Assembly: GCF_007625205.1 (NCBI RefSeq)
Contig: NZ_VMNI01000005.1
Location: 62,001-126,000, forward strand
Reading direction: 5' to 3'
Source of the DNA: Denitromonas ohlonensis
GTDB lineage: Bacteria > Pseudomonadota > Gammaproteobacteria > Burkholderiales > Rhodocyclaceae
DNA: 64,000 nucleotides
Positions within the stretch are counted from its first letter, which is position 1. Each line of letters starts with the position of its first letter. The position numbers were made by a program, and so were the translations under genes. Below the pieces are notes generated by a model. The model saw only the letters and a list, made by a program, of their open reading frames with translations. It did no database searches and was not told the origin of the DNA. Below, in pieces: positions 1 to 64,000 of the stretch.

Positions 1-198
1 CGCCACGCCGTTATAGGTTTTTTGTCCGTGGAACACCGCTTGGTAGCCGGCCGCTTGGATCTCGGCCAGCGGAAAGACCGAGTCCTCCATCTTCAATTCC
101 TGCAGGCAGAGCACGTCGGGCTGTTCCGCGGCCAGCCAGTCGAGCACATGCGGCAGGCGGACTTTGAGGGAGTTAACGTTCCAGGTGGCGATCTTCAT
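1..198 (-). CDS. xthA: Exodeoxyribonuclease III, N-terminal part
   Basis: This is the 5' end of a gene that runs off the left edge; 66 codons are visible. The product begins [14 protein letters not shown] and continues with DVLCLQELK, the two opening motifs of the exonuclease III/AP endonuclease family; the Asn of WNVNS and the Glu of LQELK are metal and active-site residues in that family. The enzyme cleaves abasic sites and degrades 3' ends in base-excision repair. The rest of the fold cannot be judged. It is transcribed leftward, away from the diguanylate cyclase gene, whose stop codon lies 66 bp upstream. Confidence 0.93.
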
Positions 199-264
199 GG
201 CGGGGCGTCGGGAGAGGGAGCGGCCATTGTGCCAGCGACCTTGCCTTGCGACCAAGCCGCCGCG

Positions 265-1209
265 TCAGGGGGGCGTCTCGGTGGCTGCGGGAGCGCGGTT
301 GTCGGCAATCTCGACGCGGTTTCGGCCATTGGCTTTTGCGCGGTAGAGCGCAGCGTCGGCGCGGGCGAAGAGGTCGCGCCCGGTGTCGTCGGTGTGGCGG
401 CGGGCGACGCCGAAGCTGAGTGTGATGCGGCCGATCAGCGGGAGGTCGATGTTTTCAATGCCTTGGCGCAGGCGCTCGGCGTAGGTGCGTACCGCGTTGC
501 GGCTCAGGCCGGGTGCGAGGATGACGAACTCCTCGCCACCGAATCGCGCCACAAAATCCGAGTCGCGCGATTGCTCGCGCAAGGCGGCGGCCACTGCCGT
601 GAGCGCCTGGTCGCCGGCGTCATGGCCCCAGGTGTCGTTGACGTGCTTGAAATGGTCGATGTCGGCAATGATCAGCCACACCGGCGTGTCGTCCGCATCG
701 CCATTGGCGAAGGTCTCTTGGGTGTGGGAGTCGAGCGCGCGCCGGTTGGCGATGCCGGTGAGCGGGTCGGTCAGTGAGAGCCGCCGGATGGTCGCCTCGC
801 TGCGGGTGAGCTGGTGGTTGGCGCGTGCCAGTTCGCGCTGGGTGGTGACCAGCGCGGCATTCACTTCCATCAAGGTGTCGGTCGCGGTGAGGATGTGGTC
901 CAGATCGTAGCCGGCGACAACCCGCAGGCGTTGCGGGTCGGCCTCGATGCGCCCACGCAGCGAGCTCATGCGGTCACCGGGGCCATTCACCGTGATCAGT
1001 CCTTCGAAACAGACGCGGATGCCGTCGTCTGGCAGATCGAACCGGATGAGCATGGGCTCGGCGAACAGTTGCCAGGCGCCGATGTTTTCGTCGCTGAGCA
1101 GTCGGCGGAGGCCGGCATTGCCGTAGTGCAGGGTCATGTTGGCGTCGAATTCGGCCACCACAACTGATTCGAGAGCGTCTAGCGCGTCGGGAAGTGAAGG
1201 CAGGCCCAT
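265..1209 (-). CDS. Diguanylate cyclase with PAS-like N-terminus
   Basis: A 314-residue soluble protein. Residues 1-105 look like a PAS-type sensory fold, 105-140 are helical and probably a coiled-coil linker, and 143-300 form a GGDEF domain with the active-site motif GGEEF at 224-228. An RxxD inhibitory site (R215, D218) lies exactly five residues before it. Both signatures are intact, so active synthesis of cyclic di-GMP with product inhibition is expected. There is no membrane segment or signal peptide. The start lies 3 bp beyond the stop of the cobalamin-binding gene, so the two are almost certainly cotranscribed and probably translationally coupled; the sensor upstream is a likely input. 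Confidence 0.92.
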   Translation of the reverse strand: MGLPSLPDALDALESVVVAEFDANMTLHYGNAGLRRLLSDENIGAWQLFAEPMLIRFDLPDDGIRVCFEGLITVNGPGDRMSSLRGRIEADPQRLRVVAGYDLDHILTATDTLMEVNAALVTTQRELARANHQLTRSEATIRRLSLTDPLTGIANRRALDSHTQETFANGDADDTPVWLIIADIDHFKHVNDTWGHDAGDQALTAVAAALREQSRDSDFVARFGGEEFVILAPGLSRNAVRTYAERLRQGIENIDLPLIGRITLSFGVARRHTDDTGRDLFARADAALYRAKANGRNRVEIADNRAPAATETPP

Positions 1210-1212
1210 GGC

Positions 1213-2283
1213 TCAGTGTGGCAGAAGCGCGCGTGCGGCGAGCGCTGCGTCTTCAGCGGTGGGGCCGAGCCATTGGGCGTCCAGCGTGTCGGCCAGCGAC
1301 GGGAACTGGTTGAACACCAGGCCGCCGACGATGACCTTGGGGCAGGCGTCGCCAAGGTGCTGGCGCAATGTGGCCAGTGTCGTCCTGAGGGCGCGCAGGT
1401 GCTGCGGCAGCGATGCCGACAGGCACAGGACATGGGGGGCGTATTCGCTGCACTGGCTGAGCAGTGCGGGCAGCGGGGTGTTGCCACCGAGAAACTGGGC
1501 TTGCCAGCCGTCCATCTCGAAGGCGTCTGACACCATGCGCAGGCCGACGTCGTGATGGTTGCCGGGTGTGCAGGCGAACAGCGCCCGCCCGCCGTTGTCG
1601 TCGGCCGGCAGGACCTGACCGAAGGCTGCGGCCATCAAGGACTGGGAGATGGCCGTGGCGAGATGCTCCTGCGCGACGCTGGCGCGGTTTTCTTGCCAGG
1701 CGCGACCAATGGCGTACATGGCGGGTTGGATCACGTGGACTTCGCTGCCGATCAGCGTGCTGCTTCGGTCAAGCGCCCTTTCGAACAACCGCTGAGCGCC
1801 CCGTCGTTCTCCCTTGAGAATGGCGTCGCGGAAGGCGTCGGCTTCATCCCAGGGGTCGGGGCCGGGGCGGTCGTAGGCGGGCGGTGGGGCGCCGCTGGCC
1901 AGGTGGATCACGCCGGTGTTCAGCACATGGCTGAGGGTGTCGGCCGCGGCCGTCGGCAAGGCGCCACGATAGAAAGCATCGAGGTGGCGCAATGAGTCCG
2001 GCAGCGAGCCGGTCGGCACGCCACGGCTGCGCAGCACCTCGGCGAGCCAGGCCAGATAGCTGAGAAAGGCGTCGGCCTGACCGCTCTCGAGAGCGGGTTC
2101 GAGAAAGTCCAGGTGGTAGGCGATGTCTTCGGCGCAGGCGGCCCGGCCACGCGGTCCGAAACGGGCAAAGACTGCCGGGTGCGCGGCTTCGCTGGCCGCT
2201 AGGGCGTGGGCAATGGCGGCATCCCGAAGCGCGGAAAACGCCGTGAGCTGCTCGGGGTCGAGGGGGGCGAAAGTCGCGCTCAT
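1213..2283 (-). CDS. Cobalamin-binding sensor protein (CarH/LitR-like B12 domain, no DNA-binding domain)
   Basis: A 356-residue soluble protein. Residues 1-140 are helical and not recognised. Residues 145-225 are a four-helix B12 cap and 230-350 a Rossmann-like B12-binding domain. The cap carries W196, E206 and H207, the Trp-x9-Glu-His motif of adenosylcobalamin photoreceptors. The Rossmann part has H244-D-V-G247, the His-x-x-Gly lower-ligand motif; the W-to-H spacing of 48 residues is close to that in CarH (about 46). No MerR-type helix-turn-helix is present, so any output must go through a partner. The diguanylate cyclase 3 bp downstream is the obvious candidate. Cobalamin binding is well supported; light sensing is inference. 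Confidence 0.85.
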   Translation of the reverse strand: MSATFAPLDPEQLTAFSALRDAAIAHALAASEAAHPAVFARFGPRGRAACAEDIAYHLDFLEPALESGQADAFLSYLAWLAEVLRSRGVPTGSLPDSLRHLDAFYRGALPTAAADTLSHVLNTGVIHLASGAPPPAYDRPGPDPWDEADAFRDAILKGERRGAQRLFERALDRSSTLIGSEVHVIQPAMYAIGRAWQENRASVAQEHLATAISQSLMAAAFGQVLPADDNGGRALFACTPGNHHDVGLRMVSDAFEMDGWQAQFLGGNTPLPALLSQCSEYAPHVLCLSASLPQHLRALRTTLATLRQHLGDACPKVIVGGLVFNQFPSLADTLDAQWLGPTAEDAALAARALLPH

Positions 2284-2291
2284 GATCCGAT

Positions 2292-2591
2292 CTACTCCGC
2301 GACGCGCTCGAAGCGGGTGATGTGGTTTTCACCGGGCTTGAGGCGCAGGCCGGGTGGCATCCCCTTGTGCGCATCCTTGAAGGCGTGGCTGTGGTGCCAG
2401 GCGTCAAACGTGGCTTCGTCGTCCCACCAGGTCATCAACCAGAATTCGGCTGGCTCGCCCATTGGGCGTAGGACCTCCATGCGCTGAAAACCGGGGGCGC
2501 TGTCGACGCCATGCGGGCGGTGAACAAAGGCCGCCCTAACGGCCTCTTCCATCCCGTTGGCAATGACGAATCGACTCACGGCGACAAACAT
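2292..2591 (-). CDS. Antibiotic biosynthesis monooxygenase (ABM) domain protein
   Basis: A 99-residue single-domain protein of the dimeric alpha/beta-barrel (ABM/IsdG-like) fold. Recognisable parts are the opening strand MFVAVSRFVI, the segment PGFQRMEVLRP, and EFWLMTWWDDEATFDAWHHS, typical of the heme-degrading and quinol-monooxygenase-like branch. No cofactor is needed in many members, and the substrate cannot be told from sequence. It is the first gene of a three-gene minus-strand operon, ending 8 bp before the cobalamin-binding sensor. Whether it acts on heme, on a tetrapyrrole or on something unrelated is open. Confidence 0.8.
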   Translation of the reverse strand: MFVAVSRFVIANGMEEAVRAAFVHRPHGVDSAPGFQRMEVLRPMGEPAEFWLMTWWDDEATFDAWHHSHAFKDAHKGMPPGLRLKPGENHITRFERVAE

Positions 2592-2754
2592 GCGCGCCTC
2601 TCCGGCGGTTGTTCAGCTTCATCAGGGTCAACGGCGACGGCGCGGCACTCTTGAGCGCGGGCGCCTGTGCGTGTCATGAAAAGTTCATTCAAGGTCGGCG
2701 TGTTGTTGTCGATCACTCAGCCGAAAGCATTAGGTGCGGCGCACAAGGAATACC

Positions 2755-4551
2755 ATGACTCCGGCTCGTTTCAATCCCATCCACGCTAAGCGCATCCAGC
2801 CACTGATCGAGGGCGATGGGCTGCATTTCGTGTTTCAGCCGATTGTCGGCCTCAAGGCCGGTGACGTGTACGCCTACGAGGCGCTGGTGCGGGGGCCAGC
2901 AAACACGGCGTTTGCCACCCCTGACGCCTTGCTTTACGCGGCGCGCCAGGCCGGCATGACGGAACTCTTCGAGCAGCGTTGCTGCGAGCTGGCGATCGAG
3001 GCCTTTGCACGACAGCGCCTGGGCGGCAAGCTGTTTCTCAATGTCAGCGCGCCGACCCTGCAGCGCATTGCGGTCGGCGCCGGGGGGCATGTACTTCAGT
3101 TGGCGCGTGAGGTCGGTGTCGCGCCAGAGCGGCTGGTGTTCGAGCTGACAGAGCATGAGCGTGTCGAGGACATTGCGGCACTCGAGGCGGCAGTGGCGAC
3201 GCTGCGTGCCGAGGGGCCGCAGCTGGCGATCGACGATTTTGGCGATGGGCGCTCCAGCCTGCGTCTGTGGTCGCAGCTCAATCCGGAAGTGGTCAAGATC
3301 GATCGCTATTTTGTCCACGAGGTGCACCGCGACAGCCGCAAGCTGGAGGTGTTGCGTACGGTGATGGGGCTGGCCAAGGCCTTTGGCACGCCGCTGGTGG
3401 TCGAGGGGGTCGAGACGGCCGAAGAGCTGGCGGTGGTGCGCGATCTGGGTTGCCGGTTTGCGCAGGGCTTCTTTCTCGCCCGCCCGCAGGCCGAACCGCC
3501 GCGCGTCTTGAGTGAGGCGGTGATGGCGGTGCTGCGTTCATCGAAGCTTGCGGTCTTGCCCAGCGCCCCCCAACATGCCGACCCCTTGCTGACCGTCGAC
3601 GCGCTGCGCATTGCCGCGCCCACGGTCACGGCAAGCCAGACTTGCCAGGGTGTACTGCGTCTGTTTTCGGCGCATCCGGCGCTGCATGCGGTGGCCGTGC
3701 TGGAAGGCGAGACGCCAATCGGCCTGATTCATCGGCAGATGTTCGTCGACCAGCTGGCGCGGCCGTTTCATTCGGATCTGTTTGGCCGGCGCTCCTGCAC
3801 GCTGTTCATGAACGCCGAGCCGCTGCGGGTGGACCGGGCGAGCACCATCGACTCACTGGTGAGCGTTCTGATGGGTGAAAACCAGGGGTATCTGAGTGAG
3901 GGCTTCATCCTCACCGATGGCGGGCGTTACGCCGGGCTGGCCACCGGCGACGGCCTGGTGCGGGCGGTAACCGAGCGGCGCATCGAGGCGGCGCGCCTGG
4001 CCAATCCGCTGACCTGTCTGCCGGGCAACCTGCCGATTACCGCGCATATCCGGCGTCTGCTTGATGCTCGTGCCGACTTTGCCGCGGCCTATTTCGACCT
4101 CAACAATTTCAAACCTTACAACGACCGCTATGGCTACTGGCGGGGCGACGAGATGATCAAGCTGGCGGCCAGCGCCATCTCGGCGCAGTGCGACAAGACC
4201 TGTGACTTTCTGGGGCATGTCGGCGGGGACGATTTCGTGGTGCTGTTCCAGAGCGCAGACTGGGCGGCGCGCTGCCGGGCGGTGATCAGCAGTTTTGGCG
4301 AGAAGGCGCCGTCGTTGTACGACGATGCCGAGCGGGCGCAGGGCGGACTTGATGCCGAGGACCGGCGTGGCTTCAAGGCCTTCTTCCCGATTACATCCTT
4401 GTCCGTCGGGGTGGTGGTGATTCCGCGCGACTGTCAGCGCGACCCGGAGGCGATCGCCTCGGCGGCCGCGGCGGCGAAGAAGGTGGCCAAGGGGCGGCCG
4501 GACTACTTCCATGTGCTGCCGGCCGAGGTGTGCTGCGCCGAGGCGGCCTGA
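2755..4551 (+). CDS. EAL-CBS-GGDEF cyclic di-GMP protein
   Basis: A 598-residue cytoplasmic protein. The ATG at 2755 is chosen because AAGGA lies 5 bp upstream; a GTG 21 bp earlier has no such site. The EAL phosphodiesterase domain comes first (about 20-250), with YEALVRG near residue 42, a catalytic Glu in FELTEHE, the DDFGDG loop, VKID and the late VVEGVE motif, so all metal and catalytic positions look intact. A CBS-pair region covers about 280-400. A GGDEF domain with the variant GGDDF closes the protein (about 410-590). It is divergent from the ABM/B12/diguanylate cyclase operon, with a 163-bp gap. It may be bifunctional or a phosphodiesterase with a regulatory GGDEF. Confidence 0.9.
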   Translation: MTPARFNPIHAKRIQPLIEGDGLHFVFQPIVGLKAGDVYAYEALVRGPANTAFATPDALLYAARQAGMTELFEQRCCELAIEAFARQRLGGKLFLNVSAPTLQRIAVGAGGHVLQLAREVGVAPERLVFELTEHERVEDIAALEAAVATLRAEGPQLAIDDFGDGRSSLRLWSQLNPEVVKIDRYFVHEVHRDSRKLEVLRTVMGLAKAFGTPLVVEGVETAEELAVVRDLGCRFAQGFFLARPQAEPPRVLSEAVMAVLRSSKLAVLPSAPQHADPLLTVDALRIAAPTVTASQTCQGVLRLFSAHPALHAVAVLEGETPIGLIHRQMFVDQLARPFHSDLFGRRSCTLFMNAEPLRVDRASTIDSLVSVLMGENQGYLSEGFILTDGGRYAGLATGDGLVRAVTERRIEAARLANPLTCLPGNLPITAHIRRLLDARADFAAAYFDLNNFKPYNDRYGYWRGDEMIKLAASAISAQCDKTCDFLGHVGGDDFVVLFQSADWAARCRAVISSFGEKAPSLYDDAERAQGGLDAEDRRGFKAFFPITSLSVGVVVIPRDCQRDPEAIASAAAAAKKVAKGRPDYFHVLPAEVCCAEAA

Positions 4552-4570
4552 GCCGCCCCGGAGGCAGCCA

Positions 4571-6640
4571 TTACGCCGCTTCGAGCATGCCGCTGTGGCG
4601 TAGCAGGGCGTCGACCTGTGGTTCGCGGCCACGGAAGGCGATGAAGGATTCCAGCGCCGGGCGGCTGCCGCCGACGGCGAGGATCTCGCGCCAGAAGCGC
4701 TGGCCGGTGGCGGCGTCGAGCAGGCTGCCACGGCCTTCGCCGGCTTCTTCGAAGGCCGCGAAGGCGTCGGCCGAGAGCACCTCGGCCCATTTGTAGCTGT
4801 AATAGCCGGCCGAATAGCCGCCCGCGAAGATATGCGAAAAGCTCAAGGGGAAGCGGTGCCAGGCCGGTGTTTTGGTGACGGCCACTTCCTTGCGCACGTC
4901 TTCAAGCAGGCTCAGCACGGTGTCGATGGGCACCGGCTGAGTCGCGTCCACTTCGTGATAGAGGCGCAGGTCGAAGAGGCTGAATTCGAGCTGGCGTACC
5001 ATCTGCATGCCGCTCTGGAAGTGGCGGGCGGCGAGCATCTTGTCGAATAGCTCGCGTGGCAGTGGCTCGCCCGTGTTCACATGCGCGCTCATGCCGCTGA
5101 GCACATCCCACTCCCAGCAGAAGTTTTCCATGAACTGGCTGGGCAGCTCGACGGCATCCCATTCCACGCCGTGAATGCCGGAGACGGCGACTTCATCGAC
5201 CTCGGTGAGCAGATGGTGCAGGGCGTGGCCGAACTCGTGGAAGAGCGTGACCACGTCGTCGTGGGTGAGCGTCGCGGGCTTGTCGCCGACCGGCGGCGAG
5301 AAGTTGCACACCACGTAGGCGACCGGCGTAAGCAGACGGCTGCCGCTGCGCTGACGGTTGCGGGCGGAGTCCATCCAGGCGCCGCCGCGCTTGGTGTCGC
5401 GGGCGTGCAGGTCGAGGTAGAGCTGGCCGATGAGCTGGCCGGCGCGCTCGATACGCAGCACTTTGACGGACGGGTCCCACACGGCGGCGCGGTCGTGACT
5501 GAGCTGCACGCCGTAGAGCGATTCGATGACGCCGAACAGCCCGTCGAGCACGCGCGGCTCAGGGAAGTATTGGCGCACCTCGTTTTCAGAGAAGGCATAG
5601 CGCGCCTGGCGCAGCTTCTCGCTGGCATAGCCCATGTCCCAGGGGTTTAGTTCGGCGATGCCCAGTTCCTTGGCCGCGAAGGCTTTCAGTTCGGCCAGAT
5701 CGCGTTCGGCGTAGGGCTTGGCCTTGACGCCGAGTTCGCGCAAAAAACTGAGTGCGTGCTCGGGGCTGTCGGCCATCTTGGGCACCAGCGACAACTCGGC
5801 ATAGCTGGCGTAGCCGAGCATCTTCGCCTCTTCGGCCGCGAGCGCGAGCAGGCGGCCGATGATCGGGCCGTTGTCCCACTCGGGCTTGCCATGCTCGGAG
5901 GCGCGGGTGCCGTTGGCGCGGTACATCACTTCGCGCAGGCGGGCGCTGTCGGCGTACTGCATCACCGGCACGTAAGAGGGCGCCTGCAAGGTGAACTTCC
6001 AGCCGGGGCGGTCTTCTTTCTCTGCCGCAGCGCGGGCGGCGGCGACCACGTCCTCCGGCAGGCCGGCCAGTTCGGCTTCGTCGGTGACCCATTCGGCGAA
6101 GGCGTTGGTGGCGTCGAGCAGGTTTTCGGAGAACTTGGCGCCGAGGGCGGATTGTTCTTCGGAGATGGCCTTGAAGCGCGGCTTTTGTGCCTCGGGTAGT
6201 TCGGCGCCGGAGAGCCGGAAGTCACGCAGTTCGTGGTCGATGATGCGTTGGCGAACCGGTGACAGGTTGGCGTATTCGGCGCTGTCGTGCAGCGCGCGGT
6301 ATTTGCCGTAGAGCGCTTCGTTTTGCCCCAGTTCGGCGTAAAAGCCGCTGATTTCTGGCAGCAAGTCGTTGTAGGCAGCACGCCACTGCGGCGTGTCCAT
6401 CACGCTGTGCATGTGGCCGACCACGCCCCAGGCGCGGCCGAGGTGCTCGGTGGCTTCGGTCATGGGGATGACGAAATCGTCCCAGGTGGCCGGGGTGTCG
6501 GCGGCTTCGAGGGTGGCCAGCGTGGTGCTTGCGGTGTCGAGCAGATGGCGGATCGCCGGCTCGACATCGGCCGGGGTGATGCGGTCGAAATGCGTCAGGT
6601 CGGTGAAGTCGAGCAGGGGGTTGTCGGAGACAGCGGACAT
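4571..6640 (-). CDS. prlC: Oligopeptidase A (M3 metallopeptidase)
   Basis: A 689-residue cytoplasmic zinc peptidase of the thimet oligopeptidase family, full length compared with E. coli PrlC (about 680). The zinc motif HEFGHALHH is present near residue 470, with the third-ligand Glu expected about 25 residues later in the stretch GVEWDAVELPSQ. The C-terminal FSHIFAGGYSAGYYSYKWAEVL is the characteristic substrate-binding region. The enzyme clears short peptides, including cleaved signal peptides. It converges with the EAL-CBS-GGDEF gene, the two stops being 19 bp apart, and appears monocistronic. Confidence 0.97.
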   Translation of the reverse strand: MSAVSDNPLLDFTDLTHFDRITPADVEPAIRHLLDTASTTLATLEAADTPATWDDFVIPMTEATEHLGRAWGVVGHMHSVMDTPQWRAAYNDLLPEISGFYAELGQNEALYGKYRALHDSAEYANLSPVRQRIIDHELRDFRLSGAELPEAQKPRFKAISEEQSALGAKFSENLLDATNAFAEWVTDEAELAGLPEDVVAAARAAAEKEDRPGWKFTLQAPSYVPVMQYADSARLREVMYRANGTRASEHGKPEWDNGPIIGRLLALAAEEAKMLGYASYAELSLVPKMADSPEHALSFLRELGVKAKPYAERDLAELKAFAAKELGIAELNPWDMGYASEKLRQARYAFSENEVRQYFPEPRVLDGLFGVIESLYGVQLSHDRAAVWDPSVKVLRIERAGQLIGQLYLDLHARDTKRGGAWMDSARNRQRSGSRLLTPVAYVVCNFSPPVGDKPATLTHDDVVTLFHEFGHALHHLLTEVDEVAVSGIHGVEWDAVELPSQFMENFCWEWDVLSGMSAHVNTGEPLPRELFDKMLAARHFQSGMQMVRQLEFSLFDLRLYHEVDATQPVPIDTVLSLLEDVRKEVAVTKTPAWHRFPLSFSHIFAGGYSAGYYSYKWAEVLSADAFAAFEEAGEGRGSLLDAATGQRFWREILAVGGSRPALESFIAFRGREPQVDALLRHSGMLEAA

Positions 6641-6759
6641 GGCGGTTCCAGAAAGGCGAATGGGCCGATTGTAGGCAAACTCGGCCGCGACTGCGCGGCG
6701 GCGGTCGGGCCGAAGGGGGTTAGGAAACAGATCGGGGCGTGGGGCGGGGAATCAACCCC

Positions 6760-6781
6760 CCCCCGGCGCAGCGGCCGGGGG
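6760..6781 (-). terminator. GC-rich hairpin after the DUF2189 gene
   Basis: An 8-bp perfect inverted repeat (CCCCCGGC/GCCGGGGG) lies immediately 3' of the DUF2189 membrane-protein gene. It is followed on the minus strand by G-rich sequence rather than a T run, so intrinsic termination is uncertain; it may stop transcription with Rho or protect the 3' end. Confidence 0.4.
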
Positions 6782-6785
6782 TAAG

Positions 6786-7559
6786 TTAATCCACCAGGTC
6801 GCGGTAGGCGTGCCAGGAGGCGTGGCCAAGCAGCGGCAGCAGGATCGCCATGCCGACCATCAGGGTGGCAAAGCCGAGCAGCATCAGCACGACGATGAGC
6901 ACCGCCCAGACCAGCATGGGCAGCGGGTTGGTGGCGACGGCCCGGATGCTGGTGGCCATGGCCGTCATCATGTCGGTGTCGCGCCCCATCATCATCGGAA
7001 TGGCGATGACCGTGGCGCTGAATACCACCGTGGCCAGGATGCCGCCGACGGCGATGTAGGCCAGCACCAGCAAGGTGTAGTCACCGGAGAAGAAGATCGA
7101 CTGGAAGAAATTGCTCAGATCGGGCACGTTGTCGGCATAGAACAGTGCAAAGACCACGGCCGAGACGCGCTCCCAGACGATCAGCATCAGGGCCAGCAGG
7201 ATGCCGAAATGAAACAGCACGTCGGCACGCTGGCGGAGGCCGGCGAGCGAAGCGCGCAGGCTGGTGCGTTCGCCGGCTTCATGGCGCCGCGAAATCTCAT
7301 ACAGCCCGGCAGCGGCGAGCGGGCCGATCAGCAAGAAGCCGGAAATGGCGGTGGAGAACAGATACGGCCGCGGTGCGGCGAACATCAGCAGCAGATAGCC
7401 GACGAGTGCAAAGAACAGCCCATAGGCGAGGCTGGCGCTAAGGTTTTCGCGCATGTCGGACCAGCCGCGCTGAAGCCAGTCGAGCGGTCGTTGCGGGGGG
7501 ACTTCGCGGATGCGGGGGAGGTCGAAATGCTGCGACAGAAAGTCGGCATGTCTGTCCAT
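6786..7559 (-). CDS. DUF2189 family integral membrane protein
   Basis: A 257-residue inner-membrane protein. The start at 7559 (MDRHADFLSQHF) is preferred because GGAG lies 7 bp upstream on the coding strand; an in-frame start 16 codons earlier has no visible ribosome site. About six hydrophobic segments are visible after a roughly 40-residue cytoplasmic N-terminus; the repeated pattern SLAYGLFFALVGYLLL, then ISGFLLIGPLAAAGLYEISRR, is typical of DUF2189. The family has no established function. It stands alone between prlC and purC. Confidence 0.82.
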   Translation of the reverse strand: MDRHADFLSQHFDLPRIREVPPQRPLDWLQRGWSDMRENLSASLAYGLFFALVGYLLLMFAAPRPYLFSTAISGFLLIGPLAAAGLYEISRRHEAGERTSLRASLAGLRQRADVLFHFGILLALMLIVWERVSAVVFALFYADNVPDLSNFFQSIFFSGDYTLLVLAYIAVGGILATVVFSATVIAIPMMMGRDTDMMTAMATSIRAVATNPLPMLVWAVLIVVLMLLGFATLMVGMAILLPLLGHASWHAYRDLVD

Positions 7560-7656
7560 GAATACGCTCCAGATCAGAAAGGGTATCCCCGTCAATCTAG
7601 AACGCATTCACGGCGAAGGAAAGCTGCACTGCGGCATGGCGCGCCGCAGGGCAGGT

Positions 7657-8592
7657 TCAGCCGAGCTGACGGCCGGTCAGGCGCTCGTAGGCTTCGACAT
7701 ACTTGGCACCGGTGCGGGCCGCCACATCGGTGGGCAGGCGCGGGCCGGGCGCGGTTTTGTTCCAGTCCAGCGTTTCGAGGTAGTCGCGCACGTACTGCTT
7801 GTCGTAGGACGGCGGGCTGATGCCTTCGCGGTACTGGTCGGCCGGCCAGAAACGGGAGGAGTCGGGCGTGAGCGCTTCGTCGATGAGGTGCAGCGTGCCG
7901 GCGGCGTCGACGCCGAATTCAAACTTGGTGTCGGCAATGATGATGCCGCGGCCGGCGGCGTAGTTGGCCGCCTCGGTGTAGAGCTGCAGGGCAGCCTTGC
8001 GGGCCTCTTCGACCAGTTGGGCGCCGTTCTTGCCGGTGCCGGCCAGCAGGCCGGAGAGTACGGCGGCGGTGCGGGTCTGGGCTTCGGCGAAGGAGATGTT
8101 CTCGTCGTGGTCGCCCACGTCGGCCTTGGAGGCGGGGGTGAAGATCGGCGACGGCAGCTTGGCGGCCTGCTTGAGGCCGGCCGGCAGGGTGATGCCGCAG
8201 ATCGCGCCGGTTTGCTGGTAGTCCTTCCAGCCCGAACCGATCACATAGCCGCGCACCACCGCCTCGATCGGCAGCGGGGCGAGCCGTTTGACCACCAGCG
8301 CGCGGCCAACGACCTGATCGCGCTCGTCCGGGGCTACGACAGTCTCCGGCGCGATGCCGGTGAGCTGGTTGGGCACCACATGGGCCAGCCGGTCAAACCA
8401 GAAGCCGGCCAGCGCGGTGAGCACCTCGCCTTTGCGCGGAATCGGGTCGGGCAGGATCACGTCGAAGGCGGACAAGCGGTCGGAGGTGACGATCAGCAAT
8501 TTTTCGTCATCAACAGCGTAGATGTCGCGCACTTTGCCGCGAGCGAGCAGGGGCAGGGAAGTGATGCTGGACTGGAACAGGGGCGTGGTCAT
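7657..8592 (-). CDS. purC: Phosphoribosylaminoimidazole-succinocarboxamide synthase
   Basis: A 311-residue SAICAR synthetase, the ATP-dependent ligase that joins aspartate to CAIR in purine synthesis. The N-terminus [19 protein letters not shown] contains the GKVRD signature; [11 protein letters not shown] and [16 protein letters not shown] follow, as does [16 protein letters not shown] near residue 215. The length matches the longer, yeast-like form common in betaproteobacteria. It is monocistronic, and no purine-type regulatory site was recognised upstream. Confidence 0.97.
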
Positions 8593-8855
8593 GGAGGTCG
8601 GCCAGAACGGGTCAAAGCGGAATTATAGCGGGGCTTGGCGGCTGTCGTGGACTCGGCGGTGTGCGGTTGATCGACGGTAATCGGATGTAACGCCCATGTC
8701 CCCTCCAATGACGTGATATCGGCGGTTTTGTTGAGATGTTCGCGCCACCGATGGGGGGTGCCGACACGCGCGGATACATCTGCGATGCACTCCCGCGCGT
8801 TGTCGCGGTCCACCGGACAGGAATGAAAACATTTTCGTTCGTCCGAGGAGGCCAT

Positions 8856-9071
8856 ATGAAAACGCAGATGTTTGGTGTGTTGGCAGGGATCGTATTGCTG
8901 GCTACGAGCGCATGCAGTACATGGGACAACTTGTCCGCCCGCGAGCGCAGCGCCGCGATTGGCGCCGGCGTGGGCGGCGTGGCCGGAGCGGTGATGACCG
9001 ATGGCGGGGTGCTTGGCACCATCGGCGGCGCGGCGGTTGGCGGGGTGATCGGGGATCAGGTCGGGAAATAG
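8856..9071 (+). CDS. Small glycine-zipper outer-membrane lipoprotein
   Basis: A 71-residue protein starting at the ATG at 8856, with GAGGAG about 6 bp upstream. Residues 1-19 are a lipoprotein signal peptide ending in the lipobox ATSAC, so the mature protein begins at C20. Residues 35-70 are a glycine zipper (GAGVGGVAGAV, then GTIGGAAVGGVIG), the pattern of OsmB-like and Slp17-like envelope lipoproteins. Function is not known; members are often stress induced. It sits alone, with 263 bp of non-coding DNA before it in which no clear operator was seen. Confidence 0.85.
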   Translation: MKTQMFGVLAGIVLLATSACSTWDNLSARERSAAIGAGVGGVAGAVMTDGGVLGTIGGAAVGGVIGDQVGK

Positions 9072-9083
9072 CGGCCGTTGAGC

Positions 9084-10106
9084 TTAGTCGCCGCGAAGCG
9101 CCTCTGCCGCCGCCTCGGCCGCGATCTGGTGTCCGATCGGGTTCCAGTGGCCGTCGTAGGGACCGACCTCCAGCGATAGCGCGCTGGTGGCGTGCCAGGC
9201 GTCAAAGCGTGGTGCCAGATCGATCATCCGGGCGCCAGCGGTTTCGGCCATCTCCTTCAGGAGCGCCATGTGGGCGAGATTCCAGCTCATGTCGGTACTG
9301 CTGCGACCGCGTGGTCCGTCGATGAGCAGTACAGGAGGCTGCGCGGTCGGGGGTAGTGCATCGATAAAGCGGGCGATGATGGCGCGCGCCAGTTGTGGTG
9401 AAACGGGATCGGATTGGTTTTCGCCTGTGTGTTGTGCCGTTTTTTTTGAGCGTAGCGACGCCAGCAACGCGGACGGGTTGAACTTGAGTTGCGAGAATAC
9501 GTACTGTGCCAGTGCCGAGTGCCGCGCCCAGGTTTTCAGCCCGCTGGCTGCTGGCCGCCGGAAGGCTTCGAGGGCGCCGGAGCCGGGGGTGATGCAGGGG
9601 CCTTGGTGGTTCCCCGATCCGCAAAGTGCTTGTCGCACGTCACCGACTTCCAGTACGAAGACGAAGCGCTGAACCCCCCATTGCTGGCTCGCGAGTTGGG
9701 CGCGTTCGGCATAGTCCAGCAAGCTGGATCCGGGGCCCCCCAGTGAATAGACGGTGGCGTTGTTCAGCACGCGTGCCAATGCGGGCCCGACCCGTTGATC
9801 CGGTGCGAGCATGTTGGCTTCGACGAAGCTGTCGCCGATCACGGCGATGGCGCTTGGGTTGGGCACGAAGTCCTGAGTGTCGACAAAGCCGAAGTTGTTG
9901 CTGCGCAGGCGTTGCGCGTTCTTCATGTCCCAGCCCGTCGACACCGTGAAGTCATGGTGCGGCGGATAGGTCAGGATGGTCGGGCTCACATGGTAGTCGA
10001 CCATCGTGGCGCTTGAGACCGGCAGCAGGCGTAGGGTCAGCTCAAGGCCGATGACCGTGAGCAGGCCGCCAAGCAAGAGATAGAGGGCAGGGCGCAGCGT
10101 TTTCAT
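9084..10106 (-). CDS. SGNH-fold, membrane-anchored acetyltransferase partner (AlgJ/AlgX-like)
   Basis: A 340-residue protein with an N-terminal hydrophobic anchor (about 5-30) and a periplasmic SGNH domain. The block I motif GDSF is at 91-94 (nucleophile S93), and a DGHWNPIGH motif near 318-326 supplies the Asp and His, in the DxHW style of alginate O-acetyltransferases. Its ATG shares one base with the stop of the MBOAT gene upstream (TGATG), so translation is coupled. By analogy with AlgI/AlgJ and PatA/PatB, it probably transfers acetyl groups delivered across the membrane by the MBOAT protein to a periplasmic polysaccharide. The acceptor is unknown. Confidence 0.82.
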   Translation of the reverse strand: MKTLRPALYLLLGGLLTVIGLELTLRLLPVSSATMVDYHVSPTILTYPPHHDFTVSTGWDMKNAQRLRSNNFGFVDTQDFVPNPSAIAVIGDSFVEANMLAPDQRVGPALARVLNNATVYSLGGPGSSLLDYAERAQLASQQWGVQRFVFVLEVGDVRQALCGSGNHQGPCITPGSGALEAFRRPAASGLKTWARHSALAQYVFSQLKFNPSALLASLRSKKTAQHTGENQSDPVSPQLARAIIARFIDALPPTAQPPVLLIDGPRGRSSTDMSWNLAHMALLKEMAETAGARMIDLAPRFDAWHATSALSLEVGPYDGHWNPIGHQIAAEAAAEALRGD

Positions 10107-11584
10107 CAGAAGTTGAAGTAAATGAACGCGCTGGCGGCCGAGCGCGTTTCGTTGATGAAAACCAGCAAGACGGCCAAGCTTAAACCGGTGCCGCCCAGTG
10201 TTGCGCAAAACCGTGGCCGTGCGCGGGTACGCGCCAGCAGGGCTTCACCGATGCGATTGCTGTTTGGGCAAAGAAAGGCCAGTGCGCCGAGTATGAGGCA
10301 CCACGTCCAGCCGCGCATTGTGTCGAGCCCGGCGTTCCATAGCAGGACGTGGGGGCCGTCCGGCGGAATCGCCAGGCTCGTCATGCCGCTCAGTATCCTG
10401 CCGGCCGCACCGAAGCTCTCGGCCCGGAAAAACACCCAGCCGATGATCACCGCCAGCAGGGTGATTGCCCATGCGCTCAGGCGGTAGGCGAGGTGCTCAC
10501 TCAAACGCGGCGCGTGCTTGGCGACTGTCGCCCGGAAGGCATGGTTGATTGCCAGATATAGCCCGTGCAGGCCGCCCCAGACGACAAAAGTCCACGCAGC
10601 GCCGTGCCAAAGGCCGCCGAGCAGCATGGTGATGAAGAGGTTGATGTAGCGCCGAGACGGCCCTTTCTGGCTGCCGCCGAGTGGAATGTAGAGGTAGTCG
10701 CGCAGGAACGCCGACAGGCTCATGTGCCAGCGGCGCCAGAAGTCGGAAATTGACAGGGCGCGATAGGGGGAGTTGAAGTTGTAGGGCAGACGGATGTTAA
10801 ACATCCATGACAGCCCGATCGCCATGTCCGAGTAGCCCGAGAAGTCGAAGTACAGCTGGAAGGTGTAGGCCAGCGCACCGATCCAGGCTTCGGCAAGATC
10901 GGGCTGCGCGCCGGCTTCAGCGGCGTTGAAGACGGTGTCGGCATAGGGCGAAATCCCATCGGCAAGCACGACCTTCTTGAACAGGCCGAGCGCAAAGATC
11001 GCGAGACCGCCGATGAAGTTGCCGGTATTGAAGCGGTAGTTCGCTGCATCGCGGAACTGCGGCATCATTTGCGCGTGGTGGAGCACCGGGCCGGCGACCA
11101 GATGCGGAAAGTAAGTGACGAACAGGCCGTAGTGCGTAAATGCGAATTCACGCACGCCTTTCTGGTAGCCGTCGGCCAGGAAGGCGATCTGGGTGAAGGT
11201 GAAGAAGGAGATGCCAATCGGCAGCAACACCTCGCCCAAATGCCAGCCGGCGCCGACGAGCGCATTGACGCTGTCGACGAAGAAGTTAGCGTACTTGAAA
11301 TAGCCCAGAAGCAGCAGGTTGACCGTGACGCCTACGATCAGCCAGCGCTTTGCGGCCGGTGTGCGCGCGCCGCGTGTGGCGATGCGGCGTCCGACGCTGT
11401 AGTTCCAGACGATGGAGCCGAGCAGCAGCGCCACGAATTCCGGCATCCAGTAGCCGTAGAAAAACACCGAGGCGGCGAACAGCCAGCCAGCCGCCAGCGT
11501 GCGATGGCGGCGAGGCAGCAGATAGAAGACAAGGGCAACGATCGGGAGATAGAGGAATGCAAAGGCCGCGCTGGTGAAGAGCAT
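10106..11584 (-). CDS. MBOAT family O-acyltransferase (AlgI-like)
   Basis: A 492-residue polytopic inner-membrane protein of full AlgI length. It opens with LFTSAAFAFLYLPIV and has about 10-12 hydrophobic segments. The central YFDFSGYSDMAIGLSWMFNI and the catalytic-histidine block LLGGLWHGAAWTFVVWGGLHG are diagnostic of the AlgI/DltB branch of MBOAT enzymes. It should accept an acetyl group from a cytoplasmic donor and pass it to the periplasm. It is the first gene of a two-gene unit with the SGNH protein. No polysaccharide synthesis genes lie nearby. Confidence 0.93.
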   Translation of the reverse strand: MLFTSAAFAFLYLPIVALVFYLLPRRHRTLAAGWLFAASVFFYGYWMPEFVALLLGSIVWNYSVGRRIATRGARTPAAKRWLIVGVTVNLLLLGYFKYANFFVDSVNALVGAGWHLGEVLLPIGISFFTFTQIAFLADGYQKGVREFAFTHYGLFVTYFPHLVAGPVLHHAQMMPQFRDAANYRFNTGNFIGGLAIFALGLFKKVVLADGISPYADTVFNAAEAGAQPDLAEAWIGALAYTFQLYFDFSGYSDMAIGLSWMFNIRLPYNFNSPYRALSISDFWRRWHMSLSAFLRDYLYIPLGGSQKGPSRRYINLFITMLLGGLWHGAAWTFVVWGGLHGLYLAINHAFRATVAKHAPRLSEHLAYRLSAWAITLLAVIIGWVFFRAESFGAAGRILSGMTSLAIPPDGPHVLLWNAGLDTMRGWTWCLILGALAFLCPNSNRIGEALLARTRARPRFCATLGGTGLSLAVLLVFINETRSAASAFIYFNF

Positions 11585-11726
11585 GGGTGCAGTCTGATCC
11601 CCGAGGCTAGTGCTTTTGTATTAGCCTAGATCATTCTGCGCTGCCATGCTGCTCCGTTTTGTAAACTGCCGTGTGGGCGGCTCGCTGTCTGTGCGCTGGC
11701 TATGGTGTGGCCGCGAGCCTCGTCGG

Positions 11727-13031
11727 TCAATGCCCGCCCGACTCCTCGGCCGCCAGTGCCTTGCGCATGCGCCGCATCCCCAGCGCGACCGCGGTGGCGA
11801 TGATGGGGATGGTGATGGCGGTGAGGATCTCTGGCGTCAGCGGCTGGATGACATACTTGGCGCCCTTGGCCATGTAGTTGACCAGCTGCGAGGCGTAGTA
11901 GGTGATGGCGACCACCGACAGGCCTTCGACGGTCTCCTGCAGGCGTAGCTGAAGTTTGGCGCGGCGGTTCATCTGGCCGAGCAGCTCCTGGTTTTGCTGC
12001 TGCAGGGCAATGTCGACACGGGTGCGGAGCAACTGGCTGCTGCGGGCGATGCGGGCGGAGAGTTCTTCTTGGCGGCGGGCGATGGCGGCGCAGGTGTTGA
12101 CGGCCGGCGCGAGGCGGCGTTCGATGAAGTCGGTGATGTTCGGGTAGCCGGCGTGGCGTTGTTCGCGCAGTTCGGCGGTGCGTTGCTGGACGAGCCGGTA
12201 GTAGGCCGCGGCCGCGCCGAATCGGTAGGTAGTGCGGGCGACGGCGTGCTCGACCTCGGTGGCCAGACGGGTGAGGCGGGTGAGGATGTCGCGCTCGTCG
12301 TTGGCGATGGCGGTCTGGCTCATGGCGTCCATCAGGTCGGCCAGTTCGTCTTCGGCGGCCTTGAGTGTCTTGCTGATGGCCTTGGCGACCGGGAAGGCCA
12401 TGAGGGCCATCATTCGGTAGGTTTCAATTTCCAGAATGCGTTGTACGTTGCGGCCGGCCTGGCGGCGGTCGAGTCCGTCGTCAATGATCGTGAAGCGGGA
12501 GAAGCCGTCGTGGATCTGGAAATCGGTAAATAGCCAGCCGGCGCCATCGGCAAAACGCGTGACGATGATGGAGCGGTCTGGATCGGCCAGTTGGGCGGCG
12601 CGGGCTTCGGCGGGGTGTTTGCCGGCAGAGAGCACGGCCACGTTCGAGGCGACCATCAATTTGCCGGGAATGGCCTTGCGCCAGGCGGCAGGCACGGCGA
12701 GCAGGGCGGCGCTGTCTTCGGGTTCGGCGTCGTCGACGTCGCGCAGAAAGGTGTAGCTGGAGAACTCGTTGTGGCGCTCCCACTTGAGGCGGAAGTCGCC
12801 GGCGTCCAGCAGGAGGTGGCCTTTGGCAGTTTCGGGCAGCGCAATTTGCAGCTGACGGGCGAGTTGCTGAAGGTGATGGTGCTCCTGATCGCTGCTGCCG
12901 CTGTCGTGCACGAAGGCCAGGTAGCTGATGCGGGTCGGGCCGCGTAGCGGAATCGGCGGGCGTGAGTGGACTTCGTCGTTGAGGCTTTGCCGGAGCGGGT
13001 GTTCTTCAAACAGGGTCATGGGCGTAGGCAC
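11727..13031 (-). CDS. DUF3422 family membrane protein
   Basis: A 434-residue protein beginning MPTPMTLFEEHPLRQSLNDE from a GTG at 13031; an ATG at 13019 in the same frame is equally possible, as neither has a clear ribosome site. HSRPP and the body up to residue 340 are a soluble, largely helical domain, and two C-terminal hydrophobic segments (about 375-395 and 405-425) anchor it. This is the DUF3422 family, widespread in alpha- and betaproteobacteria and of unknown function. The topology resembles CorA-like proteins (long helical domain, two C-terminal membrane helices), but no GMN motif is present. Confidence 0.85.
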   Translation of the reverse strand: MPTPMTLFEEHPLRQSLNDEVHSRPPIPLRGPTRISYLAFVHDSGSSDQEHHHLQQLARQLQIALPETAKGHLLLDAGDFRLKWERHNEFSSYTFLRDVDDAEPEDSAALLAVPAAWRKAIPGKLMVASNVAVLSAGKHPAEARAAQLADPDRSIIVTRFADGAGWLFTDFQIHDGFSRFTIIDDGLDRRQAGRNVQRILEIETYRMMALMAFPVAKAISKTLKAAEDELADLMDAMSQTAIANDERDILTRLTRLATEVEHAVARTTYRFGAAAAYYRLVQQRTAELREQRHAGYPNITDFIERRLAPAVNTCAAIARRQEELSARIARSSQLLRTRVDIALQQQNQELLGQMNRRAKLQLRLQETVEGLSVVAITYYASQLVNYMAKGAKYVIQPLTPEILTAITIPIIATAVALGMRRMRKALAAEESGGH

Positions 13032-13112
13032 CGTGATGCGAGCGGCGTAGCGCCGGAAGCGGCCTACTTTAGCAGCCTGTTTTACGCCCGGGTAGGGCGG
13101 TGACGGCGCGGG

Positions 13113-13541
13113 TTACATGTCTGACCGGTCGGTCGGAAAATGTCGGCGTAGGAAGTGCGCTTTGTTGTGGCGCATGAAATGCTCGGCGTCCCAGTCGCCA
13201 GGCGCAAGCCGGTGTGCGTGGGCGGGGTGAAAGATAAAGGCCCAGGCGATGATGGTGATGCCATCGCGTGTCAGAGCCTCGACGGCTTCGCGCTGGTACT
13301 GCGCGCCTTCAAAGGTGTCGAGGCGCGCCAGCGCGGTGGCATCGCGCAGGTGATAGAGCACGCCGTCGACGCTCGAATCGCCGGCGGGGCGGATGCCGGG
13401 GTAGTCTTCGCCGCGCACCGGATGGCGGCGGTAGCCGTTCAGCCGAGCGGGTTCGGCGGGGCAGGATTGACCGGTGACGGCGCGAAAGATGTCGTCGCAC
13501 ATCAGCGAGCCGTAGGTGAAGCAGGCGGTCGGGGGTGTCAT
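13113..13541 (-). CDS. Gamma-glutamylcyclotransferase (AIG2-like) family protein
   Basis: A 142-residue single-domain protein. The substrate-loop motif YGSLM occurs near residue 10 (FTYGSLMCDDIF), followed by RHPVRGEDYPGIRPA, a Glu-containing DTFEGAQYQRE segment near residue 77, and AWAFIFHP. These match the GGCT/AIG2-like fold, which cyclises gamma-glutamyl amines to 5-oxoproline in the studied members; the true substrate is unknown here. It lies upstream of, and on the same strand as, the DUF3422 gene, which starts 81 bp downstream. Confidence 0.82.
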   Translation of the reverse strand: MTPPTACFTYGSLMCDDIFRAVTGQSCPAEPARLNGYRRHPVRGEDYPGIRPAGDSSVDGVLYHLRDATALARLDTFEGAQYQREAVEALTRDGITIIAWAFIFHPAHAHRLAPGDWDAEHFMRHNKAHFLRRHFPTDRSDM

Positions 13542-13557
13542 GGTGGGCCGGATGCGA

Positions 13558-13581
13558 CAACGGCACCCGCAGGTGCCGTTG
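13558..13581 (-). terminator. Hairpin after the aldolase gene
   Basis: A perfect 10-bp stem (CAACGGCACC/GGTGCCGTTG) with a 4-base loop lies 22 bp beyond the stop codon of the aldolase gene. There is no T run, so termination may be partial or may depend on other factors. Confidence 0.5.
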
Positions 13582-13602
13582 ATGTCGCCCGAGTCGTGTG
13601 GA

Positions 13603-14667
13603 TCAGCGCACGACCTGGGTGAGCTCGCCAGCCTTGTAGCGGGCGGCGATCTTGTCGAGCGAGACCGGCTTGATCTTGCTGGCCTGGCCAGCGCAGCCGA
13701 AGGCTTCGAAGCGCGCCTTGACCACCAGCTTGGCGGCCTCGCGGGCGGGTTTGAGGTATTCGCGCGGGTCGAACTTGGATGGGTTCTCGAACATGAACTT
13801 GCGGATCGCGCCGGTCATGGCCAGGCGGATGTCGGTGTCGATGTTGATCTTGCGCACGCCGTACTTGATACCTTCGACGATTTCCTCGACCGGCACGCCG
13901 TAGGTTTCTTTCATGTCGCCGCCAAACTCGCGGATGATCGCCAGCAGCTCTTGCGGCACCGAACTGGAGCCGTGCATGACCAGGTGGGTGTTGGGGATGC
14001 GCTGGTGGATGGCCTTGATGCGGTCGATGGCGAGGATGTCGCCGGTGGGCTTGCGGGTGAATTTGTAGGCGCCGTGGCTGGTGCCGATGGCGATCGCCAG
14101 GGCGTCGCAGTCGGTTAGCTTGACGAAGTCGGCGGCCTGGTCGGGGTCGGTGAGCAGCTGCGAGTGGTCCAGCTTGCCTTCGGCGCCGTGGCCGTCTTCC
14201 TCGCCGGCTTCACCGGTTTCGAGCGAACCGAGGCAGCCCAGTTCGCCCTCGACCGTCACGCCGATGGCGTGGGACATCTCGACCACCTTGCGGGTGACTT
14301 CGACGTTGTAGTCGTAGGAGGCCGGGGTCTTGCCGTCTTCGAGCAGCGAGCCGTCCATCATCACCGACGAGAAACCGGAGCGGATGGCGGTGAGGCACAC
14401 CGCCGGCGACTGGCCGTGGTCCTGGTGCATGACGACGGGGATGTGCGGGTAGGCTTCGACGGCGGCGTCGATCAGGTGGCGCAGAAAGGCTTCGCCGGCG
14501 TATTTGCGGGCACCGGCCGAGGCTTGCATGATCACCGGGCTGTCGAGTTCGGCGGCCGCTTCCATGATGGCCTGGACCTGCTCCAGGTTGTTGACGTTGA
14601 AGGCGGGCAGGCCATAGCTGTGCTCTGCTGCATGGTCGAGAAGCTGTCGCATGGATACGAGCGGCAT
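13603..14667 (-). CDS. fba: Fructose-bisphosphate aldolase, class II
   Basis: A 354-residue zinc aldolase that interconverts fructose 1,6-bisphosphate with glyceraldehyde 3-phosphate and dihydroxyacetone phosphate. The ATG at 14667 has AGGAGA 6 bp upstream. MHQDHGQ near residue 80 carries a zinc-binding His, EGELGCLG is a conserved loop, and [11 protein letters not shown] and [17 protein letters not shown] are the phosphate and zinc motifs of the class IIB type. In autotrophic relatives the same enzyme is called CbbA, but no Calvin-cycle gene is present here. Pyruvate kinase lies 1.3 kb away on the same strand, separated by bluB. Confidence 0.96.
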
Positions 14668-14765
14668 GGGTGTCTCCTGATTGGGGTCGAAGCGTGCCGG
14701 CGCATCGGGCGCCGGCAAAACGCGATTATTTTACCGTGAGTGCCGCTGTTGCGGTGCGTCAGGCG

Positions 14766-15518
14766 TCACACGGGCGGAATGCCTTGCGAGGCCTTGGCCT
14801 GGCAGGCGCGGAGTTCGGCGTTCAGGCCATCGGCATTTTTGTCGGCGCCACCCCAGGTGTCGAAATGCAGTAGTTCTTCGAGCGGCAGGCGCTGGCGCCA
14901 ACCGGCCGCTTCAAGTTCGGGCTTGTCGAAGAAATGGCTGACCTTGCCGATGCACAGGTAGGCCACCGGCATGATGCGCTCGGGCAGCTGCAGGATCTCG
15001 CGAATGGCCGATTGCTTGAAGATGCTCACCCAGCCCACGCCAAGGCCTTCGGCGCGCGCGGCCAGCCACAGGTTTTGTACGGCGCAGACCGAGCTGTAGA
15101 TGTCCATCGCCTTGATATGCGTGCGGCCGATCACCACCGGGCCGGCGCGGTCGCGGTCGCAGGTGATGCACAGGTTGATCGGGGCTTCGACGATGCCTTC
15201 GAGGCGCAGGGTTTTGTAGGTCTCGCGCTGCTCGCCTTCGAACATGTCGGCGGCTTCGGCATTGGCGGTGGTGAAGGCGTCATGTACCTGCCGCTTGATC
15301 GCCGCGTCGCGCACCAGCACAAAGCTCCACGGTTGCATGAAGCCCACCGAGGGCGCGAAGTGGGCGGCGGTGAGGATGCGCGCCAGCATGTCGTCCGGCA
15401 CCGGGTCGGGCAGGAACTGGCCGCGCACATCGCGGCGGGTGAGGATGTTGCGGTAGATGACGGCGCGATCGGCGTCGCTGAATTGATGGATGGCCTGGTG
15501 GCCTTGGGTCGCTTGCAT
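14766..15518 (-). CDS. bluB: 5,6-dimethylbenzimidazole synthase
   Basis: A 250-residue flavin-dependent nitroreductase-fold enzyme that breaks reduced FMN with oxygen to form the lower ligand of cobalamin. The ATG at 15518 is chosen because GGGGA lies about 5 bp upstream. Diagnostic stretches are RRDVRGQFLPDPVP, AAHFAPSVGFMQPWSF (the BluB-specific active-site loop) and the ending LHFDTWGG. The leader holds a cobalamin riboswitch, which confirms the assignment and predicts repression by adequate B12. It is a single gene, not linked to other cob genes here. The reaction needs oxygen. Confidence 0.95.
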   Translation of the reverse strand: MQATQGHQAIHQFSDADRAVIYRNILTRRDVRGQFLPDPVPDDMLARILTAAHFAPSVGFMQPWSFVLVRDAAIKRQVHDAFTTANAEAADMFEGEQRETYKTLRLEGIVEAPINLCITCDRDRAGPVVIGRTHIKAMDIYSSVCAVQNLWLAARAEGLGVGWVSIFKQSAIREILQLPERIMPVAYLCIGKVSHFFDKPELEAAGWRQRLPLEELLHFDTWGGADKNADGLNAELRACQAKASQGIPPV

Positions 15519-15578
15519 GGAGTCCCCTTGATTCAAGCGTAGTGCACGGCGGCCGGGCCTGACCGCCGATAAAAACGC

Positions 15579-15760
15579 TCTCCGGCCGGTCTTCTGACTC
15601 GGGTTCAGCGTCTGCCGCGCCTTCCCGCCCGTTTGGGCAGTGGCATGTTGCGGCAGACATCCCCCTCACAGCGTTGGGCACGTTGCGGAATCGGCAGCCG
15701 GGGCAGGCCCCGCCGCCTCACCGCATTCCCGATTCTCCCGTCTTGAGACGGGCACCGGAA
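15579..15760 (-). ncRNA. Cobalamin (adenosylcobalamin) riboswitch of bluB
   Basis: The minus-strand leader reads like a class I cobalamin aptamer in the correct order. GGTGCC is at the 5' end (15753-15758), followed by a GAGAATCGGGAA segment, CGGTG, a CGGCTGCC junction, CCGCAAC and the B12 box GCCACTG (within 15635-15644). GGGAAGGCG and a closing GAGTCAGAAGACCGGCC complete it. The aptamer ends about 60 bp before the bluB start, and a T run (15575-15571, read on the minus strand) follows it. Binding of cobalamin should turn off bluB, by termination at that run or by hiding the ribosome site; which one is not clear. Confidence 0.93.
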
Positions 15761-15766
15761 AGCGAC

Positions 15767-15803
15767 ATGAAAACGGCCGCCAGTCTAGCAGAGCGGCGGC
15801 CGT
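15767..15803 (-). terminator. Terminator of the pyruvate kinase gene
   Basis: A 9-bp perfect stem (ACGGCCGCC/GGCGGCCGT) with a 13-base loop is followed on the minus strand by TTTTC. It lies between the pyk stop and the bluB riboswitch, so it keeps the two units apart. Confidence 0.7.
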
Positions 15804-15834
15804 CGGGATCTTGCTGCGGTGCGGCGTCAAGCTT

Positions 15835-15925
15835 GGGCCGTTCCCGCCCGGCGCAGGGCCGCCCCAAGCCGGGCTGCGCCCCCTTGGGCGGCAGCGCAGA
15901 CGCGCAGCGGCAAGCGTGGGGGCCG
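15835..15925. repeat. GC-rich intergenic element of the betaproteobacterial type
   Basis: Non-coding DNA just past the pyk stop contains the imperfect dyad GCCGCCCCAAG ... CCCTTGGGCGGC, then alternating GCAGCG/GCGCAGCGG steps and AAGCGTGGGGGCC. Elements of this shape are dispersed in many betaproteobacterial genomes. Only one copy is present here, so repeat status rests on recollection of relatives, not on this window. Confidence 0.45.
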
Positions 15926-15935
15926 GTATTCTCTT

Positions 15936-17381
15936 TCAGTCGGCCGAGTTCGGTGCCGTGTGCTCGCCGACCCGCACGATCTTCAGCGTGTTGGTGCCGC
16001 CGGCGGTGCCGATTGGCTCGCCGATGGTGAGCACGATCAGGTCGCCGTAGGTGACCACGCCCTGGTCGATGAGGATGCGCTCGGCTTCCCACAACAGCAT
16101 GTCGCGGTCCTGGTGTGGCTGCGACATGAGCAGCGGATACACCTCGCGGTACAGCGTCATCTGGTTGCGCGCGGCTTTTTCGGGCGTGAGGGCGTAGATC
16201 GGCACGCCGCTGTTGAGCCGGCTCATCCACAGCGCGGTGGAGCCGGTCTGGGTGAGGGCGGCGATGGCCTTGACCTTGAGGTGGTGGGCCGTCCAGATGG
16301 CGGCCATGGCGATGGATTGGTCGATGCGGGTGAAGGTACGGTTGAGCACATCGCGGTCGAGCGTCACCTCCGATGACTTCTCGGCTTCCAGGCAGACCCG
16401 CGACATGGCTTCGACCACTTCGACCGGGAAGCTGCCGGCGGCAGTCTCGGCCGACAGCATGACGGCGTCGGTGCCGTCGAGCACGGCGTTGGCCACGTCG
16501 GACACCTCGGCGCGGGTGGGTACCGGGCTGGTGATCATCGACTCCATCATCTGGGTGGCGGTGATGGTCAGTTTGTTTTTCTCGCGGGCGGCGCGAATCA
16601 TCTTCTTTTGCAGCGCCGGCACGGCCGCGTCGCCCACTTCGACGGCCAGGTCGCCGCGCGCCACCATGATGCCGTCGGAGGCGTCGAGGATTTCTTCCAG
16701 GTTGGTAACCGCCTCGGTGCGCTCGATCTTGGCAATCAGCAGCGCCTTGCCGCCGGCGGCGCGCATCAGTTGGCGGGCCATGTACATGTCGGCCGCGCTC
16801 TTGGGAAAGGACACGGCGATGAAATCCACGCCGATCTTGGCCGCGGTGCGCACATCGTCCATGTCCTTGGCGGTCAGCGCCGGGGCCGAGAGGCCGCCGC
16901 CCTGGCGGTTGATGCCCTTGTTGTTGGAGAGCAGGCCGCCGACGCGGACGGTGCAGTGAATGGCGGTGCCGATCACTTTCTCGACGCTGACCTTGAGCCG
17001 GCCATCGTCGAGCAGCAGGATGTCGCCAGGGCCGACATCGCCGGGCAGGTCGGGATAGTCGAGGCCGACACGGGTTTCGTCACCCAGTTCGCAGGTGGCG
17101 TCGAGAATGAAGGCCGCGTCTTTCTTGAGCGTGACCTTGCCGTCGGCAAACTTGCCAACCCGGATCTTTGGTCCTTGCAAGTCGGCCAGAATGCCGACCG
17201 GCCGCCGGGTGCGTGCGCTCACCTCGCGAATGGCGTTGGCGCGGGCAATGTGATCTTCGGCCGTGCCGTGCGAGAAATTCATGCGTACCACATCCACCCC
17301 GGCATGCACCATGGCTTCGAGGACGGTGGGGTCGGAAGAGGCAGGGCCGAGCGTGGCGACGATCTTGGTGTGGCGAGACAT
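15936..17381 (-). CDS. pyk: Pyruvate kinase
   Basis: A 481-residue glycolytic enzyme converting phosphoenolpyruvate and ADP to pyruvate and ATP. Motifs visible are the N-terminal TKIVATLGPASS, MNFSHGTAEDH, the active-site block LLIAKIERTEAV with its catalytic Lys, VARGDLAVEVG, and TITATQMMESMI. The C-terminal effector domain is complete, ending with the ILTIGEP-like LIVLTIGEPIGTAGGTNTLKI. On the minus strand a TAGAAT hexamer (17428-17423) upstream could be the -10 box. Confidence 0.97.
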   Translation of the reverse strand: MSRHTKIVATLGPASSDPTVLEAMVHAGVDVVRMNFSHGTAEDHIARANAIREVSARTRRPVGILADLQGPKIRVGKFADGKVTLKKDAAFILDATCELGDETRVGLDYPDLPGDVGPGDILLLDDGRLKVSVEKVIGTAIHCTVRVGGLLSNNKGINRQGGGLSAPALTAKDMDDVRTAAKIGVDFIAVSFPKSAADMYMARQLMRAAGGKALLIAKIERTEAVTNLEEILDASDGIMVARGDLAVEVGDAAVPALQKKMIRAAREKNKLTITATQMMESMITSPVPTRAEVSDVANAVLDGTDAVMLSAETAAGSFPVEVVEAMSRVCLEAEKSSEVTLDRDVLNRTFTRIDQSIAMAAIWTAHHLKVKAIAALTQTGSTALWMSRLNSGVPIYALTPEKAARNQMTLYREVYPLLMSQPHQDRDMLLWEAERILIDQGVVTYGDLIVLTIGEPIGTAGGTNTLKIVRVGEHTAPNSAD

Positions 17382-17565
17382 GTGGCGTCCTGTTGTTGTG
17401 ATGTGGGCGACGGTAGCGTTCTATTCTAGCGGCTGTGCTGGTCTTGGGCACGACAGGCGTCGTGACAGCGGCTATCTGGCACGTTCCTGCCGGTCGTCTC
17501 TTTGGCAGGACTGTGCGTGAGCCACGTGGCATGCTGCGCTGATCGATTGGCGAGCGGGAAGCATG

Positions 17566-17594
17566 TTGACGTTGACGTCAACGTCGCTTATTGT
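17566..17594 (+). promoter_or_regulatory. Promoter with 18-bp palindromic operator
   Basis: TTGACG (17566-17571) and TATTGT (17589-17594) form a -35/-10 pair with the ideal 17-bp spacer, about 30 bp ahead of the SDR gene. The perfect palindrome GACGTTGACGTCAACGTC (17568-17585) fills the -35 and most of the spacer, so a bound dimer would block polymerase. The regulator is unknown; the shape resembles sites of TetR- or MerR-type regulators of acyl-CoA catabolism. Confidence 0.65.
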
Positions 17595-17624
17595 GTTCCG
17601 GATAACTTTTTCGAGGGCAGGGCG

Positions 17625-18392
17625 ATGGATTTGAAAGGCAGTGTTTTTGTCGTAACCGGCGGCGGCTCAGGATTGGGCGCCGCGACGGCACAGATGGTGG
17701 TCGAGGCCGGCGGTAGCGTGGTGTTGGTGGATGTAAACGTCGAAGCCGGCGAAGCACGCGCAGCCGAACTGGGCGCTGCGGCACGCTTCGTAACAACTGA
17801 CGTGACGGATGAAAGCAGCGCTCGCGCCGCTTTTGCCGCGGCAGCCGAAGCCTTTGGCCCGGTCACCGGCCTGGTGAACTGCGCGGGTGTGGCGCCGGCA
17901 GAGAAAGTGCTTGGGCGCGAAGGCGCGCACCGCCTGGATTCCTTTGCCAAGGTGGTCGGGATCAACCTGATCGGCACCTTCAACATGATCCGTCTGGCCG
18001 CCGAAGCGATGAGCCAGAACACGCCCAACGCGATGGGCGAACGTGGCGTGATCGTCAGCACCGCCTCCGTGGCCGCCTTTGATGGTCAGATCGGTCAGGC
18101 GGCCTATGCCGCATCGAAAGGCGGCGTGGTGGCGCTGACCTTGCCGGTGGCGCGCGAGCTGGCGCGCTCGGGCATTCGCGTGATGACCATCGCGCCGGGC
18201 ATCATGGAAACACCGATGCTGATGGGCATGCCGGCCGAAGTGCAGGACGCGCTGGGCAAGATGGTGCCCTTCCCCTCGCGCATGGGCAAGCCGTCGGAGT
18301 ACGCGGCGCTGGTGCGTCACATCGCCGAGAACAGCTATCTGAATGGCGAGGTGATTCGTCTGGATGGCTCGATCCGCATGGCGCCGAAGTAA
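17625..18392 (+). CDS. SDR-family 3-hydroxyacyl-CoA dehydrogenase (HSD17B10-like)
   Basis: A 255-residue short-chain dehydrogenase. The cofactor motif TGGGSGLG is at 11-18, with an acidic residue at the end of the second strand (VLVDV) that favours NAD. NCAGVAP, S148, Y161 and K165 give the full catalytic set. The long insertion after EAMSQN and the C-terminal [18 protein letters not shown] are features of the type II 3-hydroxyacyl-CoA dehydrogenase group, which oxidises 3-hydroxyacyl-CoA in fatty-acid or branched-chain amino-acid breakdown. It is a single gene with its own palindromic operator and a strong terminator. Substrate range is inferred from the family. Confidence 0.88.
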
Positions 18393-18411
18393 TCTCGCGG
18401 TGTTGTCGGAC

Positions 18412-18440
18412 AAAAACGCGACCCGGGTGGTCGCGTTTTT
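18412..18440 (+). terminator. Rho-independent terminator of the SDR gene
   Basis: The stem AAAAACGCGACC/GGTCGCGTTTTT has a 5-base loop. The flanking A and T runs make it usable in both directions, but only the plus strand carries a gene ahead of it. Confidence 0.9.
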
Positions 18441-18532
18441 CATGGGCGTGCGGTTTGGGGCGTTCGCGCAAGTGTGATACAAGGCGTCGGTTGGTGCGGC
18501 GCAATGTGCACCGAGGTTTTTCATCGAGGTTT

Positions 18533-21001
18533 ATGGTGTCTGATCGATCCGACGCGGCGGTTGATGACAGCGGCGAGTGCTACCACTGCGGCCTGCCCGC
18601 GACTGACGGTGTCCGTTACGACGTGGTGATTGGCGGCGAGCGCCGTCACATGTGTTGTGCGGGGTGTCAGGCGGTGGCGCAGGCGATCGTGGACACCGGC
18701 CTGACCGACTACTACCGCCATCGCGACGCCTTGCCCGAGTCGCGCAAGGAAGCGCTGCCCGAGGCGCTCGGCGAGCTCGGGCTGTTTGATCATCCCGACT
18801 TCCAGAAGACCTTCGTTCGCCCCCTTAGCGAGCGCAGTCGCGAGGCTTCGCTCTTGCTCGAGGGCATTACCTGCGCGGCCTGTGTGTGGCTGAACGAGCA
18901 GCATGTGGCGCGGCTGCCTGGCGTTGAAGCGATCGAGATCAACTACGCGACCCGCCGTGCCCGCGTCCGCTGGGACGCCGAGCGGGTCAAGCTGTCAGAC
19001 ATTCTCGGTGCCATTCAGGCCATCGGTTACCGCGCCTATCCCTATGACGAAGCCCGCTCGGAGGAGATCGCCCGGCGCGAGCGCCGCAGCGCCCTGTGGC
19101 GCCTGTTTGTGGCTGGTTTCGGGATGATGCAGGTGATGATGTACGCCATCCCCGCCTATGTCGCGGGCGAGGGCGACATCACCGCCGATATCGACCAGCT
19201 CTTGCGCTGGGCCAGCCTGGTGCTGACCGTGCCGGTGGTGCTGTACTCGGCCGCGCCCTTCTTTCAGCGGGCCTGGCGCGATGTACGCCTGATGCGCCTC
19301 GGCATGGATGTGCCGGTGGCGCTAGGGGTCGGCAGCGCCTTTGCAGCGAGTTGCTACGCCACGGTGATTGCCTCGGGCGAGGTGTATTTCGACTCGGTGG
19401 CGATGTTTGTGTTCTTCCTGCTGTGTGGTCGCTATTTAGAGATGATCGCGCGGCAGAAGGCCGTGCGCGGCGTCGAGGCCCTGGGCAAAGTCTTGCCGGC
19501 GTTTGCCGAGCGGGTGCTGGTCGATGGCAGCGATGAGCGCGTGCCCGTGTCGACGCTGGTGCCGGGTGACCGTGTGCGGGTGAAGCCGGGCGAGGCGATT
19601 CCTGCGGACGGGCGGGTGCTCGAGGGTGAAAGTGCGGCCGATGAATCCTTGCTGACCGGCGAGAGCCGGCCGGTGCCCAAGTCGGTCGGTGCGGTGGTGA
19701 CGGGCGGCAGCTTGAACATCAGCAGCCCGGTGGTGGTGGAGGTCGAGCAGGTTGGCGACGCCACGCGCCTGGCCGCCATTTTGCGATTGATGGAGCGCGC
19801 CGCCACCGAGAAGCCGCAACTGGTGCGGCAGGCTGACCGCATCGCGGGCTATTTCATCGCGGCGCTGCTGGTGCTGGCGGTATCGGCCGGCATCGGCTGG
19901 TATCTGGTGGATGCTGATCGCGCGTTGTGGGTGTTTGTGTCGGTGCTGGTGGTGAGCTGTCCTTGCGCCCTGTCGCTGGCCACGCCGGCAGCGCTCACGG
20001 TGGCGTCGGATGCACTGGCTCGGCGCGGCGTGCTGGTCACCCGCGGCCACGCGATTGAAGCACTGGCGAGCGCCGATACCATCATGTTCGACAAGACGGG
20101 CACGCTGACCGAGGGCGCGGTGCGTCTGGCGGACATACATACCGCCGACGGCGTGGATCGACAGATCGCGCTGGCCATCGCCGCGGCGCTCGAGCAGGGC
20201 TCGGAGCATGCCATCGCCTCCGGTGTCCGCGCGGCTTCGAAAGGCGTGCGCAAGCAGGCCATGGCCGTCATCGCGCAGACCGGGCGCGGCGTCGAAGGCG
20301 TGATCGATGGGCAGCGTTATCGCATCGGACGCGAGGATTTTGTCGAAGAGTTGGCGCGCTCTCCGTTGCCGGTGGCGCTCCGTGCCGCCCCGGGCGACGT
20401 TCGGACGCCCGTGTTTTTGGGCGGCGACAAAGGCTGGCTGGCCATCTTGCTGCTGGAGGACGAGACCCGGCCGCAGGCGCGCGAGGCGCTGCAGTGGATG
20501 GCCTCTCACGGTCTGGCGCTCGGCATTCTGAGCGGCGATGCGCCGCAGACGGTCAAGGCCTTTGCGGAAAAGCTCGGTGTGGCGAATGCCTCTGGCGGGC
20601 TGTCACCGCAGGACAAGCATGCGGCCATCGAGACGCTTCAGGCGCAGGGGCGCGTGGTGGCGATGGTCGGTGATGGCGTCAATGACGCGCCGGTGCTCGC
20701 CAAGGCGCATGTGTCGATTGCGATGGGCGAGGGCACCGAGCTGGCCCGGACGCACGCTGATATCGTCCTGCTGGGCGGTCAGATGATGGCGCTGACCGAG
20801 GGCATTGTGCTGGCGCGGCGCACACTGAAGATCATCCGGCAAAACCTGTTCTGGTCATTCGGCTACAATTTTCTGGCCATTCCGCTGGCCGTGGCAGGGT
20901 GGGTGACGCCTTGGATGGCGGGTATCGGCATGTCAGCCAGCTCCCTTTTTGTCGTGCTCAACGCTTTGCGTTTGCAGCGTGGACGCTCGGCGCGTGAGTG
21001 A
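18533..21001 (+). CDS. ccoI: Copper-translocating P-type ATPase for cbb3 oxidase assembly
   Basis: An 822-residue CcoI/FixI-type P1B ATPase, which moves copper for the CcoN active site. The N-terminus has a Cys-rich segment (ECYHCG and CCAGC) typical of CcoI, then one heavy-metal domain with GITCAAC near residue 112. Eight membrane helices follow, with CPC in SCPCALSLATPAAL near 476 and the phosphorylation site DKTGT near 520. The hinge GDGVNDAPVLAKAHVSIAMGEG lies in the C-terminal third. ATG 18533 has GAGG just upstream. The stop overlaps the region of the ccoS start, and the position upstream of ccoNOQP fits its role. It is distinct from the CopA-type pump at 39.8 kb. Confidence 0.96.
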   Translation: MVSDRSDAAVDDSGECYHCGLPATDGVRYDVVIGGERRHMCCAGCQAVAQAIVDTGLTDYYRHRDALPESRKEALPEALGELGLFDHPDFQKTFVRPLSERSREASLLLEGITCAACVWLNEQHVARLPGVEAIEINYATRRARVRWDAERVKLSDILGAIQAIGYRAYPYDEARSEEIARRERRSALWRLFVAGFGMMQVMMYAIPAYVAGEGDITADIDQLLRWASLVLTVPVVLYSAAPFFQRAWRDVRLMRLGMDVPVALGVGSAFAASCYATVIASGEVYFDSVAMFVFFLLCGRYLEMIARQKAVRGVEALGKVLPAFAERVLVDGSDERVPVSTLVPGDRVRVKPGEAIPADGRVLEGESAADESLLTGESRPVPKSVGAVVTGGSLNISSPVVVEVEQVGDATRLAAILRLMERAATEKPQLVRQADRIAGYFIAALLVLAVSAGIGWYLVDADRALWVFVSVLVVSCPCALSLATPAALTVASDALARRGVLVTRGHAIEALASADTIMFDKTGTLTEGAVRLADIHTADGVDRQIALAIAAALEQGSEHAIASGVRAASKGVRKQAMAVIAQTGRGVEGVIDGQRYRIGREDFVEELARSPLPVALRAAPGDVRTPVFLGGDKGWLAILLLEDETRPQAREALQWMASHGLALGILSGDAPQTVKAFAEKLGVANASGGLSPQDKHAAIETLQAQGRVVAMVGDGVNDAPVLAKAHVSIAMGEGTELARTHADIVLLGGQMMALTEGIVLARRTLKIIRQNLFWSFGYNFLAIPLAVAGWVTPWMAGIGMSASSLFVVLNALRLQRGRSARE

Positions 21002-21003
21002 TC

Positions 21004-21213
21004 ATGGATAGCTTGTATTTGCTGATTCCACTTTCCGTCTTCCTGGTCTTTGTGATCGGCCTGCTGTTCTGGTGGTCGGTGCGCTCGGGGCAGTTCGACG
21101 ACCTCGAGGGGCCCGCGTATAGAATGATGATGGACGACGATAAACCGCCGTCGGCGAAGGATGCCGACGGTCCGGCCGGAAATACCCCAAAAAACGGGCG
21201 GGACGTCGGCTGA
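21004..21213 (+). CDS. ccoS: cbb3 oxidase assembly protein CcoS
   Basis: A 69-residue single-span protein. Residues 5-25 are the membrane helix (LLIPLSVFLVFVIGLLFWWSV), followed by the hallmark SGQFDDLEGPAYRMMMDDD. CcoS is needed to insert cofactors into the cbb3 oxidase. The ATG at 21004 is 3 bp after the ccoI stop; a GTG at 20998 overlapping ccoI is an alternative. The long acidic-to-basic tail after residue 45 is variable in the family. Confidence 0.93.
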   Translation: MDSLYLLIPLSVFLVFVIGLLFWWSVRSGQFDDLEGPAYRMMMDDDKPPSAKDADGPAGNTPKNGRDVG

Positions 21214-21245
21214 TTGATCGCATCTCGGCTGACTATTTTTCCAGA

Positions 21246-21286
21246 TTGATCCATGTCAACGCCCCTATTTTGCGCATAGTCATACT
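21246..21286 (+). promoter_or_regulatory. ANR/FNR box and -10 of the small-RNA promoter
   Basis: TTGATCCATGTCAA (21246-21259) matches the FNR consensus in both half-sites with a 4-base spacer. CATACT (21281-21286) begins 28.5 bp from the box centre, giving a start near 21293 with the box at about -41. No protein gene follows; a terminator lies 78-105 bp downstream. Confidence 0.72.
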
Positions 21287-21292
21287 ACGCAC

Positions 21293-21398
21293 ATGGGTAT
21301 TGGCATGTGCCGCGCCGACGCGGCGCTGGCGTGCCAGCCAAACGGTTTCAAGTCTCTCTGTTGGGGTTGGGGGTGCGTGCAAACGCACCCTTTTTTTT
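21293..21398 (+). ncRNA. Candidate oxygen-regulated small RNA between ccoS and ccoN
   Basis: Predicted transcript of about 106 nt from the ANR promoter to a strong terminator. The 5' part folds as GGCATG ... CGTGCC enclosing GCCGCG-CCGA-CGCGGC. A pyrimidine-rich single-stranded stretch follows (GTCTCTCTG, 21352-21360), then a G-rich linker and the terminal hairpin. No convincing reading frame fits within it: the only frame runs straight through the terminator. Size, regulator and layout resemble FnrS of enterobacteria and the FNR-induced RNAs of Neisseria, though no sequence identity is claimed. GUCUCUC is complementary to GAGAGAC in the ccoO ribosome site. Expression is inferred from sequence only. 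Confidence 0.6.
21371..21398 (+). terminator. Terminator of the candidate small RNA
   Basis: Stem GGGTGCGT/ACGCACCC with a GCAA (GNRA) tetraloop and eight Ts (21391-21398). It separates ccoI-ccoS and the small RNA from the ccoN promoter. Confidence 0.92.
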
Positions 21399-21465
21399 GC
21401 GCCTCGTATACCCTTAACCCCCATAGCGTCAAGGCTTTGCGCGCATCTTGCAGTGCAATACAATA

Positions 21466-21506
21466 TTGACCTGTATCAAAAGCTCGACCCGGTCTAGGGG
21501 TATCCT
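21466..21506 (+). promoter_or_regulatory. ANR/FNR-dependent promoter of ccoNOQP
   Basis: The ANR box TTGACCTGTATCAA (21466-21479) is centred 28.5 bp before TATCCT (21501-21506), the class II activator arrangement. The predicted start is near 21513, about 68 bp ahead of ccoN. This fits induction of cbb3 oxidase when oxygen is low. Confidence 0.82.
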
Positions 21507-21580
21507 TCGTCCGGTGCATATTCGGCAGCCATGCCAGTATGCAGGGGGGTTCCAGGTTTTAATTCTAAGAGGTGACTCAC

Positions 21581-23005
21581 ATGCAATCGCAAGCGACTTA
21601 CAACTATAAAGTCGTGCGCCAGTTCGCCATCATGACGGTGGTGTGGGGGATCGTGGGCATGCTGGTCGGCGTGATCGTCGCAGCACAGCTCGTATGGCCC
21701 GAACTGAACTTCGCCGAGTGGTTCCACTTTGGTCGACTGCGCCCGTTACACACAAACGCCGTGATCTTTGCCTTTGGCGGCTGTGCGCTGTTTGCAACGT
21801 CTTACTATGTGGTGCAACGCACGAACCATGTGCCCTTGTTTGCACCCAAGTTGGCATCATTTACGTTCTGGGGATGGCAACTCGTCATCTTGCTCGCCGC
21901 GATCACCTTGCCGCTGGGGATTACCACCAGCAAGGAATACGCCGAGCTCGAGTGGCCGATCGATCTGTTGATTGCGGTCGTGTGGGTGTCTTACGCGATC
22001 GTCTTCTTCGGGACCATCGCCAAGCGCAAGACGTCGCACATTTATGTGGCCAACTGGTTCTACGGTGCATTCATCCTTGCGGTGGCTTTGCTGCATATCG
22101 TCAATAGCGCGGCGATTCCGGTCAGCCTGACCAAGTCCTACTCCGCCTATGCGGGTGTGCAGGATGCGATGATCCAGTGGTGGTACGGCCACAATGCGGT
22201 AGGCTTCTTCCTGACCGCTGGCTTCTTGGGCATGATGTATTACTTTGTGCCAAAGCAGGCCGACCGTCCGGTCTATTCCTATCGCCTGTCGGTGGTGCAC
22301 TTTTGGGCGCTGATCTTCACTTACATGTGGGCCGGCCCTCACCACCTGCACTACACGGCGTTGCCGGACTGGACTCAGTCTGTGGGCATGGTTTTCTCGC
22401 TGATTCTGCTGGCACCGTCGTGGGGCGGCATGATCAACGGCATCATGACCTTGTCGGGCGCGTGGCATAAGCTCCGTACTGATCCGATTCTCAAATTCCT
22501 GATCACCTCGCTGTCCTTCTACGGCATGTCGACCTTCGAAGGTCCGATGATGTCGGTGAAAACCGTGAATGCGCTGTCGCATTACACCGACTGGACCGTC
22601 GGTCATGTGCACTCGGGCGCACTTGGCTGGGTGGCCATGGTGTCGATTGGTGCGATGTACTACCTGCTGCCGCGTATGTACGGCAAGACTGAAATGTATT
22701 CGACCAAGCTGATCACGACCCACTTCTGGATCGCGACCATCGGTGTCGTTTTGTACATTGCCTCGATGTGGATTGCCGGTGTTATGCAGGGCCTGATGTG
22801 GCGTGCCACCAACCCGGATGGCACATTGACCTACTCCTTCGTTGAGTCGGTCAAGGCCAGCTATCCGTTCTGGTCGATCCGTCTGCTCGGTGGTGTGCTC
22901 TTCCTCGGCGGCATGCTTCTCATGTTCTACAACATGGTGAAGACGATCGCTGGTCAGAAAGCCTACAGCGCACCGGTGGTCGCGCCGCAGGCCGCACACG
23001 CCTAA
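21581..23005 (+). CDS. ccoN: cbb3-type cytochrome c oxidase subunit I
   Basis: A 474-residue catalytic subunit with about 12 membrane helices; it holds heme b and the heme b3-CuB centre that reduces oxygen to water. ATG 21581 has AAGAGGTG about 6 bp upstream. [13 protein letters not shown] supplies a heme-b His; [25 protein letters not shown] holds the CuB His and the Tyr used in cbb3 enzymes; [13 protein letters not shown] holds the His pair; and [17 protein letters not shown] the late heme ligands. It heads ccoNOQP behind its own ANR promoter. Confidence 0.98.
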
Positions 23006-23020
23006 TCCGGAGAGACGAAA

Positions 23021-23641
23021 ATGGCTCAATCGAAGCATGATTTTATCGAGCGCAGCGTCGGTTGGATGATCGTCCTGACGCTGTTGGTGATCAGTATTGG
23101 TGGTCTGGTGGAAATCGTTCCGCTGTTCTTCCAGAAATCGACGACGACGCCGACCAACGAAATAGTCAAACCCTACGATCCGGTCAGTCTGGTCGGGCGG
23201 GACGTGTATATCCGCGAAGGTTGCTACAACTGCCATTCGCAGATGATTCGTCCTTTCCGTGCCGAAACCGAGCGCTATGGCCACTATTCGGTCGCTGGTG
23301 AGTTTGTCTATGACCATCCTTTCCAGTGGGGGTCCAAGCGTACCGGGCCGGATCTGGCTCGTGTCGGCGGTCGTTATTCGGACGAATGGCATCGTATTCA
23401 CCTGAACAACCCGCGCGACGTGGTGCCTGAGTCGAACATGCCGGCTTTTCCGTGGCTGGAGCGTCCGGTCTCGGTGAGCGACATCGAAGACAAGATGCGC
23501 GCGTTGAACATGGTTGGTCTGCACAAGTATTCGGACGAGGAGATTGCCGGCGCCAAGGCGGCCCTCGAAGGCAAGACCGAGATGGATGCCGTGATCGCGT
23601 ACCTTCAGGGTATGGGTCTCGCGCTTCAGAACGTGCAGTGA
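23021..23641 (+). CDS. ccoO: cbb3-type oxidase mono-heme subunit II
   Basis: A 206-residue membrane-anchored c-type cytochrome. One helix (about 15-37) precedes a periplasmic domain with the heme site CYNCH at 68-72. The methionine ligand is probably in the later SNMPAFPWL. It passes electrons from CcoP towards CcoN. Its ribosome site GGAGAGAC (7 bp from the ATG) is complementary to the pyrimidine stretch of the candidate small RNA upstream. It begins 15 bp after ccoN. Confidence 0.97.
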
Positions 23642-23658
23642 CAGGGTGAGGTGGCGTC

Positions 23659-23841
23659 GTGGAACTCAATGATCTGCGTTCAATCCTGACGGTGCTGGGT
23701 TTGGTGTGTTTCCTGGGGATTTGTTTCTGGGCGTACAGCAAGTCGGCAAAGCAGGGGTTTGACGAAGCGGCGCAACTGCCCTTCACCGATGACGATCTGC
23801 CGGTCCGGAAAGATCCGGGCCAGCAACGGAAGGAAGGATAA
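23659..23841 (+). CDS. ccoQ: cbb3-type oxidase small subunit CcoQ
   Basis: A 60-residue single-helix protein beginning from GTG (MELNDLRS). The helix covers residues 9-27 and is followed by the family signature WAYSKSAKQGFDEAAQLPF. CcoQ stabilises association of CcoP with the core. It lies between ccoO and ccoP with 17-bp and 4-bp gaps, which fixes the reading despite its size. Confidence 0.95.
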   Translation: MELNDLRSILTVLGLVCFLGICFWAYSKSAKQGFDEAAQLPFTDDDLPVRKDPGQQRKEG

Positions 23842-23845
23842 GAAA

Positions 23846-24766
23846 ATGGCTGACTTTGTGAGCGGCTTCTGGAATGCTTACGTCATGGTTCTCGTGAGCC
23901 TGAGTATCGCGTTCTGTGTATTCATTCTGATGTCCAATATGGGCGAAGGAAAAGGCGCCCGGAAGGGCGAAAAGGTCGAACTGCACGGACACGTGTGGGA
24001 CGAAACGCTGGCGGAGTACAATAATCCGCTGCCGCAGTGGTGGAAGTACCTGTACTGGATCACCGTGTTTTTCGCGATCTTCTATATGGCGGCTTACCCG
24101 GGTTTCGGTAACGTTAAAGGCTTCCTGAACTGGTCGTCCGCCGGTCAGTACGACGGAGAAATGACCAAAGCGGAGGCGACCTACGCACCGATCTTCAAAA
24201 AGTATGCGGAAATGGATCTGGCGGCTGTTGCGGCGGACCCGGAAGCCAAGGCCATGGGGCGTCGTCTGTTCCTGACCTACTGTGCGCAGTGTCATGGCGG
24301 TGACGCGCGGGGTGCCAAGGGCTTCCCGAACCTGGCCGACAATGATTGGCTGTATGGCGGCGAACCCGATGTGATCAAGACTACGATCCTTGGCGGCCGT
24401 CAGGGCATCATGCCGCCGATGGGCGCAGCCCTGGGCGGCGACGGCACTGAAGATGTGGCCAACTATGTGCGCTCGCTCTCCGGTCTGGCCCATGACTCGC
24501 TGCGCGCCGGTCGCGGAAAGGAAATGTTCGAGCAGAACTGTGCGGCCTGCCACGGTGCGGATGGCAAGGGGATGCACGCCGTCGGCGCGCCGAACCTGAC
24601 TGACGAAACCTGGCTGTATGGTTCGTCGAAGGCCACTATCATCGAGACCATTACCAAGGGTCGCAGCAACCGGATGCCAGCGTTCGAAGCCTTCTTGGGC
24701 AACGACAAAACGCATCTTCTGGCCGCCTATGTGTACGGGTTGTCGGACAAGGCGGGCGCCAAGTAA
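23846..24766 (+). CDS. ccoP: cbb3-type oxidase di-heme subunit III
   Basis: A 306-residue subunit. ATG 23846 has AAGGAAGGA about 9 bp upstream. It has two N-terminal helices (about 10-30 and 65-83), with the conserved HVWDETLAEYNNPLP and PQWWKYLYWITV between and around them, as in long-form CcoP. Two periplasmic c-type heme domains follow, with sites CAQCH at 146-150 and CAACH at 232-236 and Met ligands in GIMPPMG and NRMPAF. It accepts electrons from soluble cytochromes. Confidence 0.98.
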   Translation: MADFVSGFWNAYVMVLVSLSIAFCVFILMSNMGEGKGARKGEKVELHGHVWDETLAEYNNPLPQWWKYLYWITVFFAIFYMAAYPGFGNVKGFLNWSSAGQYDGEMTKAEATYAPIFKKYAEMDLAAVAADPEAKAMGRRLFLTYCAQCHGGDARGAKGFPNLADNDWLYGGEPDVIKTTILGGRQGIMPPMGAALGGDGTEDVANYVRSLSGLAHDSLRAGRGKEMFEQNCAACHGADGKGMHAVGAPNLTDETWLYGSSKATIIETITKGRSNRMPAFEAFLGNDKTHLLAAYVYGLSDKAGAK

Positions 24767-24799
24767 TACTGTCAGTCTGTCTTTTGAAAGCGCAGGTCT

Positions 24800-24822
24800 C
24801 CCCGGGTACGCCCGGGGATATT
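24800..24822 (+). terminator. Hairpin between ccoP and ccoG
   Basis: CCCCGGG/CCCGGGG closed by a TACG (UNCG-type) loop, followed by ATATTT. The short, weak T tract suggests partial termination or 3'-end protection of ccoNOQP mRNA, with read-through into ccoG. Confidence 0.55.
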
Positions 24823-24861
24823 TGCGGCAACAAAATTAGAACATATTGATATTGCGATCTC

Positions 24862-26313
24862 ATGACAAACCCCACTCCCCAGCCCATCAAAATCGTGCCT
24901 CCCAAAAAGAAAGCGGCCGCGTTGGAAGGCCAGGAGGGTTCGCTCTACGAGGCGCGCAAGAAAATCTATGTGCGGGCCATCAGTGGTGTGTTCACCAACT
25001 GGCGATGGATTCTGGTGTGGGTTACGCAGTTGCTGTATTACGGCCTGCCGTGGTTGCAGTGGAACGGTCGGCAGGCAGTGCTGTTTCATCTGGTCGAGCG
25101 CAAGTTCTATATCTTTGGCTGGGTGTTCTGGCCGCAGGATGTGTTCTTTCTGGCGATCCTGCTGATCATTTCCGCTTACGCGCTGTTCTTCTTTACCGCC
25201 GTGGCGGGTCGATTGTGGTGTGGCTATGCTTGCCCGCAAACGGTCTACACCGAGATATTCCTCTGGATCGAGGAGAAGATCGAGGGCGACCGGAACAAGC
25301 GCATGAAGCTGGACAACGCGCCCATGAGCGCGCGCAAGTTCCGGCTCAAGGCAAGCAAGCATGCGGTCTGGGCGGCTGTCGCCTTGTGGACCGGCTTTAC
25401 CTTTGTGGCCTACTTCACGCCGCTCAAGGAATTGCTGGCGTCCTTCTCGCCCTTTAGCTTTGGCGGGTGGGAGATTTTCTGGATTCTGTTCTACGGTGCT
25501 TTCACCTACTTCTTCGCCGGCATCATGCGCGAACAGGTGTGCAAGTACATGTGCCCGTATGCTCGCTTTCAAGGCGTGATGTTCGACCCGGATACCTTGG
25601 TCATCACTTATGACGAAGAGCGCGGCGAGCCGAGAGGGGCGCGCAAGAAGGGTGTCGATCCGGCCTCGGTCGGCAAGGGCGACTGCGTCGATTGCGGTAT
25701 CTGTGTTCAGGTGTGCCCGACGGGCATCGACATCCGTGATGGCTTGCAGTACGAGTGTATTGGTTGTGCGGCATGTATCGATGCCTGCGACCAGGTCATG
25801 GACAAAATGGACTACCCGCGCGGCCTGATCCGCTACTCAACCGAGAACGCGATCAAGAAGCACTGGGGGCGCAAGGAAATCCTTGGCCATGTGATGCGGC
25901 CGAGAACCCTGATTTATGGTGGCATTCTGGCGGCCGTGTGTCTGGCCTTTGTCTGGGGCCTGGCGACGCGCGAGCCCTTGCGAATGGACATCATCCGCGA
26001 CCGTGCGACGCTCTCCCGCGAGGTGGCCGGGGGCTTTATCGAGAACGTCTATCAGCTTCAGGTCATGAACATGACCGAGGCGCCGCGGAGTTTCGACGTG
26101 ACCGTCGACGGGCTCGATGGCATCCGGATATCTGACTTCAGCGGCAAGATCGACGTCGCACCGGCAACGATGCAGGCCGTGACGGTGCGGGTTCAGGTGC
26201 CCGTCGATACGGGTGAGCCCGGCTCGTCGAATGTGATCCATTTTGAAATCAAGGCGAGCGATGACACCTCCGTCGGTGTGCGTGAAGCCTCCACTTTTCT
26301 GTTGCCCCGTTGA
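24862..26313 (+). CDS. ccoG: cbb3 oxidase assembly ferredoxin-like protein CcoG
   Basis: A 483-residue membrane iron-sulfur protein (FixG/RdxA family), proposed to reduce copper(II) for cbb3 maturation. About five helices are visible. RLWCGYACPQTVYTE and EQVCKYMCPYARFQG are the family's Cys-Pro motifs. Two 4Fe-4S clusters are predicted from CVDCGICVQVCPTG and CIGCAACIDACD (about residues 275-315). The C-terminal 130 residues form a periplasmic immunoglobulin-like domain. Confidence 0.96.
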   Translation: MTNPTPQPIKIVPPKKKAAALEGQEGSLYEARKKIYVRAISGVFTNWRWILVWVTQLLYYGLPWLQWNGRQAVLFHLVERKFYIFGWVFWPQDVFFLAILLIISAYALFFFTAVAGRLWCGYACPQTVYTEIFLWIEEKIEGDRNKRMKLDNAPMSARKFRLKASKHAVWAAVALWTGFTFVAYFTPLKELLASFSPFSFGGWEIFWILFYGAFTYFFAGIMREQVCKYMCPYARFQGVMFDPDTLVITYDEERGEPRGARKKGVDPASVGKGDCVDCGICVQVCPTGIDIRDGLQYECIGCAACIDACDQVMDKMDYPRGLIRYSTENAIKKHWGRKEILGHVMRPRTLIYGGILAAVCLAFVWGLATREPLRMDIIRDRATLSREVAGGFIENVYQLQVMNMTEAPRSFDVTVDGLDGIRISDFSGKIDVAPATMQAVTVRVQVPVDTGEPGSSNVIHFEIKASDDTSVGVREASTFLLPR

Positions 26314-26315
26314 GT

Positions 26316-26831
26316 ATGAGTATGAGCATGGCTCTGAATAAAACTGCGTCGCCCTGGTTTCGCCAAGCCTGGCCCTGGTTTCTGGTGTCGCTGCCTGCGA
26401 CGGCCGTGATTGCCGGGTTCATCACGCTCTGGCTGGCGGTCGAGTCCGACGATGGCTTGGTGGCTGACGACTACTACAAGCAAGGGCTCGCGCTGCAGCA
26501 ATCGATTGTGCGCGACCACGAAGCCGCGCGCCTCGGACTGGCGGCCAAGCTCCGGTTCGACGGCGGCCAGATCGCGCTGAGCTTGTCGAGTAACGACGGC
26601 GCTGCGCCAGCGACCGTGTTCCTGCGGCTGGTGCATCCGACCCAGCCAGATATGGATCGCGCCATTTCGCTGGTGGGTGATAACGGAAACTACACGGCAA
26701 GCACCGACGCGCTGGACGGGCGTTGGCAAGTCTTGCTCGAAGACGAGTCCCGCGCATGGCGTTTGACCGGGACCATTGAACTCCCCGCAGAGACAGAAGT
26801 GCGCCTGGCGGCGCAAAAACCTGTGAACTGA
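26316..26831 (+). CDS. ccoH: FixH/CcoH cbb3 assembly protein
   Basis: A 171-residue membrane protein of the FixH family. Three in-frame ATGs (26316, 26322, 26328) sit in a GAGTATGAG repeat, and no strong ribosome site picks one; the first, 2 bp after the ccoG stop, suggests translational coupling. A helix at about 18-43 ends in the diagnostic SDDGLVADDYYKQGLALQQ. A periplasmic beta-rich domain follows. FixH interacts with the CcoI pump in studied species. Confidence 0.9.
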   Translation: MSMSMALNKTASPWFRQAWPWFLVSLPATAVIAGFITLWLAVESDDGLVADDYYKQGLALQQSIVRDHEAARLGLAAKLRFDGGQIALSLSSNDGAAPATVFLRLVHPTQPDMDRAISLVGDNGNYTASTDALDGRWQVLLEDESRAWRLTGTIELPAETEVRLAAQKPVN

Positions 26832-26843
26832 AGGAGAAGCATC

Positions 26844-26990
26844 ATGGCTTTCAAGGAATTGTTCAGTACCGATATCGGTTTGCTGAGCGTCTTTACCATT
26901 GCGTTCATCATCGGCATGGCGGTTTTTCTCGGGCGCTACGTCAAGCAGCATGTCGAGGAAGATGAGCGCACCCACGGTCAAGGGCAGTAA
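26844..26990 (+). CDS. DUF3149-type single-helix microprotein
   Basis: A 48-residue protein starting MAFKELFSTDIGLLS, with AAGGAG 8 bp upstream. Residues 10-32 form one membrane helix (LLSVFTIAFIIGMAVFLGRYV) and the tail is charged (QHVEEDERTHGQGQ). It fits the small DUF3149 family. It lies 12 bp after ccoH and is probably cotranscribed, so a link to cbb3 oxidase assembly or stability, as for CcoQ and CcoM, is a reasonable guess. No function is known. Confidence 0.8.
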   Translation: MAFKELFSTDIGLLSVFTIAFIIGMAVFLGRYVKQHVEEDERTHGQGQ

Positions 26991-27026
26991 GCACCGCGAC
27001 CGCTGCGGATCAGACAGGGATCAAGC

Positions 27027-27272
27027 ATGAAACAGATTCTCGTATTTTGGCCATCATTTCTAGTGGCCGGCATTGCTGAGATGGTGTTTTTTACAGTGAT
27101 GGATCCGCAGCAGTTGTATCTGTTCGGACAGCCCGTTGAGTTCTCGCCGATCGCGACGTATTCGATCGGCTTCTTCGGCTTCTGGCTGGTATGTGCGGCC
27201 TCCAGCATGCTGACGGTGTTCTTTCAGCGTTCGGCAGATGATCTTAACCGGAGCAGTGGCTCAGCGGGCTGA
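27027..27272 (+). CDS. Small two-helix membrane protein at the end of the cco cluster
   Basis: An 81-residue protein with helices at about 5-25 and 43-65. The interhelix DPQQLYLFGQPVEFSP and a second helix rich in Phe and Gly (SIGFFGFWLVCAASSML) recall small conserved proteins found next to cbb3 genes in betaproteobacteria. It follows the 48-residue microprotein by 36 bp on the same strand, probably in the same transcript. Function not recognised. Confidence 0.75.
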   Translation: MKQILVFWPSFLVAGIAEMVFFTVMDPQQLYLFGQPVEFSPIATYSIGFFGFWLVCAASSMLTVFFQRSADDLNRSSGSAG

Positions 27273-27405
27273 GGCGCGCGTCAACAAGGGGCGGTGATGG
27301 CGGCGATGGGCTGCGCACACTGAGCGTCAACAGTGTGCCGAGCGTGTCGCCGGCAATCCACGGACCGACGCCTGTCGGGTACGGAAGCGCCGGATGCTTC
27401 TGGCG

Positions 27406-27996
27406 TCAGTTGCCTGGTGACGGGCCGACACCGATCGGTGGCGGCGCCAGTGTCACGATGCGTGAGAACAGGGCGCTGAATTCATTCTCGGCATCGGCGC
27501 TGAAGCGCGGATCACCGTTTTCGCCGAAGGCTTCGGCGATCTCCACCCAGTCTGCGTCGGTCAGGTGCTTTTGGGCCAGCGGCAACAACACCTTCTCTTC
27601 GAGCGCCATGTGCTGCCACATGGCTTCGGTGAAGGCGTCAACCGCTTCGCCAAAGGCGGCCAGACCGCCGGGCTCGCCGGCTTCGTAAGCATCCAGTTGC
27701 GTGTGGAGGGCGGTGACCAGTTGCCCGCCGTCTTGATGCTGCCTGGTCAGTTCCTCGACCACCTCATCGGCTTCGTGTGTCCGGGTCAGCAGGCGAGCAA
27801 AGACGTAGACGTCTTCCTTGGGGTGGTGCAGCCGTTCGGGGAAGTTGTCGATGTAGTGCAGCATCGCGCGCAGCACCTTGAAATTGGCGCGTGCGCCATT
27901 GCTGCGCGCGTCGTTGACGAGGTATTTCAGGCCATGAACGATCGCCGCCAGTGAGCGGTGTTCTTCTTGAATGATATTGATGGCGGTATTGAACAT
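27406..27996 (-). CDS. Hemerythrin HHE domain protein
   Basis: A 196-residue four-helix protein. Iron ligands are visible as H13 in EEHRSL, H57 and the HHPKE pair, H86 in TRQHQDGG and the HMALEEKVLLPL pair near residue 131. This is a full non-heme di-iron set of the HHE type. Members bind oxygen or nitric oxide or help repair iron-sulfur centres (YtfE/DnrN). It starts 17 bp after the universal stress protein gene and should share its ANR-linked promoter. Confidence 0.9.
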   Translation of the reverse strand: MFNTAINIIQEEHRSLAAIVHGLKYLVNDARSNGARANFKVLRAMLHYIDNFPERLHHPKEDVYVFARLLTRTHEADEVVEELTRQHQDGGQLVTALHTQLDAYEAGEPGGLAAFGEAVDAFTEAMWQHMALEEKVLLPLAQKHLTDADWVEIAEAFGENGDPRFSADAENEFSALFSRIVTLAPPPIGVGPSPGN

Positions 27997-28012
27997 GGCT
28001 TGCCTCCCTCGC

Positions 28013-28456
28013 TTAGCGGAACACCAGTACCGGAATCTTGGTGTGAGTCAGCACTTTTTGTGTTTCGCTGCCTAGCAGCAGGCTGGCCAGACCGCGACGG
28101 CCGTGCGACGCCATGAAAATGAGATCGCAGCCATGGCGCTCGGCGGCGCTGATGATGGCCTCGTAGGGCACTTCATTGACGACGGTGTCGGTGTTGCAAC
28201 TGACGCCCACCGCCTCGGTCTTGCTCCTTGCGCTGGCGAGAATCTTTTGGGCTTCTTCTTCTGCGCCCTTGGCGAACTGTTCCGGCGTGGTGGGGTCGAT
28301 CAGTGCGCCTTCGCCATAGATTGGCATCGGAAAGTCGGGCTGGGCATAGAAAAACGTGATCTGTGCACCAGCGTCCTTGGCAAACGAGATGGCACGGTTG
28401 ACGGTGGCTTCGGAGATGTCGGAGCCGTCAGTAGGCACCAGCAGATGCTTGAACAT
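28013..28456 (-). CDS. Universal stress protein A family
   Basis: A 147-residue single-domain Usp. ATG 28456 has AAGGAG 7 bp upstream. The start MFKHLLVPTDGSDISE and the nucleotide loop SHGRRGLASLLLGSETQKVL (the G-2x-G-9x-G-S/T pattern) suggest an ATP-binding member. Upstream lies a consensus -10 (TATAAT, 28492-28487 on the minus strand) and, about 44 bp before the predicted start, a shared ANR box. Induction under low oxygen, as for ANR-controlled Usp proteins of Pseudomonas, is expected. Confidence 0.93.
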   Translation of the reverse strand: MFKHLLVPTDGSDISEATVNRAISFAKDAGAQITFFYAQPDFPMPIYGEGALIDPTTPEQFAKGAEEEAQKILASARSKTEAVGVSCNTDTVVNEVPYEAIISAAERHGCDLIFMASHGRRGLASLLLGSETQKVLTHTKIPVLVFR

Positions 28457-28516
28457 GGTCTTGCTCCTTTTCGAATGGTCGTAATGATTATAGTCGTCGC
28501 ATGGCGAAAACCGTGA

Positions 28517-28530
28517 TTGACGCCGATCAA
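28517..28530. promoter_or_regulatory. Shared ANR/FNR box between usp-hemerythrin and phaC
   Basis: TTGACGCCGATCAA is a two-half-site FNR box between divergent genes. To the right, CACAAT (28552-28557) starts 28.5 bp from the centre, the same geometry as at ccoN. To the left, a perfect TATAAT starts 31.5 bp from it. One dimer could therefore control both phaC and the usp operon. Confidence 0.75.
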
Positions 28531-28614
28531 ACACCGCGGGGAGTAGCAGCGCACAATGATCCCTCAGGCATGCCGACAGCACACGACAAACGATGTGCTC
28601 AATAGGAGTTTCGT

Positions 28615-30372
28615 ATGAACACGCGGCGACGCACCGATGCGGGGGCGAATCACAAACTGGCACCGGTTCAAGTGGCCGATCAGGCACTTCGCCAGCTTCA
28701 TGTGCAGTGGGAGTCGATGGTTGATCCCATGGGCGTGTTTGCGCCCCTGGTGCACGCCCAGCTTGGCTGGTGGTCCCATCCGCAGGAGCTGGCTGAATCG
28801 ATGGTCGGCTTTTCGGGGCATCTGTGGGCCTTGCAGTGGCATAGCCTGCGACGCATGATCGGCGCGCCCAGTGTTGACCCCGTGCGGCCTCACGAGGGCG
28901 ATACGCGCTTCGATGACCCGGTCTGGCACGATTCGGCGACCTGGGATCTGGTCAAATCGTGGTACCTGATGACCACCCGCCACACGCAAGACATGCTTTA
29001 CAGCACACCGGGCCTGTCGAATGCCGAGCGCCGGCGCGCGGCGTTCTGGTGGCGGAATTGGCTGAACGCCGTGGCGCCCACCAATTTTCTGATGACCAAC
29101 CCGGTGGCGCTGCGCAAGGCCGCCGAGACTCTGGGCGGCAGCTTGCACGCCGGATACCGGAACTTTATTGATGACATGCAGGCCGGCATGGTGCGCATGA
29201 GTGATCCGGACGGGTTCAAGGTCGGCGGCAACCTGGCGACGACGCCGGGCGAGGTGGTGTTTCGCAACGCCCTGGTCGAAGTCATCCACTACGCGCCGAC
29301 CCGTGGCCGGGTCCGCGCCCGACCCGTGGTCATCATCACGCCCTGGATCAACAAGTTCTACATCCTGGATCTGAACGAGCGCAAAAGCATGGTGCGCTAT
29401 CTGCTCGATCAGGGGCTGGATGTCTACATCACGAGCTGGAAGAACCCCAGCGCGGATCAGCGTGAGGTCAGCTTCGACGACTACATCGTCGATGGCGTGC
29501 ACGCCACGATCGAGGCCGCGCGCACACAAAGCGGCCAAGCGACGGTTCACGCGGTTGGCTACTGCATTGGCGGCACTGCCTTGTCGACCTATATGGCCTG
29601 GGCCAATCGGCGCTTCGGCGCCGAGGCGATGCCGGTGGCTGACTGGACCTTGCTCACCACGCTGGTCGATTTTCGCAAACCGGGTGATATCGAGGTGTTT
29701 GTCGATGAGGCGAGCGTCAATTTCATCACCACCGGCATGGCGCGCAAAGGCTATCTGGACGGTGGGCAGATGGCCTCGGCTTTTCGCTTGCTGCGCTCCA
29801 ACTCGTTGATCTGGCACTTCGCGGTGCAAAGCTGGCTGTATGGTGAAAAACTGCCGGCCTTCGATGTGCTGTTCTGGAATATGGACACCACCCGCATGCC
29901 GTATCGCATGCACGCGTGGTACTTGCGTGAGCTCTATCTGCACAATCGCCTGATTGAACCCAACGCCCTGACCGTCGCCGGTGAGCCGATCGATTTGAAC
30001 CAGATCGCCCAACCCTTGTATGTGGTGTCGGCAGAGGACGATCACATCGCACCCTGGCAGCAAACCTTCCGCATCATTCACTTTGTTACCGCCGAAAAAC
30101 GGTTTGTGCTGTCGAGCTCCGGACACATTCTGGGAATCGTCAATCCGCCCACCAAGCCGGCAAAGCGCCGGTACTGGGCCGAGACCGCCCATCGGGCTGA
30201 CCGTTGGGAGGCGTGGCGCGAACGTGCGACATCGACCGACGGCAGCTGGTGGGAGGACTGGATGCGCTGGCTCAAGCCGCGCAGCGGCGCGCTCGTCCGG
30301 GCGCGGCCGGCGGTCGATGCCGAGCACCCCAGCCTCGCACCGGCGCCAGGCGTGTATGTGCACGAACACTGA
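28615..30372 (+). CDS. phaC: Poly(3-hydroxyalkanoate) synthase, class I
   Basis: A 585-residue polymerase that makes PHB from 3-hydroxybutyryl-CoA at the granule surface. The lipase-like box GYCIGG places the nucleophile at about Cys317; the Asp is in SAEDDHIAPW and the His in SSGHILGIVNPP. VVIITPWINKFYILDLN and the final EDWMRWL are conserved in class I enzymes. The N-terminal 90 residues are the variable dimerisation part. No phaA, phaB, phasin or phaR gene is adjacent. The ANR box ahead predicts higher expression when oxygen is low. Confidence 0.96.
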   Translation: MNTRRRTDAGANHKLAPVQVADQALRQLHVQWESMVDPMGVFAPLVHAQLGWWSHPQELAESMVGFSGHLWALQWHSLRRMIGAPSVDPVRPHEGDTRFDDPVWHDSATWDLVKSWYLMTTRHTQDMLYSTPGLSNAERRRAAFWWRNWLNAVAPTNFLMTNPVALRKAAETLGGSLHAGYRNFIDDMQAGMVRMSDPDGFKVGGNLATTPGEVVFRNALVEVIHYAPTRGRVRARPVVIITPWINKFYILDLNERKSMVRYLLDQGLDVYITSWKNPSADQREVSFDDYIVDGVHATIEAARTQSGQATVHAVGYCIGGTALSTYMAWANRRFGAEAMPVADWTLLTTLVDFRKPGDIEVFVDEASVNFITTGMARKGYLDGGQMASAFRLLRSNSLIWHFAVQSWLYGEKLPAFDVLFWNMDTTRMPYRMHAWYLRELYLHNRLIEPNALTVAGEPIDLNQIAQPLYVVSAEDDHIAPWQQTFRIIHFVTAEKRFVLSSSGHILGIVNPPTKPAKRRYWAETAHRADRWEAWRERATSTDGSWWEDWMRWLKPRSGALVRARPAVDAEHPSLAPAPGVYVHEH

Positions 30373-30791
30373 GCGCGCCTGAGGCTCGCGTCGCGGCGGG
30401 GCAACACAGGCATGGGGCGCCGATTCGCGGACGCGCGCGGCATGATCTCAAGACTGTGCTTGCACCAATATTACGCGTCCACGGGCGCCAGACGGGTGCA
30501 CCCCGGGGCGTCTTCCCATGATTCTGGAAGCGGCAGCTGATCGCTTGTGCCCGCCAGCAAAAAATTGAATATTCAAAAGGTTCTGTGGCTAACGGCGATC
30601 AGCGCGCAGGTGAGAACGCTACGCACACGATTGCACGGTTGGCGGGCTGCCCGGCCGCGTTACTCCTCCTTGCAACGTGCAGGTTGTGCGTCGTCGCGAT
30701 TTGCCAGCCCGCCAGCCGCACACTCGGGCGCGTCCAACTGCCGTTTCGAGGATGATTTTTCAAACCTGTTCGATATAGCCGAAATCATCGG
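30373..30791. other. Intergenic region downstream of phaC
   Basis: About 420 bp without a convincing gene. Short frames exist but lack ribosome sites and family features. An AT-rich patch near 30568-30590 (AAAAAATTGAATATTCAAAAG) contains the short dyad TTGAATATTCAA. The right end carries the ANR box of the next operon. No clear phaC terminator was found. Confidence 0.5.
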
Positions 30792-30832
30792 TTGATGCGT
30801 GTCAATGCGGTGGGCTGTCGGTGCGAGACAAT
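30792..30832 (+). promoter_or_regulatory. ANR/FNR-dependent promoter of the hemerythrin-DUF2249 operon
   Basis: The box TTGATGCGTGTCAA (30792-30805) is centred 28.5 bp before GACAAT (30827-30832), with a predicted start near 30839, 35 bp ahead of the first gene. Both half-sites match the consensus. Confidence 0.75.
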
Positions 30833-30873
30833 CAATCCCAGACATCGACAGCATTCACGGAGCATCGGACGGT

Positions 30874-31323
30874 ATGGCAGTTCTATCCCAAAAAATGGCA
30901 GCGCATCACACCCAGTGTGATGACGTGTTTGCGCGCGCCGAGGCCGCCGCAGAGCGCGGAGACTGGGCTGCCTGTGCGCAGTCTGCGACCGCGTTTCGGG
31001 ACGATGTGCTGGCGCATTTCGCAGTGGAAGAGGGCACCATCTTTCCGGCATTTGAAGCCGCAACGGGCATGACCGAGGGGCCAACGCGGGTGATGCGCGG
31101 CGAGCATGTCCAAATGCGAGACCTGATGGCCGCGCTGGTCGCCGCTGCCGACGCATCCGATGCCGAAGCCTTCTCGGATGCGGCCGAAACACTCTTGATC
31201 CTGATGCAGCAGCACAACATGAAAGAAGAGAACATCCTCTATCCGATGTGCGACCAGACGGTCGGAAACGACCCGGTCGTCGGCGCCGCGATCGAGGCGC
31301 TTGGTCAAAAGGGCGCCTCATGA
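30874..31323 (+). CDS. Hemerythrin domain protein
   Basis: A 149-residue four-helix HHE protein starting MAVLSQKMAAHHTQCDDVF at the ATG 35 bp from the predicted transcript start. Candidate iron ligands are the early HH pair, H50 and E54 (AHFAVEEGTIFP), the GEHVQMRD His and QQHNMKEENILYP. The pattern matches the short hemerythrin-like proteins that accompany DUF2249 proteins in denitrifiers. Its stop overlaps the next start (ATGA). A role in handling nitric oxide or oxygen is inferred. Confidence 0.88.
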   Translation: MAVLSQKMAAHHTQCDDVFARAEAAAERGDWAACAQSATAFRDDVLAHFAVEEGTIFPAFEAATGMTEGPTRVMRGEHVQMRDLMAALVAAADASDAEAFSDAAETLLILMQQHNMKEENILYPMCDQTVGNDPVVGAAIEALGQKGAS

Positions 31324-31559
31324 CGGACCGTCTTCCCCCTATCGTCGTCGATGCCCGCCGCCTGCTGCCACCCGAGCCAATGGAGCGCACGCTCGAAGCA
31401 TTGGACGAGCTGCAGCCCGGCCAGGAAGTCTTGTTGATGATTCCCCGCCAGCCGGCGCCGCTGTTCGATATGCTGCGCAACAATGGCTATGCCTACACCG
31501 TTGAACCGCAGCCGGACGGGGTGTTTCATATCACCATCCGTCAGGCCTCGGCTGACTGA
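31320..31559 (+). CDS. DUF2249 domain protein
   Basis: A 79-residue protein of the TusA-like fold. The core is IVVDARRLLPPEPMERTLEAL, followed by LMIPRQPAPLFDML and a final strand pair. The Cys of true TusA sulfur carriers is replaced: the region after VDAR has no cysteine, so sulfur transfer of that kind is unlikely. It overlaps the hemerythrin gene by 4 bp (ATGA). DUF2249 and hemerythrin domains are often fused or adjacent in anaerobic and nitric-oxide regulons. Confidence 0.87.
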   Translation: MTDRLPPIVVDARRLLPPEPMERTLEALDELQPGQEVLLMIPRQPAPLFDMLRNNGYAYTVEPQPDGVFHITIRQASAD

Positions 31560-31630
31560 GGTGAGGGTGTTCGGTCCTCGGGCGGTGCGCTCAGTGCGCC
31601 ATCCGGCGACGCTCGCTTAGCGCGGCAATC

Positions 31631-32872
31631 ATGCAGGCTCTGTCCTTCGAACAGGCGCCGCCACCGTCGGTCCCGCTGAGGTTTTTTCTGACGGCGCCGC
31701 TGTTTCTGCTGCTTGGCGGACTGCTCCTGCTGGTTGATGGCGAAGCGGTGATGGCGTCGCGCTGGACGCCTGCTGCGCTCGGCCTCACGCACCTGATGAC
31801 CGCCGGCTTCATGCTCCAGGTCATGCTCGGCGCGCTGTTCCAACTCATGCCCGTTGCCGCCGGCGCCAATCTCTGGCGTCCGCGGGCGCTGGCGATCCCG
31901 GTGCACCTGCTGTCTGCCCTTGGGGCCGTGGTGCTGGTGGCCGCGTTTCACCATCAGATCGCCTGGGCGTATCAGGCCGGGGTGGTGGCGATCGGTGGCA
32001 GTGTGCTGGTTTTTTTTCCGGCAGGCATGCTCGCGTTGTGGCGTACGCCGGCCTCAAGTCATTCGCTGACCGCGTTCCGGATCGCGCTGCTGGCGTTCTT
32101 TCTGACAGTACTCGTCGGCGGCACGATGGCGCTTGCGCGGGCGGGCGTGCTTGATGCGCAGTGGCTGCGGCTGTCGTCCAGCCATGTGGCGCTCGGGCTC
32201 GCGGGGTGGGGCTGTGTGCTGGTGGCGGCGGTGGGGTATCTGGTCGTGCCCATGTTTCAGCTTACGCCAGCCTATCCGCGGTGGTTTGCCCGCAGTTTTG
32301 CACCAGCTATCGCGCTGGCGATCGGGGTTGGCATGTGGGTGTCGCATCCGGCCGCCTGGTTGCCGTTGGTGGCGCTGATTGCACTGTTTGCCGGTGTGAC
32401 GCTGGACCGGCAACTGCGCCGGCGTCGCGCCAAGCTGGACGCGACCTTTCGCTTCTGGCGTTTTGCGATGGGCTGTGTGTTGCTCGCCTGCGTCGGGACG
32501 GCGCTGGTGATCTTCTCTGTCGGGGGTAACGCGCTGCCGCTCGCGGTGGGCGTGCTGGCGATTCTGGGCGGGTTTGTGTCGGTGATTTCCGGCATGCTCT
32601 ACAAGATTGTGCCTTTCATTCTCTGGCTCTATCTTCAGCCTCGGGTGAAGGGGGTGCCGCCGATGACGCGCATGCTTAATGAGCGCTGGGTGCTATGGCA
32701 CTGGCGCGTGCATGTGGCGATGGTCGGGGCTGGTGTGCTGGCGACGCTGTGGTGGCCCGCGGTGTATCTGGCGGGCGGCCTGATGGTGGTGTCGGCGATC
32801 TTGTTGGGGGGGCAGTTGCTACGTGTCGTGGGTCACGCCCGCCAGGCCTTGCGCCTGGCTCAGCCTTCGTAA
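31631..32872 (+). CDS. Polytopic membrane protein of the nitric-oxide/low-oxygen cluster, heme-copper-oxidase-like
   Basis: A 413-residue protein with about 12 hydrophobic helices. A His-rich pattern is present: LGLTHLMTAGFMLQVMLGALFQLMPV in helix 2, HHQIAW, SSSHVALGLAGWG near residue 184, and WHWRVHVAM near 360. This recalls subunit-I-like and NnrS-like heme proteins, but no family could be fixed. It follows the DUF2249 gene by 71 bp on the same strand, and its stop overlaps the 3' end of the dnr gene by 13 bp. A role in handling nitric oxide or metal is a guess from context. Confidence 0.7.
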   Translation: MQALSFEQAPPPSVPLRFFLTAPLFLLLGGLLLLVDGEAVMASRWTPAALGLTHLMTAGFMLQVMLGALFQLMPVAAGANLWRPRALAIPVHLLSALGAVVLVAAFHHQIAWAYQAGVVAIGGSVLVFFPAGMLALWRTPASSHSLTAFRIALLAFFLTVLVGGTMALARAGVLDAQWLRLSSSHVALGLAGWGCVLVAAVGYLVVPMFQLTPAYPRWFARSFAPAIALAIGVGMWVSHPAAWLPLVALIALFAGVTLDRQLRRRRAKLDATFRFWRFAMGCVLLACVGTALVIFSVGGNALPLAVGVLAILGGFVSVISGMLYKIVPFILWLYLQPRVKGVPPMTRMLNERWVLWHWRVHVAMVGAGVLATLWWPAVYLAGGLMVVSAILLGGQLLRVVGHARQALRLAQPS

Positions 32873-33552
32873 TTGCGCAGTTTGTCGACGTTGTGCAGGG
32901 CGATGTGCTTGCCTTGCACGGTAATCAGGCCGGCATCGCTCAGATCGTGGAAGATGCGCGACAGGGTCTCGGGCGTAAGGTTCAGGCGCGAGGCGATGAT
33001 CTGCTTGCTGGTCGGTAGATCGACGTCGACCTGAGAATTGAGGCAGGGGGCGTCAGGCACTTGCTGGAGCAGATACCCGACGACACGCTGGGTACTCGAG
33101 CGCAGCGAGTAGGATTCGACGTCGCGCACCATGCTGTGCAGGCGAATGGCCATGCCGGCGAGCATGCGGCGGGCAAATCCTGAGTCTTGGTCGATCAGGT
33201 TAAAAACCGCGTCGCGGGTAATGTGCAGCAACAGGGTGTCGGCCAGGGATTCGGCGAAGACCGGGTACTGGCGATCCATGAACATCACGGCTTCACCAAA
33301 GCTTTGGTGAGGTCCGAGGATCTCGACCACCTTCTCGTTGCCGTTGGGCGAGGAGAAGGCCAGTTTGATCTGGCCGAAGATGACGTAGTAAAAGCCTTTG
33401 GGTTGGTCGCCGCGCTGGAAAAGCATCTCGCCCTTCTGGATGCGTCTTTCGCGCGTGGCGTCGGCAACATGTTGCAAGTCGTCCGTCGACAGCGCGCTAA
33501 ACAGCGGCATGCGGCCCAGTAATCCGTGGATATCGATTTTTTCTTGACTCAT
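32860..33552 (-). CDS. dnr: Crp/Fnr-family regulator of the DNR (nitric oxide) type
   Basis: A 230-residue regulator. The cyclic-nucleotide-like sensor (about 10-125) lacks the N-terminal cysteine cluster of FNR, so it is not an oxygen-labile iron-sulfur sensor; DNR-type proteins use heme and nitric oxide. The helix-turn-helix SKQIIASRLNLTPETLSRIFHDL has the E-x-x-S-R recognition residues that read TTGA half-sites, so it may bind the same boxes as ANR. It is divergent from nnrS, a classic DNR target. The ATG at 33552 (MSQEKIDIHG) is chosen over an upstream in-frame GTG; no ribosome site is clear. The DNR assignment, rather than another Crp subgroup, is likely but not certain. Confidence 0.82.
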   Translation of the reverse strand: MSQEKIDIHGLLGRMPLFSALSTDDLQHVADATRERRIQKGEMLFQRGDQPKGFYYVIFGQIKLAFSSPNGNEKVVEILGPHQSFGEAVMFMDRQYPVFAESLADTLLLHITRDAVFNLIDQDSGFARRMLAGMAIRLHSMVRDVESYSLRSSTQRVVGYLLQQVPDAPCLNSQVDVDLPTSKQIIASRLNLTPETLSRIFHDLSDAGLITVQGKHIALHNVDKLRNYEG

Positions 33553-33634
33553 TTTTGAGCAAACGTCACCAGTAGCGGCAGAATGTACCACGCTCCCAAG
33601 CCCAGCGTAATGGGTGGCCGCATATCAGAAACCT

Positions 33635-34852
33635 ATGATGAATCAGCAATCACCGACAACTCACTTCCGATGGCTTTTGGCGGCGCCTCACCGCGCCATG
33701 TTTTTTAGCGGGGCGGTGCAGCTGTTGCTCGCCATGCTGCCGTGGGCGGCCGAAATGCTCGCGCGGCTGATCGGCGTGGCCCTGCCGTGGGCTTGGCCGC
33801 CGGGGTGGTGGCACGCGATGCTGGCGGTGTATGGCATCTTTCCGTTCTTTGTGTTCGGCTTCCTGCTGACGGCCATGCCGCGCTGGCAAGGCTATGGCGA
33901 CCTGCCGCGTGAGGTGTTTCGGCGGCCATGGTATTTGCTGCTGCTCGGTTGGGGTCTGATCTACCTGAGCATGTTGCTGCCGGCGCTTCGCGTGCCTGGT
34001 GTGGCCTTGGTGTTTGTGGCTTGGGCCTGGCTTGTCATCGTGCTTGCGCCGATTGCGTTTCGCGCCGGCAATGGCCGCTTGCACGCGGTGCCGGCCTGGG
34101 TGGCGACGGTGCTCGGTTTGACCGGCTGGGCGCTGTGGGGGCTGTTCGCCGTCACCGGCGACGGGGGCTGGGCGCGCGCCGCGATTGAGCTGGGTGTCTG
34201 GTGCTTTTTGCTGCCGGTATTTTTTACCGTCAGCCATCGGATGATTCCCTTCTTCTCCAGCGCCGTACTGCCTGACTACGATGCCTTTCGTCCGCCCTGG
34301 GCCTTGTTCATGATGCTCGGCGCAGCGCTCGGGCATGGCGCGCTGGTGCTGCTCGGTGCTGCGGCCATGACCTGGGTGATTGATCTGCCCGCCGCCGCGC
34401 TGGCGTTTTTTCTGACGATACGCTGGGGCTTGGTGCGGAGCTTTGCGGTGCAGTTGCTGGCCATGCTCCATCTCGGCTTCATGTGGCTGGGGATCGCGCT
34501 GACCCTGTTTGGCGTACAGAGTTTCGCCGCCTGGCAGGGCGTTGCCGTGTTGGGGCTGGCGCCGCTGCATGCGCTGGTGATCGGCATGTTTACAGTCGTG
34601 GCGATGAGTATGGTGTCGCGGGTGACGCTTGGCCATTCGGGGCAGGCGCTGTCGGCCGATGCGATGACCTGGCGACTGTGCTGGGCGGTGCAGGGGGTGG
34701 CGGTGTTGCGTATCGCGGCCGAGTTGTGGCCTGCGGCGAACGGCCTCTTGCTGGTGCTCACCGTCGCATGCTGGCTGGGGGTGTTTGGATTGTGGGCTAG
34801 GCGGTATGTGCCGATCTACTTGCGCCCACGCGTTGATGGCAAGGCGGGGTAA
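33635..34852 (+). CDS. nnrS: NnrS family heme-copper membrane protein
   Basis: A 405-residue protein with about 12 helices. The start LLAAPHRAMFFSGAVQLLLAML contains the conserved PHR...F..G motif. SHRMIPFFSSAVLPDY in the middle and SRVTLGHSGQAL near residue 335 are the diagnostic NnrS blocks, with His ligands for heme and copper. NnrS protects cells against nitric oxide and is regulated by NNR/DNR proteins. It heads a three-gene run with the SirB2 and hemerythrin genes (gaps of 5 and 10 bp). No complete ANR/DNR box was found in the 82 bp to dnr. Confidence 0.94.
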   Translation: MMNQQSPTTHFRWLLAAPHRAMFFSGAVQLLLAMLPWAAEMLARLIGVALPWAWPPGWWHAMLAVYGIFPFFVFGFLLTAMPRWQGYGDLPREVFRRPWYLLLLGWGLIYLSMLLPALRVPGVALVFVAWAWLVIVLAPIAFRAGNGRLHAVPAWVATVLGLTGWALWGLFAVTGDGGWARAAIELGVWCFLLPVFFTVSHRMIPFFSSAVLPDYDAFRPPWALFMMLGAALGHGALVLLGAAAMTWVIDLPAAALAFFLTIRWGLVRSFAVQLLAMLHLGFMWLGIALTLFGVQSFAAWQGVAVLGLAPLHALVIGMFTVVAMSMVSRVTLGHSGQALSADAMTWRLCWAVQGVAVLRIAAELWPAANGLLLVLTVACWLGVFGLWARRYVPIYLRPRVDGKAG

Positions 34853-34857
34853 GGGCG

Positions 34858-35244
34858 ATGTATCTGGCAATCAAACATATTCACATTACCTGCGTCGTGC
34901 TGAGTGGCCTGGGCTTTCTTCTGCGTGCCTGGTGGATGTTGAGTGCTTCGCCACGCTTGCAGCACCGGCTGACCCGCATCCTGCCGCATGTGATTGACAC
35001 CCTCTTGCTCAGCACGGCGATTGCCCTGTCGGTCATGATGGCGCAGTATCCATTTGTGCATGGCTGGGTGAGCGCCAAGGTGCTCGGCCTGCTGGCGTAC
35101 ATCGGTTTTGGTACCGTCGCCTTGAAGCGCGGGCGCAGCGCAGGCGTGAGGCGCGCGGCGCTAGTGGCTGCGGTGCTGACATTTGGCTGGATTGTTTCGG
35201 TAGCGCTGACCAAGTCGCCCGCCGGGATTTTCAGTGTGATCTGA
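34858..35244 (+). CDS. SirB2 family membrane protein
   Basis: A 128-residue protein with four helices. The start MYLAIKHIHITCVVLSGLGF, the RILPHVIDTLLLSTAIAL block and VSAKVLGLLAYIGFG define the SirB2 (invasion regulator-like) family, common in proteobacteria and of unknown function. Conserved His residues in helices 1 and 3 could bind heme. It lies 5 bp after nnrS, suggesting shared function in nitric-oxide or redox stress. Confidence 0.88.
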   Translation: MYLAIKHIHITCVVLSGLGFLLRAWWMLSASPRLQHRLTRILPHVIDTLLLSTAIALSVMMAQYPFVHGWVSAKVLGLLAYIGFGTVALKRGRSAGVRRAALVAAVLTFGWIVSVALTKSPAGIFSVI

Positions 35245-35254
35245 AGGGGGCTGG

Positions 35255-35797
35255 ATGAGCGAATCCTTGTTGTCGAAACCATTGGCGCCGGGGCTGGATC
35301 AGCCGCTGGAAGTGCTGACCGCCTGCCATGGCCGGATGATGTCGCAATTGCAGACGCTTGACCGGCTGGTGCGCTGGCTCCCCGAGCATGGGGCCGATGC
35401 AGACGCTTGTCGCGCGGCGACGAACGTGGTTCGCTATTTCGATACCGCCGCGGTGAATCATCATCAGGACGAAGAAGACAGTCTGTTCCCGATCCTGTTC
35501 GAGCGGGTGTCCACCGCTGGTCGGCCGCGTCTCAGGAAGCTGGTTGACTGGATTCATCAGGATCATGTCGAGATGACCGCCGCGTGGGAGAGTTTGCGAC
35601 GCCAGTTGTTGGCGATTGCGGCGGGTGAGTCGGCCGAGCTGTGTGCTGACGAGGTGGCGAATTTTGCCTCGCGCTACCACAGCCATATCGATCGGGAAGA
35701 CAACGAATTGTTTCCCTATGCCGCCCAACTGCTCACCCCGGCCGATTTGACGGCCTTGAGCGAGCAGATGGTGGCGCGTCGGCGCCTGCCGCGCTGA
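35255..35797 (+). CDS. Hemerythrin HHE domain protein
   Basis: A 180-residue four-helix protein, the third hemerythrin-type protein in 9 kb. Candidate ligands are H25 (TACHGRM), the VNHHQDEEDSLFP cluster near residue 68, WIHQDHVEM near 108, and SRYHSHIDREDNELFP near 145, a complete HHE set. The spacing is that of two-ligand helices in DUF438/HHE proteins. It lies 10 bp after the SirB2 gene, and its stop abuts that of fnr, which converges on it with no gap. Confidence 0.9.
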   Translation: MSESLLSKPLAPGLDQPLEVLTACHGRMMSQLQTLDRLVRWLPEHGADADACRAATNVVRYFDTAAVNHHQDEEDSLFPILFERVSTAGRPRLRKLVDWIHQDHVEMTAAWESLRRQLLAIAAGESAELCADEVANFASRYHSHIDREDNELFPYAAQLLTPADLTALSEQMVARRRLPR

Positions 35798-36541
35798 TCA
35801 GACGCTGGGCAGGTGGCTCAGCAGGGCCTTGAGGCCGCCGATGTTTACGATGCGGATGTGTTTTTGCTGCACCTTGATCAGACCGTTTTCCTGGAAGCGT
35901 GAAAAGGCCCGGGAGACCGTTTCAAGCTTGAGGCCCAGGTAAGAGCCAATTTCCTCGCGCGTCATGCGCAGGTGAAATTCGGCGGCCGAGAAGCCGCGCG
36001 CAGTAAAGCGTTGCGACATGTTGATCAGGAAGGCGGCCAGGCGCTCTTCGGCGCGCATCGAGCCGAGCAGCATCATCACGCCATGGACGCGCACGATTTC
36101 GCGGCTCATCACCTTGTGGAACTGGTGCTGCAGCGATTCAACCTCGCGCGACAGGGTTTCCAGATTGGCAAAGGGGATGATGCACACATCGCTGTCTTCG
36201 AGTGCGACCGCGTTGCAGGTGTGCGCATCGGTGCTGATGCCGTCGAGCCCGATAATCTCACCCGACATCTGAAAACCGGTGACCTGCTCACGACCGTCTT
36301 CGAGCAGCACATCGGTCTTGAATGAGCCGGTGCGCACGGCAAAAATGGCTTCGAAGGTGTCGCCAACGCGATACAGATGTTGGTGGCGCTTGACCTTTCG
36401 ACGTGCGCCGACCAGCCCGTCGAGCTGGTCGATGTCGCCATCACTCATGCCAAAAGGTAAGCACAGCTCCTGCAGGTTGCATTGCGAACAGGCGGTCTTC
36501 AGCCCTTCAGCAGTAATTGGCACAACGGCCCGTTGAGGCAT
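35798..36541 (-). CDS. fnr: Oxygen-sensing regulator FNR/ANR
   Basis: A 247-residue regulator with four iron-sulfur ligands in place: C18, C21 and C27 (CSQCNLQELC) and C109 (HTCNAV). It therefore carries an oxygen-labile 4Fe-4S cluster, unlike the DNR-type protein nearby. The helix-turn-helix contains GSYLGLKLETVSRAFSRF with the FNR recognition residues E-x-x-S-R. ATG 36541 is preceded by AAGGAG at 11 bp and AGGTT nearer. It should activate the boxes seen at ccoN, the small RNA, phaC and the hemerythrin operon. A box upstream may autoregulate it. Confidence 0.96.
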   Translation of the reverse strand: MPQRAVVPITAEGLKTACSQCNLQELCLPFGMSDGDIDQLDGLVGARRKVKRHQHLYRVGDTFEAIFAVRTGSFKTDVLLEDGREQVTGFQMSGEIIGLDGISTDAHTCNAVALEDSDVCIIPFANLETLSREVESLQHQFHKVMSREIVRVHGVMMLLGSMRAEERLAAFLINMSQRFTARGFSAAEFHLRMTREEIGSYLGLKLETVSRAFSRFQENGLIKVQQKHIRIVNIGGLKALLSHLPSV

Positions 36542-36587
36542 AACCTGCGTTCTCCTTGATTCGTTTTTTTGCGCTGCTTTGGGGCGT

Positions 36588-36601
36588 TTGATCCACGTCA
36601 A
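36588..36601. promoter_or_regulatory. ANR/FNR box between fnr and hemN
   Basis: TTGATCCACGTCAA, 13 of 14 bases identical to the small-RNA box. It lies 46 bp before the fnr start and 54 bp before hemN. Neither direction shows a -10 with the standard spacing; TAATAC (36636-36641) would put the box near -53 for hemN. Repression of fnr or activation of hemN are both possible. Confidence 0.75.
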
Positions 36602-36655
36602 CCCGCTTGGTTCGGCTTTTTGAGATCGTGACTGCTAATACGTTAAAGCCAGATT

Positions 36656-38047
36656 ATGGATAACCAGAAAGAACTCGTTTTCGACCCGCAACTGATCCGC
36701 CGATTCGACGTCAATGGCCCGCGGTACACTTCGTACCCGACGGCAGACCGTTTCGTCGAGGCGTTTAATGCTGATGCATTGGAGAGTTGGTTGGGGCAGC
36801 GCACCGTCGGCGGATTTGGCCGACCGCTGTCATTATACTTCCACATCCCCTTCTGCAACACGATCTGCTACTACTGCGCCTGCAACAAGATCATCACCAA
36901 GGATCACGGGCGGTCAGAAAAGTACCTCAAATACCTGGCCAAGGAAGTCGCCATGCAGGCGGCAAGCCTTGATGGCGGGCGAAACGTCATTCAGTTGCAT
37001 CTTGGCGGTGGTACGCCAACCTTCTTGTCTCACGACGAAATGCGCCAGTTGATGGCCACGGTGCGCGAGCACTTCACGCTGCTGCCTGATGGAGAATATT
37101 CCATTGAGGTCGATCCACGCAAAGTAGATTTCGAAACCGTGGCGCTGTTGGCTGAGCTCGGCTTCAATCGCATGAGCATTGGCGTGCAGGATTTCAACAT
37201 CGACGTGCAGCGCGCGGTCAATCGCGTGCAGAGCTACGAAGAGACCAAACTGGTACAGGATGCCGCGCACCAGACCGGTTTCAAGTCGGTGAGCATGGAC
37301 CTGATCTACGGCCTGCCCAAGCAGAACGTGATCAGCTTCAACAATACGCTGGAGCGCGTGCTTGAGCTGTCGCCCGATCGTATTTCGCTCTACAGCTACG
37401 CGCACTTGCCGGGCCTGTTCAAGCCCCAGCGCCGTATCGAGCCCAATGACATGCCCTCGGCCGACACCAAGCTGCAGATTCTGCAGCTGGCCATTCGTCG
37501 GCTGACCGAGGCGGGCTATGTGTATATCGGCATGGACCACTTCGCCAAGCCTGATGACGAACTGGCGGTAGCGCAGCGTCAGGGGCGGCTGCATCGTAAC
37601 TTCCAGGGCTATTCGACCTACGCCGAGTGCGACCTGCTGGCCTTTGGCGTGTCAGCCATCGGCAAGGTCGGCCCGACCTACGCCCAGAACGTCAAGACGC
37701 TTGATGAGTACTACGACATCCTTGATCAGGATCGCTTGCCGGTGCTGCGCGGCATTGAGCTCACGCCGGACGACATCCTGCGCCGCTCGATCATCCAGGC
37801 GCTGATGTGCCACTTCGAGTTGTCGATCGATGCCATCGAGGTCTCCCACATGGTGGATTTCAAGCGCTACTTTGCCGACGAGATCGCCGATTTGCGCACG
37901 ATGGAGTCCGCCGGTCTGGTCAAGCTCGAAGACAAGTGGATCACCGTGCTGCCCGCCGGGCGCATGCTGGTGCGCGGTATCGCCATGGTGTTCGACCGTT
38001 ATCTGCGCTCCGACCGTGAGCGTGCCCGCTACTCGAAGGTGATTTGA
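36656..38047 (+). CDS. hemN: Oxygen-independent coproporphyrinogen III dehydrogenase
   Basis: A 463-residue radical-SAM enzyme of heme synthesis, used when oxygen is low. The cluster motif is C67-x3-C71-x2-C74-x-C76 (CNTICYYCAC), as in E. coli HemN, and includes the fourth cysteine that separates true HemN from HemW. LHLGGGTPTFLS binds SAM, and IEVDPRKVDFETVALLAELGFNRMSIGVQDF follows. The N-terminal PRYTSYPTA substrate segment is complete. It is divergent from fnr across a box, and it supplies heme for the cbb3 oxidase made by the same regulon. Confidence 0.97.
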   Translation: MDNQKELVFDPQLIRRFDVNGPRYTSYPTADRFVEAFNADALESWLGQRTVGGFGRPLSLYFHIPFCNTICYYCACNKIITKDHGRSEKYLKYLAKEVAMQAASLDGGRNVIQLHLGGGTPTFLSHDEMRQLMATVREHFTLLPDGEYSIEVDPRKVDFETVALLAELGFNRMSIGVQDFNIDVQRAVNRVQSYEETKLVQDAAHQTGFKSVSMDLIYGLPKQNVISFNNTLERVLELSPDRISLYSYAHLPGLFKPQRRIEPNDMPSADTKLQILQLAIRRLTEAGYVYIGMDHFAKPDDELAVAQRQGRLHRNFQGYSTYAECDLLAFGVSAIGKVGPTYAQNVKTLDEYYDILDQDRLPVLRGIELTPDDILRRSIIQALMCHFELSIDAIEVSHMVDFKRYFADEIADLRTMESAGLVKLEDKWITVLPAGRMLVRGIAMVFDRYLRSDRERARYSKVI

Positions 38048-38084
38048 GCCGGGCGGCATTCGGTGGGTGTCAGCAAAACAGGCA

Positions 38085-38121
38085 AGGGGGCGGGCTGTGA
38101 TAGGCTCGCCCCCTGTTTTTT
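38085..38121 (+). terminator. Rho-independent terminator of hemN
   Basis: Stem AGGGGGCG/CGCCCCCT with a 14-base loop, followed by GTTTTTTG. Confidence 0.88.
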
Positions 38122-38146
38122 GTTCGCTGATTCCTTGAGCTGACAC

Positions 38147-38854
38147 ATGCCTGAAACCGGCTACATCGCTGTCTTCCTCATTGGCCTGCTTGGCGGCACG
38201 CACTGTGTCGGCATGTGCGGCGGCATCGTCAGCGCGCTGACGGTGCAGATTCCCGGCCAGGTCAAGCGACAGTGGCCGATTCATCTGGCCTACAACCTTG
38301 GCCGGATCACCACTTACGCCATGCTCGGCGCGCTGTTTGGCGCGATCGGGACCCTGGGCCTGTTGTTCGAAGACTTCCTGCCGATCCAGATGGGCCTGTA
38401 CATCATGGCCAATCTCATGCTGGTGGCCTTAGGGCTGTATCTGACCGGTTTTACCCGGCTGCTGGCGCCGCTCGAGCGGGCGGGGCAATCGCTGTGGCGG
38501 CGCGTGCAACCGCTCACGCGCCGCTTCCTGCCGGTGCGTGGTTTGCGTCAGGCCTTGCCGCTGGGTCTGTTGTGGGGCTTTTTGCCCTGCGGGCTGGTGT
38601 ATAGCGTGCTGGCCACGGCATTGGTGACCGGCTCGGCCGGCGGTGGTGCCAGCCTGATGCTTGCCTTTGGCCTGGGCACGCTGCCCAATCTGATGCTGGC
38701 CGGCATGCTGCTCAAACGGCTGCAGGGCGTGACCCGCCGGCCCTGGGTGCGGACCTTTGCCGGCGCGGTGGTGCTGGGATTTGGTGTGTTCGGCTTGCTC
38801 AATGCCTCGACGCTGGGGAGTCGGCTGTGGAATGGCGTGCTGTGCGTGACATAG
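38147..38854 (+). CDS. TauE/SafE-type membrane protein (UreH domain)
   Basis: A 235-residue protein with about six helices. The opening FLIGLLGGTHCVGMCGGIVSAL has the GTHCVGMCGG motif whose Cys pair and His could bind metal. LPLGLLWGFLPCGLVYSVLATALVTGSA repeats the Pro-Cys-Gly theme in helix 4. Such proteins often sit beside ccoS/ccoI and are suspected in copper delivery to cbb3 oxidase, but are annotated as sulfite exporters or urease accessory proteins. It is a single gene between the hemN terminator and the rhodanese. Confidence 0.83.
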   Translation: MPETGYIAVFLIGLLGGTHCVGMCGGIVSALTVQIPGQVKRQWPIHLAYNLGRITTYAMLGALFGAIGTLGLLFEDFLPIQMGLYIMANLMLVALGLYLTGFTRLLAPLERAGQSLWRRVQPLTRRFLPVRGLRQALPLGLLWGFLPCGLVYSVLATALVTGSAGGGASLMLAFGLGTLPNLMLAGMLLKRLQGVTRRPWVRTFAGAVVLGFGVFGLLNASTLGSRLWNGVLCVT

Positions 38855-38931
38855 CGCGATCCGGGAGTATCAGGCTATTCTAATGTTCTTTCGGCGCCGG
38901 GGTGGCGCCGTGGCGAATCTGGAGTCTGACA

Positions 38932-39315
38932 ATGAGCAAGTCCAGCCATGATCTGGTTGTCGAGGCCAAAAACCTTATTCAAGAAGTGAGTCTCGAGGGT
39001 GCCCGGCAATTGATTCAGGACGGCGCCGTGGTGCTTGATGTGCGCGAGCCTGAAGAGTTTTCGGCCGGGCATGTACCGGGCGCGATGAATATTCCGCGCG
39101 GCCTGCTTGAGTTCAAGCTGGCCTCGGTGCCCGAATTGAACGACCCGAATCGGCCGATCCTGGTGTATTGCAAAACCAGTGGTCGTGCGGCGCTGGCCAC
39201 CGCCGTCATGCAGGTGATGGGTGTGTCGAGCGCGGTGTCGCTGACGGGGGGCTTCGACGCCTGGGTGGGCGGCGGCCTGCCGGTGGATCAACCCGCCGCG
39301 ATCGATTTCGAATAA
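38932..39315 (+). CDS. Rhodanese-like sulfurtransferase
   Basis: A 127-residue single-domain rhodanese; the ATG at 38932 has GGAG about 9 bp upstream. VVLDVREPEEFSAGHVPGAMNIPRG is the domain entry, and the active-site loop is CKTSGR in LVYCKTSGRAAL (near residue 83), followed by GGFDAWVGGG. The Cys and basic loop are intact, so persulfide transfer is plausible. No signal peptide is visible. Its last 28 bp overlap the convergent MerR-type gene. Confidence 0.92.
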   Translation: MSKSSHDLVVEAKNLIQEVSLEGARQLIQDGAVVLDVREPEEFSAGHVPGAMNIPRGLLEFKLASVPELNDPNRPILVYCKTSGRAALATAVMQVMGVSSAVSLTGGFDAWVGGGLPVDQPAAIDFE

Positions 39316-39728
39316 GCCGCGTTTTGGTCCTCGTCCGGATGGGCGAGGGTATGCAGGATCGGGCAGGGCTGTGCCGCCGACGTGTGTTCGCAACAGCTCA
39401 CCAGCTCGGACAGCGCGCTGCGCATCGCACCCAGTTGCGCCATGCGCTCGTCGATCTGGGCGAGCTTTTCCTTGGCCAATGCGCGGGCGGCGTTGCGGTC
39501 GGTGTGCTCGTCCAGCCCCAGCAGATCGGCGATTTCATCCAGGCTGAAACCGAGTTGTTGTGCGCGGCGGATAAAGCGTAGCCGCGCGACGGCGTTCTCG
39601 CCGTAGTGGCGCACCTGTCCGTGCGTCGGCATGGGCACTGCGAGCAGGCCGCGACGCTGGTAGTAGCGGACCGTTTCGACGCCCACCCCGGCGGCCGCGG
39701 CGAGGCGGCCAATGGTCATTGATGTCAT
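39288..39728 (-). CDS. MerR-family metal-responsive regulator
   Basis: A 146-residue MerR-type regulator. The winged helix [26 protein letters not shown] is followed by [30 protein letters not shown] and a long dimer helix. The C-terminal metal loop [13 protein letters not shown] has cysteines as in MerR, but the first MerR cysteine (in the DGTHC segment of mercury regulators) is replaced here by EHTDRN. ATG 39728 has GGAG 8 bp upstream. It is divergent from copA with a mer-like promoter between. Copper or another soft metal is the probable inducer. Confidence 0.87.
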
Positions 39729-39730
39729 GC

Positions 39731-39762
39731 TTGACTCCGTACCTGACTACAGACTTTAGACT
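39731..39762 (+). promoter_or_regulatory. MerR-type promoter of copA
   Basis: TTGACT (39731-39736) and TAGACT (39757-39762) are separated by 20 bp, the overlong spacer that MerR proteins correct by twisting DNA. The spacer starts CCGTAC and holds an imperfect dyad (ACTCCGTAC against the complement of CTACAGACT, 6 of 9). TTGACTCCGTAC resembles known mer operators. Confidence 0.72.
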
Positions 39763-39790
39763 GCGCCTGTCAGACTCACAAGGTCAAATC

Positions 39791-42187
39791 ATGAACACGC
39801 AAAACCCCACCCACCCCCAGCGCCTCGACTTGCCCATCCACGGCATGACGTGCGCCGCCTGCGCCAGTCGCATCGAGCGCGTTCTCCAACGCCTGCCCGG
39901 TGTCGAGGCGCAGGTCAATCTCGCCACCGAGCGCGCCACGGTAAAGCTGACCGGCCCGGACGCCGCGGGCGCTGACGCCGTGGTGGCGGCGATTCGCCAG
40001 GCGGGTTTCGAGGTGCCGGACACGCGGCTCGAATTCGCGATCTCCGGCATGACCTGTGCCGCCTGCGCCACCCGCCTTGAAAAGGTCTTGAATCGTCTGC
40101 CCGCCGTGAGCGCGACGGTGAATTTCGCCACCGAAACCGCGCAGATTCGTTTGCCGCCGGGTGGCGTGACCGAGGCAGAGCTGATCGCTGCCGTCGACGG
40201 GGCGGGCTTTGTCGCCCACCGTCGGGGCGCGGCGGCCCGCGCAGAAGAGAAGGCGCGCAAGGCGGCCGAGTGGCGTGCGGAGCGCAAGCGCTTCCTGATC
40301 TCATTGGTGCTGACCGCGCCTTTGCTTGCCCAGATGCCAGCCATGTTCTTCGGCTCGGGCGAGCATGAATTCATTCCGCGCTGGGTGCAGTGGGTGCTGG
40401 CGACGCCGGTGCAGTTCTGGATCGGTTGGCGCTTCTATCGCGGTGCCGGCTCGGCCTTGCGCGGCGGCGGTGCGAACATGGACGTGCTCGTGGCGCTGGG
40501 CACCTCGGTGGCCTATGGCTTCAGCCTGGTCGTGACCTTGCTCGGGCGGATGGACCTGCATGTGTATTTCGAGGCCTCGGCCACGATCATTACCCTGGTA
40601 CTGATGGGCAAGCTGCTTGAGGCGAGGGCCAAGGCGCGTACCTCCGAGGCGCTCGAAGCACTGGTGCGGCTCCAGCCCCGCAGCGCCTGGGTGGCGCGCG
40701 ACGGCGTGTTGCAGGAGGTGCCGGTTGAGTCGCTGTCGCCGGGCGACCGCTTTGTGGTGCGTGCTGGCGACAGCGTGCCGGTCGACGGGGTGGTGCGTGC
40801 CGGGCAGTCGGCGCTGGATGAATCCATGCTCACTGGCGAGAGTCTGCCCGTGGCCAAGGCCGAGGGCGACACGGTGTTTGCCGCAACGGTGAACAGCGAT
40901 GGCACCTTGCATTGCGAAGCGACCGGCGTGGGTAGCGAAACCATGCTGGCGAGCATCATCCGCCTGGTTGAACAGGCGCAGGGCAGCAAAGCGCCGGTTC
41001 AGCGTCTGGCCGATCAGGTGGCCGCGGTGTTTGTGCCGGTGGTGGTGGCGATTGCCGTGCTGACGTTTTTCGGCGGCTGGTGGTGGGGCGGCTCGGTGAC
41101 CGAGGCCCTGGTCAATGCGGTCGCGGTGCTGGTGATTGCCTGTCCCTGTGCGCTTGGTCTGGCGACGCCGACGGCGATCATGGTGGGCACTGGTCTGGGA
41201 GCGAACCACGGCATTCTGGTGAAGAACGCCGAAGCCCTGGAGCGCGCGCAGAACCTGACGGTGCTGGCGGTCGACAAGACCGGCACGCTCACCGAGGGTC
41301 GCCCGGCGGTGACCGATGTGGTGCCGGCTGACGGATTTTCGCGGGACGAGGTGCTTGGCTGGGCCGCGGCGCTGGAGTCGGCCAGTGGCCATCCGCTGGC
41401 GCGGGCGATCGTCGCGGCGGCCGGCCAGGTTGCCACCGCCGAAGCGGTCGACACCGTGCCCGGGCAGGGGGTGCGCGGAACGCTGGGCGGGCGCTTGGTG
41501 TTGGTGGGGAGTCCGGTCTTCTTGCGCAATAACGGCGTGGATGTGCCGGATGGCAGCGTCGACGTCTTGGCCGCGCAGGGGCGCACGCTGGTGGCGGTGG
41601 CCGTCGATGGCCGCCTGGCGGGGGTGATCGGTGTGGCCGATCCGCTGCGCAGCAGCTCGGCGGGCGCGGTGGCGCGTTTGCAGCGCGCAGGCATCGACGT
41701 GGTGATGCTGACGGGCGACCATCCGGCGACGGCACGCGCGGTGGCCGAGGCGGTGGGGATTTCACGTTTCGAGGCCGGCGTGCTGCCGGCGGATAAGGCG
41801 AAGGCGGTGCAGGCCCTGGTGGCCAACGGCCATCGCGTCGGCATGGCGGGGGATGGCATCAATGACGCGCCCGCGCTGGCGGCGGCGGATGTGTCCTTTG
41901 CCATCGGCACTGGCGCCGATGTGGCGGTGGCGGCGGCGGACATCACCTTGATGCGGGGTGACCTGAACGGCGTAGCCGATGCGGTGGAGTTGTCGCGTGC
42001 GACGCTGGTCAAGATTCGTCAGAATCTGTTTTTTGCGTTTATCTACAACGTGCTCGGCATTCCGCTGGCCGCCTTCGGGTTCCTCAATCCGGTGGTGGCG
42101 GGGGCGGCGATGGCGCTCAGTTCGGTGTCGGTGGTGAGCAATTCGCTGCTGCTCAAGCGCTGGCGGCCGAGCAAGCCGGTTTTGTGA
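39791..42187 (+). CDS. copA: Copper-exporting P-type ATPase
   Basis: A 798-residue P1B-1 ATPase with two N-terminal heavy-metal domains: [10 protein letters not shown] near residue 20 and [10 protein letters not shown] near 90. Eight helices follow, with CPC in [15 protein letters not shown] near 456, the phosphorylation site DKTGT near 497 and [20 protein letters not shown] near 700. The late membrane motifs [11 protein letters not shown] and [15 protein letters not shown] are those of copper(I) exporters. ATG 39791 has AAGGT 7 bp upstream. It is followed by a copper chaperone gene and faces the MerR-type regulator. It is the detoxifying pump, as against the CcoI assembly pump. Confidence 0.96.
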
Positions 42188-42208
42188 ACAGACAGTCAGG
42201 AGAAAGAC

Positions 42209-42415
42209 ATGGAGCAGGTGACGATCAAGGTGGGCGGCATGAGCTGCCAGGGTTGTGTCAAAGGCGTGACCGCCGCCTTGGGGGCGGTGGCCGGCGTGGC
42301 GACGGTGAGCGTGGATCTGGGCGCGGGCGAAGCGCGTGTCGACTTCGACCCGACGCAGGTTACGCCGGCGGCGCTGAATCAGGCCGTTGAAGACGCGGGC
42401 TTTGAGGCCGGGTGA
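42209..42415 (+). CDS. copZ: Copper chaperone, heavy-metal-associated domain
   Basis: A 68-residue single HMA domain with GMSCQGC at 10-16, where both cysteines bind Cu(I), and a conserved VDFDPTQVTPAAL ending. It begins 21 bp after copA with AGGAG upstream and should ferry copper to the pump. Its last 37 bp overlap the 3' end of the convergent GGDEF-EAL gene. Confidence 0.92.
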   Translation: MEQVTIKVGGMSCQGCVKGVTAALGAVAGVATVSVDLGAGEARVDFDPTQVTPAALNQAVEDAGFEAG

Positions 42416-45315
42416 TCGCCCAGCTTGATCAGTAGCTGGCGGAAGGCGTCGGGCTTGAGCGGTTTGGCGTAGAGGTAGCCCTGCGCCAGATCGCACTTGA
42501 GGTGCGTCAGGAAGGCCGCCTGGGCTTCGGTCTCGATGCCTTCGGCGACGACGGCCATGCCCATGTGGTGGGCGATGCCGATGATGGCTTCGGTCAGGTG
42601 CGCGTCTTCGGCGTCCTCGGGGAGCCCGCGCACGAAGGCGCGGTCAATCTTGAGTTTGTCGAGCTTGAAGCGTTTGAGATAGGCCAGCGATGAATAGCCG
42701 GTGCCGAAGTCGTCGATGGCAAGTTTGACGCCCAGGGTATGGATGGCCGCCAGCGTGCTGGTCGCCTCGTCCTGGTTCGCCATCAGCGCACTTTCGGTGA
42801 CTTCCAGCTCGAGCAGGTGGGCGGGCAGGCCGCTGTTGCCAAGCGCGTCGACGACAGTGGTTTCGAGGATGTCGCGGCGCACCTGAAGCGCCGAGATATT
42901 CACTGCGATCGACATGTCCTGCAGGCCTTCATTGCGCCATGTTTGGGCGAGGCTGCAGGCGTGTTGCAACACCCAGGCGCCGATGGGCAGGATCAGGCCG
43001 GTTTCTTCGGCAATGGGAATGAACTGGTCGGGCGGGATCATGCCGCGATCAGGATGCTGCCAGCGCAGCAAGGCTTCGGCGCCCACCAGGCGACCGCTTG
43101 CCAGATCGAACTGGGGCTGGAAATGCAGCGAAAACTCGTCGCGCAGCAGGGCACGTCGCAACTCGGTTTCGAGCGTCAGGCGTGTCTGGGCGCGTTCGTT
43201 CAGTTCCGGGGTGAAAAACTGATAGCTGTTTCGGCCGTTTTCCTTGGCCGAATACATCGCCGCGTCGGCGTTCTTCAGCAGCAGGTCGCGGTTGTCGCCG
43301 TCCTCTGGCGAGACCGTGATGCCGATGCTGGGCGTGATCGACAGTTCGTGGCCGCTCACCTCGTAGGGCGTGGCGAGCGCCTTGAGGATCTTGCTGGCCA
43401 CCGCGGCGGCGCGTCCGGCGGTGTCGAGTTCGGTGAGCAAGACGACGAACTCGTCTCCGCCCAGACGGCTGACCGTGTCGGCGCTGCGAACGACGGCGCT
43501 GAGGCGGGCGGCGACCTGCCGCAACAGACCGTCGCCGACCGCGTGGCCCAGCGAGTCGTTGATGTTCTTGAAGCGGTCGAGGTCGATGAACAGCACACCG
43601 AGGTGCTTTTGATTGCGTCGGGCGCTTTCGAGCGCGCTGCCCATGCGGTCAAGCAGCAGCGTGCGGTTGGGCAGCCCGGTCAGGGCGTCATATTCGGCCA
43701 TGTGGCGCAGACGCTGCTCGGTGAGCTTGCGCTCGGAGATGTCGGAAATCGATACCACGAAATGCGTCGATCGTCCGCCATCGCCGGTGACCGCGCCGAG
43801 CGAGATCCAGCCCGGGTAATGACTGCCGTCAGCCCGTAGCAACTGCGCTTCGCCCGCCCAGTGGCGGGTCGATCGCAGGCGGGCGACCGTGCTGCGCCAG
43901 CTCTCGCCGTCGGCCGCTTCGCCGATCAGCTGTTCGGCGCAGTGGCGGCCGACAACGTCGGATTGTCGATACCCACTGATTCGTTCCAGCGCGGGGTTGA
44001 CCGACACAATCCGGAAGCGGTGATCGAGAATCGCGATCGCTTCGTTGCTGGCGTCGAACACTTGCGCCGAGAGCTGCAATTCGCGCGCGCTCTCCTTGAG
44101 GGCGCGTTTGCGTTCGTCGATGTCCCGTTGGTAGTACTGGAAGCGGCGGTCGATCCAGCGGTAGAAAATGATTGATGCGAGCAGTGCCAGCGCGGTGCCC
44201 ATCAGCAGGGTGAATACCGTCACCGTGAAGTCTTCGTCCTTGTTGGCCTCCATGCGCGCGCGCTCGCGGGCAATCATCGGGTTGGCGTCGTCGAGCCGGG
44301 CGATGGCCGCCAGGGTCCAGCCCCACGGGTCCTGGCCGGCGACATAGGCCAGGTGCTGCTCCTGGGCCTTTGACGAGCCCACCGCCGCGCCCGGTGCGAG
44401 CGCAAGCCGCAGGGTGCGGCCGCCCAGGCGCCCGGCGCGGGCGATTTTATGGACCCACTCGGGTGCCGAACCGTCGGCTGAGGGCGGCTTGGCGCTGGCG
44501 CTGCTGGCGAGAAGCTGACTGTGTTGATTCACCACCACGATGAGCCGGCCGTCGAGCGGGCTGTAGCGCGAGAGGGCGTCAAGTGCCTCAGCGCGTGCCG
44601 ATATCTGTGCGTGCTGACTGAGCGTGGCCATACCCACAATCCAGTCAAAAGACGCAAAGCGGGTGGCGTGAGCGAAGTAGTCCTTCATGGCCTTGGCATC
44701 GCTTGTCGGGCGCCAGCGAAGCCGTGTCTGTCCATCGCCCAGGGTGGCTGCGTCGCTCAGGCGCGCCATCAAGTCTTGACCGATATCGTCGATGCGACCG
44801 GTCAGGGATTGCCCCTCTAGGCCGGGGTCGGAGGCAAACAGGCGGATTCTGCCGTCCGCTTCGATGATGAAGGGTGCAAACCCCTGGGTGGGGCGACCCA
44901 TGGGGCGCAAGAGTTCGGTCAGGATGAGCCGTAGCTGCGCATCGCTGACCGTGCCCTTCAGACCCTGATAGGTGCGCTCGATGGCCTCGATTGCGACCGT
45001 TGTTTCCTGCTGGAGTTGGGTGGCCAGGTCCTGTTCAAAGCCTTCGCGGCGCTCGGCCAGACTGGTTGCCAGGTGGCGGATTTCTTCCTGAAGCGATTGC
45101 TCTAAGCGGGCGAAGGCTTGCGTCTTGATGTCGTTGATGCGGACCTGAAAGTTCTGTTCGTGGCGGTAAATGTAGTAGCTGCCCATGCTCACCAGCAAGC
45201 CCAGCACCAGCGCCAGCATGCCGCCGAGCATGACGCGCGGCAGCCAGCGCTCAGCGCGGGCTGAAGATTTGCCAGCGGTGCGGGCGCTGGCGGCGTCGGT
45301 GGACGGCTCTGACAT
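42379..45315 (-). CDS. Membrane sensor with PAS, GGDEF and EAL domains
   Basis: A 978-residue protein. A first helix (28-50) and a second (362-385) flank a periplasmic sensor of about 310 residues, probably a double Cache domain. A short coiled coil leads to PAS (about 412-530), GGDEF (about 538-700; GGDEF at 619-623, RxxD at 610-613) and EAL (about 720-970; EAL at 747-749, then DDFGTGYSSLAYL and LKIDRAFV). Both catalytic domains look intact, so it may make or break cyclic di-GMP in response to a periplasmic ligand. ATG 45315 has AAGGAG 11 bp upstream. The ligand is unknown. Confidence 0.93.
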   Translation of the reverse strand: MSEPSTDAASARTAGKSSARAERWLPRVMLGGMLALVLGLLVSMGSYYIYRHEQNFQVRINDIKTQAFARLEQSLQEEIRHLATSLAERREGFEQDLATQLQQETTVAIEAIERTYQGLKGTVSDAQLRLILTELLRPMGRPTQGFAPFIIEADGRIRLFASDPGLEGQSLTGRIDDIGQDLMARLSDAATLGDGQTRLRWRPTSDAKAMKDYFAHATRFASFDWIVGMATLSQHAQISARAEALDALSRYSPLDGRLIVVVNQHSQLLASSASAKPPSADGSAPEWVHKIARAGRLGGRTLRLALAPGAAVGSSKAQEQHLAYVAGQDPWGWTLAAIARLDDANPMIARERARMEANKDEDFTVTVFTLLMGTALALLASIIFYRWIDRRFQYYQRDIDERKRALKESARELQLSAQVFDASNEAIAILDHRFRIVSVNPALERISGYRQSDVVGRHCAEQLIGEAADGESWRSTVARLRSTRHWAGEAQLLRADGSHYPGWISLGAVTGDGGRSTHFVVSISDISERKLTEQRLRHMAEYDALTGLPNRTLLLDRMGSALESARRNQKHLGVLFIDLDRFKNINDSLGHAVGDGLLRQVAARLSAVVRSADTVSRLGGDEFVVLLTELDTAGRAAAVASKILKALATPYEVSGHELSITPSIGITVSPEDGDNRDLLLKNADAAMYSAKENGRNSYQFFTPELNERAQTRLTLETELRRALLRDEFSLHFQPQFDLASGRLVGAEALLRWQHPDRGMIPPDQFIPIAEETGLILPIGAWVLQHACSLAQTWRNEGLQDMSIAVNISALQVRRDILETTVVDALGNSGLPAHLLELEVTESALMANQDEATSTLAAIHTLGVKLAIDDFGTGYSSLAYLKRFKLDKLKIDRAFVRGLPEDAEDAHLTEAIIGIAHHMGMAVVAEGIETEAQAAFLTHLKCDLAQGYLYAKPLKPDAFRQLLIKLGDHPASKPASSTA

Positions 45316-45462
45316 CGGCCGGTGTGTCTCCTTGTTGGCACCGGGGCATGGCCGGCGCATCGGAATCGATCAATCGTTTGAATTAACGGCGGTGAGCGCC
45401 AAGGCTTGAGTCGAGCGGGGAATGATTTGGCCGTAAGGTTTTTGGCCATCCGCAAAAACCCC

Positions 45463-45468
45463 TATAAT
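45463..45468 (+). promoter_or_regulatory. Probable -10 of ppa
   Basis: A consensus TATAAT lies 30 bp before the ppa start. No good -35 hexamer is seen at the right distance. Confidence 0.45.
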
Positions 45469-45497
45469 TGACCGAATTTTTTCAAGGGGAGGGTTGT

Positions 45498-46022
45498 ATG
45501 GGATTCGATCAAGTCACCGCCGGCAAGGATGTACCGAACGACGTCAATGTCATCATCGAGATCTCGGCGCAGGGCGAGCCGATCAAGTTTGAAGTCGACA
45601 AGGATAGCGGCTGCGTTTTCGTCGACCGCTTCATGGGTACGAGCATGCGCTACCCCTGCAACTACGGCTATGTGCCGCACACCGTCGCTGGCGATGGCGA
45701 TCCGGTGGATGTGCTGGTCGTCACGCCCTTCCCGCTGCAGCCGGGCGTGGTCATCCGCTGCCGCCCGGTCGGCGTGCTGAAGATGGAAGACGAGTCGGGT
45801 GAAGACGCCAAAGTGGTCGCCGTGCCGGTGTCCAAGCTCACGCCGCTGTACAACAAGGTCGAAACCACCGACGACCTGCCCGAACTGCTGATGAAGCAGG
45901 TCGTTCATTTCTTTGAGCACTACAAGGATCTGGAGCCGGGCAAGTGGGTCAAGGTCACCGGCTGGGGCACCGTCGAAGACGCCCGCCAGGAAATCCTGAC
46001 CGGCATCGCCAACGCGGGCTGA
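45498..46022 (+). CDS. ppa: Inorganic pyrophosphatase
   Basis: A 174-residue family I soluble pyrophosphatase, full length. The signature DGDPVDVLV provides catalytic aspartates, and [22 protein letters not shown] and the later KVVAVP (Lys in the active site) are all present. It drives biosynthesis by removing pyrophosphate. ATG 45498 has GGGGAGGG about 6 bp upstream. It is monocistronic with its own terminator. Confidence 0.97.
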
Positions 46023-46041
46023 TCCGCGCGCGGTTGTCTGG

Positions 46042-46068
46042 AAAAGCCCGCTTTGCGCGGGCTTTTTT
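46042..46068 (+). terminator. Bidirectional terminator of ppa
   Basis: AAAAGCCCGC/GCGGGCTTTT with a 5-base loop and a T run. It ends on the first base of the stop codon of the convergent acyltransferase gene, so it may serve both strands. Confidence 0.9.
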
Positions 46069-47204
46069 CATGGTGCGGGCGGTTTGGGGCGGAAGGGGCT
46101 GCGTTCGTCCAGCTCGTCCAGATAGCCCGCGATGCCGTCGCGCTCGCGGCGCAGGTAGTCGGCAATCGCATTGGCAAAGCGCGCATCGCGAATCCAGTGG
46201 GCCGAGGTGATCGGCGTCGAGGCCAGGCCGCGGGAGAGCTTGTGTTCGCCCTGTGCGCCGCCTTCGAAGCGCGATAGTCCGTGCGTGATGGCGTAGTCGA
46301 TGCCCTGGTAGTAGCAGGCTTCGAAGTGCAGGCAGGAGATGTCCTCCACTGCGCCCCAGTAGCGGCCATAGAGCGCCTGCGCGTCGGCCAGAAACCAGGC
46401 GCAGGCCACCGCCTGGCCATCGCGATAGGCGATCAGCAGACGCACCGAGGCCGGCGCTGCGGCATTCAGGCGCGCAAAGAAGTCGCGCGTGAGGTAGGGC
46501 GTCGAGCGGCGCAGGGCGTAGGTGAGGCAGTAGCAGTGGTGAAAGAAGTCGAGATCGGCCTCGCTGATCTCATCCCCGGTCTTCCAGACGAAGTGCACGC
46601 CGGCCTTGGCCACCCGCTGACGCTCCTGGCGAATCTTCTTGCGCTTGTCGCGGGTGAGGTGGCTCAGAAAGTCGGCGAAATCGGTGTAGTTGCGATTGCG
46701 CCAGTGAAACTGCACGCCATGGCGAATCTGCATCCCGGCGGCGGCGAGCAGTTCGGTGTCTTCTTCGCTGGGGAAGAGTACATGCAAGGAGCTGCCGTCG
46801 CCGGCGGCGATCCACGCCAGCGTTTTGTGCAGCAACTGGTTGCGTGCGGCGATGTCGATGCCCAGCAGGCGGCGGCCCGGCAACGGCGAGAAGGGAATGG
46901 CGCACAGCCATTTGGGGTAGTAGTCGAGGCCGTGCTGCTCGTAGGCCTGCGCCCAGGCCCAGTCAAAAACATATTCGCCCCAAGAATGTGTTTTTCGGTA
47001 CAGCGGCATGGCGGCGACCAGCGTGTTGTCGCGCCATAGCGTGGCGTGGTGCGGCGTCCAGCCGGTATCGGCGCTGGCGCACTGGCTGACTTCGAGGGCA
47101 TGCAAAAAGGCGTGCTGCAGCCCGGCGTGGTCGCCCGCCAGCGCGTTCCAGGCCGATGCTGGAATGTCTTCGATACGGCTGAAAAATCGGAGTGTGTCGC
47201 TCAT
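46068..47204 (-). CDS. GNAT/FemAB-like N-acyltransferase (peptidogalycan biosynthesis-like family)
   Basis: A 378-residue soluble protein of the COG3146 type, two tandem GNAT folds. AGDHAGLQHAFLHALE near the start, the EYVFDWAWAQAYEQHGLDYYPKW block, RDKRKKIRQERQRV and CYYQGIDYAITHGLSRFEGGAQGEHKLSRG are the conserved segments. Function is unproven; relatives were named for resemblance to FemAB peptidoglycan transferases. ATG 47204 (MSDTLRFFSRIEDIP) is preferred over an upstream GC-rich in-frame extension; no strong ribosome site is seen. Confidence 0.88.
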   Translation of the reverse strand: MSDTLRFFSRIEDIPASAWNALAGDHAGLQHAFLHALEVSQCASADTGWTPHHATLWRDNTLVAAMPLYRKTHSWGEYVFDWAWAQAYEQHGLDYYPKWLCAIPFSPLPGRRLLGIDIAARNQLLHKTLAWIAAGDGSSLHVLFPSEEDTELLAAAGMQIRHGVQFHWRNRNYTDFADFLSHLTRDKRKKIRQERQRVAKAGVHFVWKTGDEISEADLDFFHHCYCLTYALRRSTPYLTRDFFARLNAAAPASVRLLIAYRDGQAVACAWFLADAQALYGRYWGAVEDISCLHFEACYYQGIDYAITHGLSRFEGGAQGEHKLSRGLASTPITSAHWIRDARFANAIADYLRRERDGIAGYLDELDERSPFRPKPPAP

Positions 47205-47418
47205 CGGTTGGCATTCTTCGCGGAGCCGGCCGCGCGCCGACAATGCGGCACGGGGCGACTGCTGCATGATGGGGCAGAGTGTTCCCGCCTGACGGGGGCT
47301 CCGGCCCTGTGGGGTTTATCCACGGTTTATCCACAGGCTTGTGCACCGGAATTGTGGATAGCTTGAAGTGCGCCGCACTCCGCACAAATCCGGGGGCAGA
47401 CGGTATAGTTACACGCCT

Positions 47419-49405
<1,987 letters not shown>

Positions 49406-49429
49406 TCGATCGCCGACGCCGAGTCATGC

Positions 49430-49453
49430 AGCGGCCGCCCACGGGTGGCCGCT
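49430..49453. terminator. Hairpin between glnB and the Smr gene
   Basis: AGCGGCC/GGCCGCT with an inner CCC-ACGG-GT region; it lies between convergent stops. No T run is present on either side, so it is only a probable terminator. Confidence 0.45.
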
Positions 49454-49460
49454 GTGCCGT

Positions 49461-50450
49461 TTACGGGGCGCGAATCTTGTCGGGGGCGCGCAGCAAGACG
49501 CGCAGGGCGCCGCTGCCGCCCTCGTTGGCGCGGGCCTGGCAGAAGGCAAGAATTTCCTCGCGCTGCGATAGCCAGCCTTTGGAGAGCTGCTTGAGAATGC
49601 CGACCTTGCCCGGCGAGCGCAGGCCCTTGCCATGCACGACCCGCACGCAGCGGATGCCACGGCGCAGCGCGCTGGCGAGGAACTCTGCCAGCGCGGTGCG
49701 GGCCTCGTCGCGGGTCAGGCCGTGCAGGTCGATTTCGCCCTGCACCACCCAGCGGCCGCGGCGCAGGTCGGTGAGCACGCGGCGCGGCAGCCCGGCGCGT
49801 AAAAATACGGCCTCGTCGCCCATGTCGAGCCGGTCTTCGAAGCTGAGCGGCGCTTCCATGCTCTCGCGCAGCGCGGCTTGCTCGTCGGCCTCACTCAGGC
49901 GGGGGGCAGCGACCGGTGGCGGGGTGGCAATATCGGCGCGGTTGGCGGGTTTGAGCGGCTGCGTGCCGCTGGCCAGCCAGGACATGATGTCGGTGGGTTG
50001 AGGCGTGCTGGGCTGAAGAATCCTGGCGGTTTCGGCGCGCGGCAGCGGGTCGAGCCAACCGCGATCGTCCTGCGGCAGCGGGACCACGTCCTGCATGTGG
50101 TGCTGAAACCAGGCGCCTTCGTCGTGTTCCGGCGGTGGCGCATGACGGCGCGGCAGGTCGTCGTCGGTGTCGACCGGCCGGGCTTTGGGGACGGGCCGCG
50201 GGCGTGGGGGGGTTATCTCGGCGCGGTTTGTGTCGGCGATGGGCTGGATGTCGCCCACGCTGGCGCGAAACAGATCGGGCGGCGGCAGGGTTTCGTCGAC
50301 GGGCGGGGCGTTGGTGGCCGCCGGCGGGGCGACATGTTCCGAGGCCTTGTTTTTGTTCGGCTTGATCCGCTTGAGCGAGGCGAAGCGGGTGTCGGGCAAG
50401 CGCGCCGGCGACGCCGCTTGCGCGGCGGCGGGGCGACGCTTGCGTGCCAT
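49461..50450 (-). CDS. Smr domain protein with long proline-rich N-terminus
   Basis: A 329-residue protein. Only the last 100 residues are a recognised fold: the Smr (MutS2-related) domain with DLHGLTRDEAR and VRVVHGKGLRS, a nuclease-like domain acting on nucleic acids in studied members. The usual small Smr proteins are about 180-200 residues; here about 210 residues of Pro/Ala-rich, low-complexity sequence precede it (for example PPPRPVPKARP), likely disordered. The start abuts the trxB stop (4 bp), so they form an operon. A later start would shorten the tail, but none with a ribosome site is obvious. Confidence 0.85.
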   Translation of the reverse strand: MARKRRPAAAQAASPARLPDTRFASLKRIKPNKNKASEHVAPPAATNAPPVDETLPPPDLFRASVGDIQPIADTNRAEITPPRPRPVPKARPVDTDDDLPRRHAPPPEHDEGAWFQHHMQDVVPLPQDDRGWLDPLPRAETARILQPSTPQPTDIMSWLASGTQPLKPANRADIATPPPVAAPRLSEADEQAALRESMEAPLSFEDRLDMGDEAVFLRAGLPRRVLTDLRRGRWVVQGEIDLHGLTRDEARTALAEFLASALRRGIRCVRVVHGKGLRSPGKVGILKQLSKGWLSQREEILAFCQARANEGGSGALRVLLRAPDKIRAP

Positions 50451-50454
50451 GGCC

Positions 50455-51456
<1,002 letters not shown>

Positions 51457-51640
51457 TTATAACTGGAGCTGGCCTTGAGGCATTTCAAGCCGCCGATTTG
51501 TTGAGATATCTGGTTTTGCAGTGCCGGGGGGCGTTACGTTTCTATGAGAACGTGATAGTGTCGCAGTTGCCCGTTCGCAGTGAATCGCCCGTGGTCTCAG
51601 GGGCTTAGCGCCGGAGCAGCCTTACCGACAGGAGAGTTGT

Positions 51641-52312
51641 ATGGTCCAGACGGCCGCGGTTTCCAACATCGCATTGCGTACTTTTCCGTTGTTTCAGGGG
51701 CTCAGTGATGAGCGCCTGGTGAGCGTGGCCCGTTGCGCCATGATGCGTCGTATACCGCGAGGCCAAGCTGTTGTGCGTGCGGGCGATCCGCCTGATTACG
51801 TCTATTTCGTGCTCACGGGCAGCCTCAAGGTGCTGGTGAGCGATGAAGACGGGCGCGAGGTGATTCTCACCATTCTCGGGCAGGGCGAGCTGTTCGGCGA
51901 GATGGGCATCTTTGAAGAGCAGCCGCGCTCGGCCTCGGTGGTGGCGGTGATGCCCTCCGATCTGGTGATGATCTCCAAGCACGACTTCAAGCAGCTGATG
52001 CGCGACGACTTCGACATCGCCTGGCGCATCATGAGCAACCTGGCTGACCGCCTGCGCAATGCCGATCGCAAGATCGAGAGCCTGGCGCTGATGGATGTGT
52101 ATGGCCGCGTCGCCCATCTGTTGCTCGAAATGGGCGAAGAACAGGACGGCGAGATGGTGGTGGTGCGCAAGATCTCGAAGCAGGATATCGCCAAGATGAT
52201 CGGCGCGTCGCGCGAGATGGTCAGCCGTGTCATGAAGGATCTCGGGCTGCAAGGCCTGATCGAGGAAACCCCGAACGGGATCATTCTGCGCGACCGCATC
52301 CAGGAACTCTGA
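51641..52312 (+). CDS. Crp/Fnr-family transcription regulator (Crp-like)
   Basis: A 223-residue regulator with a cyclic-nucleotide-binding domain (about 15-130; GELFGEMGIFEEQPRSASVVA is the phosphate-binding cassette, with Glu, Arg and Ser in the places used for cAMP by CRP). The helix-turn-helix has ISKQDIAKMIGASREMVSRVMKDL, a CRP-like recognition helix (R-E-x-x-S-R) that would read TGTGA half-sites. No cysteine cluster. ATG 51641 has AGGAGA 6 bp upstream. Its ligand, cAMP or not, is unknown; it is distinct from the two FNR-type regulators at 33-36 kb. Confidence 0.9.
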   Translation: MVQTAAVSNIALRTFPLFQGLSDERLVSVARCAMMRRIPRGQAVVRAGDPPDYVYFVLTGSLKVLVSDEDGREVILTILGQGELFGEMGIFEEQPRSASVVAVMPSDLVMISKHDFKQLMRDDFDIAWRIMSNLADRLRNADRKIESLALMDVYGRVAHLLLEMGEEQDGEMVVVRKISKQDIAKMIGASREMVSRVMKDLGLQGLIEETPNGIILRDRIQEL

Positions 52313-52359
52313 TCGCCGGTCGCCGTATCGGGCTTACGCCCCGTTACGCTTCGTTTCGT

Positions 52360-52387
52360 GGCCCGCCGCATAAGGCGGGCCGTTTTC
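52360..52387 (+). terminator. Terminator of the Crp-like gene
   Basis: GGCCCGCC/GGCGGGCC with a 6-base loop and GTTTTCG. Confidence 0.8.
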
Positions 52388-52388
52388 G

Positions 52389-52394
52389 TATAAT
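52389..52394 (+). promoter_or_regulatory. Probable -10 of ftsK
   Basis: A consensus TATAAT begins 2 bp after the upstream terminator and 56 bp before ftsK. No clear -35 is seen, as its position falls within the hairpin. Confidence 0.45.
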
Positions 52395-52444
52395 GCGGCA
52401 GTGTCTTCTGGCCGCTGTGTCGCACAGCGTGTGTGTGCTCCCCC

Positions 52445-54736
52445 ATGGCGTCTCCGTCTCAAACCCGTTCCCGCAATCAGCCGCTGCCTGAGCGTATTGC
52501 CCATCTGCTCCAGGAAACCCGCTGGATTGTGCTGGGCGTTGTGTCCATTTATGTGGCGATGATCCTGCTCGGCTATAACAAGGCCGATCCGGGCTGGTCG
52601 CATGCCACCGAAGTGGCGCGGGTCACCAACCCTGGCGGGCGTTTTGGCGCCTGGCTGGCCGACGTGCTGCTCTACCTGTTTGGCGGCTCGGCCTGGTGGC
52701 TGGTGATCTTTCTCGGCTATGGCATTGCCTGGGGCTTCCGCCGTTTCCGGCACGAGTTCAACACCGACAAGCGCTCATTTTTCATCGTGATGGCGGGCTT
52801 TCTCGTTGTGCTGCTCGCCAGCGCCGCGCTCGAAGCGCTGCGCTTTCATTCCACGGGCGCCGGCTTGCCGCTGGCACCGGGCGGCCTCTTGGGCTCTGAG
52901 CTTGGCGCTGCTGCATTGCGCTACCTTGGCTTTACTGGCGGCACGCTGGTGTTGCTGGCGCTGATCGCCGGTGGCTTGAGTCTATTTACCGGTATTTCGT
53001 GGTTGTCGGCGACCGAGCGTCTCGGGCTGTGGCTTGAACAAACCTGGCTGACCTTGCAGCGCGGTGGCCAGGCCTGGCGTGATCGTCGCGCTGGCCGCGA
53101 GCTGGCGCAAAAGCGCGAGGCGGTGGTCAAGACGCGCCGCGAAAAGGCCGAGCGTACGCCCGCCTCGCCGGTGCGTATCGAGCCGGCGGTGGCGGTGGTT
53201 GTGCCGTCCGAGCGGGTGCAAAAAGAGCGCCAGCAGAATCTGTTTGGCGCGGCCGGCGACGGCGCTTTGCCACCGGTGTCCTTGCTGGACGAAGCTTCGC
53301 AGGACGTGACGCCGCCCAGCGCCGAAACGCTGGAGTTTACCTCCCGCTTCATTGAGCAGAAGCTGGCGGACTTTGGCGTTGAGGTGAAGGTGATTGCGGC
53401 CTATCCCGGCCCGGTGATCACCCGCTACGAGTTCGAGCCGGCGGTCGGCGTGAAGGGCGCGCAGGTGGTCAATCTGGCCAAGGATCTGGCGCGCGCGCTG
53501 TCGCTGATCTCGATCCGCGTGGTCGAGACCGTGCCGGGCAAATCGTGCATGGCGCTCGAGCTGCCCAACCCCAAACGCCAGACCGTGCGCCTGTCGGAGA
53601 TTCTGGGCTCCAAGGCTTACCACGACATGCACTCGCCGCTGACCATCGGCCTGGGCAAGGACATCTCCGGTAATCCGGTGGTGGCCGATCTGGGCAAGAT
53701 GCCGCACTTGCTGGTGGCCGGTACGACTGGTTCGGGCAAGTCGGTGGGTATCAACGCCATGATCCTGTCGTTGCTCTACAAGAGTGAGCCGGACAAGGTG
53801 CGGCTGATCATGGTCGACCCGAAAATGCTCGAATTGTCGGTGTACGAGGGCATCCCGCACCTGCTCGCGCCGGTGGTCACCGACATGAAGCATGCCTCGA
53901 ACGCGCTCAACTGGTGCGTGGCCGAGATGGAAAAACGCTACAAGCTGATGGCCGCCGTGGGTGTGCGCAATCTGGCCGGCTTCAACAAACAGGTCGCCGA
54001 GGCCCGCAAGGCCGAAAAGCCGCTGACCAATCCTTTTGCCATCAACCCCGACAACCCCGAGCCGCTCGACACCTTGCCGCACATCGTGGTGGTGGTCGAC
54101 GAGCTGGCCGACATGATGATGGTGGTCGGCAAGAAGGTCGAAGAGCTGATCGCCCGTCTGGCGCAAAAGGCGCGGGCGGCCGGCATCCATTTGATTCTCG
54201 CCACCCAGCGCCCGTCGGTGGATGTGATCACCGGCCTGATCAAGGCCAACATCCCGACGCGCATGGCCTTCCAGGTGTCGTCCAAGATCGACTCGCGCAC
54301 CATCCTCGACCAAATGGGTGCCGAAAGCCTGTTGGGTATGGGCGACATGCTCTACCTGCCGCCGGGCTCCGGCCTGCCGATGCGGGTGCATGGCGCCTTC
54401 GTGGCCGACGATGAAGTGCACACCGTGGTCGAATTCCTCAAGAAGCAGGGCGAGCCCGATTACATCGACGGCATTCTCGATGCGCAGGAAGAATCTGGCG
54501 ACGGCATGAGCAGCGTCGACGGCGAGGATGTCGAAGCGGATCCTTTGTACGATCAAGCGGTCGAAGTGGTGGTGAAAACACGTCGCCCGTCGATTTCGCT
54601 GGTACAGCGTCATCTGCGTATCGGTTACAACCGGGCGGCCCGACTGATTGAACAAATGGAACGCGCCGGGCTGGTCTCCTCGATGGGGAGCAATGGCAAC
54701 CGTGAAGTGCTCGCCCCGGCGCGCGAGGAGAATTGA
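52445..54736 (+). CDS. ftsK: DNA translocase FtsK
   Basis: A 763-residue protein, within the short class of FtsK that lacks a long Pro/Gln linker. Four N-terminal helices (about 25-190) tether it to the septum, a charged linker runs to about 300, and the motor follows with Walker A GTTGSGKS near residue 430, Walker [13 protein letters not shown] and the [12 protein letters not shown] motif. The C-terminal gamma domain ([30 protein letters not shown]) reads the polar KOPS signals that guide the terminus region to dif. ATG 52445 follows by only 50 bp a consensus -10. lolA starts directly at its stop. Confidence 0.97.
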
Positions 54737-55372
54737 TTGAAGCACGTGTGTAGAAGCGCGAGCCGCTGGCTCGTGGCCGCGATGGCCGTCGGGCTGTCGA
54801 GTGCGGCGCTGGCCGAATCGGGCGTGGTGTTGCTGAAGCGTTTCGTGCAGCAGACCGAGCGCGCCGAGGGGCAGTTTGTGCAGTCGGTGTATCGGCAGAA
54901 CGGCGGCCGCGGTGAGCAGTCTGACGGCAGCTTTGCCTTCGAGCGCCCCGGCAAGTTCCGTTGGGAATACACCAAGCCCTATCCGCAGTTGCTGGTCGGT
55001 GATGGCAAGAAGATGTGGGCCTACGACCCCGAGCTTCAGCAGGTGACCATTCAGACGCTGGGCGACGCGCTGGGCGCCACGCCCGCCGCGATCCTGGCTG
55101 GCAAGGATGAGCTCGACAAGAACTTCACTCTCGAAGACGGCGGCCGGATGAACGAGCTCGACTGGGCCGTGGCCACGCCGCGCGCCGCCGACAGCAGCTT
55201 TGCGCGCATGAAAATGGGTTTTGCCAACGGCCAGCTGGTGGCGATGGAAATCCAGGACAACTTTGGCCAGACCACGCTGCTGCGCTTTACCGAGTTCAAG
55301 ACCAACCCGGCGCTCAACGCCAGCCTGTTCAGCTTCACCCCGCCCAAGGGCGTGGATGTGGTTGGCGAGTAA
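54737..55372 (+). CDS. lolA: Outer-membrane lipoprotein carrier protein LolA
   Basis: A 211-residue periplasmic chaperone that takes lipoproteins from LolCDE to the outer membrane. It starts at a TTG immediately after the ftsK stop, supported by GAGGAG 7 bp upstream inside ftsK. A signal peptide ends at ALA-ES (residue 26). GQFVQSVY, GSFAFERPGKFRWEYTKPYPQLLVGDGKKMWAYDPEL and the C-terminal FTPPKGVDVV are the family blocks. The ftsK-lolA-rarA order is common in proteobacteria. Confidence 0.95.
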   Translation: MKHVCRSASRWLVAAMAVGLSSAALAESGVVLLKRFVQQTERAEGQFVQSVYRQNGGRGEQSDGSFAFERPGKFRWEYTKPYPQLLVGDGKKMWAYDPELQQVTIQTLGDALGATPAAILAGKDELDKNFTLEDGGRMNELDWAVATPRAADSSFARMKMGFANGQLVAMEIQDNFGQTTLLRFTEFKTNPALNASLFSFTPPKGVDVVGE

Positions 55373-55384
55373 GCGGCGCGCGCG

Positions 55385-56728
55385 GTGAGTTCCGGCGATC
55401 TGTTTTCCGCCGAGCCGGTCATGGCTCAGCCGCCGACCGGCAGCATCCCGCTGGCCGAGCGCCTGCGCCCCGCGACGCTGGACGACGTCGTCGGCCAGGC
55501 GCATTTACTGGGCGAGGGCAAACCGCTGCGCCTCGCCTTTGCCTCGGGGCGGCTGCATTCGATGATCCTGTGGGGGCCGCCGGGCGTAGGCAAGACCACG
55601 CTAGCGCGCCTGATGGCTGAGGCCTTCGAGGCTGACTTCATCGCCTTGTCGGCGGTGTTCTCGGGCGTCAAGGACATCCGCGAAGCGGTGCAAAAAGCCC
55701 AAGTGGCGCGCGATCTTGGCCGCCACACGATTCTTTTCGTCGATGAGGTGCACCGCTTCAACAAGGCACAGCAGGACGCGTTTCTGCCCTTCGTTGAGCA
55801 GGGGCTGCTGACCTTCATCGGCGCCACCACCGAAAACCCTTCGTTTGAAGTCAATGCCGCGCTCTTGTCGCGAGCCGCGGTGTATGTGCTCAAGTCGCTC
55901 GACGAGGCCGAGCAAATGGTGTTGTTCGAGCGCGCCCGCCACACCGCGGATGCCGCGCTGGCGATCGAAGACGCCGCACGCGACCGCCTGATCGGCTTTG
56001 CCGACGGCGACGGCCGGCGGCTGATTGGCCTGGTCGAGCAATTGGCGATTGCGGCGCAGACCGCCGCGGTCAATCCGGTGACGACCGAGTTTGTCGATCA
56101 GGCCTTGTCGCGCAATCTGCGTCGTTTCGACAAGGGCGGCGATGCCTTCTACGACCAGATCTCGGCCATGCACAAATCGGTGCGCGGCTCGGATCCCGAT
56201 GCCGCGCTCTACTGGCTGTGCCGCATGCTCGATGGCGGCGCCGATCCGCGCTATATCGGTCGGCGCCTGGTACGCATGGCCAGCGAAGACATCGGACTGG
56301 CTGACCCGCGCGCGCTGGAAATGACCTTGCAAGCCTGTGCCGCTTACGAGCGGCTGGGGTCGCCGGAGGGCGAATTGATGTTGGCGCAGGCCACGGTGTT
56401 TCTGGCCTGCGCGGCCAAGTCGAACGCGGTGTACACCGCCTACAAGGCGGTGCGCCGCTTTATTGCCGAAGACGGCTCACGCCCGGTGCCCATGCATCTG
56501 CGCAATGCCCCCACCAAGCTCATGAAAAGCATGGGCCATGGCGACGGTTATCGCTACGCGCATGACGAGGCCGATGGCTACGCTGCGGGCGAGCAGTATC
56601 TGCCCGATGGCGTCGACGCGCAGCCGTGGTACCAGCCCACCGACCGCGGCATGGAAGCGCGCATTCGCGAAAAGCTCGATCGCCTGCGCGCACTCGATCG
56701 CGGCGCAGGCAAGTCTGAACGCGGTTGA
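55385..56728 (+). CDS. rarA: Replication-associated recombination protein A
   Basis: A 447-residue AAA+ ATPase (RarA/MgsA, related to Mgs1/WRNIP1) that acts at stalled replication forks. Walker A GPPGVGKTT is near residue 65 and Walker B ILFVDEVHRFN near 120; sensor motif GATTENPSFEVNAALLSR follows. The C-terminal MHKSVRGSDPDAALYWL and GHGDGYRYAHDEADGYAAGEQYLP complete the family pattern. The first codon is GTG 12 bp after lolA; no upstream ATG is available. serS often follows directly; here a small minus-strand gene intervenes. Confidence 0.95.
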   Translation: MSSGDLFSAEPVMAQPPTGSIPLAERLRPATLDDVVGQAHLLGEGKPLRLAFASGRLHSMILWGPPGVGKTTLARLMAEAFEADFIALSAVFSGVKDIREAVQKAQVARDLGRHTILFVDEVHRFNKAQQDAFLPFVEQGLLTFIGATTENPSFEVNAALLSRAAVYVLKSLDEAEQMVLFERARHTADAALAIEDAARDRLIGFADGDGRRLIGLVEQLAIAAQTAAVNPVTTEFVDQALSRNLRRFDKGGDAFYDQISAMHKSVRGSDPDAALYWLCRMLDGGADPRYIGRRLVRMASEDIGLADPRALEMTLQACAAYERLGSPEGELMLAQATVFLACAAKSNAVYTAYKAVRRFIAEDGSRPVPMHLRNAPTKLMKSMGHGDGYRYAHDEADGYAAGEQYLPDGVDAQPWYQPTDRGMEARIREKLDRLRALDRGAGKSERG

Positions 56729-56749
56729 TCCGCGCCGTCGTGGCGAGGC

Positions 56750-57013
56750 TCAATGCGTTGTCGGATGGTCGGCAATGAAGCGGGCGATGACGGCGCGGGC
56801 TCGCACTGCCTTATCGACCTGGCCGGTGCGCTCGGCCCGATCCACCAGATCGGCCATATAGCGCGACAGCAGCAAGACACCTTCGGGGGTTTGCACCAAT
56901 CCGCAAGCGACCTGCGCGGCCGCAACGTCCGGGATGCCTTCGTGTTCGGCGATGAGGGCGACCTCATCGTCCGTGATATCGCAATAGTCCAAGCAGTCAC
57001 GCATGGATAGCAT
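56750..57013 (-). CDS. Small conserved-looking hypothetical protein
   Basis: An 87-residue acidic, helical protein starting MLSMRDCLDYCDITDDEV, with GGAGGAG 7 bp upstream on the minus strand, a strong ribosome site. It has two cysteines near the N-terminus (DCLDYC) and one central cysteine, and no membrane segment. No family is recognised. It lies between rarA and serS on the opposite strand, and ends 22 bp from the rarA stop. Confidence 0.68.
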   Translation of the reverse strand: MLSMRDCLDYCDITDDEVALIAEHEGIPDVAAAQVACGLVQTPEGVLLLSRYMADLVDRAERTGQVDKAVRARAVIARFIADHPTTH

Positions 57014-57176
57014 GGCGTTCTCCTCCAGTCCTTTATTTGGGCACTCTGACCTGGCCCGTTCTTTTTTGGTTCTTATCTACTCAGGATAAGCCACCGATCG
57101 GACATGGCAAATTCCGAATTTCTCTCGGTTTGTTTCCTGCCATAGCACCCTTCAATGGTGCGTCGCAGCGGTTTAG

Positions 57177-59911
<2,735 letters not shown>

Positions 59912-60001
59912 GGACAAACTCCCGTTCAGGGAGCTGATTGTCGCCGGAGAGTGTGGGAGTCGCAAATCGACTGGATCAAGGCAATCCATACGCGGTGGTA
60001 T

Positions 60002-60038
60002 GTTTTCGAAAAATTCGATAAAATGAATATTCGAAAAC
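60002..60038 (+). promoter_or_regulatory. AT-rich inverted repeat ahead of the AhpD-like gene
   Basis: GTTTTCGAA (60002-60010) and TTCGAAAAC (60030-60038) form a perfect 9-bp dyad around AAATTCGATAAAATGAATA, which contains a possible -10 (GATAAA). It lies 20 bp from the start codon and looks like an operator over a promoter. The regulator is unknown. Confidence 0.6.
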
Positions 60039-60058
60039 GCTTATGAATGGAGTTGGCC

Positions 60059-60409
60059 GTGAGCAAGTCGTTCAAACAGATCACCAGTGATGTATCCAAA
60101 GGCCTCGAAGCCATGCACAAAGAGGTGCCCGACACCATGAAGGGCTTCTCCGCCATGGCCAAGGCAGCGCTCGCCGGGGGTAGCATCGACGCGCTTCACA
60201 AAGAACTGATCGCGCTGGCCATCGGCGTATCGTCGCGTTGCGACGCCTGCATCGGCTACCACATCAAGGCGTTGATCCGTCTGGGCGTGAGCCGCGAGCA
60301 ACTGATGGAAACCCTCGCCATCTGCACCTACATGGGTGGCGGTCCGACCCTGATGTACGCCGCTGAAGCGGTCCGTGCCTATGATGAAATGCTTCCTCAA
60401 CACGCCTGA
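60059..60409 (+). CDS. AhpD-like carboxymuconolactone decarboxylase family protein
   Basis: A 116-residue helical protein; GTG 60059 is chosen because GGAG lies 6 bp upstream, while the ATG at 60047 has none. The redox pair and His in SRCDACIGYHIKALIRLGVS match the CxxC-x3-H centre of AhpD-type peroxidase partners. The family name reflects fold; decarboxylase activity is unlikely here. A role in peroxide or thiol homeostasis is probable. It is preceded by an AT-rich inverted repeat suggesting tight regulation. Confidence 0.85.
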   Translation: MSKSFKQITSDVSKGLEAMHKEVPDTMKGFSAMAKAALAGGSIDALHKELIALAIGVSSRCDACIGYHIKALIRLGVSREQLMETLAICTYMGGGPTLMYAAEAVRAYDEMLPQHA

Positions 60410-60444
60410 CGCACGTCAGAGGTGCTTTTTTTCCAGAACCTTTC

Positions 60445-60450
60445 TATAAT
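60445..60450 (+). promoter_or_regulatory. -10 of the tRNA-Ser gene
   Basis: Consensus TATAAT 14 bp before the mature 5' end. Confidence 0.65.
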
Positions 60451-60464
60451 GCCGTCCTTCGAGC

Positions 60465-60554
<90 letters not shown>

Positions 60555-60564
60555 GTAACTCAAC

Positions 60565-60590
60565 AAAAAGCGGCCTTCGGGCCGCTTTTT
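60565..60590 (+). terminator. Terminator of tRNA-Ser
   Basis: AAAAAGCGGCC-TTCG-GGCCGCTTTTT: a perfect stem with a TTCG loop and T run, usable in both directions and so also able to serve the hydrolase gene converging from the right. Confidence 0.93.
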
Positions 60591-60619
60591 GTTTGGGTGC
60601 GCCTCCTGCAAGGCTTACC

Positions 60620-62686
60620 TCAGTTGGGGATGCTCACGGTGCCGCGATGGGCTGCGATCCGGTCGCCGGATGCAGGGTGCATCTGGATCGGCGGCAGGTT
60701 GCCCAGGGTGATGGCGGGCGCGGCGCCGGGTGAGCCGCCGCGCGGGGTGGTGCGCACCACCTGCGAGGGCGGCAGGGCGGCGCCTTCGGTGAGGTGCTTC
60801 CACATCATGTCGAGCGCCACACCGCCGTAGTAGTGCAGCGGGATGAAGCGGGTATCGTAGCCGGGGAAGGGCAGGAAGGCTTCGAAGTGCTGGGCGTTGG
60901 TGACCTCGATGTAGCTCAGCTGGCTGCGCTTGCCTTCGGCCAGGCTGTTCAGGCCGAGGTAGGGGCGCGAGGTGTGGTTGACCGGCACCAGCGCGTCCGC
61001 CCGGCCATGCACGATCAGCGTCGGCTTGCCATGCAGGCGGCCGTTGACCTCGGTCTGGGCGATGCTGTGGCGGACGCGCTTCTCGTCGAGCAGCTCGCGC
61101 AGACACAGGGCGCCATCCCAGTAGTAGTCGGCCAGACCGGTGCTGGCGGAGACGGCGAGCGCCTCGCGGATCGGGCCGTTGGCGGCGCCTTCGGCGATCA
61201 GGTTGATGCCGGTGGACGGCGGCACGCCGTTGTTCAGGCTCCACAGCGTCGGCATGGGGCTGGCAGCCGGTGCGGCGGGCAGGCCGGCGGCGTCGGTGGT
61301 GCCCATCGAGTAGCCGCACAGGTTGGCGGTGACCGGTGCGCGCATGAAGGCATTGGCGTAGGTCAGGCTGACGGCGGTGCTCACCGCGAAGCCGAAGTGC
61401 GAGGCGTGCAGCAGATTGCTGTCGGCTTCCCAGCCATGGGCTTGCAGTTTGGCCAACGCGTTTTCGGACTGCTCAATCAGGGTGTTGCCCGAGATCTCTC
61501 CGGCGGCGACCAGTGCGGCACAGCGGTTGGCACCGAAGGCCGGGACCACGAAGCTCACGAAGGGGCTGTCGGCGACTGAGGGGGCGAGCGCGGCGCAGGG
61601 CTGCACCAGGTTGGCGTAGGTGGTGTAGTCGTACAGCGGCAGGCCGCTGGCGGGCACGGGCATGCCGCCGCGCTTGACGGTGACGCCTCGGCGCATGTCG
61701 ACGTTGATCTGCGGCTCCTGCGCGACCACGGCGTCGATCAGGCCGCGGTGGTCGGCTTCGGCGGCGGCAATGACCGCGCCGCCGCCGTTGGACACGCTGG
61801 CGGCGATCACCAGGGTGTTTTGCGGGCGATAGCCGGCGTGCTTGCCGCGGTGATGCTTGCCACGCTCTGGCTGGTGGTAGCGATTGAGCACATCGAAGGC
61901 GAACTCGATGCCGGCCAGGGTGGCGTCGCCCCAGGCGCGCTCCGGGTTGTCCTGCGAGTGCGCGTGTTTCATGGCGTAACGGTTGGGGTGCTGCGCGATG
62001 TAAGCCTGGCGGGCCGGTTCGCTGATCTCGGCGCGGAAGAGGGCGCTACGGCGGGCGTCCCGGGCGTCGGCCAGCGTGCCGTCGGGCAGGGTGACGATGT
62101 TGGTGTCCAGCTCATGGCCGCCGGCGCCGGTGCCCTTGTCGGTGTAGGCCACGGCGCAGCCGCGCTTGAGTGACCATTCGCCGGTGGTGCCGATGGCGCC
62201 ATACACACCGCGCGAACCGCTCGACGGGGCGGCGACGATGCACGGCTGCTCGGGGTTGAAGTGCGCGGGCACCTGCACCAGCAGGGTCACGCTTTTGACG
62301 CCGCGAACATGCTGGCTGGTGCGGTATTCGGTGCCGGGGATCAGGCCTTCGCCGAGGGTGTCGTTGCCGTCGAGGTCGATGTTGGGGCCGAACAGCCGGC
62401 CATAGCCGCCATTGCTGGTGGTGTCGATGAGGGCGCGGTAGTTGGCCCAGATGTTGAGGCGGCGCAGCTCGGCCGCGGTGGGCGCGAGCGGGTTGGCGAT
62501 GGCGGGTGCGACAGCCGAGGCCAGGCCGGTCTTGCCCAGGCCGGCGCTGAGCAGGTCGTCGTTGCCCTCATGGGTGGTGATGGTGATGTTGTGGTGGCCG
62601 CCTCCGGGTAAACCCGAGGTGGCCGAGGCGACGCCCGGCGCGAGCAGCAACGCCCCGGCCAGACCGAACAGCAGTTCGTGTTTCAT
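60620..62686 (-). CDS. D-(-)-3-hydroxybutyrate oligomer hydrolase
   Basis: A 688-residue secreted or periplasmic esterase (3HBOH family) that cuts 3-hydroxybutyrate oligomers left by PHB depolymerase. A signal peptide is visible (MKHELLFGLAGALLLAPGVASA). IVAAPSSGSRGVYGAIGTTGEW, GTGAGGHELDTN, and the nucleophile segment VIAASVSNGGGAVIAA near residue 310 are hallmarks; HGRADALVPVNHTSRPYLGLN and EVTNAQHFEAFLPFPGYD supply the likely Asp and His. With phaC at 28.6 kb it shows PHB turnover, though the signal peptide suggests use of external oligomers. It is divergent from the LuxR-type gene. Confidence 0.92.
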   Translation of the reverse strand: MKHELLFGLAGALLLAPGVASATSGLPGGGHHNITITTHEGNDDLLSAGLGKTGLASAVAPAIANPLAPTAAELRRLNIWANYRALIDTTSNGGYGRLFGPNIDLDGNDTLGEGLIPGTEYRTSQHVRGVKSVTLLVQVPAHFNPEQPCIVAAPSSGSRGVYGAIGTTGEWSLKRGCAVAYTDKGTGAGGHELDTNIVTLPDGTLADARDARRSALFRAEISEPARQAYIAQHPNRYAMKHAHSQDNPERAWGDATLAGIEFAFDVLNRYHQPERGKHHRGKHAGYRPQNTLVIAASVSNGGGAVIAAAEADHRGLIDAVVAQEPQINVDMRRGVTVKRGGMPVPASGLPLYDYTTYANLVQPCAALAPSVADSPFVSFVVPAFGANRCAALVAAGEISGNTLIEQSENALAKLQAHGWEADSNLLHASHFGFAVSTAVSLTYANAFMRAPVTANLCGYSMGTTDAAGLPAAPAASPMPTLWSLNNGVPPSTGINLIAEGAANGPIREALAVSASTGLADYYWDGALCLRELLDEKRVRHSIAQTEVNGRLHGKPTLIVHGRADALVPVNHTSRPYLGLNSLAEGKRSQLSYIEVTNAQHFEAFLPFPGYDTRFIPLHYYGGVALDMMWKHLTEGAALPPSQVVRTTPRGGSPGAAPAITLGNLPPIQMHPASGDRIAAHRGTVSIPN

Positions 62687-62883
62687 GTTTCCTCCTTGCG
62701 TGGGTGTCCCGACATGTCATTGTGTTTTCTGTCGGTGCGCTACGTTAGCATGTGCGAATGCGGTGCGATCGGGGAAACCCGCATTGAGCACTGCACTTGC
62801 CAGACTAAGCTACTCACAAACGCGGGCAGATTGAATCATGCAGATGCATGAGGCGCGCGGCGCGCGGCAGGGAGAAAAGCGGC

Positions 62884-63597
62884 ATGAACAGTCATGACAG
62901 ACGTCTGCTCTCATTGATGGAACTCGGGCGGACCGGCAGCCGCCCCGACTATCGGCGCGAGGCCCTCGCCTGGCTTGACCGCGAGTTGGGCTTCGACGGC
63001 GTGGTGTGGGGCGAGGGGCGCCAGCATGCCGATGGCGTGGTGCATATCCACAGCGCCGAGCTGCGCGGGCGCTCGGAGCGCATCCTGGTCGACTATGGCG
63101 CGGTCGCGCATCTCGACCCGGTGGCGCGGCGCTTTGCCCGGCAGCCGCGCAGCTTGCAGAACGTGGTGGTAGACCGCGATCTGGTTGGCGGTGACACAGC
63201 CCCCGTCGGCGAGTGCCTGCGTGCGCATGATGTCAGCCAGCTGATGCTGTGCGGTGTGCGCAGCAGCGACGCCGGTGGCCTGCGCTGGCTCACGCTTTAT
63301 CGCGAAGACCGTGGCCGGCCTTTCACGCCGGGGCAAACCCGCCAGGCCGCGTTTGCGATTCCCTTTGTGCTGCTGGCCGAACCCGACGCGCCGCCCGAGC
63401 CCGCTCCGCAGGTGACTGAACTGCTCACCACGCGCGAGCACGAGGTGGCCTGCGCTTATGCCGAGGGCGCCGACTACAAGACTATTGCCCGGCAGCTGGC
63501 GGTGTCGCCCGCCACGGTGCGCACGCACCTGCAAAGCAGCTTCCGCAAGCTCGAGGTGCACAACAAAATCGCCCTGCGCGCGCGACTGCTGGGCTGA
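62884..63597 (+). CDS. LuxR-family transcription regulator
   Basis: A 237-residue regulator; ATG 62884 has AGGGAGA about 9 bp upstream. The C-terminal helix-turn-helix is LTTREHEVACAYAEGADYKTIARQLAVSPATVRTHLQSSFRKL, complete with the R-T-H recognition region. The N-terminal 170 residues resemble a GAF- or autoinducer-type sensor, but show no W/Y/D set of acyl-homoserine-lactone receptors. It is divergent from the 3-hydroxybutyrate oligomer hydrolase gene (197-bp gap) and may regulate it. Confidence 0.88.
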   Translation: MNSHDRRLLSLMELGRTGSRPDYRREALAWLDRELGFDGVVWGEGRQHADGVVHIHSAELRGRSERILVDYGAVAHLDPVARRFARQPRSLQNVVVDRDLVGGDTAPVGECLRAHDVSQLMLCGVRSSDAGGLRWLTLYREDRGRPFTPGQTRQAAFAIPFVLLAEPDAPPEPAPQVTELLTTREHEVACAYAEGADYKTIARQLAVSPATVRTHLQSSFRKLEVHNKIALRARLLG

Positions 63598-63606
63598 GAC
63601 CGGGCG

Positions 63607-63640
63607 CAAAAAAGCCCGGCAGGCGTGACCTGCCGGGCTT
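63607..63640 (-). terminator. Bidirectional terminator, stronger on the minus strand
   Basis: A 12-bp perfect stem (AAGCCCGGCAGG/CCTGCCGGGCTT) lies between convergent genes. On the minus strand it ends in six Ts, so it mainly ends the PhoX-family transcript, but it can also serve the LuxR-type gene. Confidence 0.88.
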
Positions 63641-63661
63641 GTGTCGGACTGGCGTCAGGGC

Positions 63662-64000
63662 TCAGGAGCCGATGATGCCGCCGTTCTTGCGGGTGATGAC
63701 GATCGTGCAGTCACGTGGCACGGTCACGCCATCGAGTTCGGCCGGGAAGTTGGTGACGGTCGGATCGCCCTCGCCGGGGTGCTGGGTGTTGATGAACATG
63801 GTGCGGCGATCCGGCGTCACGGTGATGCCGGTGATTTCGTCGCCCGTCACCCCGGTGAAGATCCGGCGCAGCTCGCCGGTCATCGTGTCGGCGACCAGCA
63901 TCTGGTTGTTCAGGCCATCTTTTTGGCCGCCATCGGTCTGGATGAACAGGCGGCCATCCGGATCGGCCCACAGGCCATCGGGCGAAGCAAAGCTGTCTTC
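63662..64000 (-). CDS. PhoX/DUF839 family protein, C-terminal end
   Basis: The last 112 codons of a gene that enters from the right edge. FASPDGLWADPDGRLFIQTDGG, then MLVADTMTGELRRIFTGVTGDEITGITVTPDRRTMFINTQHPGE, are the closing blades of the PhoX beta-propeller, which contains calcium and iron ligands in alkaline phosphatase PhoX. Most of the protein is outside the window, so phosphatase activity cannot be judged; DUF839 members without it exist. Confidence 0.85.
   Translation of the reverse strand, partial: EDSFASPDGLWADPDGRLFIQTDGGQKDGLNNQMLVADTMTGELRRIFTGVTGDEITGITVTPDRRTMFINTQHPGEGDPTVTNFPAELDGVTVPRDCTIVITRKNGGIIGS

Follow-up and report, generated by a model that had tools for sequence, protein, structure and literature searches.

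Many Rhodocyclaceae carry, between two genes of the cbb3 oxidase, what reads as a conserved small RNA (sRNA) gene equipped with an FNR switch. Judging from sequence, we consider it likely that this gene encodes a stand-alone, FNR-activated and probably Hfq-dependent sRNA that represses translation as oxygen falls. The gene was encountered in a 64,000-nucleotide stretch of Denitromonas ohlonensis DNA (the window), where an earlier note had proposed an oxygen-responsive regulator RNA encoded inside the cbb3 locus. That interpretation appears largely to hold, given the conservation of the unit, the covariation in its terminator, the geometry of its promoter and the separate FNR box of ccoN. What we infer comprises expression, activation by FNR, use of Hfq and repression; the features themselves are collected in Table 1.

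Table 1. Features of the predicted sRNA locus and of the presumed activator gene, with positions in the 64,000-nt window
Feature	Position	Strand	Basis
ccoS, upstream neighbour	21004..21213	+	TIGR00847, 69.9 bits (cut-off 28.35)
FNR/ANR box TTGATCCATGTCAA, class II sRNA promoter	21246..21259	.	perfect match, sequence
CATACT, -10-like hexamer	21281..21286	+	best-hexamer spacing across homologues
Predicted FNR-activated sRNA, ~106 nt	21293..21398	+	start inferred from class II geometry
Variable 5' segment with predicted local hairpin	21293..21351	+	fold and alignment
Near-invariant core GUCUCUCUGUUGGGGUU, predicted pairing region	21352..21368	+	alignment A1 and covariance model R1
TCTCTGTTGGGGTT within the core	21355-21368	+	identical in all A1 sequences
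Intrinsic terminator, GCAA loop and T8	21369..21398	+	sequence; stem covariation
Terminator stem	21371-21378/21383-21390		
T8 of the terminator	21391-21398		
Second, separate perfect FNR box, before ccoN	21466..21479	.	sequence
ccoN, downstream neighbour	21581..23005	+	TIGR00780, 785.5 bits (cut-off 583.15)
fnr, presumed activator	35798..36541	-	N-terminal Cys cluster CSQCNLQELC

Conservation and promoter of the unit

A blastn search with a 251-nt query against 61 genomes returned matches in 26, the window's own included. The genome G005, congeneric with that of the window, matched the 251-nt query at 100%, and 19 of the 26 loci (L008-L026) matched just 44 to 62 nt, corresponding to the 3' end of the unit; a perfect TTGAN6TCAA box lay upstream in all 26. 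A search with the 18-mer TCTCTGTTGGGGTTGGGG found at least 119 stretches. Among the matches listed, blastn loci and 18-mer stretches together made up 145 core-bearing loci, and a hairpin followed by a T-run was present in 138 of these, or in 139 once L081, whose stem ends in CC and not CCC, had been admitted by hand. The hairpin pattern was lacking in six core loci, and the record titles of four of these point to other phyla or classes (Nocardioides, Ruegeria, a deltaproteobacterium and Nostoc). The 139 loci represent 131 distinct units, of which 129 have at least 130 nt of upstream sequence, again among the matches listed.

The earlier note had named Thauera and Azoarcus relatives as the place to look for conservation, and the unit proved to extend well beyond them, through much of the family. 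R1, a covariance model built on the unit's 3' module, gave matches at E <= 0.01 in 159 of 199 family genomes, spread over 57 of 68 genera; three of the 159 were weak (G084, G149 and G155, with E above 0.001). Run across 300 genomes of the order, the same model gave strong matches outside the family (f1) in G374 and G393 only, which are draft genomes, 89% and 86% complete. Nineteen weaker matches from the order (about 26 to 38 bits) were read; none contained an intact core and two had a perfect FNR box. At L165, a weak model match without an FNR box, two tandem matches below threshold, one mmgR-like and one ar14-like, lie close to a tRNA gene (L165:1378-1442 and 1504-1608, both on the minus strand).

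In the window, an FNR box followed by a -10-like hexamer at class II distance had been claimed, and both are there. The box matches perfectly, and the first base of CATACT lies 28.5 nt from its centre, which places the predicted start of the sRNA at about 21293-21294. Across homologues the FNR promoter geometry is fixed. A perfect TTGAN6TCAA box was found within 250 nt upstream in 128 of the 129 distinct homologues listed (the exception is L080), compared to 11 of 3913 random 250-nt stretches taken from the same loci. Measured from the box centre, the best -10-like hexamer stood at 28 or 29 nt in 124 of those 128 homologues if ties went to 28, and other ways of breaking ties gave 117 or 120; the hexamer read CATACT 55 times and CATAAT 14 times. 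The distance from box to core ranged from 48 to 212 nt, with a median of 99. The unit thus has the promoter layout expected of FNR-activated base-pairing sRNAs, with a box at class II distance from the -10-like hexamer.

These promoter counts bear on a different origin of the RNA, namely that it is the 3' end of a ccoI-ccoS (ccoGHIS-type) mRNA, or a 3'UTR-derived RNA cut from one. RNAs derived from 3'UTRs are common, and of the 122 testable loci among the matches listed, 116 indeed have ccoS upstream at 700 nt or less. A 3'UTR fragment would need no FNR promoter, however, so the box and the fixed -10 spacing ahead of the core, recurring far above the frequency in random stretches, count against this origin. 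We regard it as unlikely, while noting that promoter and 3'UTR origins could operate together.

The neighbour on the other side raises the question of a cis-acting ccoN leader or attenuator, with transcription starting from the first FNR box and read-through governed by the hairpin. The unit does precede ccoN, at 900 nt or less, in 102 of 117 testable loci among the matches listed, and a terminator-like cbb3-locus motif of Rhodobacterales, HRC-8-4, has been proposed as a cis switch (excerpt of PMC8632094). Yet a second perfect FNR box stands between the terminator and the gene in 98 of the 102 loci with ccoN nearby, the window among them, which agrees with the claim that the gap holds two separate FNR promoters. 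The remaining 15 of the 117 loci, six of them labelled Zoogloea, retain the unit without ccoN within 900 nt, and this too speaks against a leader. Moreover, a conserved alternative pairing was not seen in the alignment of the 3' module, and a leader would leave the complementarity to other mRNAs, described below, unexplained. We therefore give the leader a low probability and favor a stand-alone sRNA with its own promoter.

The presumed activator gene, fnr, sits on the same contig as the sRNA gene and scores 230.3 bits with the Fnr subfamily model NF008365 against a cut-off of 228 (positions 35876-36595, minus strand, covering most of the gene). Autoregulation is possible, since the fnr start codon is preceded, at a distance of about 47 nt, by a perfect FNR box (36588-36601). 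The same genome encodes Hfq on another contig (102.9 bits). Elsewhere in the window, further perfect TTGAN6TCAA boxes occur at 28517, 30792 and 51475, and a cobalamin riboswitch lies at 15567-15774 (minus strand, 120.8 bits).

Anatomy of the predicted RNA

The unit had been described as a structured segment without a coding frame, closed by a terminator with a GNRA loop and eight Ts. Folding of the predicted RNA (21293-21397, 105 nt) was somewhat better than that of dinucleotide-shuffled sequences, with a z of -2.48 and 1 of 200 shuffles as good, and the terminator with its GCAA loop and T-run is present in the window. The proposed check for hairpin covariation came out in favor of the terminator: of 13 pairs predicted in all, compensatory changes were found in four of the nine that belong to it. 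The four core pairs proposed by RNAalifold do not vary at all and are therefore uninformative about core structure. The terminator loop and the 5' half vary freely among homologues; the GNRA loop is not general and differs between genera, and the 5' hairpin segment is variable even within Denitromonas (alignment A2, 8 sequences).

The core is the part that stays constant. TCTCTGTTGGGGTT is identical in 56 of 56 sequences of alignment A1; in rows that came from the 18-mer search the core was imposed by the search word, yet it holds equally in the blastn rows, where it was not imposed. In predicted folds of 125 sequences, the unpaired fraction was about 0.8 for UGUU, 0.17 to 0.46 for UCUC and 0.13 to 0.41 for the first GGGG, so that the core would be only partly unpaired in such models.

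As for the absence of a coding frame, the claim fails if taken literally, since the ATG at 21293, the predicted 5' end, opens a frame of 58 codons in the window. What stands is that no frame is conserved among homologues. An ATG occurs near the predicted start in 32 of the 128 homologues listed, and 23 of these open into the core, spread over all three frames (8, 8 and 7). A translational fusion of gonococcal FnrS, which also starts with AUG, was silent (excerpt of PMC3032703). A small protein gene starting at the 5' end is thus scarcely credible, and we rejected a coding gene on the grounds that no frame is conserved. The unit is discrete and short, has an intrinsic terminator and contains no conserved frame.

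Candidate mRNA targets

Repression in trans is suggested by the complementarity of the core to the translation start regions of a number of genes. Within 10 Denitromonas genomes, CCAACAGAGA occurs 17 times. Nine occurrences are the RNA gene itself, and four of the other eight begin 18 to 26 nt before the ATG of a real gene, two of them at thiolase genes, one at a thioesterase gene and one, in the window's own genome, at a YeiH-like gene. The shorter pattern CCCAACAGAG-N3-30-ATG is not enriched, being present in 46 of 91 family genomes (self-hits included) vs 48 of 120 genomes of the order; a permuted control word was found in 55 of 91 family genomes, so there is no raw 10-mer excess.

A separation between family and order emerged from the extended sites. 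We compared the program-chosen loci L199-L228 from the family, of which 23 were left after removal of 7 antisense self-hits, with 30 loci from the order (L249-L278); another 20 places, selected by eye with a preference for gene-like spacing, were kept out of the statistics. Length alone does not separate the two sets, since an open reading frame (ORF) of at least 100 aa follows the CCCAACAGAG site in 12 of 23 non-self family loci vs 10 of 30 order loci, with seven of those 10 order ORFs also matching Pfam. An ORF of this length combined with at least two further complementary bases was found in 9 of 23 family loci vs 0 of 30 in the order (Fisher P = 1.8e-4). With the permuted control word, 4 of 30 loci had an ORF this long, and one of the four matched Pfam.

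Extending the word to CCCCAACAGAG-N3-30-ATG gave 57 non-self sites in 199 genomes (59 before removal of L311 and L336, self-hits missed by the filter). An ORF of at least 100 aa followed 39 of the 57, a figure obtained with an 11-mer, whereas the controls of 10/30 and 4/30 used a 10-mer, and one in which several sites represent one gene in one genus. Pfam matches were obtained for 25 of the 30 ORFs scanned among the 39, L326 looking like an internal start, and the other nine, which lay outside the Pfam scan, resemble the same proteins by sequence. Complementarity spans 14 to 20 nt before DsrC-like genes and 16 to 17 nt before the Cu/Zn superoxide dismutase gene, sodC. The remaining genes encode DsrE-like proteins, FolE2, 2-oxoglutarate dehydrogenase E1 (sucA), isocitrate lyase, 4-hydroxyphenylpyruvate dioxygenase (HPPD), acetaldehyde dehydrogenase, a ring-oxygenase-type reductase (for which no NCBIfam equivalog cut-off was reached), an FAD monooxygenase, allantoicase and ErpA. 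Many candidate sites were seen in one or two genera, and those of sodC, sucA, HPPD, isocitrate lyase and others mostly in single genera. ErpA was rejected as a family-wide target, with a mean z of -0.71 over 31 loci, and is a candidate in two genera.

For the window's own genome, the best site belongs to a YeiH-like putative sulfate exporter gene, which has two CCCCAACAGAG sites in tandem (L186, G000:C11; z -3.77), and a cytochrome c gene has a shorter complementary site. Taken with the DsrC- and DsrE-like sites, the YeiH-like sites hint at a sulfur theme among the targets. A dsrC-like match was absent from this genome at E <= 1e-15.

The broadest candidate is a dsrC/tusE-like gene. DsrC/TusE-like proteins (TIGR03342) occur in 20 of 71 genomes, and 14 of the 20 have a close orthologue; the genome-search set plus two pattern-search loci gave 16 orthologue loci from 13 genera. 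Measured against composition-shuffled cores, pairing of the core with the orthologue start regions had a mean z of -5.07 (n = 16), compared to -1.26 for 16 paralogues (Mann-Whitney P = 4e-5). A z of -2.25 or below was reached by 15 of 16 orthologues, representing 12 of 13 genera, vs 3 of 16 paralogues. Ten of the 12 genera with a dsrC/tusE-like site have the sRNA according to the covariance model. By duplex energies, which ignore accessibility, 13 of the 14 orthologues from sRNA-bearing genomes fell between -25.4 and -42.1 kcal/mol and the other one at -15.3. The orthologues from two genomes in which the model did not detect the sRNA (G026 and G097) gave -21.0 and -23.4 kcal/mol, with z of -3.74 and -2.25, and are among the three weakest duplexes. 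The correspondence has exceptions on both sides: the site is absent from the L383 orthologue, whose genome bears the sRNA, and the L374 orthologue has a z of -3.74, yet the sRNA was not detected in its genome. Complementarity at an mRNA start is thus conserved for the dsrC/tusE-like gene and not for ErpA.

Separately, a palindrome of the type ATACNNGACTAAAATAGTCNGGTAT lies in the promoters of L231, L370-L373, L375, L376 and L378, just before the RNA-complementary ribosome-binding site; it resembles an IscR type 1 site.

The core, strictly conserved as it is and rich in G-runs, could also be imagined to titrate another RNA or a protein, as a sponge or protein-binding RNA would. Long matches to the starts of real genes, and one gene's site recurring in 12 of the 13 genera tested, argue against such a role, to which we assign a very small probability, and for an sRNA that would pair with mRNAs.

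Proposed mechanism and relation to known RNAs

In the mechanism that we propose for the stand-alone sRNA, a drop in oxygen would yield active FNR, and FNR would then turn on two promoters in parallel, the sRNA's own class II promoter and that of ccoN, giving separate transcripts. The RNA would consist of the variable 5' hairpin, the near-invariant UCUCUCUGUUGGGGUU segment and the terminator with its U8 tail, the kind of tail bound by Hfq, which would probably assist. The segment would base-pair with ribosome-binding sites of the form (AA)CCCCAACAGAGAG(A), thereby blocking translation of mRNAs whose products require oxygen or are costly in its absence.

Such an RNA would work like FnrS and AniS while matching neither in sequence. 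No Rfam family was matched at its gathering score here, and sub-threshold resemblances to SorY, AniS and others were rejected as membership. The best of these was to SorY of Rhodobacter (RF02651), over CUCCCUGUUGG and the terminator, with 29.0 bits for the window and 38.6 for the best relative (L019) against a gathering score of 111; SorY is named for singlet oxygen resistance and not for FNR.

AniS, the gonococcal FnrS (RF02274), is induced by FNR from a class II site at -41.5 and is about 108 nt long. It shares with the window RNA the order of 5' stem-loop, unstructured middle and terminator, and its transcript starts with AUG, as predicted for the window RNA (all in the excerpt of PMC3032703). 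Unlike the window RNA, it is encoded beside bacterioferritin genes and not in a cbb3 locus, according to the same excerpt. The window RNA scores 16.9 bits with the AniS model against a gathering score of 50; the cores differ (UUUCCUCUUGAUGUGUGUGUUUGGG vs GUCUCUCUGUUGGGGUUGGGG), and the AniS core UUUCCUCUUGAUGUGUGUGUUUGG is absent from the window RNA in the alignment. We also came across AniS-like RNAs in another family of the order, at L175:1438-1543 (plus strand) and L177:1501-1584 (minus strand), scoring 27 to 29 bits against the same gathering score; L177 contains the AniS core, and each has its own perfect FNR box, 165 to 166 nt ahead of the 3' part that matched. The distribution of AniS may be wider than is known.

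Enterobacterial FnrS is likewise activated by FNR and represses genes of aerobic respiration, oxidative stress and central metabolism (excerpt of PMC8139620). PMC7311995 gives a list of FnrS pairings examined with mutants, b2153 among them, and the FnrS sequence printed there does not contain the Rhodocyclaceae core, as far as the excerpt of that paper goes. FnrS was absent from the Rfam matches of the window and the candidate at E up to 10. The folE2 start is among the candidate sites of the Rhodocyclaceae RNA, and b2153 in the FnrS pairing list is folE. The FnrS gene presumably occupies another genomic place than the cbb3-locus RNA.

Two further RNAs invite comparison. HRC-8-4 is a conserved terminator-shaped motif in the cbb3 locus of Rhodobacterales, but it lies mainly between ccoP and ccoG and is conserved at its loop tip (excerpt of PMC8632094), whereas the Rhodocyclaceae RNA has its conserved part upstream of the stem, together with an FNR box of its own. 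The Bordetella pertussis RNA S17 is also betaproteobacterial, has a 27-nt stretch identical across orders, Aromatoleum aromaticum included, and pairs with start regions; unlike the window RNA it arises by processing of a longer RNA next to coq7, and its level is higher in the Bvg+ mode (excerpt of the preprint PMC11722255). The strings GUUGGGG, GTTGGGG and CUCUCU were absent from that paper's main text as excerpted.

A published account of the cbb3-locus RNA was not found in the literature searched, which consisted of open-licence papers, and the same search found no oxygen-controlled sRNA described in Rhodocyclaceae. PMC11912907, PMC9765128 and PMC4423775, each in excerpt, provided background only.

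We see the balance as even for a broader reading, in which an unnamed sRNA family beside high-affinity oxidase genes couples cbb3 induction to translational shut-off through one near-invariant segment. The functions shut off would be oxygen-dependent catabolism (HPPD, the ring-oxygenase-type reductase, FAD monooxygenase and acetaldehyde dehydrogenase), superoxide defence (sodC), the TCA and glyoxylate cycles (sucA and isocitrate lyase) and a sulfur relay (the dsrC/tusE-like gene), and the carriers would be most of the family, including Azoarcus, Thauera, Dechloromonas, Zoogloea, Accumulibacter and their kin. In wastewater and sediments, habitats in which oxygen swings constantly, Rhodocyclaceae are prominent in denitrification, in the degradation of aromatics and in phosphorus accumulation. 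A family-wide RNA whose promoter can be read, whose core segment hardly varies and for which a first list of targets exists would make aerobic shut-off in denitrifiers testable by simple means. Alongside FnrS and AniS, it would suggest that unrelated sequences have several times given rise to a repressing RNA under FNR.
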